Assembly: GCA_022360675.1 (NCBI GenBank)
Contig: JAKSCJ010000011.1
Location: 1-40,725, forward strand
Source: Lysobacterales bacterium
GTDB lineage: Bacteria > Pseudomonadota > Gammaproteobacteria > Xanthomonadales > Wenzhouxiangellaceae
DNA length: 40,725 nt
Reading direction: 5' to 3'
The notes beneath the pieces are model-generated. The model made no database searches. It had not been told where the DNA came from and saw only the letters and a program-made list of their open reading frames with translations. Shown one piece after another: positions 1-40,725 of this stretch; positions within the stretch are counted from its first letter, which is position 1, and each line of letters starts with the position of its first letter. A program made the translations under genes and the position numbers.

Positions 1-1368
1 CGCCGCCTGGCCATTCGGGGTGGCTACGCTGGGGATGTTGGTGCCCGTATTGACCGCCACAGCCAGCATTTCGTAGTGATCTTGGGCGATCAAACCATTA
101 TCGAAAGCTTGCTTGATTTCGTTGATGTAGACGGTCGCCACGAACACGTTATCGCTAATCATCGACAAAATGCCATTGGCCGCGAAGAACACCGGCACCT
201 GGGCTTTCGCATCGAGGCTAAACACATAATCGATAATAGGTTTAAACAGATGTTGATCGTGAATCACACCCACAATGGCAAAGAACACAACCAATAATGC
301 GGTGAAGGGCAGTGCCTCGGTGAAGGCTTCGCCCAGATGATGTTCATCGATAATACCGCTAAACGCGGTGGCCAGAACAATCACCGTTAAGCCGATCAGG
401 CCCACAGCGGCTAAGTGGAATAGCAAACCGACCACTAAGAACACCGCAACCAAGGCTTGAACCATGATGGCCGCTTTTTGCTGCAAGGTACGTTTGCGGG
501 CGCGCTCGTCTTCGTAATCACTTAATACAGAGCGTACGTTTTCAGGAATTTGCGCTCCATAGCCAAACCATTTGAATTTCTCGACCACAATAGTGGTGAG
601 CAAACCCATCACAAAGACTGGTGCGGTCACCGGTAACATACGGGTAAAGAATTCACCAAAACCCCAATCCATCACACCAGCAATCAGCAAGTTTTGCGGT
701 TCACCCACTAAAGTCGTTACACCACCCAGTGCAGTACCCACCGCGGCGTGCATCATCAAGTTACGCAGGAAGGCACGGAAATCTTCGAGATCAGTGTGGT
801 GGTCGTGGTGTACGCCATCATCGTCGGCGTGGTCGTGATCGTGGTCAAAGCCCTTGCCCGAGGCTACTCGGTGGAACACAGCAAAGAAACCCACAGCCAC
901 TGCGATAATCACAGCGGTTACCGTTAAGGCATCTAAGAAGGCCGACAATACGGCAGCGGTAAACGCAAAGATTAACGATAATAAAATCTTCGAGCGCACA
1001 CGCAGCAAAATCTTCGCGAAGACAAACAACAGCATGTCTTTCAGGAAGTAAATACCCGCCACCATAAACACCAGCAACAAGATCACATCAAAGTTGGCTT
1101 CGGCTTCGTGCAATACCGTTTCAGGTGAGGTCATCCCCAAGATCACCGCCTGGATCGCCAATAGGCCACCAGGCTGTAAGGGGTAGCATTTCAGCGCCAT
1201 GGCGAGGCAGAAAATGAATTCCAGCACCAAAACCCAACCGGCAAGAAAACCATTGATTTGCCATAAGATCGGATTCAGCACCAAAAACGCGATGATGGTG
1301 AGCTTAAACCAAGTCGCGGAATGCCCTAGAAAATTATGAATAATGGCATTGCCCATGGTTCTGGACAT
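1..1368 (-). CDS. nhaB: Na+/H+ antiporter NhaB (3' end missing)
   Basis: Inner-membrane sodium/proton antiporter that exports Na+ in exchange for H+ and helps pH and salt homeostasis. The 456 residues present read like NhaB from the N-terminus: [12 protein letters not shown], then [17 protein letters not shown], the [15 protein letters not shown] helix, and [15 protein letters not shown], a block strongly conserved in NhaB. A His/Asp-rich cytoplasmic stretch ([17 protein letters not shown]) follows. Known NhaB proteins are a little over 500 residues, so roughly the last 50 codons lie beyond position 1. The start at 1368 is chosen because GGGAG sits 6 bases upstream; a second ATG four codons later lacks this spacing. 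It is divergent from metK. Family assignment is secure; the missing C-terminus is only an edge effect. Confidence 0.93.
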
Positions 1369-1801
1369 ACTAGACTCCCACTGATGAATAAAGACCACCA
1401 CAACCTATCGGTGAAGCAGTGAAGCGCTTGAAAAACCTAATGCTTCGTCGCTGCATTGTGCGAGGCGATTTGCACCCCATCTTGATAGGACAGACTTGCT
1501 TGAAGACGAGCGAGGCTGGTGCCTGACTGTGGTGTGTTGTTGCGATTTTGCAGCCGCCCATTCTAGCCGTACCGAGAGCGCCAAGCCAGCCACAAAGGTG
1601 GTAGCGGGTCGCAAAATAGGCACTATCGGCCCTTTTTGCGGTAACGCTTAAGCGCTAAAAACCCAGTACAAGCGCACTTAGCCAGTGATTTATTCTGTCT
1701 ATCTCACGGCAGATGCAGCAGACCGCTGGCTGGGGTACAATGCCGCGCTAACTGTTATATCTCTTCATCTTTATTAAAGGATAAAAGGCCGGAGCGCCCC
1801 G
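1369..1801. other. Divergent nhaB-metK intergenic region
   Basis: About 430 bases without a convincing gene. It must carry both divergent promoters. A TACAAT at 1736-1741 is a candidate -10 for metK, without a clear -35. On the minus strand TAGAAT near 1560 is a possible -10 for nhaB, which would give nhaB a leader of roughly 190 bases. An inverted repeat with arms CGCAAAA and TTTTGCG lies at about 1611-1638. Small minus-strand reading frames here have no recognisable protein features and I do not call them. Confidence 0.5.
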
Positions 1802-2965
1802 ATGTCGAATTACCTGTTTACCTCTGAATCCGTATCTGAGGGCCATCCCGATAAGATGGCTGATCAGATTTCCGACGCCATCATCGATGCCATTCTCGCT
1901 GACGACGCTGATGCCCGCGTAGCCTGCGAAACCTTCGTTAAGACCGGCATGGCCGTGATTGGTGGTGAAATCACCACCACCGCCAATGTGGACTTCGAAC
2001 AACTGGTGCGCGATGTGATCGTCGATATCGGCTACGACTCCGCCGACGTTGGCTACGATGGCCGTACCTGTGGTGTCTTGAATCTGGTGGGCCAGCAATC
2101 GCCAGATATCGCCATGGGTGTTGATCGCGCCAAGCCTGAAGATCAAGGCGCTGGCGACCAAGGTTTAATGTTTGGCTATGCCAGCAACGAAACCGACGTG
2201 CTCATGCCCGCACCCATTCACTACGCTCACGAGCTGGTGAAAAAGCAATCGGAAGTGCGCAACAACACCGATAACGGCCGTTTATACCTGCGCCCCGACG
2301 CCAAAAGCCAAGTCACTTTCCGCTACGAAAACGACAAGGCCGTAGGCATCGAAGCCGTTGTGCTGTCGACCCAACACAGCCCCGATATCAGCTTAGATCA
2401 GCTACGCGAGATGGTGATGGAAGAAATCATCAAGCCCGTGCTGCCGTCAAGCTGGCTCAGCAACGACACCAAATACCACATTAATCCCACCGGTAACTTC
2501 GTGATTGGCGGCCCTGTGGGCGACGCCGGTCTGACCGGTCGTAAGATCATTGTGGACACCTACGGCGGCATGGCACGCCACGGTGGCGGTGCGTTCTCGG
2601 GCAAAGATCCTTCCAAAGTGGATCGCTCAGCCGCTTACGCGGGTCGTTATGTCGCCAAAAACATCGTGGCGGCAGGCCTGGCCGAACGTTGCGAGATCCA
2701 AGTGTCCTACGCCATCGGCGTAGCTGAGCCCACTTCTATTACCGTAGAAACCTTCGGTACCGAGAAAGTAGGCCGCGATGTGATCGAACAATTAGTGCGT
2801 GAGCACTTCGATCTGCGCCCCTACGGCATCATCAAGATGCTGGACTTAAAGCGCCCCATTTACCGTGCCACCGCGGCCTTTGGCCACATGGGTCGTGAAG
2901 ATCTGAATGTGCCATGGGAAGACACCACTATGGCGGCAACCTTACGCGCTGCTGCTGGCTTATAA
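1802..2965 (+). CDS. metK: S-adenosylmethionine synthetase MetK
   Basis: Makes S-adenosylmethionine from methionine and ATP in the cytoplasm, the entry point of the methyl cycle. It has 387 residues, the usual bacterial length. The N-terminal motif [16 protein letters not shown] supplies the ATP-site His15 and Asp17. [12 protein letters not shown] is the adenosine-binding signature, and [19 protein letters not shown] is the P-loop-like second signature. The protein ends [18 protein letters not shown] lies 8 bases before the ATG. ahcY follows 166 bases downstream on the same strand, with an SAH riboswitch between them, so SAM synthesis and SAH removal are neighbours. A palindrome crosses the stop codon and may limit read-through into ahcY. 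Confidence 0.98.
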
Positions 2966-2973
2966 GCCAGCAG
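2952..2973 (+). terminator. Perfect palindrome across the metK stop codon
   Basis: A 22-base perfect palindrome: arm CTGCTGGCT, loop TATA, arm AGCCAGCAG. It contains the metK TAA at 2963-2965 and is followed by TTTCTGT. The stem is strong but the T-tract is poor, so it could be a weak terminator, an RNase-protecting 3' hairpin or an attenuator between metK and ahcY. A second hairpin follows directly, with arms AATGGCGGC (2986-2994) and GCCGTCATT (3003-3011), including one G-T pair. Confidence 0.55.
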
Positions 2974-3033
2974 TTTCTGTGCAGCAATGGCGGCATCACT
3001 AAGCCGTCATTGTGTGCACGGCACAATAGTGGC

Positions 3034-3103
3034 GATTGCCGAGGGGCGCTGCAGCGGATCACCGCGAGGCTCGTGCAATCACGCCAATGTTTCAACGGCG
3101 CCC
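3034..3103 (+). promoter_or_regulatory. SAH riboswitch (ahcY RNA motif)
   Basis: The sequence matches the S-adenosylhomocysteine riboswitch consensus: GAGGGGCGCTGC, then GAGGCTCG, then CAACGGCGCCC. P1 forms from GATTGC plus CGAG (3034-3043) with CTCG (3070-3073) and GCAATC (3075-3080), leaving one bulged base. An inner hairpin forms from GCGG (3054-3057) and CCGC (3062-3065). The pseudoknot pairs GGGCGC (3044-3049) with GCGCCC (3098-3103). The family is known to sit before ahcY and to raise expression when SAH is high. Its position in the metK-ahcY gap also argues that ahcY starts at 3132, not in the open frame running through the riboswitch. Confidence 0.93.
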
Positions 3104-3121
3104 ATTCGTTCACCCGAATGG
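3102..3121 (+). promoter_or_regulatory. Hairpin covering the ahcY ribosome binding site (expression platform)
   Basis: CCATTCG (3102-3108) pairs perfectly with CGAATGG (3115-3121). The last two bases of the 3' arm are the first two of the Shine-Dalgarno GGAG (3120-3123). The first two bases of the 5' arm (3102-3103) also belong to the riboswitch pseudoknot strand. Pseudoknot formation on SAH binding would therefore shorten this hairpin. The pairing is read directly; the switching mechanism is inference. Confidence 0.6.
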
Positions 3122-3131
3122 AGACAACCCA

Positions 3132-4550
3132 ATGAGTGCTGTTATGCAAGACGCTAAGCAACAAGACTTCCACGTTGCCGACTTAAGTCAGGCCGCCTGG
3201 GGTCATAAAGAAATTCGTATCGCCGAGACCGAAATGCCCGGTCTGGTGTCTATTCGTGAAGAGTTTGGTGATGAAAAACCGCTGAAAGGCGCGCGCATTG
3301 CCGGTTCTTTGCACATGACCATCCAAACCGCCGTACTCATCGAAACGCTGGTGGCTTTGGGTGCAGAAGTTCGCTGGGCTTCATGCAACATCTTCTCAAC
3401 CCAAGATCACGCGGCCGCAGCCATTGCTGATCAAGACATTCCGGTTTTCGCATTTAAAGGCGAAAGCTTGGAAGAGTACTGGGACTTCACCCACCGTATT
3501 TTCCAATGGGAAGATGGTGAAACCGCCAATATGATTCTCGACGACGGCGGCGATGCCACTTTGCTGCTGTACTTGGGTGCCCAAGCTGAGAAAGATCCCA
3601 GCGTTTTGGACAACCCCCAAAGCGAAGAAGAAACCTTCTTGTTTGCTGCTATCCGCAAGCGTTTGGAAAGCGATCACGGCTGGTACACCAAAGCGCTGGC
3701 CAGCATCCAAGGTGTAACCGAAGAAACCACCACAGGTGTGAAGCGTTTATACCAAATGCAAAAAGACGGCACCCTGCCGTTCCCCGCCATTAACGTGAAT
3801 GATTCAGTCACCAAGTCAAAATTCGACAACCTGTACGGTTGCCGTGAGTCTTTGGTCGACGGTATCAAACGCGCTACCGACGTGATGATCGCCGGTAAAG
3901 TGGCCGTGGTTGCCGGTTACGGCGATGTGGGTAAAGGTTGTGCACAATCGCTGCGCGGCTTAGGTGCCACCGTATGGGTCACCGAGATCGATCCCATCTG
4001 CGCGCTGCAAGCGGCGATGGAAGGCTACCGTGTCGTCACCATGGAAGATGCAGCCAGCCAAGGCGATATCTTCGTGACTGCTACCGGTAACTACAATGTG
4101 ATCACCCACGATCACATGGTGCAAATGAAGAACGAAGCCATCGTTTGCAACATCGGTCACTTCGACAACGAAATCGAAGTCGCCGCGATGCGCCAATACG
4201 CTTGGGAAAACATCAAAGCTCAAGTCGATCACATCACCTTACCCAGCGGCAACAAGATCATCCTGCTGGCCGAAGGCCGTTTGGTGAATCTGGGTTGTGC
4301 CACCGGCCACCCCAGCTTCGTGATGTCCAACTCGTTCACCAACCAAGTGTTGGCACAAATCGAGCTGTGGGGTCGCGGTGACCAATACCAAAACGAAGTG
4401 TACGTACTGCCCAAACATCTGGACGAAAAAGTGGCACGCCTGCACTTAGATCGCATTGGCGCGAACTTGACCCGCCTGAGCGAAGAGCAAGCCAGCTACA
4501 TCAGCGTTAGCCAAGACGGCCCCTACAAGCCCGATCACTACCGCTACTAA
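3132..4550 (+). CDS. ahcY: Adenosylhomocysteinase AhcY
   Basis: NAD-dependent S-adenosylhomocysteine hydrolase. It splits SAH into homocysteine and adenosine and relieves product inhibition of methyltransferases. It has 472 residues, typical of proteobacterial AhcY. The Rossmann motif [18 protein letters not shown] lies near residues 261-278. [22 protein letters not shown] and the C-terminus PYKPDHYRY are hallmark blocks; the C-terminal Lys and Tyr contribute to the neighbouring subunit's NAD site. I chose ATG 3132 because GGAG (3120-3123) is well placed and the 32 codons upstream are occupied by the SAH riboswitch. Control is therefore probably by SAH at the level of translation. A strong terminator follows at 4621. 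Confidence 0.98.
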
Positions 4551-4620
4551 TTGTTGCTGACTTCACGGTTACTGACTTCTTGCCGGGCTACCCAAGTAGC
4601 TCAAAGGCAGTAAAGCTGAT

Positions 4621-4655
4621 AAGAGCGGCGCTACTTCCAAGCGCCGCTCTTGTTT
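4621..4655 (+). terminator. Rho-independent terminator after ahcY
   Basis: A perfect 12-bp stem, AAGAGCGGCGCT (4621-4632) with AGCGCCGCTCTT (4640-4651), a 7-base loop and TTGTTT. It ends the metK-ahcY transcription unit and leaves metF with its own promoter. Confidence 0.9.
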
Positions 4656-4783
4656 AACCGCTAACTTTTTAAAGTCCAAGCATCACTCAGCTTGGCAAGC
4701 GCTTAGTAGCAGGATGCTCACTAACCCGCTGTTTTATCGATAGCCGCGCCATAGGCGCTTTGGCTCAGCTGGGGAGGCTCACC

Positions 4784-5665
4784 ATGGATACCACATTTAG
4801 TTTTGAAGTTTTTCCACCGCGCGACGAAGCCCAGAACCTGATTCTGGAATCGACCCTGGAAAAACTAGCCGCGCTACACCCCGCCTATATTTCGGTTACC
4901 TTCGGGGCCGGTGGCTCCACGCTTGATCGCACCCGCGAAACGGTACTAGATATCCAAAAACGCTTTGGTATCGATAGCGTTCCCCATCTTTCGTGCATGG
5001 CCAGCGAGGCCATTATTAATCAGTTGCTAGAAACCTATCGCCACGCCGGTGTTAAACGTTTGGTGGTGCTGCGCGGCGATCAGCCTGAAGGGGTACAACA
5101 TCCCGGCCCATTTCGTCACGCCAACGATTTAGTTCAGCATATTCGCCAACGTTTTGGCGATGCCTTTCATATTGAAGTGGCCTGCTATCCCGAATTTCAC
5201 CCCGAATCGATCTCGCCACAAAGTGAGTTAGATTTCTTCAAACAGAAGGTGGATGCCGGTGCCAATGGTGCCATTACGCAGTATTTCTTTAATACCGATA
5301 GCTACTTCCGTTATCTTGAAGACTGCCAACGCCTGGGCATCAATATTCCCATCATTCCGGGCATCATGCCCATCACCAACTACGAGCGCTTAGCCCGTTT
5401 CTCTGACTTATGCGGCGCTGAAATTCCCCAATGGATTCGCCGTCGCTTGATCGGTTATGGCGATGATGGCGCATCGATTCGTGCGTTTGGTGAAGAGGTG
5501 ATCACCCGCCTGTGCGAACAATTACTGCAAGGCGGCGCTCCGGGCCTGCACTTCTATACCCTGAATCGGGCCAACGCCACCTTGAAGATCTGGCGTAACT
5601 TAAGCCTTAGCCATAAAAAAAGCAGCTTTGTGCAAACCCTCACCAAGAGCCTACTGTTTTCTTAA
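4784..5665 (+). CDS. metF: 5,10-methylenetetrahydrofolate reductase MetF
   Basis: FAD-dependent reduction of methylene-THF to methyl-THF, the methyl donor for remethylating homocysteine to methionine. It has 293 residues, about the length of E. coli MetF. The N-terminus FSFEVFPPRDEA carries the catalytic Glu. TFGAGGSTLDRTRE, LRGDQPEG, DAGANGAITQYFFN and IPIIPGIMPITN follow in family order. ATG 4784 is preceded by GGGGAGG at 6 bases; an in-frame TTG at 4760 is rejected because that ribosome binding site would lie inside the reading frame. Next to metK and ahcY, it completes a methyl-cycle neighbourhood. A small hairpin with arms CCAAGC and GCTTGG lies upstream at 4676-4695; I see no SAM riboswitch or clear MetJ boxes. 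Confidence 0.96.
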   Translation: MDTTFSFEVFPPRDEAQNLILESTLEKLAALHPAYISVTFGAGGSTLDRTRETVLDIQKRFGIDSVPHLSCMASEAIINQLLETYRHAGVKRLVVLRGDQPEGVQHPGPFRHANDLVQHIRQRFGDAFHIEVACYPEFHPESISPQSELDFFKQKVDAGANGAITQYFFNTDSYFRYLEDCQRLGINIPIIPGIMPITNYERLARFSDLCGAEIPQWIRRRLIGYGDDGASIRAFGEEVITRLCEQLLQGGAPGLHFYTLNRANATLKIWRNLSLSHKKSSFVQTLTKSLLFS

Positions 5666-5732
5666 GCAAAAGCCATCTCGGTTCGTTGAGCACAAACAGC
5701 AGGCTCAGCACGCGCACAAGCAATAGCATTCA

Positions 5733-5765
5733 ACAACGGCACCCCAGTGGTGCCGTTGTGCGTTT
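5733..5765 (+). terminator. Probable terminator after metF
   Basis: Stem ACAACGGCACC with GGTGCCGTTGT (5733-5743 and 5749-5759), a 5-base loop, then GCGTTTTA. The stem is strong and the T-run short. Confidence 0.7.
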
Positions 5766-5804
5766 TAGGGAGCTTAAATATGGGGTCGGCACCCTTTTGA
5801 ATAC

Positions 5805-5855
5805 ATTTGCATACAAATAGATATATTTGACTGCAATAATATTTTTTGATATACA
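5805..5855 (+). promoter_or_regulatory. Promoter of the PspA/flotillin cluster
   Basis: TTGACT (5827-5832) and TATACA (5850-5855) are separated by exactly 17 bases in an AT-rich stretch, a good sigma-70-type match. Just upstream is the inverted repeat ATTTG-CATA-CAAAT (5805-5818), a possible operator for the RHH-like product of the first gene. Transcription would start near 5862, which excludes translation from an in-frame start at 5827. Confidence 0.5.
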
Positions 5856-5886
5856 TAAAGCACACAAGTTATTCGTTTGTAGTCCA

Positions 5887-6390
5887 ATGCCCGATAAAAC
5901 CACATCGCTCAGCGTTCGAGTTAGTGATGAAGACGCCGAATTTCTCGCCCGTTTAAGCGTGCCCGAAGCACGTAATCACAGCGATAAGCTCAGGCATATC
6001 ATCGCCCAGTCCAGGCAACGGCAAGCGGGTTTACACGATTACCCAGCCGCTCTGGAAATGATGCGCGAGTTATTCGATGCCGTGCAGCAACGCTTACGCA
6101 ATCAAGAGCGGCAACAAGAGGCACATTCGGAACTGTTGGCCCATTCCTTTGAATGGCTCAGCGATTTGGCCGCGTTTATGTTGTCGGGCACCGATCAAGA
6201 GGCCGACAGCGAGCAAGAAATTACTTTAGAAACACTAGAGGCCGGTGTGGCAGACCGGATGTTTCGTATGATGGATCAACTACTTAGGCTGGGTGTTACG
6301 CCCGAAAGCCCGTGCTACGATCCCGACATCATCAATCGTCATCTGCCCAAGGTATTGTCGTTAGCAAAGATTATTGAAAAGACCCGATAG
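5887..6390 (+). CDS. Uncharacterised protein with ribbon-helix-helix-like N-terminus
   Basis: A 167-residue protein whose family I do not recognise. The first 45 residues (TTSLSVRVSDEDAEFL, then HSDKLRHIIAQSR) look like a ribbon-helix-helix fold: a beta strand, a helix, then a helix opening with a Ser/Asp cap. The rest is helical, rich in Gln, Glu and Arg (QQRLRNQERQQEA), and probably a coiled coil or dimerisation domain. It lies 8 bases before the pspA-like gene, whose ribosome binding site overlaps this gene's TAG, so the two are likely co-transcribed. The start at 5887 lies downstream of the predicted promoter; its ribosome binding site is weak. Inference: an autoregulator or a partner of the PspA protein. 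Confidence 0.7.
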   Translation: MPDKTTSLSVRVSDEDAEFLARLSVPEARNHSDKLRHIIAQSRQRQAGLHDYPAALEMMRELFDAVQQRLRNQERQQEAHSELLAHSFEWLSDLAAFMLSGTDQEADSEQEITLETLEAGVADRMFRMMDQLLRLGVTPESPCYDPDIINRHLPKVLSLAKIIEKTR

Positions 6391-6398
6391 GAGGCGTT

Positions 6399-7064
6399 AT
6401 GAGCGAATCGTTCGCAAGTCGAGTTAGCCGTTTAGTCAGTGGTGGCTTCAATGCCATGATCGATGCCGTAGAAAACGCCTCGCCAGAAATCGTCATGGAG
6501 CAAGCCATTCGCGAGATGGACCAAGCCGTTGCCGATATCCGCAGCGAGCTAGGACAAGTGGTGGCTAACAAGCATCGCGCCAATAAAAAACTGTTAGAAG
6601 ACAACGATCGCCACGAGCAACTCTCGGCACAAATTAAAGTGGCCGTAGATCAAAAGCGCGACGATCTAGCCGCAGCCGCCATCAGTCGGCAAATGGATAT
6701 CGAGGCACAAATTCCCGTATTAGAAGCCGCGGTACTTGATGCTTCCGATAAAGAAAAGGAGCTGGAATCCTATATCAACGCACTTAAAGCCAAGCAACGC
6801 GATATGCGTGCCGAGCTTCAGCGTTATCAAAGCAGTAAAAAAGCCGAACAGAGCACGATTTCAACGAGCGCCAACAGCGGTAATGATCAGGCCGACAAAG
6901 CCACCCAGGCATTTGAGCGCGCCATGGGCCAGGCCACTAATCTACCCTCGGGCCTTCATCACGGCGGCGACGACGCCAAACTGGCCGAGCTGGAAAAACT
7001 GGCCCGCGATAACCGGGTACAAGAACGCTTAGCGGCCATTAAAACCCGCCACAAAGACAGCTAA
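6399..7064 (+). CDS. PspA/IM30 family protein
   Basis: A 221-residue phage-shock-protein-A-like coiled-coil protein. The family binds the inner leaflet of the stressed inner membrane and forms ESCRT-III-like assemblies. The pattern is typical: a short amphipathic N-terminus (FASRVSRLVSGGFNAMIDAVENASPEIVMEQAIREMDQAVADIR in the family layout), then a long helical region with heptads through about residue 145. A low-complexity linker (STISTSANSGNDQ) precedes the C-terminal helix, which ends RVQERLAAIKTRHKDS. AGGAGG at 6389-6394 gives an excellent ribosome binding site. With YqiJ and YqiK downstream it belongs to the YqiJK-associated branch rather than the classical pspABC operon; no pspB, pspC or pspF is nearby. 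Confidence 0.88.
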   Translation: MSESFASRVSRLVSGGFNAMIDAVENASPEIVMEQAIREMDQAVADIRSELGQVVANKHRANKKLLEDNDRHEQLSAQIKVAVDQKRDDLAAAAISRQMDIEAQIPVLEAAVLDASDKEKELESYINALKAKQRDMRAELQRYQSSKKAEQSTISTSANSGNDQADKATQAFERAMGQATNLPSGLHHGGDDAKLAELEKLARDNRVQERLAAIKTRHKDS

Positions 7065-7193
7065 ATTAATGGCGCAGAATGGTAATGGTGCAGAATGGGC
7101 GCTTTTAGAGACGCCTCAATGACACGGAGCATACCCAAACCAGTCCGCTTTTGAGATCATCCACCACACAATAACAATCACGGGGAGCACTGC

Positions 7194-7856
7194 ATGTGGC
7201 ATTTTCTGGGATTATCCAGTAACTGGCCTTTTTCCAGCGCGCTGGCAATCATGTTGATTTTTGCCCTCATCGAAGGGGTGAGCACGCTGATAGGCGCTGG
7301 CTTATCGCAGTTTGTCGATGCGCTCTTGCCCGATTTAGATGTGGACATGGATGCCGACTTCAGCGATCCATCAGCCACGGTTAAATTCCTCAGCTGGCTG
7401 CGCTTTGGCGAAGTACCCGCCATTGTTTGCTTTATTGTGTTTTTAACCGTGTTTGGTCTGTTAGGTTTGGCGTTTCAAGCCAGCATGCTGTCGATCCTCG
7501 GCACGCTGTTGCCGCCTTGGCTGGCTGCGGCTTTGGTGTTAGTGGTGACTTTGCCCGTAGTCAGCATCATGAACCGACTCATTGCCAAAATTATTCCCAA
7601 AGACGAAACCCAAGTGGTTTCAGCCAATAGCTTTGTCGGGCGCGTGGCCTACATTACTCTGGGCGAGGCCACTTTAGGCTCGCCCACTCAAGCCAAGGTG
7701 AAAGACCGCTACGGCCATACCCATTATGTGATGATCGAACCCGATCATAGCGATACCACCCTCAAACCCGGCGACGAATTACTCATCACCGAACATCACG
7801 GTAGTGTGTATCGCGCCATCGTCAATCCCAACCATTCATTAAGTGAAAATCATTAA
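7194..7856 (+). CDS. yqiJ: YqiJ family (NfeD-like, OB-fold) membrane protein
   Basis: A 220-residue inner-membrane protein of the DUF1449/YqiJ type. Several hydrophobic segments occupy roughly residues 14-38, 76-98 and 102-125. A C-terminal soluble domain of about 80 residues follows (NSFVGRVAYITLGEATLGSPTQAKV, then LKPGDELLITEHHGSVYRAI) and looks like the NfeD OB fold. NfeD-like proteins act as partners of flotillins and stomatins. The flotillin gene follows 234 bases downstream, the same order as E. coli yqiJ-yqiK. GGGGAG lies 6 bases before the ATG. Likely role: inner-membrane partner that helps organise the flotillin in microdomains. Confidence 0.88.
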   Translation: MWHFLGLSSNWPFSSALAIMLIFALIEGVSTLIGAGLSQFVDALLPDLDVDMDADFSDPSATVKFLSWLRFGEVPAIVCFIVFLTVFGLLGLAFQASMLSILGTLLPPWLAAALVLVVTLPVVSIMNRLIAKIIPKDETQVVSANSFVGRVAYITLGEATLGSPTQAKVKDRYGHTHYVMIEPDHSDTTLKPGDELLITEHHGSVYRAIVNPNHSLSENH

Positions 7857-8090
7857 TTTCATTCAATCGGGCCCGATTTCATCAAGCGGAAAAACCAACT
7901 TGCTTTAATCAAACCGACAAACGGTATCGATAGCCATCAACGGGTATCGATCACTTAAAAAAACGTGCTGCATACAGCACAACAAATACAACACCAGCAG
8001 CAACACTTAAACTTCTACGCTTAAAAAATAAAAAAACGTTCAACACAGTGCCGTCCCCCCGCGGTACGCCTGTGAATTCAAGGAGCCTGC
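7857..8090 (+). promoter_or_regulatory. yqiJ-yqiK intergenic region with direct repeat and hairpin
   Basis: It contains a 9-base direct repeat GGTATCGAT at 7923-7931 and 7943-7951, spaced almost two helical turns apart. A hairpin follows with arms GTGCTG (7965-7970) and CAGCAC (7975-7980). The rest is A-rich. The repeat could be an operator for a separate flotillin promoter; no clear -10/-35 pair was found. Confidence 0.3.
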
Positions 8091-9851
8091 ATGGACTTCA
8101 ACAATAGTTATTTGTACACCGCCGGTATTGTGGTGGTGGCCATATTTACCATTTTCATTATTTTTGCCCGCCTGTACTTGCGCGCGTCTAAGGAAGTATC
8201 GTTTGTGCGCACCGGCTTTGGCGGACAAAAAGTCATTGTGAACGGTGGTGCATTGGTGTTTCCGGTATTCCATGAAGTAATTCCGGTCAATATGAACACC
8301 TTACGCCTCGATGTGCGCCGTAACCGCGATCAAGCACTGATCACCCGCGACCGCATGCGGGTCGATGTGGCCGCCGAATTCTATGTGCGGGTGCAACCCA
8401 CGGGTGAGTCCATCGCCAATGCCGCGCAAACGCTGGGCCAAAAAACCATGGAACCCCAGTCGTTAAAAGACTTGGTGGAAGGTAAATTTGTCGATGCTCT
8501 GCGTTCGGTAGCCGCTGAAATGGCCATGGAAGAACTACACGAGCAACGCACGGCCTTTGTACAAAAAGTACAACAGGTGGTGACTGAAGACTTGCTGAAA
8601 AACGGTTTGGAATTAGAAACCGTATCGCTCACCGGTTTGGATCAAACCAGTAAAGAATTCTTCAATCCCGATAACGCCTTCGACGCCGAGGGTTTAACCA
8701 AGCTCACCGAAGCCATTGAAGCACGCCGCAAAACCCGCAACGATATCGAGCAAGATACCCAGGTGGAAATCGAACGTAAAAACCTGGGTGCGGTGCAGCA
8801 AACCTTAGAAATTCAACGCGAAGAAGAATACGCTCGCCTGCAACAAGAGCGCGAGGTAGAAACCCGCCGCGCCAGCCAAGAAGCCGAGATCGCCGCCCAA
8901 CGCGCCGAAAAACGTCGTGAGGCCGAACAAGCGCAAATCGCCGCCCAGCAGCATATCGACCAAACCCAGATCGAATCCCAACGCGCGGTGGAAGAACAGC
9001 GCATTTCTAAAGATCAACAACTGCGCGAACGCGAGATCGATAAAGAGCGCGCGGTGGAAACCGCCAATGTGGAACGTCAAAAGTCCATCGAGCTTACCGA
9101 GCAAGATCGCGCCATCGCTGTGGCCGAGAAATCCAAAGCGCAATCCTTAACGCAACGCGAGGCCGATTTAGCCAAGGCCGAAGCCGCCAAAGCGGCTGAA
9201 CAAGTGATCACCGCGCGTGAATCTGAAAAAGCCGAACGTGAAAAGTTAATCGAGCTGATTCAAGCGGCCAAAGAGGCCGAGCGCGAAATGATCGACACCA
9301 CCACCCAGGCCCGTGCCGAGAAACAAGCGGCCGAAGATCAAGCCGAAGCCATCCGCACCTTAGCCCAGGCCGATGCCGATAAAGAACGCATCGCAGCCCT
9401 GGCCCAAGCCGAGGCCGAAACCAAGCGCGCCGAAGGTGCTGCCGAACGCTACCGGGTGGATGCCGAAGGTCGCCATGCCTTGAATGAGGCGGCGAATCAA
9501 TTATCGGCGGATCAAATTGCCATGCAGATCAAGATGGCGGTGATTCAACAGCTGCCCGAAATTATCCGCGAAAGCGTGAAACCCATGGAGCATATCGACG
9601 GCATCAAGATCGTTCAGGTCGATGGCTTAAATGGTGGTGGCGTCGTGGCCAGCGATGGCAGCGTTGCCCAGGGCGAAGCGGGTTTGGCCGATCAAGTGGT
9701 AAACAGCGCATTGCGTTACAAAGCCCAAGCGCCGTTGGTGGAATCCATCCTCAATGAAGTGGGCCTTAGCGGTAAAGACTTAAACGGCCTCACCGGCGAT
9801 ATCGCAAGCTTAGATAGCAACGCCGACAGCAGCGATACCAACGACGCCTAA
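8091..9851 (+). CDS. yqiK: Flotillin family protein YqiK
   Basis: A 586-residue membrane-anchored scaffold of the flotillin (SPFH/band 7) family, associated with membrane microdomains and envelope stress. Residues 7-28 form a single N-terminal membrane segment (LYTAGIVVVAIFTIFIIF). The SPFH domain follows at about 30-210 (FVRTGFGGQKVIVNGGALVFPVFHEVIPV near its start). A very long coiled coil with many Glu-Ala repeats, the flotillin signature, runs from about 215 to 470. A C-terminal region with GIKIVQVDGLNGGG ends the protein. AAGGAG lies 7 bases before the ATG. It closes the cluster with the RHH-like, PspA-like and YqiJ genes, and a strong terminator follows 33 bases downstream. Confidence 0.94.
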   Translation: MDFNNSYLYTAGIVVVAIFTIFIIFARLYLRASKEVSFVRTGFGGQKVIVNGGALVFPVFHEVIPVNMNTLRLDVRRNRDQALITRDRMRVDVAAEFYVRVQPTGESIANAAQTLGQKTMEPQSLKDLVEGKFVDALRSVAAEMAMEELHEQRTAFVQKVQQVVTEDLLKNGLELETVSLTGLDQTSKEFFNPDNAFDAEGLTKLTEAIEARRKTRNDIEQDTQVEIERKNLGAVQQTLEIQREEEYARLQQEREVETRRASQEAEIAAQRAEKRREAEQAQIAAQQHIDQTQIESQRAVEEQRISKDQQLREREIDKERAVETANVERQKSIELTEQDRAIAVAEKSKAQSLTQREADLAKAEAAKAAEQVITARESEKAEREKLIELIQAAKEAEREMIDTTTQARAEKQAAEDQAEAIRTLAQADADKERIAALAQAEAETKRAEGAAERYRVDAEGRHALNEAANQLSADQIAMQIKMAVIQQLPEIIRESVKPMEHIDGIKIVQVDGLNGGGVVASDGSVAQGEAGLADQVVNSALRYKAQAPLVESILNEVGLSGKDLNGLTGDIASLDSNADSSDTNDA

Positions 9852-9883
9852 GGCGATTGCGCTGAACAAGCGCATTAGCTAAC

Positions 9884-9917
9884 AAAAAAGCGGCTCTATT
9901 TTAGAGCCGCTTTTTTT
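9884..9917. terminator. Bidirectional terminator between yqiK and the DUF1579 gene
   Basis: Stem AAAAAAGCGGCTCT with AGAGCCGCTTTTTT (9884-9897 and 9903-9916) and loop ATTTT. The A- and T-runs let it work on both strands, which suits the convergent genes. Confidence 0.93.
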
Positions 9918-9936
9918 ATACGTTTCTAGACTGCTT

Positions 9937-10473
9937 TTAAGAAGTCTGGATTCTTGAATAGCGAATTTCCATAGCTTTAATTTCGGGGCCTTCAGGGTCG
10001 CGGAACCAGATTTCCATGGTGTGGTGGTCTTCATCCACAATGTTCAAAATGGTGCGTTTTTCCATGGGGCCGCCCGATTGCGGATTGGTAAGCGTGCTGT
10101 AGAAATTCCACTCGCGCCCGGCTTCATCCACCTGGCCACTTTCCACTTGCACCAAAGTGGAGGCGTTATCCACCCATACTTGCTCGTAGCGTTTATCTAC
10201 ATTGTTGTAGCCAATGTAGCCTTCGCCACAAAAAGCGCTGGCCGCCGCCGGTGCGCCTTCGGGTAAATCGCCTTCAAAGACTTGGCGCAAAAAACGCCCG
10301 CCCAGAATAAAACCCGCGTTCATGGTACCGGTGGTAATCACCGGCTCGCCGGGGCCCATCCAAAAGCGCACTTCAGCCGCGAAGGTGCCCACAAAAGGCT
10401 GGAGTCGTTGGTGATCGGCAGTCACACCGGCCACACTGGCAAAAGTTTCGCCGTGTTCTTTGCTTTCTTTCAT
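9937..10473 (-). CDS. DUF1579 family protein
   Basis: A 178-residue soluble protein. It matches the DUF1579 pattern: LQPFVGTFAAEVRFWMGPGEP near residue 24, TGTMNAGFILGGRFLRQVFEG, then GYNNVDKRYEQVWVDNAST and a C-terminal WFRDPEGPEIKAMEIRYSR. These features suggest a lipocalin-like beta barrel; no biochemical activity is established to my knowledge. No signal peptide is visible. The ribosome binding site before the ATG is weak (TTTGGGAAA). It converges on the flotillin gene and lies about 150 bases from the CPXCG gene on the same strand. Function unknown. Confidence 0.8.
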   Translation of the reverse strand: MKESKEHGETFASVAGVTADHQRLQPFVGTFAAEVRFWMGPGEPVITTGTMNAGFILGGRFLRQVFEGDLPEGAPAAASAFCGEGYIGYNNVDKRYEQVWVDNASTLVQVESGQVDEAGREWNFYSTLTNPQSGGPMEKRTILNIVDEDHHTMEIWFRDPEGPEIKAMEIRYSRIQTS

Positions 10474-10621
10474 GGTGGGTTTCCCAAAGGCTTTGCTGAT
10501 TAGTCGTTAAGTAGCGCGGCGTTTACGATTAACACGCAAACGTTGAATGCACACGCACCGGTTCGCGCCAGCAAATATATGGGCAGTTTGCGGTGGCGCA
10601 ATCGCTCGTCATTACTCGCAG

Positions 10622-10879
10622 TTATTCGCAATCAATGGTTGCGCCCTGCACCTGCCCTTGTTCGTCCATCTGGGGTGTGACTAAACATGGGCGGCAGCAT
10701 ACATAGCAGTCTTCCACATAGGTGGCGGTGTTACTGGGATCCAGCACCCATTCCAAGTCTTCACCGCACCAAGGGCATGCTGCCTGCACCGAACTTAAGC
10801 CGTGAAAGCTTTGCTCGTCTTGAGGGTCGGATACAGCGGGTAGGCGCTCGTCCTCATCCATTGTGCTCATGATCGACAT
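10622..10879 (-). CDS. CPXCG-motif cysteine-rich protein
   Basis: A small protein (85 residues from ATG 10879) with the family motif CPWCGEDLEWVLD followed by DCYVCCRPCLV. The two Cys pairs probably form a zinc ribbon. Family members are usually about 60 residues, so the first 30 residues here (acidic, DEDERLPAVSDPQDEQ) are either an extension or, in part, untranslated. Alternative in-frame ATGs lie at 10870 and 10861, and none has a good ribosome binding site. It sits 20 bases downstream of the asparaginase gene on the same strand, so read-through is possible. Function unknown. Confidence 0.75.
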   Translation of the reverse strand: MSIMSTMDEDERLPAVSDPQDEQSFHGLSSVQAACPWCGEDLEWVLDPSNTATYVEDCYVCCRPCLVTPQMDEQGQVQGATIDCE

Positions 10880-10899
10880 CAAAAATGGATTCGCGCTAA

Positions 10900-11979
10900 T
10901 TACTCACCTTTACGGTAAATACCCACTTCCATGCTGCCATCGGGATGGATGGCGGCGCGATACATGCCCGCGGTATTAAATGGCATGGCGATTTGGCCAT
11001 CGGCACCCAAGGCAATCACACCACCATCGCCACCCATGGTAACCAACTCTTTCATCACCACCTGCTCGGCGGCGGCCCCGATATCCACTTCCTCGTAACG
11101 CACGCGGGCGCAGATATCGTAGGTCACGGCAGCGCGAATAAAGTATTCGCCATGGCCGGTGGCACTCACCGCGCAATAACCATCTTGGGCATAGGTGCCC
11201 GCGCCAACGATGGGCGAATCACCAATGCGCCCCCAGCGTTTCAACGCTGTGCCACCGGTGGAGGTACCTGCCGCCACATGGCCGTGTTGATCCAAAGCCA
11301 CCGCGCCCACAGTACTAAACCAGCGATCAGGATAAGCATCCGGCCCCGCCAGCGGGGTTTGAATGTCTTGACCTACAGCCGCCTGGGCAGCGCGTTCTTT
11401 CTTTAAGCGCTGCCATTGCTCGGTGCGAAAAGGGGTTTTGAAGTAAGCGGAATCTTCAAAGGCAATATCGTGCTGGCGCGCAAAGGTTTCAGCGCCCTTG
11501 CCAGCCAATAAAACATGGGGCGAATGCTCCATCACCGCGCGGGCTAAATTAATAGGATTTCGCACGCCATGTACACCGGCCACGGCACCGGCGTTACGAT
11601 CGCTGCCGCGCATTAACGAGGCATCGAGTTCTACCTCGCCATCTTCGTTTAGCACCGCGCCTTTGGCCGCATTAAAATGTGGTGAATCTTCCAGCACATT
11701 AATGGCGGCGGTTACCGCATCTAGACTGGCACCGCCATTTTTCAAGACTTCGTGACCGGCTTGCACCGCGCTGATCAAGGCCGATTTAATGGCGGCTTCT
11801 TTTTCAGCACTTAAATTGCCGCGCAAAATAGTGCCCGCCCCACCGTGAATGGCGATGGCAATGGGTTGATCCGATTCTGCCGCCAACACCGACGGGCTTG
11901 AGGCTAAAGCGGCTAGCAGCAGAGCGCTACACAAACTCACTTTTTTCATCATTGGTTTCAGCTGCGACATCGCGTTCAT
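10900..11979 (-). CDS. Exported isoaspartyl peptidase / L-asparaginase (Ntn hydrolase)
   Basis: A plant-type asparaginase/isoaspartyl dipeptidase. It removes isoaspartyl dipeptides and may hydrolyse asparagine. The 359-residue precursor opens with an export signal (MMKKVSLCSALLLAALASSPSVLAA, cleavage probably near residue 34). IAIHGGAGTI is the N-terminal hallmark, and MRGSDRNAGAVAGV lies in the middle. RWFSTVGAVALD gives the autocleavage site with Thr223 as nucleophile, and GTSTGGTALKRWGRIGDSPIVGAGTYA completes the active site. ATG 11979 is preceded by GGGAG at 7 bases; an in-frame GTG two codons earlier is less likely. E. coli IaaA has no signal peptide, so a periplasmic location is a distinctive feature shared with some relatives. 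Confidence 0.9.
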   Translation of the reverse strand: MNAMSQLKPMMKKVSLCSALLLAALASSPSVLAAESDQPIAIAIHGGAGTILRGNLSAEKEAAIKSALISAVQAGHEVLKNGGASLDAVTAAINVLEDSPHFNAAKGAVLNEDGEVELDASLMRGSDRNAGAVAGVHGVRNPINLARAVMEHSPHVLLAGKGAETFARQHDIAFEDSAYFKTPFRTEQWQRLKKERAAQAAVGQDIQTPLAGPDAYPDRWFSTVGAVALDQHGHVAAGTSTGGTALKRWGRIGDSPIVGAGTYAQDGYCAVSATGHGEYFIRAAVTYDICARVRYEEVDIGAAAEQVVMKELVTMGGDGGVIALGADGQIAMPFNTAGMYRAAIHPDGSMEVGIYRKGE

Positions 11980-12205
11980 GCACACTCTCCCGGCGCTTTA
12001 GGTGTTGATGGATATGCGCTGTACCTTACGGCATTCGCCCACCGCACACCATATGCAACGACGGCTTAATTTCGTTTCGTCGCGGCTGTGGCTGAAGCGC
12101 TAATTTTTTCTTTAGTTTTGTAAAGCTCGCCAAATAATCAACTAAGTTTTTATTTTTATCAATTCCAGTAAACTTTATTCTTTTACAGGCAAGATATTCT
12201 CAAAC

Positions 12206-12691
12206 ATGGACACACTGGATCGAATCGACTGTCAGATTCTGGCGGTGCTGCAACAGCAGGGCCGGATCAGTAATCGCGATTTAGCCGCACGGGTGCATTT
12301 ATCGCCGCCTGCCTGCTTAGCTAGGGTGCGACGTTTGGAAGACGAAGGCTATATCGAAGGTTACCACGCCTTGCTCAAACGCGAGGCTTTGGGGTTCGAT
12401 CAGTTGTGTTTCATTCAGCTGACTTTGGAAATTCATCGGCACGAGCAAATTACTCATTTGTTAGAGCAACTCGTTGCCATGCCTGAAGTGTTGGAGTGCC
12501 ACAACCTCACCGGCGAGTACGACTACTTACTGAAGGTGGCGGTGCCCAACACCATGCATTTGCACAATTTCATTTCGGAGCGTTTATTCCCCATTCCGGG
12601 AATTGCGCGTATTCATACCAGTGTGGTGTTGAAAGAAGTGAAGCGCTCTACCGTGCTGCCCTTGGATTGCCAAAACCAAACCAGCACCTGA
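12206..12691 (+). CDS. Lrp/AsnC family transcriptional regulator (MdeR-like)
   Basis: A 161-residue leucine-responsive-type regulator. The N-terminal winged helix-turn-helix is plain: LDRIDCQILAVLQQQGRISNRDLA, then LSPPACLARVRRLEDEGYI. A C-terminal RAM/AsnC ligand-binding domain follows, with MPEVLECHNLTGEYDYLLKV and the terminal HTSVVLKEVK. It lies 48 bases before methionine gamma-lyase on the same strand. In Pseudomonas putida an Lrp-type regulator (MdeR) controls mdeA, so this is probably its activator, sensing methionine or a related amino acid. Here the two genes are tandem, whereas I recall them as divergent in P. putida. The ribosome binding site is weak and the upstream DNA is AT-rich. 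Confidence 0.9.
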   Translation: MDTLDRIDCQILAVLQQQGRISNRDLAARVHLSPPACLARVRRLEDEGYIEGYHALLKREALGFDQLCFIQLTLEIHRHEQITHLLEQLVAMPEVLECHNLTGEYDYLLKVAVPNTMHLHNFISERLFPIPGIARIHTSVVLKEVKRSTVLPLDCQNQTST

Positions 12692-12712
12692 GTCGTCGAT
12701 CTCCAGGTGCTG
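12682..12712 (+). promoter_or_regulatory. Hairpin across the lrp-type gene's stop codon, before mdeA
   Basis: CAGCACCTG (12682-12690) pairs perfectly with CAGGTGCTG (12704-12712) around a 13-base loop. The TGA stop of the regulator (12689-12691) lies in the stem and loop. There is no T-run, so it is more likely an attenuator or an mRNA stability hairpin that separates regulator and enzyme expression. Confidence 0.45.
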
Positions 12713-12739
12713 TTGATCGACACCGTCTGGAGCAAAGCG

Positions 12740-13957
12740 ATGAAATCCACTCGTCATTTAGAAACCCTGGCCATTCACGCAGGACGCGTTGGTGACCCGA
12801 GCTTTGGTTCCTTAAGCACGCCGATTCACCAAACTTCCACCTATGTTTTCGACAACGTAGCCCAGGGCGCATCGCGCTTTGCCGGTGAAAGCGAAGGCTT
12901 TATTTACTCGCGTTTAGGTAATCCCACAGTACGCGAACTGGAACAACGCGTCGCCGCCTTAGAGGGTGCCGAAGATGGCATTGCCTTTGCCTCAGGCATG
13001 GGGGCTGTGGCTGCAGTCATTTTTGGCCACTTACAACAGGGCGATCACCTGATCACCAGCAAAGCCCTGTACGGCTGCACCTTCGCTTTGTTTACCGAAG
13101 ATCTAGCGCGTTTTGGCATTGAGGTGAGCTTCTTACCTGAGGTGAATGCCAATACGGTGGCTGCTGAACTGCGCCCCAACACACGCATGATTTATCTGGA
13201 AACGCCCATTAACCCCACGCTGGAAGTCATCGAGCTGGCGCCGATTATGGCCTTAGCCAAGCAACACGATGTATTAAGCGTGGTGGATAACACCTTCATG
13301 ACCCCGGTATTGCAGCGCCCTATCGAACTGGGTGCCGATTTAGTGCTGCACAGCGCCACCAAATATCTCAACGGTCATGGCGATGTGATCGCTGGTATTG
13401 TTTGTGGCAGTGCCGAGGCCGTTACCAACCTGCGCGGCGGCCCGCTGAAAACCATGGGTGCCGCTTTAGGCCCCATGGATGCCTGGTTGATTATTCGCGG
13501 CTTAAAAACGCTGCCAGTACGGGTGGAGCGCCATCAAAGCAATACCGAGCATGTGGCCCAATGGTTACGTCAACACAGCCAGGTGGGCAATATTTATTGG
13601 CCCGGCTTTAAAGAGCACCCCGGCCATTCGCTCATCGGCACGCAAATGGCAGGCCCAGGCGCTTTGATCGCCTTTGAATTAAACGGTGGCTACGACGCGG
13701 CCGTGGCCATGATGAACGCTGTGAAACTGTGCCGCCTGGCGGTGAGCCTGGGCGATGCCGAGACCTTAATTCAGCATCCAGCCTCCATGACCCACGCCAC
13801 CTACAGCCCCGAAGAATTAGCAGAAGCGGGTATAAGCCCCGGGCTTATTCGCTTATCGGTAGGGTTAGAGCACCACGAAGACATCGTGGCAGATTTAGCC
13901 CAAGCCTTAGCCCAGGCCCAGCAAGAAACACTTGCAGCCCGCCCCAGTGCCGCCTAA
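12740..13957 (+). CDS. mdeA: Methionine gamma-lyase
   Basis: PLP enzyme of the Cys/Met metabolism family. It converts methionine to methanethiol, 2-oxobutyrate and ammonia. It has 405 residues. The PLP lysine is Lys208 in LHSATKYLNGHGDV, and SRLGNPTVRELEQRVAALEG is the cofactor phosphate region. YGCTFALF contains Cys113, matching the active-site Cys116 of the P. putida enzyme, which separates it from cystathionine gamma-synthase and beta-lyase. ATG 12740 has GGAG at 7 bases. It follows an Lrp-type regulator and lies 7 kb from the metK-ahcY-metF cluster. O-acetylhomoserine sulfhydrylase is a related alternative but usually lacks this cysteine. Confidence 0.9.
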   Translation: MKSTRHLETLAIHAGRVGDPSFGSLSTPIHQTSTYVFDNVAQGASRFAGESEGFIYSRLGNPTVRELEQRVAALEGAEDGIAFASGMGAVAAVIFGHLQQGDHLITSKALYGCTFALFTEDLARFGIEVSFLPEVNANTVAAELRPNTRMIYLETPINPTLEVIELAPIMALAKQHDVLSVVDNTFMTPVLQRPIELGADLVLHSATKYLNGHGDVIAGIVCGSAEAVTNLRGGPLKTMGAALGPMDAWLIIRGLKTLPVRVERHQSNTEHVAQWLRQHSQVGNIYWPGFKEHPGHSLIGTQMAGPGALIAFELNGGYDAAVAMMNAVKLCRLAVSLGDAETLIQHPASMTHATYSPEELAEAGISPGLIRLSVGLEHHEDIVADLAQALAQAQQETLAARPSAA

Positions 13958-14011
13958 ATTGTGAACCGGACATCATAAAATCCAGTTCATAATGAATCGA
14001 GGGGAAGTGTA

Positions 14012-14407
14012 TTGGCCATTCAAGTAAGCGCCCTGTTTGCCGGGCTTTTGGTCTTGTTGTATTTGGTTTTGGGTTGGCGTGTGGTGAAAGAGCGCCGCCG
14101 CCACCAAACCGGCTTAGGTAGTGGCGGCCATGAGTCGCTGGAACGCGCCATTCGCGTCCACGCCAATTTTATCGAATACGTGCCGTTAGCTTTAGTGCTG
14201 TTGTTGATCATGGAAATCAACCAGATTCCGGCCTGGGCACTATGGGTTTACGGTGCAACGTTGTTGCTTGCCCGTGTGTTGCATGCACAAGGCTTGGGGA
14301 AAGCAGCCGGTAAAAGCTTTGGCCGTTTCTACGGCACCTTAGTCACCTGGATCCTGCTCACCGTGGGTTCGCTGGTGGTGATTATTCAACCCTGGATTGC
14401 AGGCTAG
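14012..14407 (+). CDS. MAPEG family membrane protein
   Basis: A 131-residue protein of the membrane-associated eicosanoid/glutathione metabolism family. Bacterial members may bind glutathione and conjugate or reduce lipophilic substrates, but their role is little known. There are four hydrophobic helices (about 4-23, 55-72, 75-92 and 107-128). The conserved loop ERAIRVHANFIEYVPLALVLL lies between the first two, and LLARVLHAQGLG follows the third. The start is TTG at 14012 with GAGGGGA just upstream; no ATG fits. It lies 54 bases after mdeA and may be read from the same transcript. The stop codon sits in the palindrome GGCTAGCTAGCC (14402-14413). Confidence 0.87.
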   Translation: MAIQVSALFAGLLVLLYLVLGWRVVKERRRHQTGLGSGGHESLERAIRVHANFIEYVPLALVLLLIMEINQIPAWALWVYGATLLLARVLHAQGLGKAAGKSFGRFYGTLVTWILLTVGSLVVIIQPWIAG

Positions 14408-14459
14408 CTAGCCAGTTTCAAGTATTCAAGCGGCAAGTATTCGACGAACAAAGCAAACG

Positions 14460-14483
14460 GCCGCCACCAATTCCGGTGGCGGT
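14460..14483. terminator. GC-rich hairpin between convergent MAPEG and NUDIX genes
   Basis: CCGCCACC (14461-14468) pairs with GGTGGCGG (14475-14482) around AATTCC. On the minus strand GTTTGCTTTG follows, a weak T-tract. It probably ends transcription from one or both convergent genes. Confidence 0.5.
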
Positions 14484-14507
14484 CGCATCCCAGCGATCTT
14501 GGATTCA

Positions 14508-15062
14508 TTAAGCCAAGGCTTCGGGGTGTTCCAGCCAATACAAAGCACTGTAAATTTTTGGGTCCACCGCTTTGCCCGCCCGATATTGCTGCATCAACCA
14601 AGCACAAACCTCAGTCAGCGCAATCACATGCACTTGAATATCTTCAGTCTCATCGCCACCACCAGCTGAAACCTGTTGTAAATTCTCGGCTAAGAAAAAC
14701 ACTGCCGTTTCGTCGGTGAGTCCGGCCGATGTGGGTGTTTTGATCAACTCGCGCATACTGCCGGGGCGAAAGCCAGTTTCTTCCTCCAGCTCCCGCGCCG
14801 CACCGGTGGCCACGGTTTCATTAGCATGCTCGGCCACATCGCCAATTAAACCTGCGGGCAGCTCAATGGTAGCTTTACCCAGGGGAATACGATGCTGCTC
14901 CACCAGCACCAATTCCTTGGCTTCTGTCACCGGAATAATCACCGCCACTTCGCTGTTATGTTCGCGCGTGGCGAACTCCCAATGGCCCTTTTGTGCGAAG
15001 TGTAAAAAGCGTCCACGGAATTTTATTTCGTAATTGGAGTCTTTGGAGGGAATATCAGTCAT
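14508..15062 (-). CDS. NUDIX hydrolase, ADP-ribose pyrophosphatase type
   Basis: A 184-residue cytoplasmic pyrophosphohydrolase, probably acting on ADP-ribose or similar nucleotide sugars. The Nudix box is visible: ELPAGLIG, then ARELEEETGFRP with the metal-binding Glu residues. Compared with the consensus G-x5-E, two extra residues appear between the glycine and the first Glu (GDVAEHANE). The C-terminal part (TPTSAGLTDETAVFFLAEN) matches the NudF/ADPRase subfamily. ATG 15062 is chosen because the longer frame would run into the promoter region of the divergent neighbour; the ribosome binding site is modest. Nucleoside diphosphate-X specificity cannot be fixed from sequence alone. Confidence 0.88.
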   Translation of the reverse strand: MTDIPSKDSNYEIKFRGRFLHFAQKGHWEFATREHNSEVAVIIPVTEAKELVLVEQHRIPLGKATIELPAGLIGDVAEHANETVATGAARELEEETGFRPGSMRELIKTPTSAGLTDETAVFFLAENLQQVSAGGGDETEDIQVHVIALTEVCAWLMQQYRAGKAVDPKIYSALYWLEHPEALA

Positions 15063-15154
15063 AGCGTCCACAATGGTAAACTGCGCATCCCGCGCGAAAA
15101 ATATCGAGCTTAAAGACGCTCTCCCCGAACACGATGACGAGGTCACGTACCGTG

Positions 15155-16603
15155 ATGTATCGAGCAATTCGCTTTTGTTTCAGTACTTTAGTTTTATGTG
15201 CAGCGCTCAGCAGCGCTTGGGCCCAAGATCAACAAGCGGCTGTTGCCGAAGGCCAAAATGCGGCCTTAACGATTCCAGCGCAGCTACCAAACCACATGCC
15301 CAGCCTGAAACTGTACAGCTTAGAAGCCTTTAAGCGTGGCCAGTATGCAGATTTTGTACGCGTGTTGGAACATGCACGCACCTTACGCCCTGATGATCCA
15401 CACCTGATGGCACAATTGGTGGTGGGTTATGCCCAAACCGGCCAAAAAGCCGCCGCCTACACGCTGATGATTCAAATGCAGCGCCAGGGTTTAGCCTTCG
15501 ATTTCGATCAAATTCCGCAGACCGAGCCCATTCGCTCGACCCAGGTTTACGATCACATCAACAAGCTGCTGAAAACCGCCACCCAGCCATACGGTTTTGC
15601 CGAAACCGCCTTCACCCTGCCTGAGAGCACCGTCATGCCAGAAACCCTGGCCTGGGATGCTCAACGTAAACAGTTATTTGTGGGTGATGTACGCGAGGGT
15701 CAGATTGCTCGCTTTGATGCCAACGGTGAGGCCGTAGCGCCTGCCATCGACACCAGTAAGTTGTGGGCTATTTTTGGTCTAGCTGTCGACAGCGAACGCG
15801 ATACGCTGTGGGTAAGCAGTACCGCTGTGGGCCAATGGCGCCCTTACAAAGAGGCCGACTACGGTTTAGCAGCACTGGTGGCTTTTGACCTAAACACCGG
15901 TAAAGAAAAACAACGCTATCAACTGATTCCCGATGGCAAGCCTCATGGTTTTGGTAACTTAACCGTGGCCAAAGACGGCAGTGTCTACGTGGCCGACAGC
16001 CGCCAACCCATGGTGCATGTGTTAAAACCCGGCAGCCAGCAATTGGAGAAGCTCTTCTTTAGCTCCCAATTCACCAGCTTGCGCGGCTTGGCCTACAACG
16101 ACGACGCCCAACTGTTATACGTGGCCGACCGCGAACTCGGCATTGCCATGTGGAGCATTACCGACCAACAGCTCTACCGCATTAACAAACCCGATACGCT
16201 CAATCTGAGTGGCCTGGAAGGTATCAACTACTGGAATGGCCATTTATTCGCCATTCAAAACGGCATCGAGCCCGCCCGTGTGCTGCAAATTCGCTTAGGT
16301 GAAGATGGCCGCAGCATCGAGCAAGACGCGCCCATGGTCGCCGCCTTAGAAAGCTTCGATGGTCCGTCTTACGGCACGGTGGCAGGTAACAGTTTGTTGT
16401 TCTTGGCGGCCAACCATTGGCCGGCCTTTGACCTGCAAGGCAAGCGCCTGCCTGGCACGCACATTAGCCCGGTACCCGTTTTAAAGCTGCCATTGGCACG
16501 CCTAGACGAACAGCGCTTCCCCGAGTTTCGTAGTCGCAAAGCCACTCCGGCCGATCAAGTAGATCACGCACCACCAGTTCCCGACGAGCAAAAACAAGGC
16601 TAA
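15155..16603 (+). CDS. Exported protein with TPR-like N-terminus and NHL/beta-propeller domain
   Basis: A 482-residue protein of unknown function. A Sec signal peptide (MYRAIRFCFSTLVLCAALSSAWA) is followed by about 100 residues resembling two TPR units (YSLEAFKRGQYADFVRVLEH and LMAQLVVGYAQTGQKAAAY). The rest, from about residue 140, has repeated blades of NHL/SMP-30-like beta-propeller type: LAWDAQRKQLFVGDV, IFGLAVDSERDTLWVSS, LTVAKDGSVYVADS and LRGLAYNDDAQLLYVADR. The C-terminus is polar and charged. An in-frame ATG at 15134 and a GTG at 15152 are alternatives; the signal peptide is intact with any of them. Probably periplasmic and involved in binding rather than catalysis. A strong terminator follows. 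Confidence 0.82.
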   Translation: MYRAIRFCFSTLVLCAALSSAWAQDQQAAVAEGQNAALTIPAQLPNHMPSLKLYSLEAFKRGQYADFVRVLEHARTLRPDDPHLMAQLVVGYAQTGQKAAAYTLMIQMQRQGLAFDFDQIPQTEPIRSTQVYDHINKLLKTATQPYGFAETAFTLPESTVMPETLAWDAQRKQLFVGDVREGQIARFDANGEAVAPAIDTSKLWAIFGLAVDSERDTLWVSSTAVGQWRPYKEADYGLAALVAFDLNTGKEKQRYQLIPDGKPHGFGNLTVAKDGSVYVADSRQPMVHVLKPGSQQLEKLFFSSQFTSLRGLAYNDDAQLLYVADRELGIAMWSITDQQLYRINKPDTLNLSGLEGINYWNGHLFAIQNGIEPARVLQIRLGEDGRSIEQDAPMVAALESFDGPSYGTVAGNSLLFLAANHWPAFDLQGKRLPGTHISPVPVLKLPLARLDEQRFPEFRSRKATPADQVDHAPPVPDEQKQG

Positions 16604-16627
16604 GCAGCGCGCTACGTGCCTAAGTTC

Positions 16628-16657
16628 AAAAAAGGCTGGTTCGTACCAGCCTTTTTT
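16628..16657. terminator. Bidirectional terminator
   Basis: AAAAAAGGCTGGT (16628-16640), loop TCGT and ACCAGCCTTTTTT (16645-16657). Perfect stem with A and T flanks, between the convergent propeller and exonuclease genes. Confidence 0.93.
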
Positions 16658-16684
16658 ATGCGTATTAAAAACCTAAGCTTGCAC

Positions 16685-17575
16685 TCAACACAGTGCTAAG
16701 CAACGCCTCCGCAACATGGGGCCAAAGCCTAAGTCGTCGAATAAACGCTCTAAGGTGGCGCTAGAACCTGTACCGCGTTCTGCTTCTGGGTTTGCCACCA
16801 CCTCTGGAATATCGCAGCAGATCTCGGTGAGTTGACGCGCCATAAAGGCAGCATCGCGGTGGTCGTTAAGTTTCTTGGCCACGCTGGCAGCACCACGCAT
16901 TTTGATGCTGGGCACCTGCTCTAAGCCCGACCACAAAGCCTCCCAACTGCCAAAGTGCTGCAATAGCTTCGCGGCGGTTTTTGGACCAATGCCGGGCACA
17001 CCAGGAATGTTATCCACCGCATCGCCGGTGAGCGCCAGATAGTCGGCAATTAAATGGGGAGGCACACCGAAATGGGCTTCAACGGCTGAGGCATCCATTT
17101 TTTTGCGGCGCGATAAATCCCACCACCAATCACCCGGCCCCACCAGTTGGGTGAGATCTTTATCGCTGGTGACAATACAGTTGTTATAGCCGCGCCCACG
17201 CCAAATCTGGCTCATAGTGCCGATTAAATCATCGGCTTCGTAGCGATCGTGGCCATAACAGGGAATGCCCATGGCTTCGCCCAATTCACGACACCAAGCG
17301 AATTGACGCTTCAATTCCTCGGGTGCCGGATCACGATTGGCTTTGTATTCAGGATAAATTTCGTTGCGGTAAGAGCTGGAAAGCGACTCATCGAAAGCCA
17401 ACACCACATGACTGGGCTGCTGTTGCTCTAATAAGCCGCATAAAAATCCGGCAAAACCGTAAACCGCATTCGTCGGACGCCCTTGGGCGTCGCTGAAATC
17501 GGCGGGAACAGAAAACCAGGCGCGGAAGATCTGCACGCTGGCATCAATTAAATAAACCGTGTCTTGTGCACTCAC
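16685..17575 (-). CDS. Stand-alone 5'-3' exonuclease / flap endonuclease
   Basis: A 296-residue nuclease of the FEN family, like the N-terminal domain of DNA polymerase I but free-standing. Metal-binding acidic motifs are intact: LIDASVQIFRAW at the N-terminus, AFDESLSSSYRNEIYPEYKANR, YEADDLIGTM, TSDKDLTQLV and TGDAVDNIPG. The helix-hairpin-helix GVPGIGPKTAAKLLQHFG binds DNA. E. coli Xni (ExoIX) is related; here the acidic set appears complete. The start is GTG at 17575, overlapping the stop of the HNH gene as GTGA, so translation is probably coupled. Expected role: removing flaps or RNA primers in repair. Its pairing with an HNH nuclease is notable. Confidence 0.9.
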   Translation of the reverse strand: MSAQDTVYLIDASVQIFRAWFSVPADFSDAQGRPTNAVYGFAGFLCGLLEQQQPSHVVLAFDESLSSSYRNEIYPEYKANRDPAPEELKRQFAWCRELGEAMGIPCYGHDRYEADDLIGTMSQIWRGRGYNNCIVTSDKDLTQLVGPGDWWWDLSRRKKMDASAVEAHFGVPPHLIADYLALTGDAVDNIPGVPGIGPKTAAKLLQHFGSWEALWSGLEQVPSIKMRGAASVAKKLNDHRDAAFMARQLTEICCDIPEVVANPEAERGTGSSATLERLFDDLGFGPMLRRRCLALC

Positions 17576-18183
17576 AACAATAAAGACTGGCCCTTCTCCA
17601 CCCGGCGCCGCAAAACACTATCACGTGGAAAATGCGCCAGCAGAAACTCCATTTGGTCAGCCAAAATGCGGCGGCCTTGCAAGTATATGTACTCAGCATG
17701 GGTGGGCACAAATGGCACCGCAAGCAATTGCATTCCGGCCTGTTCGGGCGTGCGCCCGGCTTTGTGGTTATTGCAGCGTTTACACGCAGTCACCACATTC
17801 GACCAACGATCTTCGCCTTGTTGGCTGACCGGTTGTACATGATCGCGCGAGAGATTGGAGTCTGGGAACTGAACACCGCAATAAAGACAAAGATTTTGAT
17901 CGCGGCGGAAGAGCGCTCGATTACTGAGGGGAGGCGTGTAGCTTTTGTCGTACAGATGAGGCAGAGGATGAATGCCGTGAGTCGCTAAGATGGCGTTCAC
18001 GGCGATGGTACTTCGATCGCCACTTTTGGCGTTAATGCCACCGTGTAAGGTGTACAACACCCTACCTAAGGAGTAACAGACACGATCCAGCGCAATTAAG
18101 TGCACGGCTTGCTGATGGTTTATCCATTCCATCGGCATTCCGGCAGCATCAGTGCGCAATACTAACTGGTTAAAGTTTTGCAT
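17572..18183 (-). CDS. HNH endonuclease
   Basis: A 203-residue protein with a C-terminal HNH/McrA-type nuclease domain. NLCLYCGVQFPDSNLSRDHVQPVSQQGED has the first zinc Cys pair and the catalytic DH, and TACKRCNNHKAGRTPEQAG has the second Cys pair and the Asn. The first 95 residues have no motif I recognise; this long form is common among proteobacterial HNH proteins of unknown target. ATG 18183 has GAGGTG at 7 bases and is preferred over the TTG five codons upstream. The end overlaps the exonuclease start by 4 bases. No restriction methylase or phage gene is nearby, so I infer a repair role rather than host defence, with low certainty. Confidence 0.88.
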   Translation of the reverse strand: MQNFNQLVLRTDAAGMPMEWINHQQAVHLIALDRVCYSLGRVLYTLHGGINAKSGDRSTIAVNAILATHGIHPLPHLYDKSYTPPLSNRALFRRDQNLCLYCGVQFPDSNLSRDHVQPVSQQGEDRWSNVVTACKRCNNHKAGRTPEQAGMQLLAVPFVPTHAEYIYLQGRRILADQMEFLLAHFPRDSVLRRRVEKGQSLLL

Positions 18184-18543
18184 GACACAGCACCTCAAAC
18201 GAATACGATCTGTCAGATCCCTGCACTGACCCCACGCATTCTAATGAACCGGGCCCAAGGCAAGTTTTAAGACCAGTATGGCTGGCGCTGTATTCATCAG
18301 CAGGCTAGCGACGCTGATGCCACATGCTCAGCCGCTTTTATGGCAACACATTGTGGTGAATTCGCTATGCTGCCTATATCTTGCATTATTCAGACGGAAA
18401 TGCAATCTATTCCACACCTTAACCAGTGGCCATGACAGGTTTGTGAATTCGCTATTCGCTCAGCGGCATGTGCACATACAAGTGCCATCAAATCGAGCGA
18501 AACCCAGTCAATACGCCATGGTCAAAGCCATCAATCGAAGCTA
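18184..18543. other. Divergent HNH-protease intergenic region
   Basis: About 360 bases with no supported gene. The exact 13-base direct repeat GTGAATTCGCTAT occurs at 18356-18368 and 18443-18455, 87 bases apart. A small plus-strand reading frame crosses the region but has no ribosome binding site or recognisable features. The divergent promoters must be here; I could not place them with confidence. Confidence 0.4.
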
Positions 18544-19965
18544 ATGAGTACCGTTACTTCTATGACATCAGCATTCATCTATCCATTTCGCTTAGTACTG
18601 GCGGTTCTGACCCTGTTTTCGCTCGGTGCGCTATCCAGCAACAGCACCGCCGCCTTACCCGCAGCTGTAGATGGCCAACCGCTTCCTTCGCTGGCACCCA
18701 TCTTGGCCGAGGTCACCCCGGCGGTGGTGAATATTCATACCGAAACTCGAGTACGCGTTTCCAGCCCCTTGCTGAATGACCCTTTTTTCCGCTATTTCTT
18801 CGATTTACCCAGCGCTCCGCGCGAACGCGTGCAATCCAGTTTGGGTTCGGGCGTTATTGTCGATGCCGAGCGTGGCTATGTGCTCACCAATCATCATGTC
18901 ATTGAAGGTGCCGACGATATCGCCGTGACTCTAGACGACGGCCGCAATTTCGAAGCGCAGCTCATCGGCAGCGACCCCGATACCGACGTGGCGGTGATCC
19001 AAATCGAAGCCGACGATCTAAGCGCGCTGGGGCTGGCCGACTCTCAACAACTGCAAGTGGGCGATTTTGTGGTGGCTGTGGGTAATCCTTTCGGCCTGGG
19101 GCAAACCGTAACCTCGGGTATTGTCAGCGCCTTGGGCCGCAGTGCATTGAGTGGTTTGGCACTGCAAAACTTTATTCAAACCGATGCCTCGATTAACCCA
19201 GGCAACTCCGGCGGTGCTCTGGTTAATTTGCGCGGCGAGTTAGTGGGCATTAACACTGCGATCTTCACGCCCAGTGGCGGCAATGTAGGCATTGGTTTTG
19301 CCATACCTTCAAGCATGGTGCAGCAAGTGATGGAACAACTGCTGCGCTTTGGCGAGGTACGGCGCGGCACTTTAGGCTTAGAAGTGCAGGATTTAACGCC
19401 CGATTTGGCCCGCGCCTTCGATATCGAAAAACCCTCAGGCGTTGTGGTTACCCAAGTTTGGGGCGGCACACCGGCTGCGGAATCAGGCCTGCGAGCGGGC
19501 GATATCATCGTCAAAGCGGGCGGCCAAACCATTAAGCGCAGCCAAGATCTGCGCAATGCCGAAGGCTTAGTGCCGGTGGGCGAAAACATTGCGCTGGAAT
19601 ATCTGCGTGGCGGAAAAACCCGTAACACCCAGGTTCCCATCACCGCCCAAGAAGACATTATTGTTGAGGGCAAAAGCTTAGATCGACGTTTTTCGGGTGC
19701 CGAGTTTGTTCAACGCTCGCGCAAGGGCGACCGCGACAATAGCTGGGTAGCCATTAGCCATGTGGAACCAGGCAGTTACGCTGAGCGCCAAGGGCTGGTC
19801 GAAGGTGATATTGTGCTGGGCATTAAGCGCCGCCGTGTCGAGACACTGAGCCAGTTAGGTGAGGTGGTTCAGCAAAGTAATCAACGCCAGCGCAATCAGC
19901 GTCGGCGCGCTTTGGTGATGCAAATTCAGCGTGGTCGTTATTCTTACCTAGTCACCTTGGAGTAA
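18544..19965 (+). CDS. DegP/DegQ-type periplasmic serine protease
   Basis: A HtrA-family protease/chaperone of the periplasm that degrades misfolded envelope proteins. The 473-residue precursor has a hydrophobic signal at about residues 12-36. The trypsin-like domain carries the full triad: His118 in TNHHVIEGA, Asp148 in DPDTDVAVI and Ser222 in INPGNSGGALV. Two PDZ domains follow; the first contains RRGTLGLEVQDLTPDLA and GTPAAESGLRAGDIIVKAGG, the second is shorter (about 390-473). The length and two PDZ domains fit DegQ/MucD better than DegS. The ribosome binding site is weak. A HAD phosphatase gene begins 4 bases after the stop, with its ribosome binding site inside the end of this gene. Confidence 0.93.
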   Translation: MSTVTSMTSAFIYPFRLVLAVLTLFSLGALSSNSTAALPAAVDGQPLPSLAPILAEVTPAVVNIHTETRVRVSSPLLNDPFFRYFFDLPSAPRERVQSSLGSGVIVDAERGYVLTNHHVIEGADDIAVTLDDGRNFEAQLIGSDPDTDVAVIQIEADDLSALGLADSQQLQVGDFVVAVGNPFGLGQTVTSGIVSALGRSALSGLALQNFIQTDASINPGNSGGALVNLRGELVGINTAIFTPSGGNVGIGFAIPSSMVQQVMEQLLRFGEVRRGTLGLEVQDLTPDLARAFDIEKPSGVVVTQVWGGTPAAESGLRAGDIIVKAGGQTIKRSQDLRNAEGLVPVGENIALEYLRGGKTRNTQVPITAQEDIIVEGKSLDRRFSGAEFVQRSRKGDRDNSWVAISHVEPGSYAERQGLVEGDIVLGIKRRRVETLSQLGEVVQQSNQRQRNQRRRALVMQIQRGRYSYLVTLE

Positions 19966-19969
19966 CAGC

Positions 19970-20716
19970 GTGGCGTCTACCATTACCAGCCCGCAGCACT
20001 CAGGCTTAACCGAACACATCGACTTTCAGCGCGTGCGCGTGATCAGTTTAGATCTAGACGACACACTCTGGCCCATCATGCCCGCCATTGATCGGGCCGA
20101 TAACATGGTGATGGCCTGGTTTCAACAACACGCCCCACGAGTCGCCCAACGCTACGATGTGGCGGGCATTCGTGAGTTGCGCCACGAAATCAGCGAGCGC
20201 CATCCCCATCTGAGCCACGATTTAGGCGCACTCAGGCGCTTGTGTTTTCGCCTGGCTTTGCAAACCTGCGCCTACGACCCACGTTTAGCTCAACCCGCCT
20301 GGGAGCTTTACTATCAGTATCGTTTAGCTGTTGAGCTCTATCCCGATGCCCGGCGTTTACTTCAGCGTTTATCGTGCAAGCTGCCATTGGTGGCCGTCAC
20401 CAACGGCAATGCCGACTTACAACGAATTGGCTTAGGCCATCACTTCCGGTTATGTCTACGCGCCGCCGATGTGGGCCTGCGCAAACCTGATCCAGCGATT
20501 TGGCAGCTGTTGAGTAAACGCTTAAAGCTGGCACCCGAACATATTTTGCATGTTGGTGATCATCCCTTAGAAGACGCCGAAAGCGCTCGCCAAGCTGGTT
20601 TACAAGCATTGTGGCTAAATCGTAACGAAAAACCCTGGCCACAAAACAGTATTGCCACACCTGACATTCAACATTTAGATCAATTAACCGAATCGTATTT
20701 AGCATTTTTAGCCTGA
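19970..20716 (+). CDS. HAD family hydrolase (YigB-like)
   Basis: A 248-residue haloacid-dehalogenase-type phosphatase. Motif I is VISLDLDDTLWP with the nucleophile Asp, motif II VAVTNGNADLQ, motif III the Lys in LRKPDPAIW, and motif IV HVGDHPLEDAESARQAG. A helical cap separates motifs I and II. The best resemblance I can recall is E. coli YigB, which dephosphorylates a riboflavin precursor, but HAD substrate calls from sequence are unreliable. The start is GTG 19970 with GGAG 7 bases upstream, located in the last codons of the protease gene, so the two form an operon. The stop codon opens the perfect palindrome TGAAAATATTTTCA (20714-20727). Confidence 0.85.
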   Translation: MASTITSPQHSGLTEHIDFQRVRVISLDLDDTLWPIMPAIDRADNMVMAWFQQHAPRVAQRYDVAGIRELRHEISERHPHLSHDLGALRRLCFRLALQTCAYDPRLAQPAWELYYQYRLAVELYPDARRLLQRLSCKLPLVAVTNGNADLQRIGLGHHFRLCLRAADVGLRKPDPAIWQLLSKRLKLAPEHILHVGDHPLEDAESARQAGLQALWLNRNEKPWPQNSIATPDIQHLDQLTESYLAFLA

Positions 20717-20747
20717 AAATATTTTCACAACACACACCAGACAAGCT

Positions 20748-20926
20748 TGCTACTATGCTGTGCGCGCCGGGCAGGCCAAAACTGCCCGCGCTTCCACGAG
20801 AACGTGTTCTCTAAGGGATTATCGACTAGCCAGGGACGCCGCACCGAATACAAGATCAGCATCGTCACGAGCTGGCATGCGGGTGCCCTGAAGATGACAA
20901 ACGCGTGACGAATGCCCGGCTATAAT
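20748..20926 (+). promoter_or_regulatory. Two putative promoters and a structured segment before the aminopeptidase gene
   Basis: A TGC-TACTAT extended -10 lies at 20748-20756. It is followed by a hairpin with arms CGGGCAG (20768-20774) and CTGCCCG (20782-20788), then an inverted repeat GAGAAC-GT-GTTCTC (20798-20811). A consensus TATAAT sits at 20921-20926, just before the aminopeptidase gene. The first promoter and the hairpins may define a leader or a small RNA. The second TATAAT rules out the in-frame ATG at 20912 as translation start for transcripts from that promoter. Confidence 0.45.
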
Positions 20927-20953
20927 GCGCATTCGAATGACGGGAACCAACGC

Positions 20954-22315
20954 ATGCCTTATACAACAGCAGAACAATGCATCAACCTCTTTTTAGTGAG
21001 CGCCAGCACACTGGATGCCCAGCGCGAGCAGCTAGAACCGTTTCAACAACAATGGCTCGAGCACAATGCCTTCGACGCCAGCCCAGGGCAGTTCATTAAC
21101 CTTCCCAACGCGCAAGGACACATCGACGCGGTTCTCGTCGGTTACGATCCAAATCAAGTTCTCACCGCTTTAGGTGCGGTATCGCCTGCACTGGCCGCCG
21201 GCGACTATCGCCTTGCCGCCGTTCCTGACGGCATGGATGAAAAGTTGTTGCTGCTGGGCTGGAGTTTGGGTCAATATCGCTTCGAGCGTTATAAGTCCCA
21301 AGCCGACAACGGTGCCCGCCTGCATTTACCCGAAGCATTGCGCGATCAAGTTCAAAGCTTGCAACAAGCCCATTTCATGGTGCGCGATTTAATCAACACA
21401 CCGCCGCTAGATTTAAGCCCCAGCGACCTCGCCCAAGCTTGCCGCGACTGTGGCGAGCTGTTTGGTGCCCAAGTGAATGTCGTTGATGGTGAAGCGCTGG
21501 AAAACGATTACCCCGCCATTCACGCCGTGGGTATGGGCAGCGACCGTGGGCCGTGTTTGATCGAATTAACTTGGGGTAAAGATGAACATCCGCTTATTTG
21601 CTTGGCAGGTAAAGGGGTGATCTTCGATACCGGCGGTTTAAACCTGAAAGGTGGCGATCGCATGTTGCACATGAAAAAAGACATGGGCGGCAGCGCCCAC
21701 GCTTTAGCGCTGGCCCGCTTAATCATGGAACAGCAACTGCCCGTGCGCTTCAAAATGTATATCGCAGCGGTCGAGAACATGGTCTCAGGCCGTTCTTATC
21801 GCCCCAGCGATGTCATTAACACCCGCCGCGGTTATACGGTCGAAATCACGAACACCGATGCCGAAGGTCGTGTCGTTTTATGCGATGCACTGCAACGCGC
21901 CTGTGAATCCAAGCCCGAATTGATTATCGACTTCGCCACGCTGACCGGTGCCGCACGCATTGCTTTAGGCCCGGATGTTCCGCCGTTTTTCACCAATCGC
22001 GACGAACTCAGCCAAGCGTTAATGCAAGCCGGCAACGACAGCGCCGATCCGGTTTGGCCACTGCCCTTGGTTGATGGCTACGAGCGCTATTTACACAGCC
22101 ACGTTGCCGACATGACCAATTGCGCCCCCAGCAGCTTTGCCGGTGCCATTAACGCCGCCTTATTCCTGCGCCGTTTTGTGGATGAAGACATTCCTTGGAT
22201 TCACCTCGACATTTACGGTTGGAACAATGGCAGCCGTGCCGCCCGCCCCCGTGGTGGCGAGGCACAAGGCTTACGTGCGGTATTCCAGTTCTTGCAGCAG
22301 CGCTACAGCGCCTAA
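20954..22315 (+). CDS. M17 leucyl aminopeptidase family protein
   Basis: A 453-residue cytosolic metallo-aminopeptidase that releases N-terminal residues from peptides. The catalytic domain shows the M17 blocks: LAGKGVIFDTGGLNLKGG with the metal-binding Lys and Asp, MKKDMGGSA, the signature NTDAEGRVVLCDAL, and FATLTGAARIALG. It is shorter and more divergent at the N-terminus than E. coli PepA (about 500 residues), closer to the PepB-like/short group. ATG 20954 is chosen because a TATAAT ends 27 bases before it; the ribosome binding site is GGGAA. It stands alone with a terminator after it. Confidence 0.92.
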   Translation: MPYTTAEQCINLFLVSASTLDAQREQLEPFQQQWLEHNAFDASPGQFINLPNAQGHIDAVLVGYDPNQVLTALGAVSPALAAGDYRLAAVPDGMDEKLLLLGWSLGQYRFERYKSQADNGARLHLPEALRDQVQSLQQAHFMVRDLINTPPLDLSPSDLAQACRDCGELFGAQVNVVDGEALENDYPAIHAVGMGSDRGPCLIELTWGKDEHPLICLAGKGVIFDTGGLNLKGGDRMLHMKKDMGGSAHALALARLIMEQQLPVRFKMYIAAVENMVSGRSYRPSDVINTRRGYTVEITNTDAEGRVVLCDALQRACESKPELIIDFATLTGAARIALGPDVPPFFTNRDELSQALMQAGNDSADPVWPLPLVDGYERYLHSHVADMTNCAPSSFAGAINAALFLRRFVDEDIPWIHLDIYGWNNGSRAARPRGGEAQGLRAVFQFLQQRYSA

Positions 22316-22339
22316 AGTCACCCCAAATAAGCCGGCCAC

Positions 22340-22391
22340 AAAAAAGCCCTGTTACCTTTGCGTTATCGACGCTTGGCAGCAGGGCTTTTTT
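22340..22391. terminator. Bidirectional terminator after the aminopeptidase gene
   Basis: AAAAAAGCCCTG (22340-22351) pairs with CAGGGCTTTTTT (22380-22391) around a 28-base loop that can itself fold. It lies between convergent genes. Confidence 0.85.
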
Positions 22392-22415
22392 ATATTTGAA
22401 AGACTTCAGCAGATC

Positions 22416-24089
22416 TTAAATCAAGATAATGCCCACCAGTGAGGCAATCACCGCCACAAAGCTCAGCAAGATGGAGTACAAAATACCCAGCAGCAGAAAC
22501 TTAATGCTGGTGAGTATCCAACCCTGGCCATAGACGCGCTTTTGAGCCAGGAACAAATACACAAATAACCAGAGCCATTCCACGCCGCTGGCAATCTCGT
22601 ACCACAAAGGCCCAGTCCCCCACCCGCTCAAAACACCATTCACCCATTCCAGCAAAGAGCCCAAGGCAATCATGGCGTACACAAAAGCATGGTTGTGCAG
22701 AGCAAAAAGCAAATGCTCCATGTAGTAACGGCGCGAGAAGCAATAGAAGATTTTTAATAACAGCGCAAAGGCAGGCAGCAGCAAAAACATGGTTTGCGGC
22801 AACACTTCTAAAATTGGATCGACAATAATGCGCGGGTCTTTACGGATATCGGGAGCACGCATCTGGAATTCGTGGATTTCCTGATTTAAGCGCTCATTCA
22901 TGCCGTCAGTTAAGAAAGAGAAAGTGAGTGGGTTATCCGTCACATGCCAGGCTTTATCACCAAAGAAGTGCAGCTCAAAGTCATCGTCTTCCTCTTCTTT
23001 ACCACTCAGATTTTCCACCGCTTTAGCCAAGGCCATGGCCTGCATGGCATCTTGGAATCGCTGCACATCTTCAGGCGTTTCCAGCTGTTGTTTGAGATCC
23101 CAGGCTTGCAGGTCGTCGGCGTCGTACCATTTCTCTGAGCCATCACTGTTTTCACCAAAGCTAAAGCGTTGATCATCGTTCACGCCCCATTGCTCTAGCA
23201 GCGCTTCCATATTGTCGAGTGCGGCTTTACGCTCTTCAAAGCTGCCATCAACACCCACCAAGGCTGCTTTCATTTGCTCCTGCATGGTGGCCGCATCGGG
23301 TGGTGTGGGTACGCTGGGTGATGCTTCATCCTCAGCGGGCCCGATTTCGACCACAGGCTCTTTTTCGGGTGTTGGCCGCTGTTCGTCGGCCTGCGCCAAA
23401 GTTGGCGATGATTCAGGTACCGGGGGAGCTGCTACTTCGCTCGATGATGCCGCACCGGCCACCGGGGTTTCCGACCCCGCAACAGCTTGCTCCGCCGCCC
23501 CAGCTATGGCCTCATTTAAAGAGCCATCGGCTTCGCCTTCAGTTGCCTGTTTTGCACGTTCCTCTTCTCTGATCGCATTGGCAGCCTGGACCAACTCACC
23601 ATCGCTTTCCAGTGCGGTATCGACCATGCTGGTGATAATCAAAAACGCGACCAGGCTGCTGAAGAGATACAAGCGAAATGGCGGCGAGTAATGCACTCGG
23701 CGTCCGTACAGGTAGTCGATCGTGAGACGACCCGGACGAAACATGAGCGCTTTTAAAGTGCGCCAGAAGCGACCATCGATACCGATGGAGTCGGCCGCGA
23801 TATCGCGCACCACAGCGGGGAAAAACCGCATGAAGTGGCGTGTGGGTTGGCCACAATGGTGGCAAAACGAACCTTGCAAGGGCGCACCGCAGTTATCGCA
23901 GTGCTCCTCGTTGCCGGCCACGGGTACCGCCTTCACCACACGACCCATCGGCACCGACAACATAAAGGGCGGTGCTATCGCGGGTAGTTCGGGATCGGCA
24001 TGGGCGGGTAGAAACACCCGTGGATGCGCTTTTAGTTGTGCTTTGTAATTATCACTGAGGGCTGGGCCTCGGTGGTCATGAACGCTCAT
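22416..24089 (-). CDS. DUF3667-type zinc-ribbon membrane protein
   Basis: A 557-residue protein of unknown function. A zinc ribbon at about residues 63-82 (CDNCGAPLQGSFCHHCGQ) is followed by the DUF3667-like region (FFPAVVRDIAADSIGIDGRFWRTLKAL, then FRPGRLTIDYLYGRRVHYSPPFRLYLF). The first membrane helix lies near residues 140-160. A long Ala/Glu/Pro-rich, probably disordered insert (about 165-275) and an acidic helical part follow. Four or five membrane helices occupy the C-terminal third. The ATG overlaps the stop of the SDR gene by 4 bases (ATGA), so translation is coupled. The disordered insert is unusual; it is probably periplasmic by helix count, but the topology is inference. Confidence 0.8.
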   Translation of the reverse strand: MSVHDHRGPALSDNYKAQLKAHPRVFLPAHADPELPAIAPPFMLSVPMGRVVKAVPVAGNEEHCDNCGAPLQGSFCHHCGQPTRHFMRFFPAVVRDIAADSIGIDGRFWRTLKALMFRPGRLTIDYLYGRRVHYSPPFRLYLFSSLVAFLIITSMVDTALESDGELVQAANAIREEERAKQATEGEADGSLNEAIAGAAEQAVAGSETPVAGAASSSEVAAPPVPESSPTLAQADEQRPTPEKEPVVEIGPAEDEASPSVPTPPDAATMQEQMKAALVGVDGSFEERKAALDNMEALLEQWGVNDDQRFSFGENSDGSEKWYDADDLQAWDLKQQLETPEDVQRFQDAMQAMALAKAVENLSGKEEEDDDFELHFFGDKAWHVTDNPLTFSFLTDGMNERLNQEIHEFQMRAPDIRKDPRIIVDPILEVLPQTMFLLLPAFALLLKIFYCFSRRYYMEHLLFALHNHAFVYAMIALGSLLEWVNGVLSGWGTGPLWYEIASGVEWLWLFVYLFLAQKRVYGQGWILTSIKFLLLGILYSILLSFVAVIASLVGIILI

Positions 24090-25075
24090 GAAGATTCCAG
24101 TAATCCTGCGCTACGCATCCATTCACAGGTGTCCCGCACCAGCTCCGCCAGCGGGGTTTGTTGATAGTTTAGTTCGTCTATGGCACGACGGGAATCGCAA
24201 TTCATATGCTGTGTGATCATCGCCGCGCCTTCGGGTGTTAAATCGGGCTCTTGCTGGCGCATTCGCCCCCAGTAATCCTGTACCAGTGCCACCAGCTTTA
24301 AAACTACAGCAGGAGTGCTGCGGCGCGGCACTGGGCGCCCGAGCTGGCGGCCGATTTCCGCCACCAATTCCAAGTAGCTGGCCTGTTGACCACCTAATAA
24401 ATAATGTTGTCCGCTGCGCCCTTTATGAAACGCCTGAATATGTGCAGCGGCCACTTGGCGAACGTCGGCAAACACACCACCACCGGGGGGCACACCGGGC
24501 AAACTACCTTCGTTAACCATACGGATCATGCGCGACCAATTATGGCGGTCGTACGGCCCCAAAATATGCGCAGGATGCAAAATCACTGCATCTAAGCCGC
24601 GCTTGGCATGGGCTTGTTTCACAAGATCTTGGGCCGCACGTTTGGTGCGTACATAGTTCATCCAGTCGGCATCTTGGCGCATGGGTGTTTGTTCATCAAA
24701 AGTGCCATGCTGAAAGCCCCACACGGCAAAGGTTGAGGTATGAATAAAACGCCGCGCCTTGTGCGCTAAAGCCACCTCAAGCACATTCGCTGTGCCTTGT
24801 ACATTAATGTGGGTTTGTTGCGTATTATGGGGAGCCCAGACATTGGTACTGGCCGCCACATGGAAAACGGCATCCACAGCTTGTGGCATTGCACGACGTA
24901 AGCTGTCGATATCGGTAATGTCACCGCGATGAATGTGTAAATCCAGATCCGATAAATCCTGCAACTGAGAACTTGGGCGACAAAGAATATGAAGATCCCA
25001 ACCCGCCTCGGCCAGTTGTCGAACTAAATTAATGCCCACAAAGCCGGTGGCTCCGGTTACAAATGCGGTGCTCAT
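24086..25075 (-). CDS. Extended SDR / NAD-dependent epimerase-dehydratase family protein
   Basis: A 329-residue NAD(P)-dependent enzyme of the extended short-chain dehydrogenase group. The N-terminal Rossmann motif is TGATGFVGINLVRQL. VFHVAASTNVWAP matches the conserved HxAA block, STFAVWG holds the active-site Ser/Thr region, and NYVRTKRAAQDLV supplies the YxxxK catalytic pair. LHPAHILGPYDRHNW follows. The overall look is dihydroflavonol-4-reductase/3-beta-HSD-like; the substrate cannot be told. ATG 25075 has AAGGG upstream. This ATG and that of the divergent MATE gene are separated by only 3 bases. Coupled by 4-base overlap to the DUF3667 gene. Confidence 0.88.
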   Translation of the reverse strand: MSTAFVTGATGFVGINLVRQLAEAGWDLHILCRPSSQLQDLSDLDLHIHRGDITDIDSLRRAMPQAVDAVFHVAASTNVWAPHNTQQTHINVQGTANVLEVALAHKARRFIHTSTFAVWGFQHGTFDEQTPMRQDADWMNYVRTKRAAQDLVKQAHAKRGLDAVILHPAHILGPYDRHNWSRMIRMVNEGSLPGVPPGGGVFADVRQVAAAHIQAFHKGRSGQHYLLGGQQASYLELVAEIGRQLGRPVPRRSTPAVVLKLVALVQDYWGRMRQQEPDLTPEGAAMITQHMNCDSRRAIDELNYQQTPLAELVRDTCEWMRSAGLLESS

Positions 25076-25078
25076 AAC

Positions 25079-26482
25079 ATGCCCTTTGCTGCAGCAACAC
25101 AAAATACCAGTATAGCCCCCAGGCGCTTAATTCCTGAGGCCAAGCGCACACTCATGTTGGGTTTACCCATTATTGCCGGCAACCTGGCCGGTTTAGGCAT
25201 GAGCTTTGTCGACACCATAATGGCCGGGCGTTTAGGCGCCACAGCTTTAGGCGCGGTATCCATTGGCAGCGCGGTGTGGTCGGCGGTGTTTTTATTTGTC
25301 ATGGGCACCTCCATGGCGGTACCTCCTGCGGTGGCGCAACTCGATGGTGCCAACGAGCAACACAAAGTGGGCGCGATGACTCGCCAAGCCCTGTGGTTAT
25401 CGCTGGCACTGGCCAGCTTATTGTTTGTGGTGTGCCGAAGCGCGCATCCGCTACTGGTGCGGGTGGGCGTCGATGCCAATATTATTCCGCTGGCCAGTGA
25501 ATATTTATTAGCGCTCTCTTGGGGTGCGCCCGCCATTTGTGCCTTTATCATGCTGCGCTTTTTTAGCGAAGGCACAGGGCATACACGGCCAGTGATGTAT
25601 GTTGGTGCCATCGGTGCGCTGGCCAATATTCCACTCAATTTATGGTTTATCCATGGCGGCTTAGGTTTACCCGCCATGGGTGCGGTGGGTGTGGGCTGGG
25701 CTTCAGCAGCGGTGTATTGGTTGCAGTTTTTAATTTGGTTGAGCTGGATTATCCGGCACCAGCACTACCGCCCTTTCCAACTGTTACAGCGCTTTGATTG
25801 GCCCCATTGGCACACGCTAAAAGAGTTACTAAAAACCGGCCTACCCATCGGCGGCATGATTGCGGTAGAAGGTAGCCTATTTGTTGCAGCGGCTTTACTC
25901 ATTGGTCGCTTGGGCGAAATTCCGGTGGCGGGCCATCAGGTGGCAATTAACTTCGCCTCCTTAATTTTTATGATTCCGCTGGGTTTAGGTAATGCCATTA
26001 GCGTGCGGGTCGGTAATGCCATTGGTCGTAACGACCCTGAAGGCGCGCGTTATCAGGGCTTCTTAGGCATGGGCATGGTGAGCATTTTGCAGTCGGTTGG
26101 TATCACGTTGATGTTTGTCTTTCCCGCGCCCATTATTGCGCTCTATACCAACGACCCTGAAGTGGCCAGTGTGGCCATTCCACTGTTATTTTTAGCGGCG
26201 ATCTTTCAGTGGCCCGATGGCTTACAAGTTACCGCCGCCAGTGCCTTAAGGGGTCTGAAAGATACCCGAATCCCCATGATTTACACCGTAGTGGCCTATT
26301 GGTTAGTAGGCATGACCACCGGTTACACCTTAACCTTCACCTATGAGTGGGGGGCTCGCGGTATGTGGGTAGGCATGATCGCCGGACTCAGTGCGGCGGC
26401 CCTGTTGCTGGTAGGGCGATTCACCCGCAGTAGCGCGCGTATGATTCGAGAGCACCAAGCACTCGGTGGAACCCAAGGTTAA
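25079..26482 (+). CDS. MATE family multidrug exporter (NorM-type)
   Basis: A 467-residue inner-membrane exporter that uses Na+ or H+ gradients to expel cationic drugs. Twelve hydrophobic segments are visible in two homologous halves. The first half begins LMLGLPIIAGNLAGLGMSFVDTIMAGRLG, the second LKTGLPIGGMIAVEGSLFVAAALLIGRLG; both carry the MATE signature, and HQVAINFASLIFMIPLGLGNAISVRVGNAIG is the classic loop. No later ATG keeps the first helix complete, so the start at 25079 is preferred despite a poor ribosome binding site. With the divergent SDR start 3 bases away, its promoter must lie inside the SDR gene. Confidence 0.93.
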   Translation: MPFAAATQNTSIAPRRLIPEAKRTLMLGLPIIAGNLAGLGMSFVDTIMAGRLGATALGAVSIGSAVWSAVFLFVMGTSMAVPPAVAQLDGANEQHKVGAMTRQALWLSLALASLLFVVCRSAHPLLVRVGVDANIIPLASEYLLALSWGAPAICAFIMLRFFSEGTGHTRPVMYVGAIGALANIPLNLWFIHGGLGLPAMGAVGVGWASAAVYWLQFLIWLSWIIRHQHYRPFQLLQRFDWPHWHTLKELLKTGLPIGGMIAVEGSLFVAAALLIGRLGEIPVAGHQVAINFASLIFMIPLGLGNAISVRVGNAIGRNDPEGARYQGFLGMGMVSILQSVGITLMFVFPAPIIALYTNDPEVASVAIPLLFLAAIFQWPDGLQVTAASALRGLKDTRIPMIYTVVAYWLVGMTTGYTLTFTYEWGARGMWVGMIAGLSAAALLLVGRFTRSSARMIREHQALGGTQG

Positions 26483-26500
26483 GTGCTGTGGTCGCAAGTT

Positions 26501-26526
26501 GCATGTGTTGATTAATTAACACATGC
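26501..26526. terminator. Inverted repeat between convergent MATE and coiled-coil genes
   Basis: GCATGTGTT (26501-26509) and AACACATGC (26518-26526) flank GATTAATT. It contains the stop codon of the minus-strand gene. There is no T-run, so termination may be weak or Rho-assisted. Confidence 0.45.
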
Positions 26527-26874
26527 ATACTGCGTGGTGCGGTCGATACGTTGACTCAACACTTCCAGATGTTGCTCCATCATATTGGCTTGGTGGCGAC
26601 ACAGTGTGGTTTCTTCCTGGCGGCGCTGAATTTGCACCTCCAGGGTTACGGTCTCCAGGCCTAAGCGTGCATTACGAGCCAACGCGGTGAATAAATCCCG
26701 CAGTTCAGCACGGCATACACGTTCACGTAAACGCAGGCGTTGTAAAGATTCTGCCGCTTCTTGCTGTGCTTTATTTAACTCGTTTTGCATCCAACGAACG
26801 CTATCGCTAACCGTATGCTCCCCCATGGGCACCGACTGCTTAGGCCGAAACGGTGTGATATTGCTTGCTTGCAT
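26512..26874 (-). CDS. Hypothetical coiled-coil protein
   Basis: A 120-residue protein I do not recognise. After a short N-terminus (NITPFRPKQSVPMGEHTVSD) nearly the whole chain is predicted helix with Leu, Gln, Arg and Glu heptads (WMQNELNKAQQEAAESLQRL, then LFTALARNARLGLETVTLEVQ). It contains three Cys and no signal peptide or membrane segment. GGAGG lies 8 bases before the ATG, which is good evidence that it is translated. It is monocistronic, between a MATE exporter and sppA. Possible roles include a small structural or adaptor protein, but nothing in the sequence says which. Confidence 0.72.
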   Translation of the reverse strand: MQASNITPFRPKQSVPMGEHTVSDSVRWMQNELNKAQQEAAESLQRLRLRERVCRAELRDLFTALARNARLGLETVTLEVQIQRRQEETTLCRHQANMMEQHLEVLSQRIDRTTQYACVN

Positions 26875-27189
26875 GAGTCATCCCTCCGCTTGTTCTTGCA
26901 AATACTAAAGCATGATTCGTGCCAATTTTTAAACATTTAAAAACAAACACTTAATATCAACTAAATTTAAGCAATGGTAAAAAAAACCAAGAAAAAGTAT
27001 TTTTTACCAAACCCCGAAATTACCGTGCCTCAGCATCTTGCCTCGCCATCAAACGGCAAGACCTACAAACCGGATAAGGAAACATCCTTAAAGAACAGTA
27101 CATTAGCGTTTTCTGTTAGGAAAACTGGCACGGGTTCTCGCTAATGATCGTTGCTACAATTGACGTGCAAATCGATAGGAAGGTTACAC
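26875..27189 (+). promoter_or_regulatory. sppA upstream region with extended -10 promoter
   Basis: About 315 AT-rich bases without a gene. TGC-TACAAT (27152-27160) is an extended -10 for sppA, 30 bases before its ATG. Upstream, GGTAAAAAA (26976-26984) and TTTTTTACC (27000-27008) form an AT-rich hairpin. AAGGA-AACA-TCCTT near 27076-27090 is a smaller one. Their roles are unknown. Confidence 0.45.
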
Positions 27190-29079
27190 ATGGCTTCATC
27201 TGAAAATCGTTCCATCTTCAGCCGTGCCTGGTTCAGGTTCTGGCAAATTGTGGACGGAACCCGACGCATCATCTTGAATATCGTGTTCTTGGTGATCCTC
27301 ATTTTCGTGATTCAAGCCATCACTCGGGGCGGCGAAGACCAGCTCATTAAAACCGAAACCACCCTGATTCTTAAACCAGTGGGCGCTGTGGTTGAACAAT
27401 ACAGCGGCTACCCATTGGATCGCGTTCTGGCTTCGTGGACCGGCGAGCCACCGCGCGAAACCCAGTTACGCGATATTCTCGCCGCACTCTCGCTGGCACA
27501 AAAAGATCCACGCATTAGTCAGGTGTTAATCGACAGCAGCAGCCTGGCCAGTGTGGGCATGGCCAATTTGCAGGAAATTAGCCAAGGGCTAGAAGACTTC
27601 CGCAGCAGCGGAAAGAAAGTGATCGCCATGGGCGATTTCTACAGCGAAGACCGCTACTATCTCGCCAGCCTTGCCGACGAGATTTGGCTAGACCCCCAAG
27701 GCACCATCTGGTTTGATGGCTTTGCCTATTATCGAAATTATTATCGTGAGGGTTTAGAAAAACTCGCAGTCGATGTGCATTTATTCCGTGTGGGTACTTA
27801 TAAGTCGGCCATTGAGCCCTTTATTCGCGACAATATGTCCGAGCCCGACCGCGAAGCCAGCCAATATCTGATTAACGATATCTGGAACAACTACCTTTCT
27901 GCCATTGCGCTCCATCGCGGCTTACCCGCCGAAGTTCTCAACGATCTCACACAAAACTACGCACAAAAAATTGTTGATGCCGACGGCAATTCCGCCCAGC
28001 TCGCCCTGGATATGGGTTTAGTCGACCGCCTCATCACGTGGCCCGAGGCCCGAGCAGAACTAGCCCAAAATGGCGCTGTAGATAGCGACGATGGATACCG
28101 CCAGATCGATATGCAAGATTATCTACGCCAACAACGCAGCCTGCCCACAGTGCCCAGTGCCCGGGTTGGTGTGGTGGTGGCCGAGGGTTCCATCACGGGT
28201 GGTTCACAACCACCCGGCACCGTGGGTTCCGATTCGTTAGCACGCTTGCTGCGCGAAGCCAATAACGACGACAGCATTAAAGCCGTGGTGCTTCGCGTTA
28301 ACAGCCCCGGTGGCAGCGCTTTGGCTTCTGAGGTTATTCGCCGCGAAATGGAATTGCTGAACGAATCTGGCAAACCCGTCGTGGTTAGCATGGGTAATGT
28401 GGCGGCTTCCGGCGGTTATTGGATTTCCATGGGTGCCGCCGAGGTGTGGGCAAACCCTTCAACCATTACCGGTTCGATCGGGATTTTCGGCGTTTTCCCC
28501 ACTTTCGATCGCACACTCGATAAATTAGGCATCCATACCGATGGCGTAGGCACCACGCCTCTATCGGGTGGTTTGCGCCCCGATCGTCCCTTACAGCCCG
28601 CCGCAGAGCAAATGATTCAGTCGTTTATCGAGCGCGGCTATCAAGACTTCCTGGAGCTGGTCTCGAAGTACCGCGACTTAAGCGTCGATGAGGTCGATCA
28701 AGTGGCCCAAGGCCGTGTTTGGACCGGCGGCCAGGCTTTAGAACGCCACCTGGTCGATCAAAGCGGCGGCATCCAAGATGCCATTAACGCCGCCGCTCAC
28801 CACGCAGGTTTGGGCGACGATTACCAGATTCATTATGTGGAAGAGCAACTCAGCGGCTTTGAACGTATTCTTGCCGAAACCGGCAGCCAAGCGTTGATTG
28901 CCGCCGGTATTGAGCCACCCCAAAGCGAAGTTCTAGGCGTTTTAACTGGCCAAGGTGCAGCCTTTGGCGTATTGCCAAAACACCCGGCCTTACAACGTGC
29001 GCAACAAGAACTCAGCATCTTATTGCAAGAAAGCGACCGCCCACAAACCTTGGCTCATTGCTTCTGCATCATGCCGTAA
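27190..29079 (+). CDS. sppA: Signal peptide peptidase SppA (67K type)
   Basis: A 629-residue inner-membrane serine protease (S49) that digests cleaved signal peptides. One N-terminal membrane anchor lies at residues 27-45 (ILNIVFLVILIFVIQAI). It is the long, duplicated form like E. coli SppA. The catalytic lysine is Lys205 (GTYKSAIEPF) in the N-terminal half, and the catalytic serine Ser407 (NVAASGGYWIS) in the C-terminal half, matching Lys209 and Ser409 of E. coli. RVNSPGGSALASEVI and TITGSIGIFGVFPTF flank the active site. ATG 27190 has AGGAAGG at 7 bases; an in-frame TTG at 27151 lies in the promoter. Confidence 0.95.
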   Translation: MASSENRSIFSRAWFRFWQIVDGTRRIILNIVFLVILIFVIQAITRGGEDQLIKTETTLILKPVGAVVEQYSGYPLDRVLASWTGEPPRETQLRDILAALSLAQKDPRISQVLIDSSSLASVGMANLQEISQGLEDFRSSGKKVIAMGDFYSEDRYYLASLADEIWLDPQGTIWFDGFAYYRNYYREGLEKLAVDVHLFRVGTYKSAIEPFIRDNMSEPDREASQYLINDIWNNYLSAIALHRGLPAEVLNDLTQNYAQKIVDADGNSAQLALDMGLVDRLITWPEARAELAQNGAVDSDDGYRQIDMQDYLRQQRSLPTVPSARVGVVVAEGSITGGSQPPGTVGSDSLARLLREANNDDSIKAVVLRVNSPGGSALASEVIRREMELLNESGKPVVVSMGNVAASGGYWISMGAAEVWANPSTITGSIGIFGVFPTFDRTLDKLGIHTDGVGTTPLSGGLRPDRPLQPAAEQMIQSFIERGYQDFLELVSKYRDLSVDEVDQVAQGRVWTGGQALERHLVDQSGGIQDAINAAAHHAGLGDDYQIHYVEEQLSGFERILAETGSQALIAAGIEPPQSEVLGVLTGQGAAFGVLPKHPALQRAQQELSILLQESDRPQTLAHCFCIMP

Positions 29080-29124
29080 CGAGCGCGCATGCAAGCGGAA
29101 TCATAAACTTAAAGCCACAAAAAG

Positions 29125-29151
29125 CCGCCGTTGAAATACGGCGGTTTTTTT
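29125..29151 (+). terminator. Rho-independent terminator after sppA
   Basis: CCGCCGT (29125-29131), loop TGAAAT and ACGGCGG (29138-29144) followed by seven T. Confidence 0.9.
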
Positions 29152-29189
29152 ATTGGCGTTTTTGTTAGGCGCGCTCTTATGCCAAGCAC

Positions 29190-29699
29190 TTAATGTGTGC
29201 TTGATTCCGTAGCTGTGGGCTCCAGTAAGCCCATTTGCTCGGCTAAGACTTGGATCTCATTCATTTCAAATAGCAGGCCCCGCTGGCGCGACGCCTGAGC
29301 CGGAGTCAGGGTTTCGCCCTTCATGGTTAAGCCAGTTAAATCAATCATCTCACCGCGCATCGCACCCAATTGCTGGCCTAAACGATAAGTGGCCACATAC
29401 GACCCCGGCTGGATTTTGTCTTCAACGCAAAGTTCTAGCTGCGCAGCGCCTGCCAAACCCTGCTGCCAACCCAACTTAGGCGTGCAGAACAAGCCCTGGG
29501 CTTCTTCCCAGCCCTGTACGAAAGCCGCTTCGTCCACTTCGCACAATAAATCGGGCTGTAAATCTGCTGCACGCCCCAGCCATTTATCGGCAAAGGCTTT
29601 CACGCCATACTCATGGGATACTTCAGGTGTGCAATGGCTACTACACGCGCCGAGCAACAGCAAGCTACCCAGGCACAAAAGACGACACGATTTCGGCAT
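29190..29699 (-). CDS. DUF2799 family lipoprotein
   Basis: A 169-residue predicted lipoprotein. The signal peptide ends in the lipobox LLGAC (Cys about residue 19), so it is probably lipid-anchored; the residues after Cys (SS) favour the outer membrane. The mature part shows the DUF2799 pattern, including WEEAQGLFCTPKLGWQQGLAG and several paired Cys. Function unknown. In-frame starts four codons upstream (29711 GTG, 29708 ATG) are possible; ATG 29699 is chosen because it gives a compact signal peptide. It is convergent with sppA and divergent from the SDR gene. Confidence 0.82.
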   Translation of the reverse strand: MPKSCRLLCLGSLLLLGACSSHCTPEVSHEYGVKAFADKWLGRAADLQPDLLCEVDEAAFVQGWEEAQGLFCTPKLGWQQGLAGAAQLELCVEDKIQPGSYVATYRLGQQLGAMRGEMIDLTGLTMKGETLTPAQASRQRGLLFEMNEIQVLAEQMGLLEPTATESSTH

Positions 29700-29787
29700 A
29701 ACGTCCATCACGCATTGTTGTTATTAATAATGCCGTCATTATGACAAAGGCAGCAGGTCAACATAAGTATTGAGGCAGGAGCATTTC

Positions 29788-30597
29788 ATGGCGATCGATA
29801 CATCTTCATCTTCCAGCGCGGCATTGGGCCATTTATGGCGTTTAGACGGCCAATGCGCCATCGTTACCGGAGCCAGTCAAGGCATTGGTTTTGGTGTAGC
29901 CGAACAATTATTGGAACGCGGCGCACAGGTACTGATGGTGGCGCGCTCCAACAAAACATTACAGCACCGTCGCGAGCAACTCGCCCAGCGCTATGGCGAG
30001 CAACAAGTCCACGCGCTGGCCGCCGATGTGAGTGAAGCCAAGGGGCGCTGCGCCATCGTCGAATGGAGTAGCGAACATTTTGGCGACCTGAATTTACTAA
30101 TTAATAACGTGGGCACAAATATTCGCAAAGCCGCATTGGAATATAAAGAAGACGAGTATCAACATATCTTCAACACCAATCTGCACAGCACCTATCAACT
30201 CAGCTGCCAACTCCATGGGCAGTTAAGGCTAGCCAAAACGGCAGCAGTGGTTAATGTGAGCTCAGTGGCGGGCATCACCCATTTACGCACGGGCGCGCCT
30301 TATGGCATGACCAAAGCGGCGTTGATTCAACTGGGGAAAAACCTAGCGGTGGAATGGGCAGCCGATCAAATTCGAGTAAACACCATGGCCCCCTGGTATA
30401 TCGCCACACCATTGGCACAGCAGGTATTACAAGACCCTAGCTATTTACAGGAAGTTATCAAACGCACCCCATTACAACGGGTCGGGCAAGTTCATGAGGC
30501 TGCCGCTGCGGTGGTATTTCTGTGCTTACCCGCTGCGTCTTATATAAGCGGGCAATGTTTAGTGGTCGACGGAGGCTTTAGCGTATTGGGCTTTTAA
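29788..30597 (+). CDS. Classical SDR oxidoreductase (tropinone-reductase-like)
   Basis: A 269-residue NAD(P)H-dependent short-chain dehydrogenase. The cofactor motif is [17 protein letters not shown], with NNVG later. The active site has Ser in [25 protein letters not shown], with Tyr and Lys in YGMTK. Two blocks, [14 protein letters not shown] and [16 protein letters not shown], are typical of the tropinone-reductase-like branch, which is widespread in bacteria without tropane substrates. AGGAG lies 6 bases before ATG 29788, so the in-frame TTG at 29770 is not used. It is monocistronic. Actual substrate unknown. The stop codon sits in GCTTT-T-AAAGC (30590-30600). Confidence 0.9.
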
Positions 30598-30651
30598 AGC
30601 AAAAACATAAAATGAAAGCGTTAAACGAAAACCAATACCCAACAGCATACA

Positions 30652-30680
30652 AGCAAAGCCCGACAAAGCCGGGCTTTGCT
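30652..30680. terminator. Bidirectional hairpin terminator
   Basis: AGCAAAGCCCG (30652-30662) pairs with CGGGCTTTGCT (30670-30680). It lies between the convergent SDR and cytochrome P460 genes; T-runs are short on both strands. Confidence 0.75.
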
Positions 30681-30695
30681 CAGCAGCGTTAAAAA

Positions 30696-31286
30696 TTAAC
30701 GGCTGCTTTTAGCTGATTTCAGCACGGGATAGAACTGATTGAAAACAAAGTCTTCACCCGCATTTTTCTCATGACAACCATTGCATGCTTCGGTGGGCAT
30801 GGCTTCTGCTGTTTTGTTGTAAGGAGGTGCTTTATGACCAAAGGTGAAGTAAGCCCAGTTACCCGGCTCATCAGAGAAACGCTTAGAGTCTTTAACCGCT
30901 AACTCTAAACCACTGAACTCACCATTGAAGTAACCCATACCGGAAACTTCAGCACAAGCGCCGTTATCTTTATTACAGTTGCTACCGGTGCGAACTTTAG
31001 TCAGCTCTTTAGCAAATTGGGTGCCATCAGGCCATTTGCCAGTTTTTGAGTAGGCTTCAAACGCACTGGGTTCAACGTATACATTATGGAACTCAGGGAA
31101 TGCGGCCATGCCACCGTTCAAAGCATTAGGTGTTAATGGTGAACCTACAAAAACCCATGCACGCCAGTTTTTAGGTTGATTAACCGAACCATCTTTATTG
31201 AACTTTGCACGGTTAATATCGCCTGCTACCGCGGCAAAAGAAGTTAAAGTCAGTAAGCTAATCGCGCCAATAGTCGCAAGTTTCAT
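30696..31286 (-). CDS. Cytochrome P460 family protein
   Basis: A periplasmic c-type heme protein related to cytochrome P460 and cytochrome c'-beta. P460 oxidises hydroxylamine and can handle NO. The 196-residue precursor has a signal peptide (KLATIGAISLLTLTSFAAVA). KNWRAWVFVGSPLTPNALNGG, AFPEFHNVYVEPSAFEAYSKTG and WPDGTQFAKELT are characteristic P460 blocks. The single heme motif CNGCH is at 168-172. Cys104 and Cys111 could form a disulfide. Whether the Lys-heme crosslink of true P460 exists cannot be decided by eye. AAGGAG lies 7 bases before the ATG, making the longer frame from 31316 unlikely. It is monocistronic, with a long upstream region. Confidence 0.92.
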   Translation of the reverse strand: MKLATIGAISLLTLTSFAAVAGDINRAKFNKDGSVNQPKNWRAWVFVGSPLTPNALNGGMAAFPEFHNVYVEPSAFEAYSKTGKWPDGTQFAKELTKVRTGSNCNKDNGACAEVSGMGYFNGEFSGLELAVKDSKRFSDEPGNWAYFTFGHKAPPYNKTAEAMPTEACNGCHEKNAGEDFVFNQFYPVLKSAKSSR

Positions 31287-32222
31287 TGAATATCTCCTTG
31301 ATGCAAGCATCATCATTTTTTTATTTGCAATACCTCATTAACATCAATCACTGTCTTCTGACCCACAGCATGTTGGTAAACAATAAAACCTACTGATGAA
31401 GACAAATGTTAACGATCGTTATCGCAAGACCCTACCGAAAAAAGTCCAAACGAATCCGTTCACAGGCACCTTGATCCATCAAGGTACACTCTTGATATGA
31501 AAACCTTTTGAACTTTAAGAAGGCGATGACACCGCAATACCCCACTAAAGTGGGTACGCCGTGTCGTACCAATTAGATTCGTTGCTTATTCATCATTGCA
31601 TCCTTCTTTGGTTATTGCCGTCCTGGCATCAAGTTAAAAAGCAACAAGTATTAAACGAACAACTGATAAATCGACATACACAAGTGCAATTTTGTGCATC
31701 AGTGTTTGATCAATCCACACTGAACATAGAACACAGCTGTTGTTAAGTTGAAGCGCACTCTATTACGAAGCGTTAAGTGCTGCATCTCTTGATAGCGAGA
31801 AAGAATAATAAGCTAAACGCAATCACAACTAATGGTTATGCATAAGTGATATGCAAGTCATTCCTGTAAGCCGCATAGCAACTGGGCAGTTACCATAACG
31901 CTAATATGATTTGCGATAAATACGCTACGCATTAACTGCGACAATATGTCGCAGATTAATGCCGCACTGTATATCGCAGTTTAGATCCCGGTTTGGATCG
32001 CAATTTGGGCAAGTGATGCTCGCTTTCTTATAACGAGCAGTTTTGCGCGAACGAAAACTCGCCCTGAACTTTGGAGCCACTATTTCTCAATTTGGCGAAC
32101 AACAGCACCGCTCGGTTTACTCATATTATTTTTGCACTAAGACCCAGAAAAATTGACTTTCCTTGATCAAATAGTCGACTATATTGGACGATCTGCAAAC
32201 TATTTCGGATTTGGCGCAGAAA
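31287..32222. other. AT-rich, repeat-bearing region between P460 and AraC genes
   Basis: About 935 bases without a supported gene. Inverted repeats seen: TAACGATCGTTA (31410-31421); ACCTTGAT-CC-ATCAAGGT (31468-31485); a composite hairpin at 31528-31565 with central CCCACT-AA-AGTGGG; and a cluster at 31929-32039. TTGATCAA occurs at 32163-32170. These could be operators for P460 or the AraC protein, which is divergent from P460. The frame at 31561-31746 (61 residues, GTG start) has no good evidence of being a gene. Confidence 0.55.
31929..31962. repeat. Long inverted repeat
   Basis: Arms GCATTAACTGCGACA (31929-31943) and TGTCGCAG-A-TTAATGC (31947-31962), 15 base pairs with one bulged A and a 3-base loop ATA. 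Two weaker hairpins follow: GATCC/GGATC (31984-31999) and TGCTCG/CGAGCA (32017-32039). Role unknown. Confidence 0.75.
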
Positions 32223-33149
32223 ATGGATGTACTGAACGATATTTTGGATACACTCAAGCTGAGTGGCGCTCTGTATTTCAGAACCGATTTTTCCCCTCCT
32301 TGGGCAATCACGGTGCCAAACTTGGCTCAAGCCGCACGGTTTCACTTGGTTGTTCAAGGCAGTTGCCACGTGAACTTTGCTTCCGGTGCCAGTGTGCAGC
32401 TGGGCCCTGGCGATTTAGTGCTTATTCCCCGTGGGCGTTCACATATTTTAGCCGACGACCCCGCGCGTCCAGCGCCAGAGCTGGAAACCGTGCTGGCCGA
32501 GAACAAATACGACGGACAAGGTGTATTGGTGGTGGGCGACGGCGACCCCAACGCTTCCACACAAATGGTGTGTGGCCATCTGAGTTTTCGTTTTGGTGCC
32601 GATCACCCTATTTTGCGTGCATTGCCCGAATACCTGCTCACCACTTCTGCTTTACGAGCGCGCGAACCTTTGCTGGACGAAATGCTGCGCTTACTGGCAC
32701 GTCGAGTTTTTTCCGAAACCCTGGGCTCTACGGCAGCAGTTACCCGTTTATCGGAAATTGTTTTTATCGAGCTATTAAAGGTGGGTATTCACCAAAGCGC
32801 TGAGCTACACGCTATTTTGCTGGCCTTTAACGATCGGCAAATTGGTAGAGCGCTACAGCTCATGCACGCCGAATATTCCCACACTTGGACGGTAGAAAGC
32901 CTGGCTTCTAAAGTGGCAATGTCGCGTAGTCGATTCGCGGAGCGCTTCAGCGAACTCATCGGCATGAGTCCTATGGCGTATTTATCGGAATGGCGTCTAC
33001 AAAAAGCGCTGTCTTTATTAGACGACTCCCGTTGCAGTATTCAACAGGTGGCCATGCAAACAGGCTATCAATCGCCAGCGGCGTTTACCCGTGCATTTTC
33101 TTCTAAGTTCGGCTCACCACCCACCGAATATCGCAAAGCCGCTTCGTAA
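32223..33149 (+). CDS. AraC family transcriptional regulator with cupin N-terminus
   Basis: A 308-residue regulator. The N-terminal half (MDVLNDILDTLKLSGALYF, then FHLVVQGSCHVNF and GPGDLVLIPRGRSHIL) is the cupin_6/AraC ligand-binding type. The C-terminal 100 residues hold two helix-turn-helix motifs: WTVESLASKVAMSRSRFAERF and CSIQQVAMQTGYQSPAAFTRAF, ending FGSPPTEYRKAAS. The start at 32223 matches the usual start of this family; an in-frame TTG at 32184 is the alternative. The ribosome binding site is weak. It is divergent from P460 and 0.9 kb before a VOC gene; either could be a target, which is inference only. Confidence 0.9.
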   Translation: MDVLNDILDTLKLSGALYFRTDFSPPWAITVPNLAQAARFHLVVQGSCHVNFASGASVQLGPGDLVLIPRGRSHILADDPARPAPELETVLAENKYDGQGVLVVGDGDPNASTQMVCGHLSFRFGADHPILRALPEYLLTTSALRAREPLLDEMLRLLARRVFSETLGSTAAVTRLSEIVFIELLKVGIHQSAELHAILLAFNDRQIGRALQLMHAEYSHTWTVESLASKVAMSRSRFAERFSELIGMSPMAYLSEWRLQKALSLLDDSRCSIQQVAMQTGYQSPAAFTRAFSSKFGSPPTEYRKAAS

Positions 33150-34033
33150 ATCTGCGAGCGGCTTCATCGCCTTCATTAAGATCTTCAAGGAAGATCATCA
33201 AGCTTAAATAGGCAATCCGTTTCAGCACAAAAAAGATTGAGCGTCTTATCGTCGGTCAATGCTATTTCATGTCCGTTATGTTTTTATCTTTAGGCTGTTA
33301 ATGACTTAATGTGAATGAAAATGTTTTTCATCATCATTAACAAAGCAACATGATTTGTCGTACATCGATACAACACTAAGGTACTTTTGCTCGTCGTCCG
33401 GTACAGATTGCTCAAGAGCCTGATTTACATCAAGATGATTGTCTTTGTTTTTTATTATGGTTTTAATGGACTGGGTTTAAAAACTTGCTCGATGATCAAC
33501 AAAACATGCATTAAATAACATTGATTATCAGCTATGGCTTTAAAGCTAAACATCCAGTTTATAGCCATCGGGATCAGCAGCGCATAAGCGTTAATACCGA
33601 GCAACTTCATCAAGATAAACAATACGCTTACTTAAGATCACGTTTATAGATCAGATTGCTGATTCAAGAATTAAAAAAACAATAAGAACAACGAATATTA
33701 TTTTCTCTACATTTACGGTGTGTGTTCAGCAAACGGTCACATGCCATTGATGTAATAAGCATTATTTATTTAAGCTTTAATGGTTACCACAGTTAATCAT
33801 TAAAGCTTAAAAAAGATAAGGATACAAAGCCTCGTAGCTGGGCTTTATTACAGGGTATTCATTAAAGCGCTTAGCGTTTTTTAATGTATTCAGAGCACAA
33901 GCGCAGATAAGGATACAAAACCATCAGCGCTACTGAATGCAGCAGTTTAATTCAGCCAAAGGATAGCTGGTGTTTTCACTAGGCCAATCCGATTAGCTAT
34001 TTATCAACCTCTATGTGTCAGGATAAACATCAC
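33150..34033. other. AT-rich intergenic region before the VOC gene
   Basis: About 880 bases without a credible gene and visibly more AT-rich than the neighbours. It holds the 15-base direct repeat AGATAAGGATACAAA (33814-33828 and 33905-33919) and a large inverted repeat (33769-33811). Further hairpins are AAAGCC/GGCTTT (33826-33846) and CATTAAA/TTTAATG (about 33861-33890, with inner CGC-TTA-GCG followed by a T-run). The last may be a terminator. A long leader or a small RNA is possible. Confidence 0.55.
33769..33811. repeat. 14-bp perfect inverted repeat
   Basis: TTTAAGCTTTAATG (33769-33782) and CATTAAAGCTTAAA (33798-33811) with a 15-base spacer. Its size and symmetry would suit a cruciform, an operator for a dimeric regulator, or the stem of an RNA. 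Confidence 0.8.
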
Positions 34034-34423
34034 ATGAACATTATCGACCACTTAAGTGTTGGTGTACCTTCTATCGAAGAAGGTCGTAAGTTTTACGACG
34101 CCGTTATGAAAACCTTAGGTTGCGATTGCTTAGCAGCCACTGAAGGTTTTGCCGCTTACGGTAACGGTGCAGTGCAATTTTTGATCATGACTCCGCTCAA
34201 TCAAGAAGCTGCCACTTTCGGTAACGGCACCCACATTTGTTTCGTGGCACCCACTCAAGAGTCTGTAAACGAATTCCACCAAGCAGCACTGTCTAACAGT
34301 GGTGTTTGTGAGGGTGAGCCTGGTCCTCGTCCTGGTTACCCCAAGCCCGACGTATTCACCACTTTCGTGCGCGATCCGTTCGGCAATAAATTAGAAGCCA
34401 TCCACAACGGTTTCGCGGTTTAA
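34034..34423 (+). CDS. VOC (glyoxalase/dioxygenase) superfamily protein
   Basis: A 129-residue single-repeat VOC protein. It begins IIDHLSVGVPSIEEGRKFYDAVM, with metal-ligand His6. The central THICFVAPTQESVNEFHQAAL carries a second His, and the end VRDPFGNKLEAIHNG carries the Glu ligand. The pattern matches lactoylglutathione-lyase-like proteins of unknown substrate, which form two-chain active sites. AGGA lies about 10 bases before ATG 34034; ATG 34013 is an alternative. It is monocistronic with a strong terminator. Position after an AraC regulator suggests, but does not show, inducible control. Confidence 0.9.
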   Translation: MNIIDHLSVGVPSIEEGRKFYDAVMKTLGCDCLAATEGFAAYGNGAVQFLIMTPLNQEAATFGNGTHICFVAPTQESVNEFHQAALSNSGVCEGEPGPRPGYPKPDVFTTFVRDPFGNKLEAIHNGFAV

Positions 34424-34506
34424 AGCGATACTGGCTGGCGCCCCCGCGCATCGGCGGGATCCTCCGCTAGAGGATAAACGATGAATTGACACCTGGCTTC
34501 GGCCAC

Positions 34507-34541
34507 AAAAAAACCGGCAGTGCAACACCGCCGGTTTTTTT
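34507..34541 (+). terminator. Rho-independent terminator after the VOC gene
   Basis: AAAAAAACCGGC (34507-34518) and GCCGGTTTTTTT (34530-34541) with an 11-base loop. It can act for both convergent genes. Confidence 0.93.
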
Positions 34542-34589
34542 GCTTTTTATAAGCCTCAACGCCTCAACACGGCATTGAGCGCTAGCCTC

Positions 34590-35555
34590 TTAATACCAAG
34601 GACGCTGAGAACCGTCGGTGGCGGGCTGTAAAGAAGGTGTGGTCATAAACAGCATATTGCCGGTGACATCTTCGCCATTGGGGAAACCAACGCCTTGCAG
34701 CAAGCGGCCTTCCACAATAAAGCGATTTTGCGGGAACAGCTTAAATTCTAAGCGGCGGTCTTCCGACAAACGCGGATAAATCACACGATATTGATTGGTC
34801 GCGGTATGCACCAACAACTGGAAATCTTGGAAGGCCTGGGCTTGCACACCGTTATCGATATTCTCGATCACGGTGGGAATGGTGTAGTTATACACTTCCC
34901 AACCGGTTTGGTTTTCGTAGGTTACCGTACCGGTGGCGCGCTGGGGTGCGATCAAGCTGCCGCCATTCACATTAAAGCCGGAGAAGGTAGCCTCGATGTT
35001 GAAGCGGAAAATACGGCGCCAGAACTCGTCCAAATAAGCTTCAACACCATCGCCCCATTGGGATTTCACCAATTGGTGGACCACACTGCCCACGTGTAAT
35101 TCTGCATTCAGGCTATCTCTAAAGATAATCTCGGCAGTGCTTACGTCGGGAACAATGGACTCGCCAGCGGCTGAACCATCTTCACACAACAAGCAAATAC
35201 CATCGCGCGACTGGTTTAAGGTCAGCACCATGCGGCCAATGTAACCGTCCTGACGCCAATTGGGGTTGTATTGGTAAGGCTGGGAGATGCTGTACCAAGT
35301 GGCATCACTGGGGTCATCAGAGCTGTAGCTGAAGATAGCCGAGCCTAAAAAGCCCAACGGAAAGACCGTTCCGGTTTGCACTTCGATTTGCAGACCCCAA
35401 CGTCCGGGGCCCGTATCCGGAGTCCACCAATTACCACCACTGGGTAAAATCGGTACATCTTCGCGGTCGAACGCACCCCCGAGGCTTTGCGCTTGAACCG
35501 GCACGCTGACCACGGCCAATAGCAGCAAAGCCAAGAAAACAATCTTCTTGCTCAT
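34590..35555 (-). CDS. Exported protein of unknown function
   Basis: A 321-residue protein I do not recognise. A clear signal peptide (KKIVFLALLLLAVVSVPVQA, cleavage near residue 22) is followed by a chain rich in aromatic residues, Gly and Asn with alternating beta-type patterns. Examples are GRWGLQIEVQTGTVFPLGFL, GYIGRMVLTLNQSRDG and RATGTVTYENQTGWEVYNYT. Two close Cys (ICLLCED) could form a disulfide or bind metal. ATG 35555 has GGGA at 6 bases, better than earlier in-frame starts. No membrane helix beyond the signal. It is probably periplasmic or secreted with a beta-rich fold. Confidence 0.75.
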   Translation of the reverse strand: MSKKIVFLALLLLAVVSVPVQAQSLGGAFDREDVPILPSGGNWWTPDTGPGRWGLQIEVQTGTVFPLGFLGSAIFSYSSDDPSDATWYSISQPYQYNPNWRQDGYIGRMVLTLNQSRDGICLLCEDGSAAGESIVPDVSTAEIIFRDSLNAELHVGSVVHQLVKSQWGDGVEAYLDEFWRRIFRFNIEATFSGFNVNGGSLIAPQRATGTVTYENQTGWEVYNYTIPTVIENIDNGVQAQAFQDFQLLVHTATNQYRVIYPRLSEDRRLEFKLFPQNRFIVEGRLLQGVGFPNGEDVTGNMLFMTTPSLQPATDGSQRPWY

Positions 35556-35848
35556 TCGATATCCCATCTCTTTGTTAGTTATGGCGATCCATTGTAGAAC
35601 CCCACCGAGCCCATGCTCCGGCAAATGTTTAGCTTCTACCGGGAACATTTAAGGGCGATGGTTAGCCTAGCTAAATCTCAGCTGAATGGCTTCCGCCTGA
35701 AGACCAAAATAGTAACAAAAGTTGTTCGTGGAATGCTTAATCAATCAATAAATTAACAACAATAAGTGCAACAACAAGAACGGCTTATAGAAGCGCTGTT
35801 CAGAAGGGAACTCAATTTCACAAGGTGAAAAAGCGACTATACGGCCCG

Positions 35849-36118
35849 CTAACCGGTAACAAAGCCTGCGCCTATGGGTTCATTGTAGTCGTGGTGCTCA
35901 ACCCGGCTAACTTCTGCCAAAGGTGGGCCTTGTAAGAGCCATTGGTGCAATTGGTCGAGCTGGTCGCCAGAACCCTTCGCCACCACCTCTACGCTACCAT
36001 CGCTCAGATTGATGGCATGGCCATCAATCGCTAAGCGCAGCGCCTGGCGTCGTGTGGACTCGCGGAACCACACACCTTGCACCTTACCAAATACCTGAAA
36101 ACGCCGACTTGTTGTCAT
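35849..36118 (-). CDS. Acylphosphatase
   Basis: An 89-residue enzyme that hydrolyses acyl phosphates. The active-site block VFGKVQGVWFRESTRRQA contains the phosphate-binding Arg. The catalytic Asn follows in HAINLSDGSVEVVAKG. This second block is usually GWVRNLPDGSVEA; here the Gly-Trp-Val-Arg part is replaced by GHAI, a mild divergence that keeps the Asn. The family length is about 90 residues. ATG 36118 is chosen; a TTG two codons upstream also reads in frame. It lies about 125 bases after the TlpA-like gene on the same strand, an order I recall from Pseudomonas. Confidence 0.9.
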   Translation of the reverse strand: MTTSRRFQVFGKVQGVWFRESTRRQALRLAIDGHAINLSDGSVEVVAKGSGDQLDQLHQWLLQGPPLAEVSRVEHHDYNEPIGAGFVTG

Positions 36119-36242
36119 GATCAATCTCGAATCCTGCGCTTATCCAATACCGCTGAGCTCAAGCGGCACCACGAGTTAATACTCCAGCCAATGCTAAGAC
36201 CTTACTCATCATTAGCCTCTAATCGTTAGCCCGAGGGCACAA

Positions 36243-36734
36243 TTAACCTTGAGCGCTGATAAATTCGGTGATATCGGTACTTTTGATGGGGCCGTAGAAG
36301 GTTTTCGCGATGCTGCCTGAAGGATCCACAATATAGGTGGTGGGCAATACGCGAGGCGAACCTAACACCGCTGGTGGTTCGAATACATCCACCAATAAAA
36401 TGGGGTAACTGGCCGGATGCTCATCTAAGAATGCAGAAAACGCTTCGGCTTCCACTTCTTCATAGGCCAGGCCTAAGACCGTGACGTCGCTGCGATCTTG
36501 GTGTAGCTCCGATAAATCGGGAATTTCTTTGCGGCAAGGCGCACACCAAGTGGCCCAGTAATTGACCACCACCCACTGCCCGCGATAATCGGATAAAGAA
36601 ATCTTATCGCCTTCAAATTGCTCTAGCGTAAAGTCCACCGGGGCGCTATCTGCTTCTTGCGCCCAGGCCGAACCCACACCAGCCAATGCCAGCGATGCAC
36701 CCATGCCCAGCGCTAATAATGTCTTACGAATCAT
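36243..36734 (-). CDS. TlpA-like periplasmic thiol-disulfide oxidoreductase
   Basis: A 163-residue thioredoxin-fold protein of the TlpA/ResA/AhpC-TSA group. The signal peptide MIRKTLLALGMGASLALAGVG ends near Ala25. The active site WCAPC (Cys64 and Cys67) lies in VVNYWATWCAPCRKEIPDL, and the cis-Pro loop is RVLPTTYIVD. Likely function: reducing periplasmic disulfides, for example in c-type cytochrome apoproteins; the partner is unknown. AGGAG lies 8 bases before the ATG. It follows yihY by about 90 bases on the same strand. The possible link with the cytochrome P460 5 kb away is only suggestive. Confidence 0.9.
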   Translation of the reverse strand: MIRKTLLALGMGASLALAGVGSAWAQEADSAPVDFTLEQFEGDKISLSDYRGQWVVVNYWATWCAPCRKEIPDLSELHQDRSDVTVLGLAYEEVEAEAFSAFLDEHPASYPILLVDVFEPPAVLGSPRVLPTTYIVDPSGSIAKTFYGPIKSTDITEFISAQG

Positions 36735-36823
36735 TTTCTTCGCTCCTAATCAAAAGCAGGCAGATTGTGTGTCGACGACACAGCAAACCGCACTCAAATT
36801 GCCCCTTCGCACACCTTCTTAAA

Positions 36824-38188
36824 TTAAGGCGTAACTGACCCTTGAAAATACTGTTTTAAGCTGCGTTCTAAATGAACATCGGCTTGTTCGCCCAAATCGG
36901 CCATCGCGTCGATAAAAGCGCGGCCCGCAGCATCATCACCCACATGGCCACTCAAACTCAGCGGCATGGCAAAGGGTGCCAGGCGATACAGCTGACCCAT
37001 AGTGACGGCATCGCTGTCGACCGCCAGCACCAATTCGTCGTCTTCAGTGCGGCGTACCCAACGCGCCTGCATCAAGGCATCCAGCACTTCGGGTAAACGC
37101 CCGCTGGCACCCATGGGTAGCGCACGCAGCAGCTCCGTATCGCTGAAGCCACGCCCCTCACATTGAGCCCGCCATAGCAGCAATAAGCTGCGATAAGCCA
37201 CCACCAAGTCAAAACGGCGATCCCAGCACTCTTGCTTGGGTTCGTAACGAAAGCGGCTTAGTGCTGCACTAAAACCTGCGGCCATTAGCGTCACTAACCA
37301 AGTGACGTAAATCCACAATAAGAAAATCGGCACCACAGCCAACGCGCCGTAAAGCTTCTCGTAGGTGGGGAAAGTCCGCACGTACCATACAAAACCCAGC
37401 TTGGCGGCTTCAAACAGTAGTGCGGCCAATACCCCGCCCGCCACGGCAAAGCGTAATGGGCTGCGTCGATTCGGCACCACAAAGTACAGCAACGAAAAAC
37501 CCACCAGCGCCACAAAAAACGGCGCTCGCCGCAGCAACCAACCTAATAGACCGTTAAACCAGCCATAAGCTTCCTGGCCTTGCCAGCCGGCAATCACCGA
37601 CGTTAAGGCCAAACTGCCACCCAGTAACATGGGCGCTAAAGTCAACATGGCCCAATAAACCAATAAGCGACTACCCCAAGGGCGCGCTTGTTCTACTCGC
37701 CAAATACGATTAAAGGCACGCTCCACATTCGACATCAACAGCAGCGCGGTAATCACCAAAAACAGTGCACCAGGCCCAGTCAGCACCCGTGCGTTGCCCA
37801 CAAACTGCTGTAAATGCTGTTGTACCGTTTCGCCGGCGGCAGGGACAAAATTCTGAAAGACAAAATCTTGAATGGTGACACTCCAGTTCTCGAACACCGG
37901 AAACGCCGAAACCACACCTAGCACCACCGCCATCAGCGGCACCACAGCCAGCAGGCTGGTGTAACTCAGCACCCCAGCCTGTTGAAATCCTTCGTCTTCT
38001 TGCAGTTGTTGCCGTAAGTGGCGACCGAAAGCCTGGCGATAACTGCGATCACGCCAGCGCGCCAGCGGTTTCGTTATACTTTGCCACTGAAGCCGTCGCG
38101 CCGATGTCGTCGCGGCTGCCTCAGGCGTGCTCGTCGGACGAGCAGACGATTGTTCACTGAAGGCTTTATCCAAGGATTCACCCTGATC

Positions 38189-38209
<21 letters not shown>
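36824..38209 (-). CDS. YihY/BrkB family inner-membrane protein
   Basis: A 461-residue protein of the YihY family, once misnamed ribonuclease BN. The N-terminal cytoplasmic part is polar. It includes DEGFQQAGVLSYTSLLAVVPLMAVV, the family start, then about six membrane helices through residue 310 (LTGPGALFLVITALLLMSNVERAFNRIW, and LYFVVPNRRSPLRFAVAGG). A C-terminal soluble winged-helix-like domain (about 330-460) follows. The function of the family is unsettled. The ATG at 38209 overlaps the start of the divergent arsC by 21 bases; a TTG at 38173 would avoid this. Ribosome binding sites are weak for both choices. Confidence 0.9.
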
Positions 38210-39177
<968 letters not shown>

Positions 39178-39225
39178 GCGTATCAAAACCCACCATCCCA
39201 TTCCACTGCCTTGTTAGGAACCTCC

Positions 39226-39585
39226 ATGTCAGCCCACCCTCCGAAAGCCCTTATTTGGTCTTATGTTCTTCGCTTCAGCTTCACCTTAGGTTTATTGGTG
39301 GCCGCAGCGGTGGCCTATTGGCATCCGGGGCTCGCGGCCATTCGCGTGGTGTTGAGCTTAGTTTTTGGCATTCCGGGCTTATTAATGTGGTGGCCTGTGA
39401 TGAAGTTGAATCGACGCGCTCTGGGCGGTTCTCTGTTTTTAGGTATTTGGCTGCTCATGCCCATGTTTTCTGAGGCTTGGTCTGAACCGAGCATTCGCAA
39501 CTTAGCGATCATCGCGCAAATCTTACTGTTGAGCTACTTGATCAGCACCGTGGTGTATATTCGAAAAACCAAAGCCGCCGCGTAA
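39226..39585 (+). CDS. DUF2069 membrane protein
   Basis: A 119-residue inner-membrane protein with four predicted helices (about 11-30, 37-58, 68-86 and 93-113). The pattern LVFGIPGLLMWWPVMK in the second loop fits DUF2069, a family commonly found beside wrbA. AGGA lies 6 bases before ATG 39226; an upstream in-frame start at 39211 lacks this. Function unknown; the block suggests a link to quinone or redox metabolism, which is inference. Confidence 0.85.
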   Translation: MSAHPPKALIWSYVLRFSFTLGLLVAAAVAYWHPGLAAIRVVLSLVFGIPGLLMWWPVMKLNRRALGGSLFLGIWLLMPMFSEAWSEPSIRNLAIIAQILLLSYLISTVVYIRKTKAAA

Positions 39586-39615
39586 GCGTCAACCAGGCAC
39601 CACCAAGGACGAACA

Positions 39616-40725
39616 ATGGATCACACCATGAACACTGCAGCCGATTCCGAAAATCCCGCCCAGACCGGGTCATCTTCTAAGCCCACCGATGTGGGCGGCG
39701 CCAGCGCTACGCCCGAATTAGCCGCATTGTTCACCCAAGCCGAGCCCCAGTTAGCAGCGTGCTTTACGAGTGATATTCAATTACAAGACTTGTTGAAAAC
39801 CCATTTTACCGAAGCGCAATGGGCCGAATTTTCGCCCGCCATGGCTGAACTAGGTACGCGCTCGGGTGCTGAGTTATATCGCGAACAGCAGGCCGATCGC
39901 TTAAACGAACCTCGCCTCACCCAATGGGATGCTTGGGGCCAACGAATCGATCACATCGAACTCACCCCAGTGTGGCAAAAAGCCGCCGGAATCGCCGCCG
40001 AATATGGCGTGGTGGCCCACGGTTACGAGGACGAGCACGGCCCGGCGGCGCGCTTGCATCAGTTCGCCATGGCCTATTTGTTTATTCCCTCCACCGATTT
40101 ATTCGGTTGCCCGCTGGCCATGACCGACGGCGCGGCCACCACCTTGAAGCACTCGGGCAATCAGGAATTAATACAGCGGGCGCTGCCGCACTTATTGAGC
40201 CGCGACCCACAACAGTTTTGGACCAGCGGCCAATGGATGACGGAAACCACCGGTGGCTCCGATGTCAGCAAGACCGAAACCATCGCCCGCCAAGACGACA
40301 ACGGCCAATGGCGCTTGTATGGCCGCAAATGGTTTACCTCTGCCGCCACCTCAGAAATGACGTTGACCTTGGCACGCCCCGAAGGCGCGCCTGCTGGCTC
40401 CAAGGGTTTGGCTTTGTTCTATCTGGAACCCCACGACGAACAAGGCCGCTTAAACCACATTGAAGTGCTGCGCTTAAAAGACAAACTGGGCACCCGCAAG
40501 CTACCCACTGCCGAATTGTGGCTGAATGGCGTACCCGCCACACCGGTGGCAGGTTTGGAGCGCGGCGTGGCCAACATTACGCCCATGCTTAACATCACCC
40601 GCACCTGGAATGCGGTAACGGCCTCGGCCTTATTGAATCGCGGCTTTGTATTGGCTCAGTCTTACGCACGTAAACGCCGCGCCTTTGGTCAATATCTCAT
40701 CGATTTACCCTTGCATCGCAGCACG
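39616..40725 (+). CDS. AidB-like acyl-CoA dehydrogenase (3' end missing)
   Basis: The first 370 residues of an FAD-dependent acyl-CoA-dehydrogenase-type protein. After a variable 30-residue leader the N-terminal domain contains WDAWGQRIDHIELTPVWQ, as in AidB. FWTSGQWMTETTGGSDVS is the flavin/substrate signature and matches the AidB form TERxGGSDV. ARKRRAFGQYLIDLPLH near the window end is the next family block. E. coli AidB belongs to the adaptive response to alkylation; many relatives act on acyl-CoA. AGGA lies 6 bases before ATG 39616. The reading frame has no stop before the right edge. Confidence 0.9.
   Translation, partial: MDHTMNTAADSENPAQTGSSSKPTDVGGASATPELAALFTQAEPQLAACFTSDIQLQDLLKTHFTEAQWAEFSPAMAELGTRSGAELYREQQADRLNEPRLTQWDAWGQRIDHIELTPVWQKAAGIAAEYGVVAHGYEDEHGPAARLHQFAMAYLFIPSTDLFGCPLAMTDGAATTLKHSGNQELIQRALPHLLSRDPQQFWTSGQWMTETTGGSDVSKTETIARQDDNGQWRLYGRKWFTSAATSEMTLTLARPEGAPAGSKGLALFYLEPHDEQGRLNHIEVLRLKDKLGTRKLPTAELWLNGVPATPVAGLERGVANITPMLNITRTWNAVTASALLNRGFVLAQSYARKRRAFGQYLIDLPLHRST

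Follow-up and report, generated by a model that had tools for sequence, protein, structure and literature searches.

A predicted ribbon-helix-helix autorepressor at the head of a PspA–YqiJ–flotillin gene cluster

We consider it likely, with good confidence, that the 167-residue protein encoded at the head of a PspA–YqiJ–flotillin cluster is a dedicated ribbon-helix-helix (RHH) autorepressor of its own operon, acting through a 10-bp array at the promoter. Computation supports the RHH-like domain, the conserved gene order, and the conserved operator with its place at the promoter, and from these we infer array binding and repression. The window (the whole 40,725-nucleotide stretch of DNA that was analysed) carries the cluster on its plus strand, downstream of metF (MTHFR); in the source assembly the cluster lies on contig C246 of genome G000, which is 3.9 Mb in size. 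The features are as follows.

5800–5829, no strand assigned: predicted operator of three tandem 10-bp units, AATACATTTG / CATACAAATA / GATATATTTG, TACAWWTGTA-like; the same 10-bp array precedes homologues
5805–5818, no strand assigned: inverted repeat ATTTG-CATA-CAAAT, a portion of the longer array of 10-bp period
5827–5832, plus strand: probable –35 element TTGACT, read by eye, overlapped by the third operator unit
5850–5855, plus strand: probable –10 element TATACA, read by eye, 17 bp past the –35 element
5887–6390, plus strand: predicted RHH-type autorepressor, 167 aa (residues 1–50, RHH-like domain; residues 51–167, four-helix C-terminal domain)
6399–7064, plus strand: PspA/IM30-family protein, 221 aa (Pfam PspA_IM30, 6.5e-17), 8 bp past the regulator gene
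7194–7856, plus strand: YqiJ-family membrane protein, 220 aa (Pfam YqiJ_N, 1.5e-34, and YqiJ_OB, an OB fold, 5.8e-25)
8091–9851, plus strand: YqiK-type flotillin, 586 aa (Pfam Flot, 8.4e-41, and Band_7, 1.6e-16)
9890–9917, no strand assigned: terminator-like hairpin GCGGCTCTA-TTT-TAGAGCCGC followed by a T run at the cluster end, read by eye and absent from the scanner list

Open reading frames at these coordinates and the Pfam matches bore out the proposal, made in a sequence-only reading of this DNA, that an unrecognised protein leads a PspA–YqiJ–flotillin cluster: the first protein matched no family significantly in Pfam or NCBIfam, including the RHH families of both. Adjacent genes are separated by 8, 129, and 234 nt, and we infer that all four are co-transcribed. 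By Pfam domains, a flotillin-type SPFH gene adjoins a YqiJ/NfeD-type gene, as in SPFH2–NfeD (YqiK/YqiJ) operons.

The N-terminus of the first protein is RHH-like and resembles ParD antitoxins in structural models. In the family model (pLDDT 87.9), N-terminal helices span residues 14–22 and 31–48, and residues 1–50 modelled alone (pLDDT 87.7; helices 14–22 and 31–49) best matched ParD2 (7b22; Z 5.1, rmsd 2.3, 44 of 49 residues), with further matches to ParD1 (8c24; Z 4.4) and ParD2 (7r5a; Z 4.4). N-terminal residues of the full-length model matched a chain of the MazE-mt1 complex (6kyt_C; Z 4.1) and a DNA-binding protein (1xrx_A; Z 3.3), both of which we take to be RHH proteins. In the model, the extended start and two helices have an RHH arrangement, and the sequence-only reading's ribbon-helix-helix-like start is supported by the structure prediction, although every Z was below 8, a range in which, according to the comparison tool, a match may reflect merely a common arrangement of elements and so supports a fold without proving it. 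The AF2 monomer contained no beta strand, as expected if the ribbon forms solely in a dimer. Matches to curated profiles were weak (among the 59 aligned members, DUF6290 in six, E 0.019; NikR in five, E 0.022; and MatP_C in one), and the family profile, run against PDB sequences, returned no protein named as RHH.

The C-terminal part had been described as a coiled-coil tail; it is helical in the model, but is better described as four helices (residues 52–76, 82–101, 114–137, and 148–166) than as a coiled coil. Foldseek comparison of this fold with PDB and viral models returned nothing at E < 1 with the full-length model as query, and VIA gave middling helical matches only, so this part may still have a known fold. 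The CesT/Tir-type (YjfI/DUF2170-like) domain has an alpha+beta fold. The first protein does not belong to this type, being all-helical with no sheet in the model and having no match to DUF2170.

Six residues were invariant in all 72 distinct family proteins, a set in which identical proteins were counted once and from which two fragments of one broken copy (L016 and L100, genome G017) were excluded. Four of these (R11, S32, K34, and R36) are in the RHH-like part and two (S81 and E118) are in the C-terminal part. Going by RHH anatomy, R11 presumably lies on the face of the strand that points towards the DNA, and the second helix presumably starts with S32. Redox or metal sensing through Cys143 was considered and dropped; this cysteine was invariant in the first 15 proteins and not in the larger set.

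Homologues of the first protein occurred in 16 of 61 genomes searched, counting the source genome, and a 15-row profile search of the species collection found 61 homologue loci in Gamma-, Alpha-, Beta-, and Zetaproteobacteria, Desulfobacterota, Verrucomicrobia, and two metagenome-assembled genomes labelled Bdellovibrionales. PspA, YqiJ, and YqiK genes lay directly 3' of the homologue on the same strand at 53 of these 61 loci. A contig edge fell inside the cluster at three others (L023, L026, and L029), YqiJ and YqiK were kept without PspA at two (L017 and L018), and the homologue stood without any of the three partners at the last three (L050, L054, and L057). In the three genomes with lone homologues, YqiJ was absent genome-wide and PspA and YqiK were absent at the locus, and an array still preceded the homologue. 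All four genes were also found in the same order on Vitreoscilla filiformis plasmid pVF1, where the first is annotated 'hypothetical protein'; this was the one relative of the first protein recovered in a plasmid search. No near DNA match was found among plasmids, no relative of the protein was found in viral contigs, and a PHROGs search with the RHH part gave nothing useful.

The first protein follows YqiJ/YqiK more strictly than it follows PspA. Among 299 genomes of the source's order, it was present in 23 and YqiJ in 32, and all 23 were within the 32 (Fisher 2e-27, treating the protein and YqiJ searches as one 299-genome sample, with the same handles in the listed rows). The 32 YqiJ clusters of the order comprised 19 with the protein and PspA, 4 with the protein and no PspA, 9 with neither, and none with PspA and no protein (Fisher 2.5e-5); hence, in the order, PspA never stands beside YqiJ without the regulator, whereas the regulator sometimes occurs without PspA. 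Phylum-wide the protein was rarer (4 of 299 genomes), and 37 YqiJ loci divided into 3 with the protein and a short PspA, 8 with a longer PspA (~385 aa) and no protein, and 26 with neither, showing that the protein is not universal to YqiJ clusters and goes with one type. The sequence-only reading named a non-RHH fold, a lack of DNA binding, and a lack of co-occurrence with pspA/yqiJ/yqiK as grounds for refutation; on fold and co-occurrence, the two points open to computation, the outcome was in its favor. The closest partner is YqiJ/YqiK, given that PspA was absent from 4 of the order's 23 protein-carrying clusters. Mirror-tree correlations were high for all pairs (0.79–0.90; 49 loci) and singled out no partner beyond the RHH–YqiJ pair, at 0.90.

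The predicted operator was distinctive within the source genome. The array pattern had four overlapping matches in the window, compared with 0.25 expected, and none of 100 shuffles reached four; within one mismatch, the pattern occurred at a single site in the 3.9-Mb genome, at the cluster promoter. A promoter with an inverted repeat at 5805–5818 had been proposed, and the repeat is present there, within the longer 5800–5829 array. The promoter at 5827–5855 is probably sigma70-like; the consensus scanner, for which the second hexamer has to end in T, did not list it.

Multiple comparisons support a link between the array and the first protein. First, similar arrays precede relatives in other classes and phyla. 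Probing with the window 20-mer alone placed the top match of the entire locus within 150 bp upstream of the homologue at 31 of 60 loci, with ~0.9 expected, 14 ties, and 15 misses (60 of the 61 loci were used, with identical proteins taken once). Second, 43 of 72 upstream regions scored at least 14 with an 18-bp consensus, compared with ~1.2 per set in dinucleotide shuffles and with 2 of 41 upstream regions of clusters without the protein (Fisher p 1.6e-9), which included six of the eight long-PspA clusters. These consensus scores are partly circular, as the consensus was written after viewing these upstream regions, a reservation that touches neither the window-only probe nor the genome-wide searches. 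Third, spacing between units peaked at 10 bp (38 pairs, 0.8 expected), 11 bp (15 pairs, 0.6 expected), and 20 bp (13 pairs, 0.7 expected), and the repeat persisted beyond the selected 18 bp, with T at –5 in 74% and G at –4 in 77%. Finally, in 28 other genomes, hand-picked among homologue carriers and with sites mapped by hand, 17 of 24 sites within three mismatches lay just upstream of the homologue and 7 lay elsewhere, compared with 30 for a reversed control pattern, and 12 of the 28 genomes had no site at this threshold. The array was thus local both in these genomes and, in the one-mismatch search, in the source genome, giving no support to a genome-wide regulon. Conservation was also incomplete: 29 of the 72 upstream regions scored below 14, loci L025, L031, and L035 had no convincing array, and 10 upstream regions had the 11-bp register only. 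Binding of the first protein to the conserved array is strongly predicted from these sequence comparisons, and a repeated, palindromic operator at the target promoter, as expected for the RHH class, is itself a prediction from conservation.

How would occupancy of this array affect transcription? Most known RHH proteins that autoregulate small operons do so by repression. A TTGACA-like –35 hexamer was within reach in 17 of the 43 high-scoring arrays, and 16 of these 17 arrays overlapped the core promoter between –35 and –10, where repressors usually bind; for the other 26, no –35 hexamer survived the filter. On pVF1, a similar array follows TTGACA, as read by eye. The 16 overlaps and the usual role of RHH autoregulators weigh against a model in which the array-bound protein is an activator of the operon, with or without a repressing role as well, but the array in the window lies upstream of the –35 element and only touches it, where an activator could sit, and arrays in some relatives are 70–100 bp from the start codon. 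We regard activation as rather improbable.

In the mechanism that we favor, autorepression, the N-terminal RHH domain would dimerize, and several dimers would line up next to one another at intervals of one helical turn, with one per 10-bp unit at 5800–5829, binding cooperatively along one face of the helix. The side-by-side placement is suggested by the 10-bp period and by known RHH systems. The bound array would block the sigma70-like promoter and keep the regulator, PspA, YqiJ, and flotillin low. The C-terminal four-helix domain may take in a signal, such as membrane damage sensed directly or through a partner, or may set the oligomeric state, and a change in this domain would free the array, allowing the membrane-repair proteins to be made. 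That the regulator is retained where PspA is missing and, in three genomes, where YqiJ is missing argues against either one being the sole sensor. We tentatively entertain a further possibility, namely a sigma54-independent membrane-stress switch within one cytoplasmic polypeptide, in which an RHH array repressor carries a C-terminal four-helix domain that is itself the stress sensor (its ligand being lipid or a metabolite, or else membrane-located assemblies of flotillin or PspA), moves as a portable four-gene cassette over three or more phyla, and persists with its operator after the cassette is lost.

The sequence-only reading left the first protein as either a new regulator or an adaptor, and the regulator is by far the better supported of the two. 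As an adaptor, the protein would serve a structural role for PspA or flotillin and the array would serve another DNA-binding protein. The gene does almost always directly precede pspA or yqiJ, the C-terminal domain is conserved (with S81 and E118 invariant), and the 10-bp unit is like TACANNTGTA, the operator core of CopR–CopY repressors, in the available passages of PMC7253601. Nevertheless, the array accompanies the gene also in genomes devoid of YqiJ, at loci with neither PspA nor YqiK, 39 of 41 YqiJ clusters without the gene fall below the array threshold, and an array that is local and not genome-wide is ill-suited to a general regulator. Because the operator stays with the gene in the three lone copies, we dropped the adaptor-only model as the main reading and consider it very unlikely. 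Least plausible of all is an Escherichia coli-like scheme in which the PspF of this genome controls the operon through a sigma54 promoter and the first gene is incidental: PspF is encoded in the genome (531.5 bits vs the curated cut-off of 443.55), but on the contig of another pspA–pspC pair, ~17 kb apart, and no –24/–12 pattern was found within one mismatch on the plus strand of 5500–5887.

The association of PspA with flotillin and YqiJ is already published (Ravi et al., 2024, PMC11237479; Popp et al., 2022, PMC9239133), and what is new here is a regulator family of known fold type, its predicted operator, and its proposed role as controller of a known kind of operon. In the available passages of Ravi et al., CesT/Tir–PspA–flotillin–YqiJ operons and a CesT/Tir–PspA dyad with an AAA+ ATPase are described. 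These operons share with the window cluster PspA, a protein with transmembrane, band-7, and flotillin parts, and a YqiJ/YuaF protein in one operon, whereas the lead gene here is RHH-type; in those passages an RHH transcription factor appears only at the end of a different operon, of spermine synthase/DUF350 type, and among the genes of an actinobacterial Toastrack operon. The available passages of Popp et al. describe, for Acidobacteriota, a Psp network that has band 7, FloT, and NfeD as partners and in which PspA likewise lies beside flotillin and NfeD proteins and DNA-binding proteins occur in PspA operons; those regulators have HTH domains within phylum-wide consensus neighborhoods, and the passages mention no RHH regulator or operator. 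The SPFH2–NfeD operons yqiJ–yqiK and yuaF–yuaG pair YqiJ with a YqiK-type flotillin, as here, but neither PspA nor phage shock figures in the available text (PMC2636767), whereas the window cluster has PspA. According to the accessible part of PMC8581546, PspA of Bacillus subtilis is connected to the membrane through an SPFH protein, which supports a joint function. Titles and abstract openings of the open-licence literature yielded no RHH regulator of a PspA–YqiJ–flotillin cluster.

Among known repressors, CopG, MetJ, and Arc are RHH proteins with a tandem, palindromic operator at their own promoter. The first protein resembles these proteins and ParD in its RHH-like N-terminal domain and in its tandem, palindromic predicted operator at its own promoter, but differs from them in having a four-helix C-terminal domain with no clear match, in having no toxin, plasmid-copy, or metabolic partner, and in the membrane-stress operon that lies downstream. 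The first protein very probably switches the membrane-repair cluster on and off through the array in front of it, a control route that the open-licence literature covered here does not describe for such stress systems. With a defined regulator and a predicted operator in hand, control of PspA–flotillin operons outside the classical Psp response becomes directly testable, for a four-gene cassette with its own regulator whose range spans several phyla and includes at least one plasmid.

The source genome has three PspA genes, whose systems are apparently under different control, which suggests that they answer different stresses. The classical system (PspF–PspA–PspBC, dependent on sigma54) has a PspA-family effector in common with the window cluster, which differs in having no PspF, PspB, or PspC, as judged from open reading frames and Pfam, and no sigma54 site; no PspF gene lies beside this pspA. 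The same absence had been claimed in the sequence-only reading and holds for the cluster but not for the genome, in which the classical PspA–PspC pair (L222) shares a contig with PspF (G000:C327) as a separate system. The second system is of the YjfI–YjfJ type, with DUF2170, an ion channel, DUF2491, DUF350, and DUF1190; its YjfI (L224:3771–4208) matches DUF2170 (3e-40), and this second system resembles the third group in the available passages of Ravi et al. (PMC11237479). In a PspA tree, which we offer as description only, very long branches led to the genome's two other PspA proteins.

At three loci, in Pleionea sediminis and two MAGs, a homologue of the RHH protein that is the predicted autorepressor of the PspA-YqiJ-YqiK cluster stands alone and has kept its own predicted operator array. 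These lone copies are flanked by an OsmC-like gene on one side and by a convergent coq7 gene on the other, and YqiJ is absent from all three genomes.

L050, 6501-7019, lone regulator homologue
L054, 6501-7013, lone regulator homologue
L057, 6501-7019, lone regulator homologue

The regulator of one relative (locus L016, contig G017:C14) is broken into pieces that match its N-terminal and C-terminal ends, reflecting either an assembly error or decay; the adjoining PspA looks intact.

At 8 of the 37 YqiJ loci examined across the phylum, a PspA of ~385 amino acids heads a YqiJ-YqiK cluster without the RHH protein. Examples come from loci L192-L197, including the following two.

L194, 5006-6166, long PspA
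L193, 2231-3385, long PspA

In these long proteins, an additional N-terminal domain of ~150 amino acids precedes the PspA part. No significant family match was found for this domain, and a match to HTH_OrfB_IS605 was very weak (E 0.23) and present in one of four proteins. The extra domain may resemble the N-terminus of IS605 OrfB/TnpB proteins.

The window's genome carries a third PspA system (locus L224, contig G000:C360), a YjfI-YjfJ-type cluster whose further members are an ion channel, DUF2491, DUF350, and DUF1190 proteins. Within the window itself, an SAH riboswitch (positions 3035-3110; Rfam RF01057, 47.8 bits) is placed at the start of an S-adenosylhomocysteinase-like ORF, with metF next.
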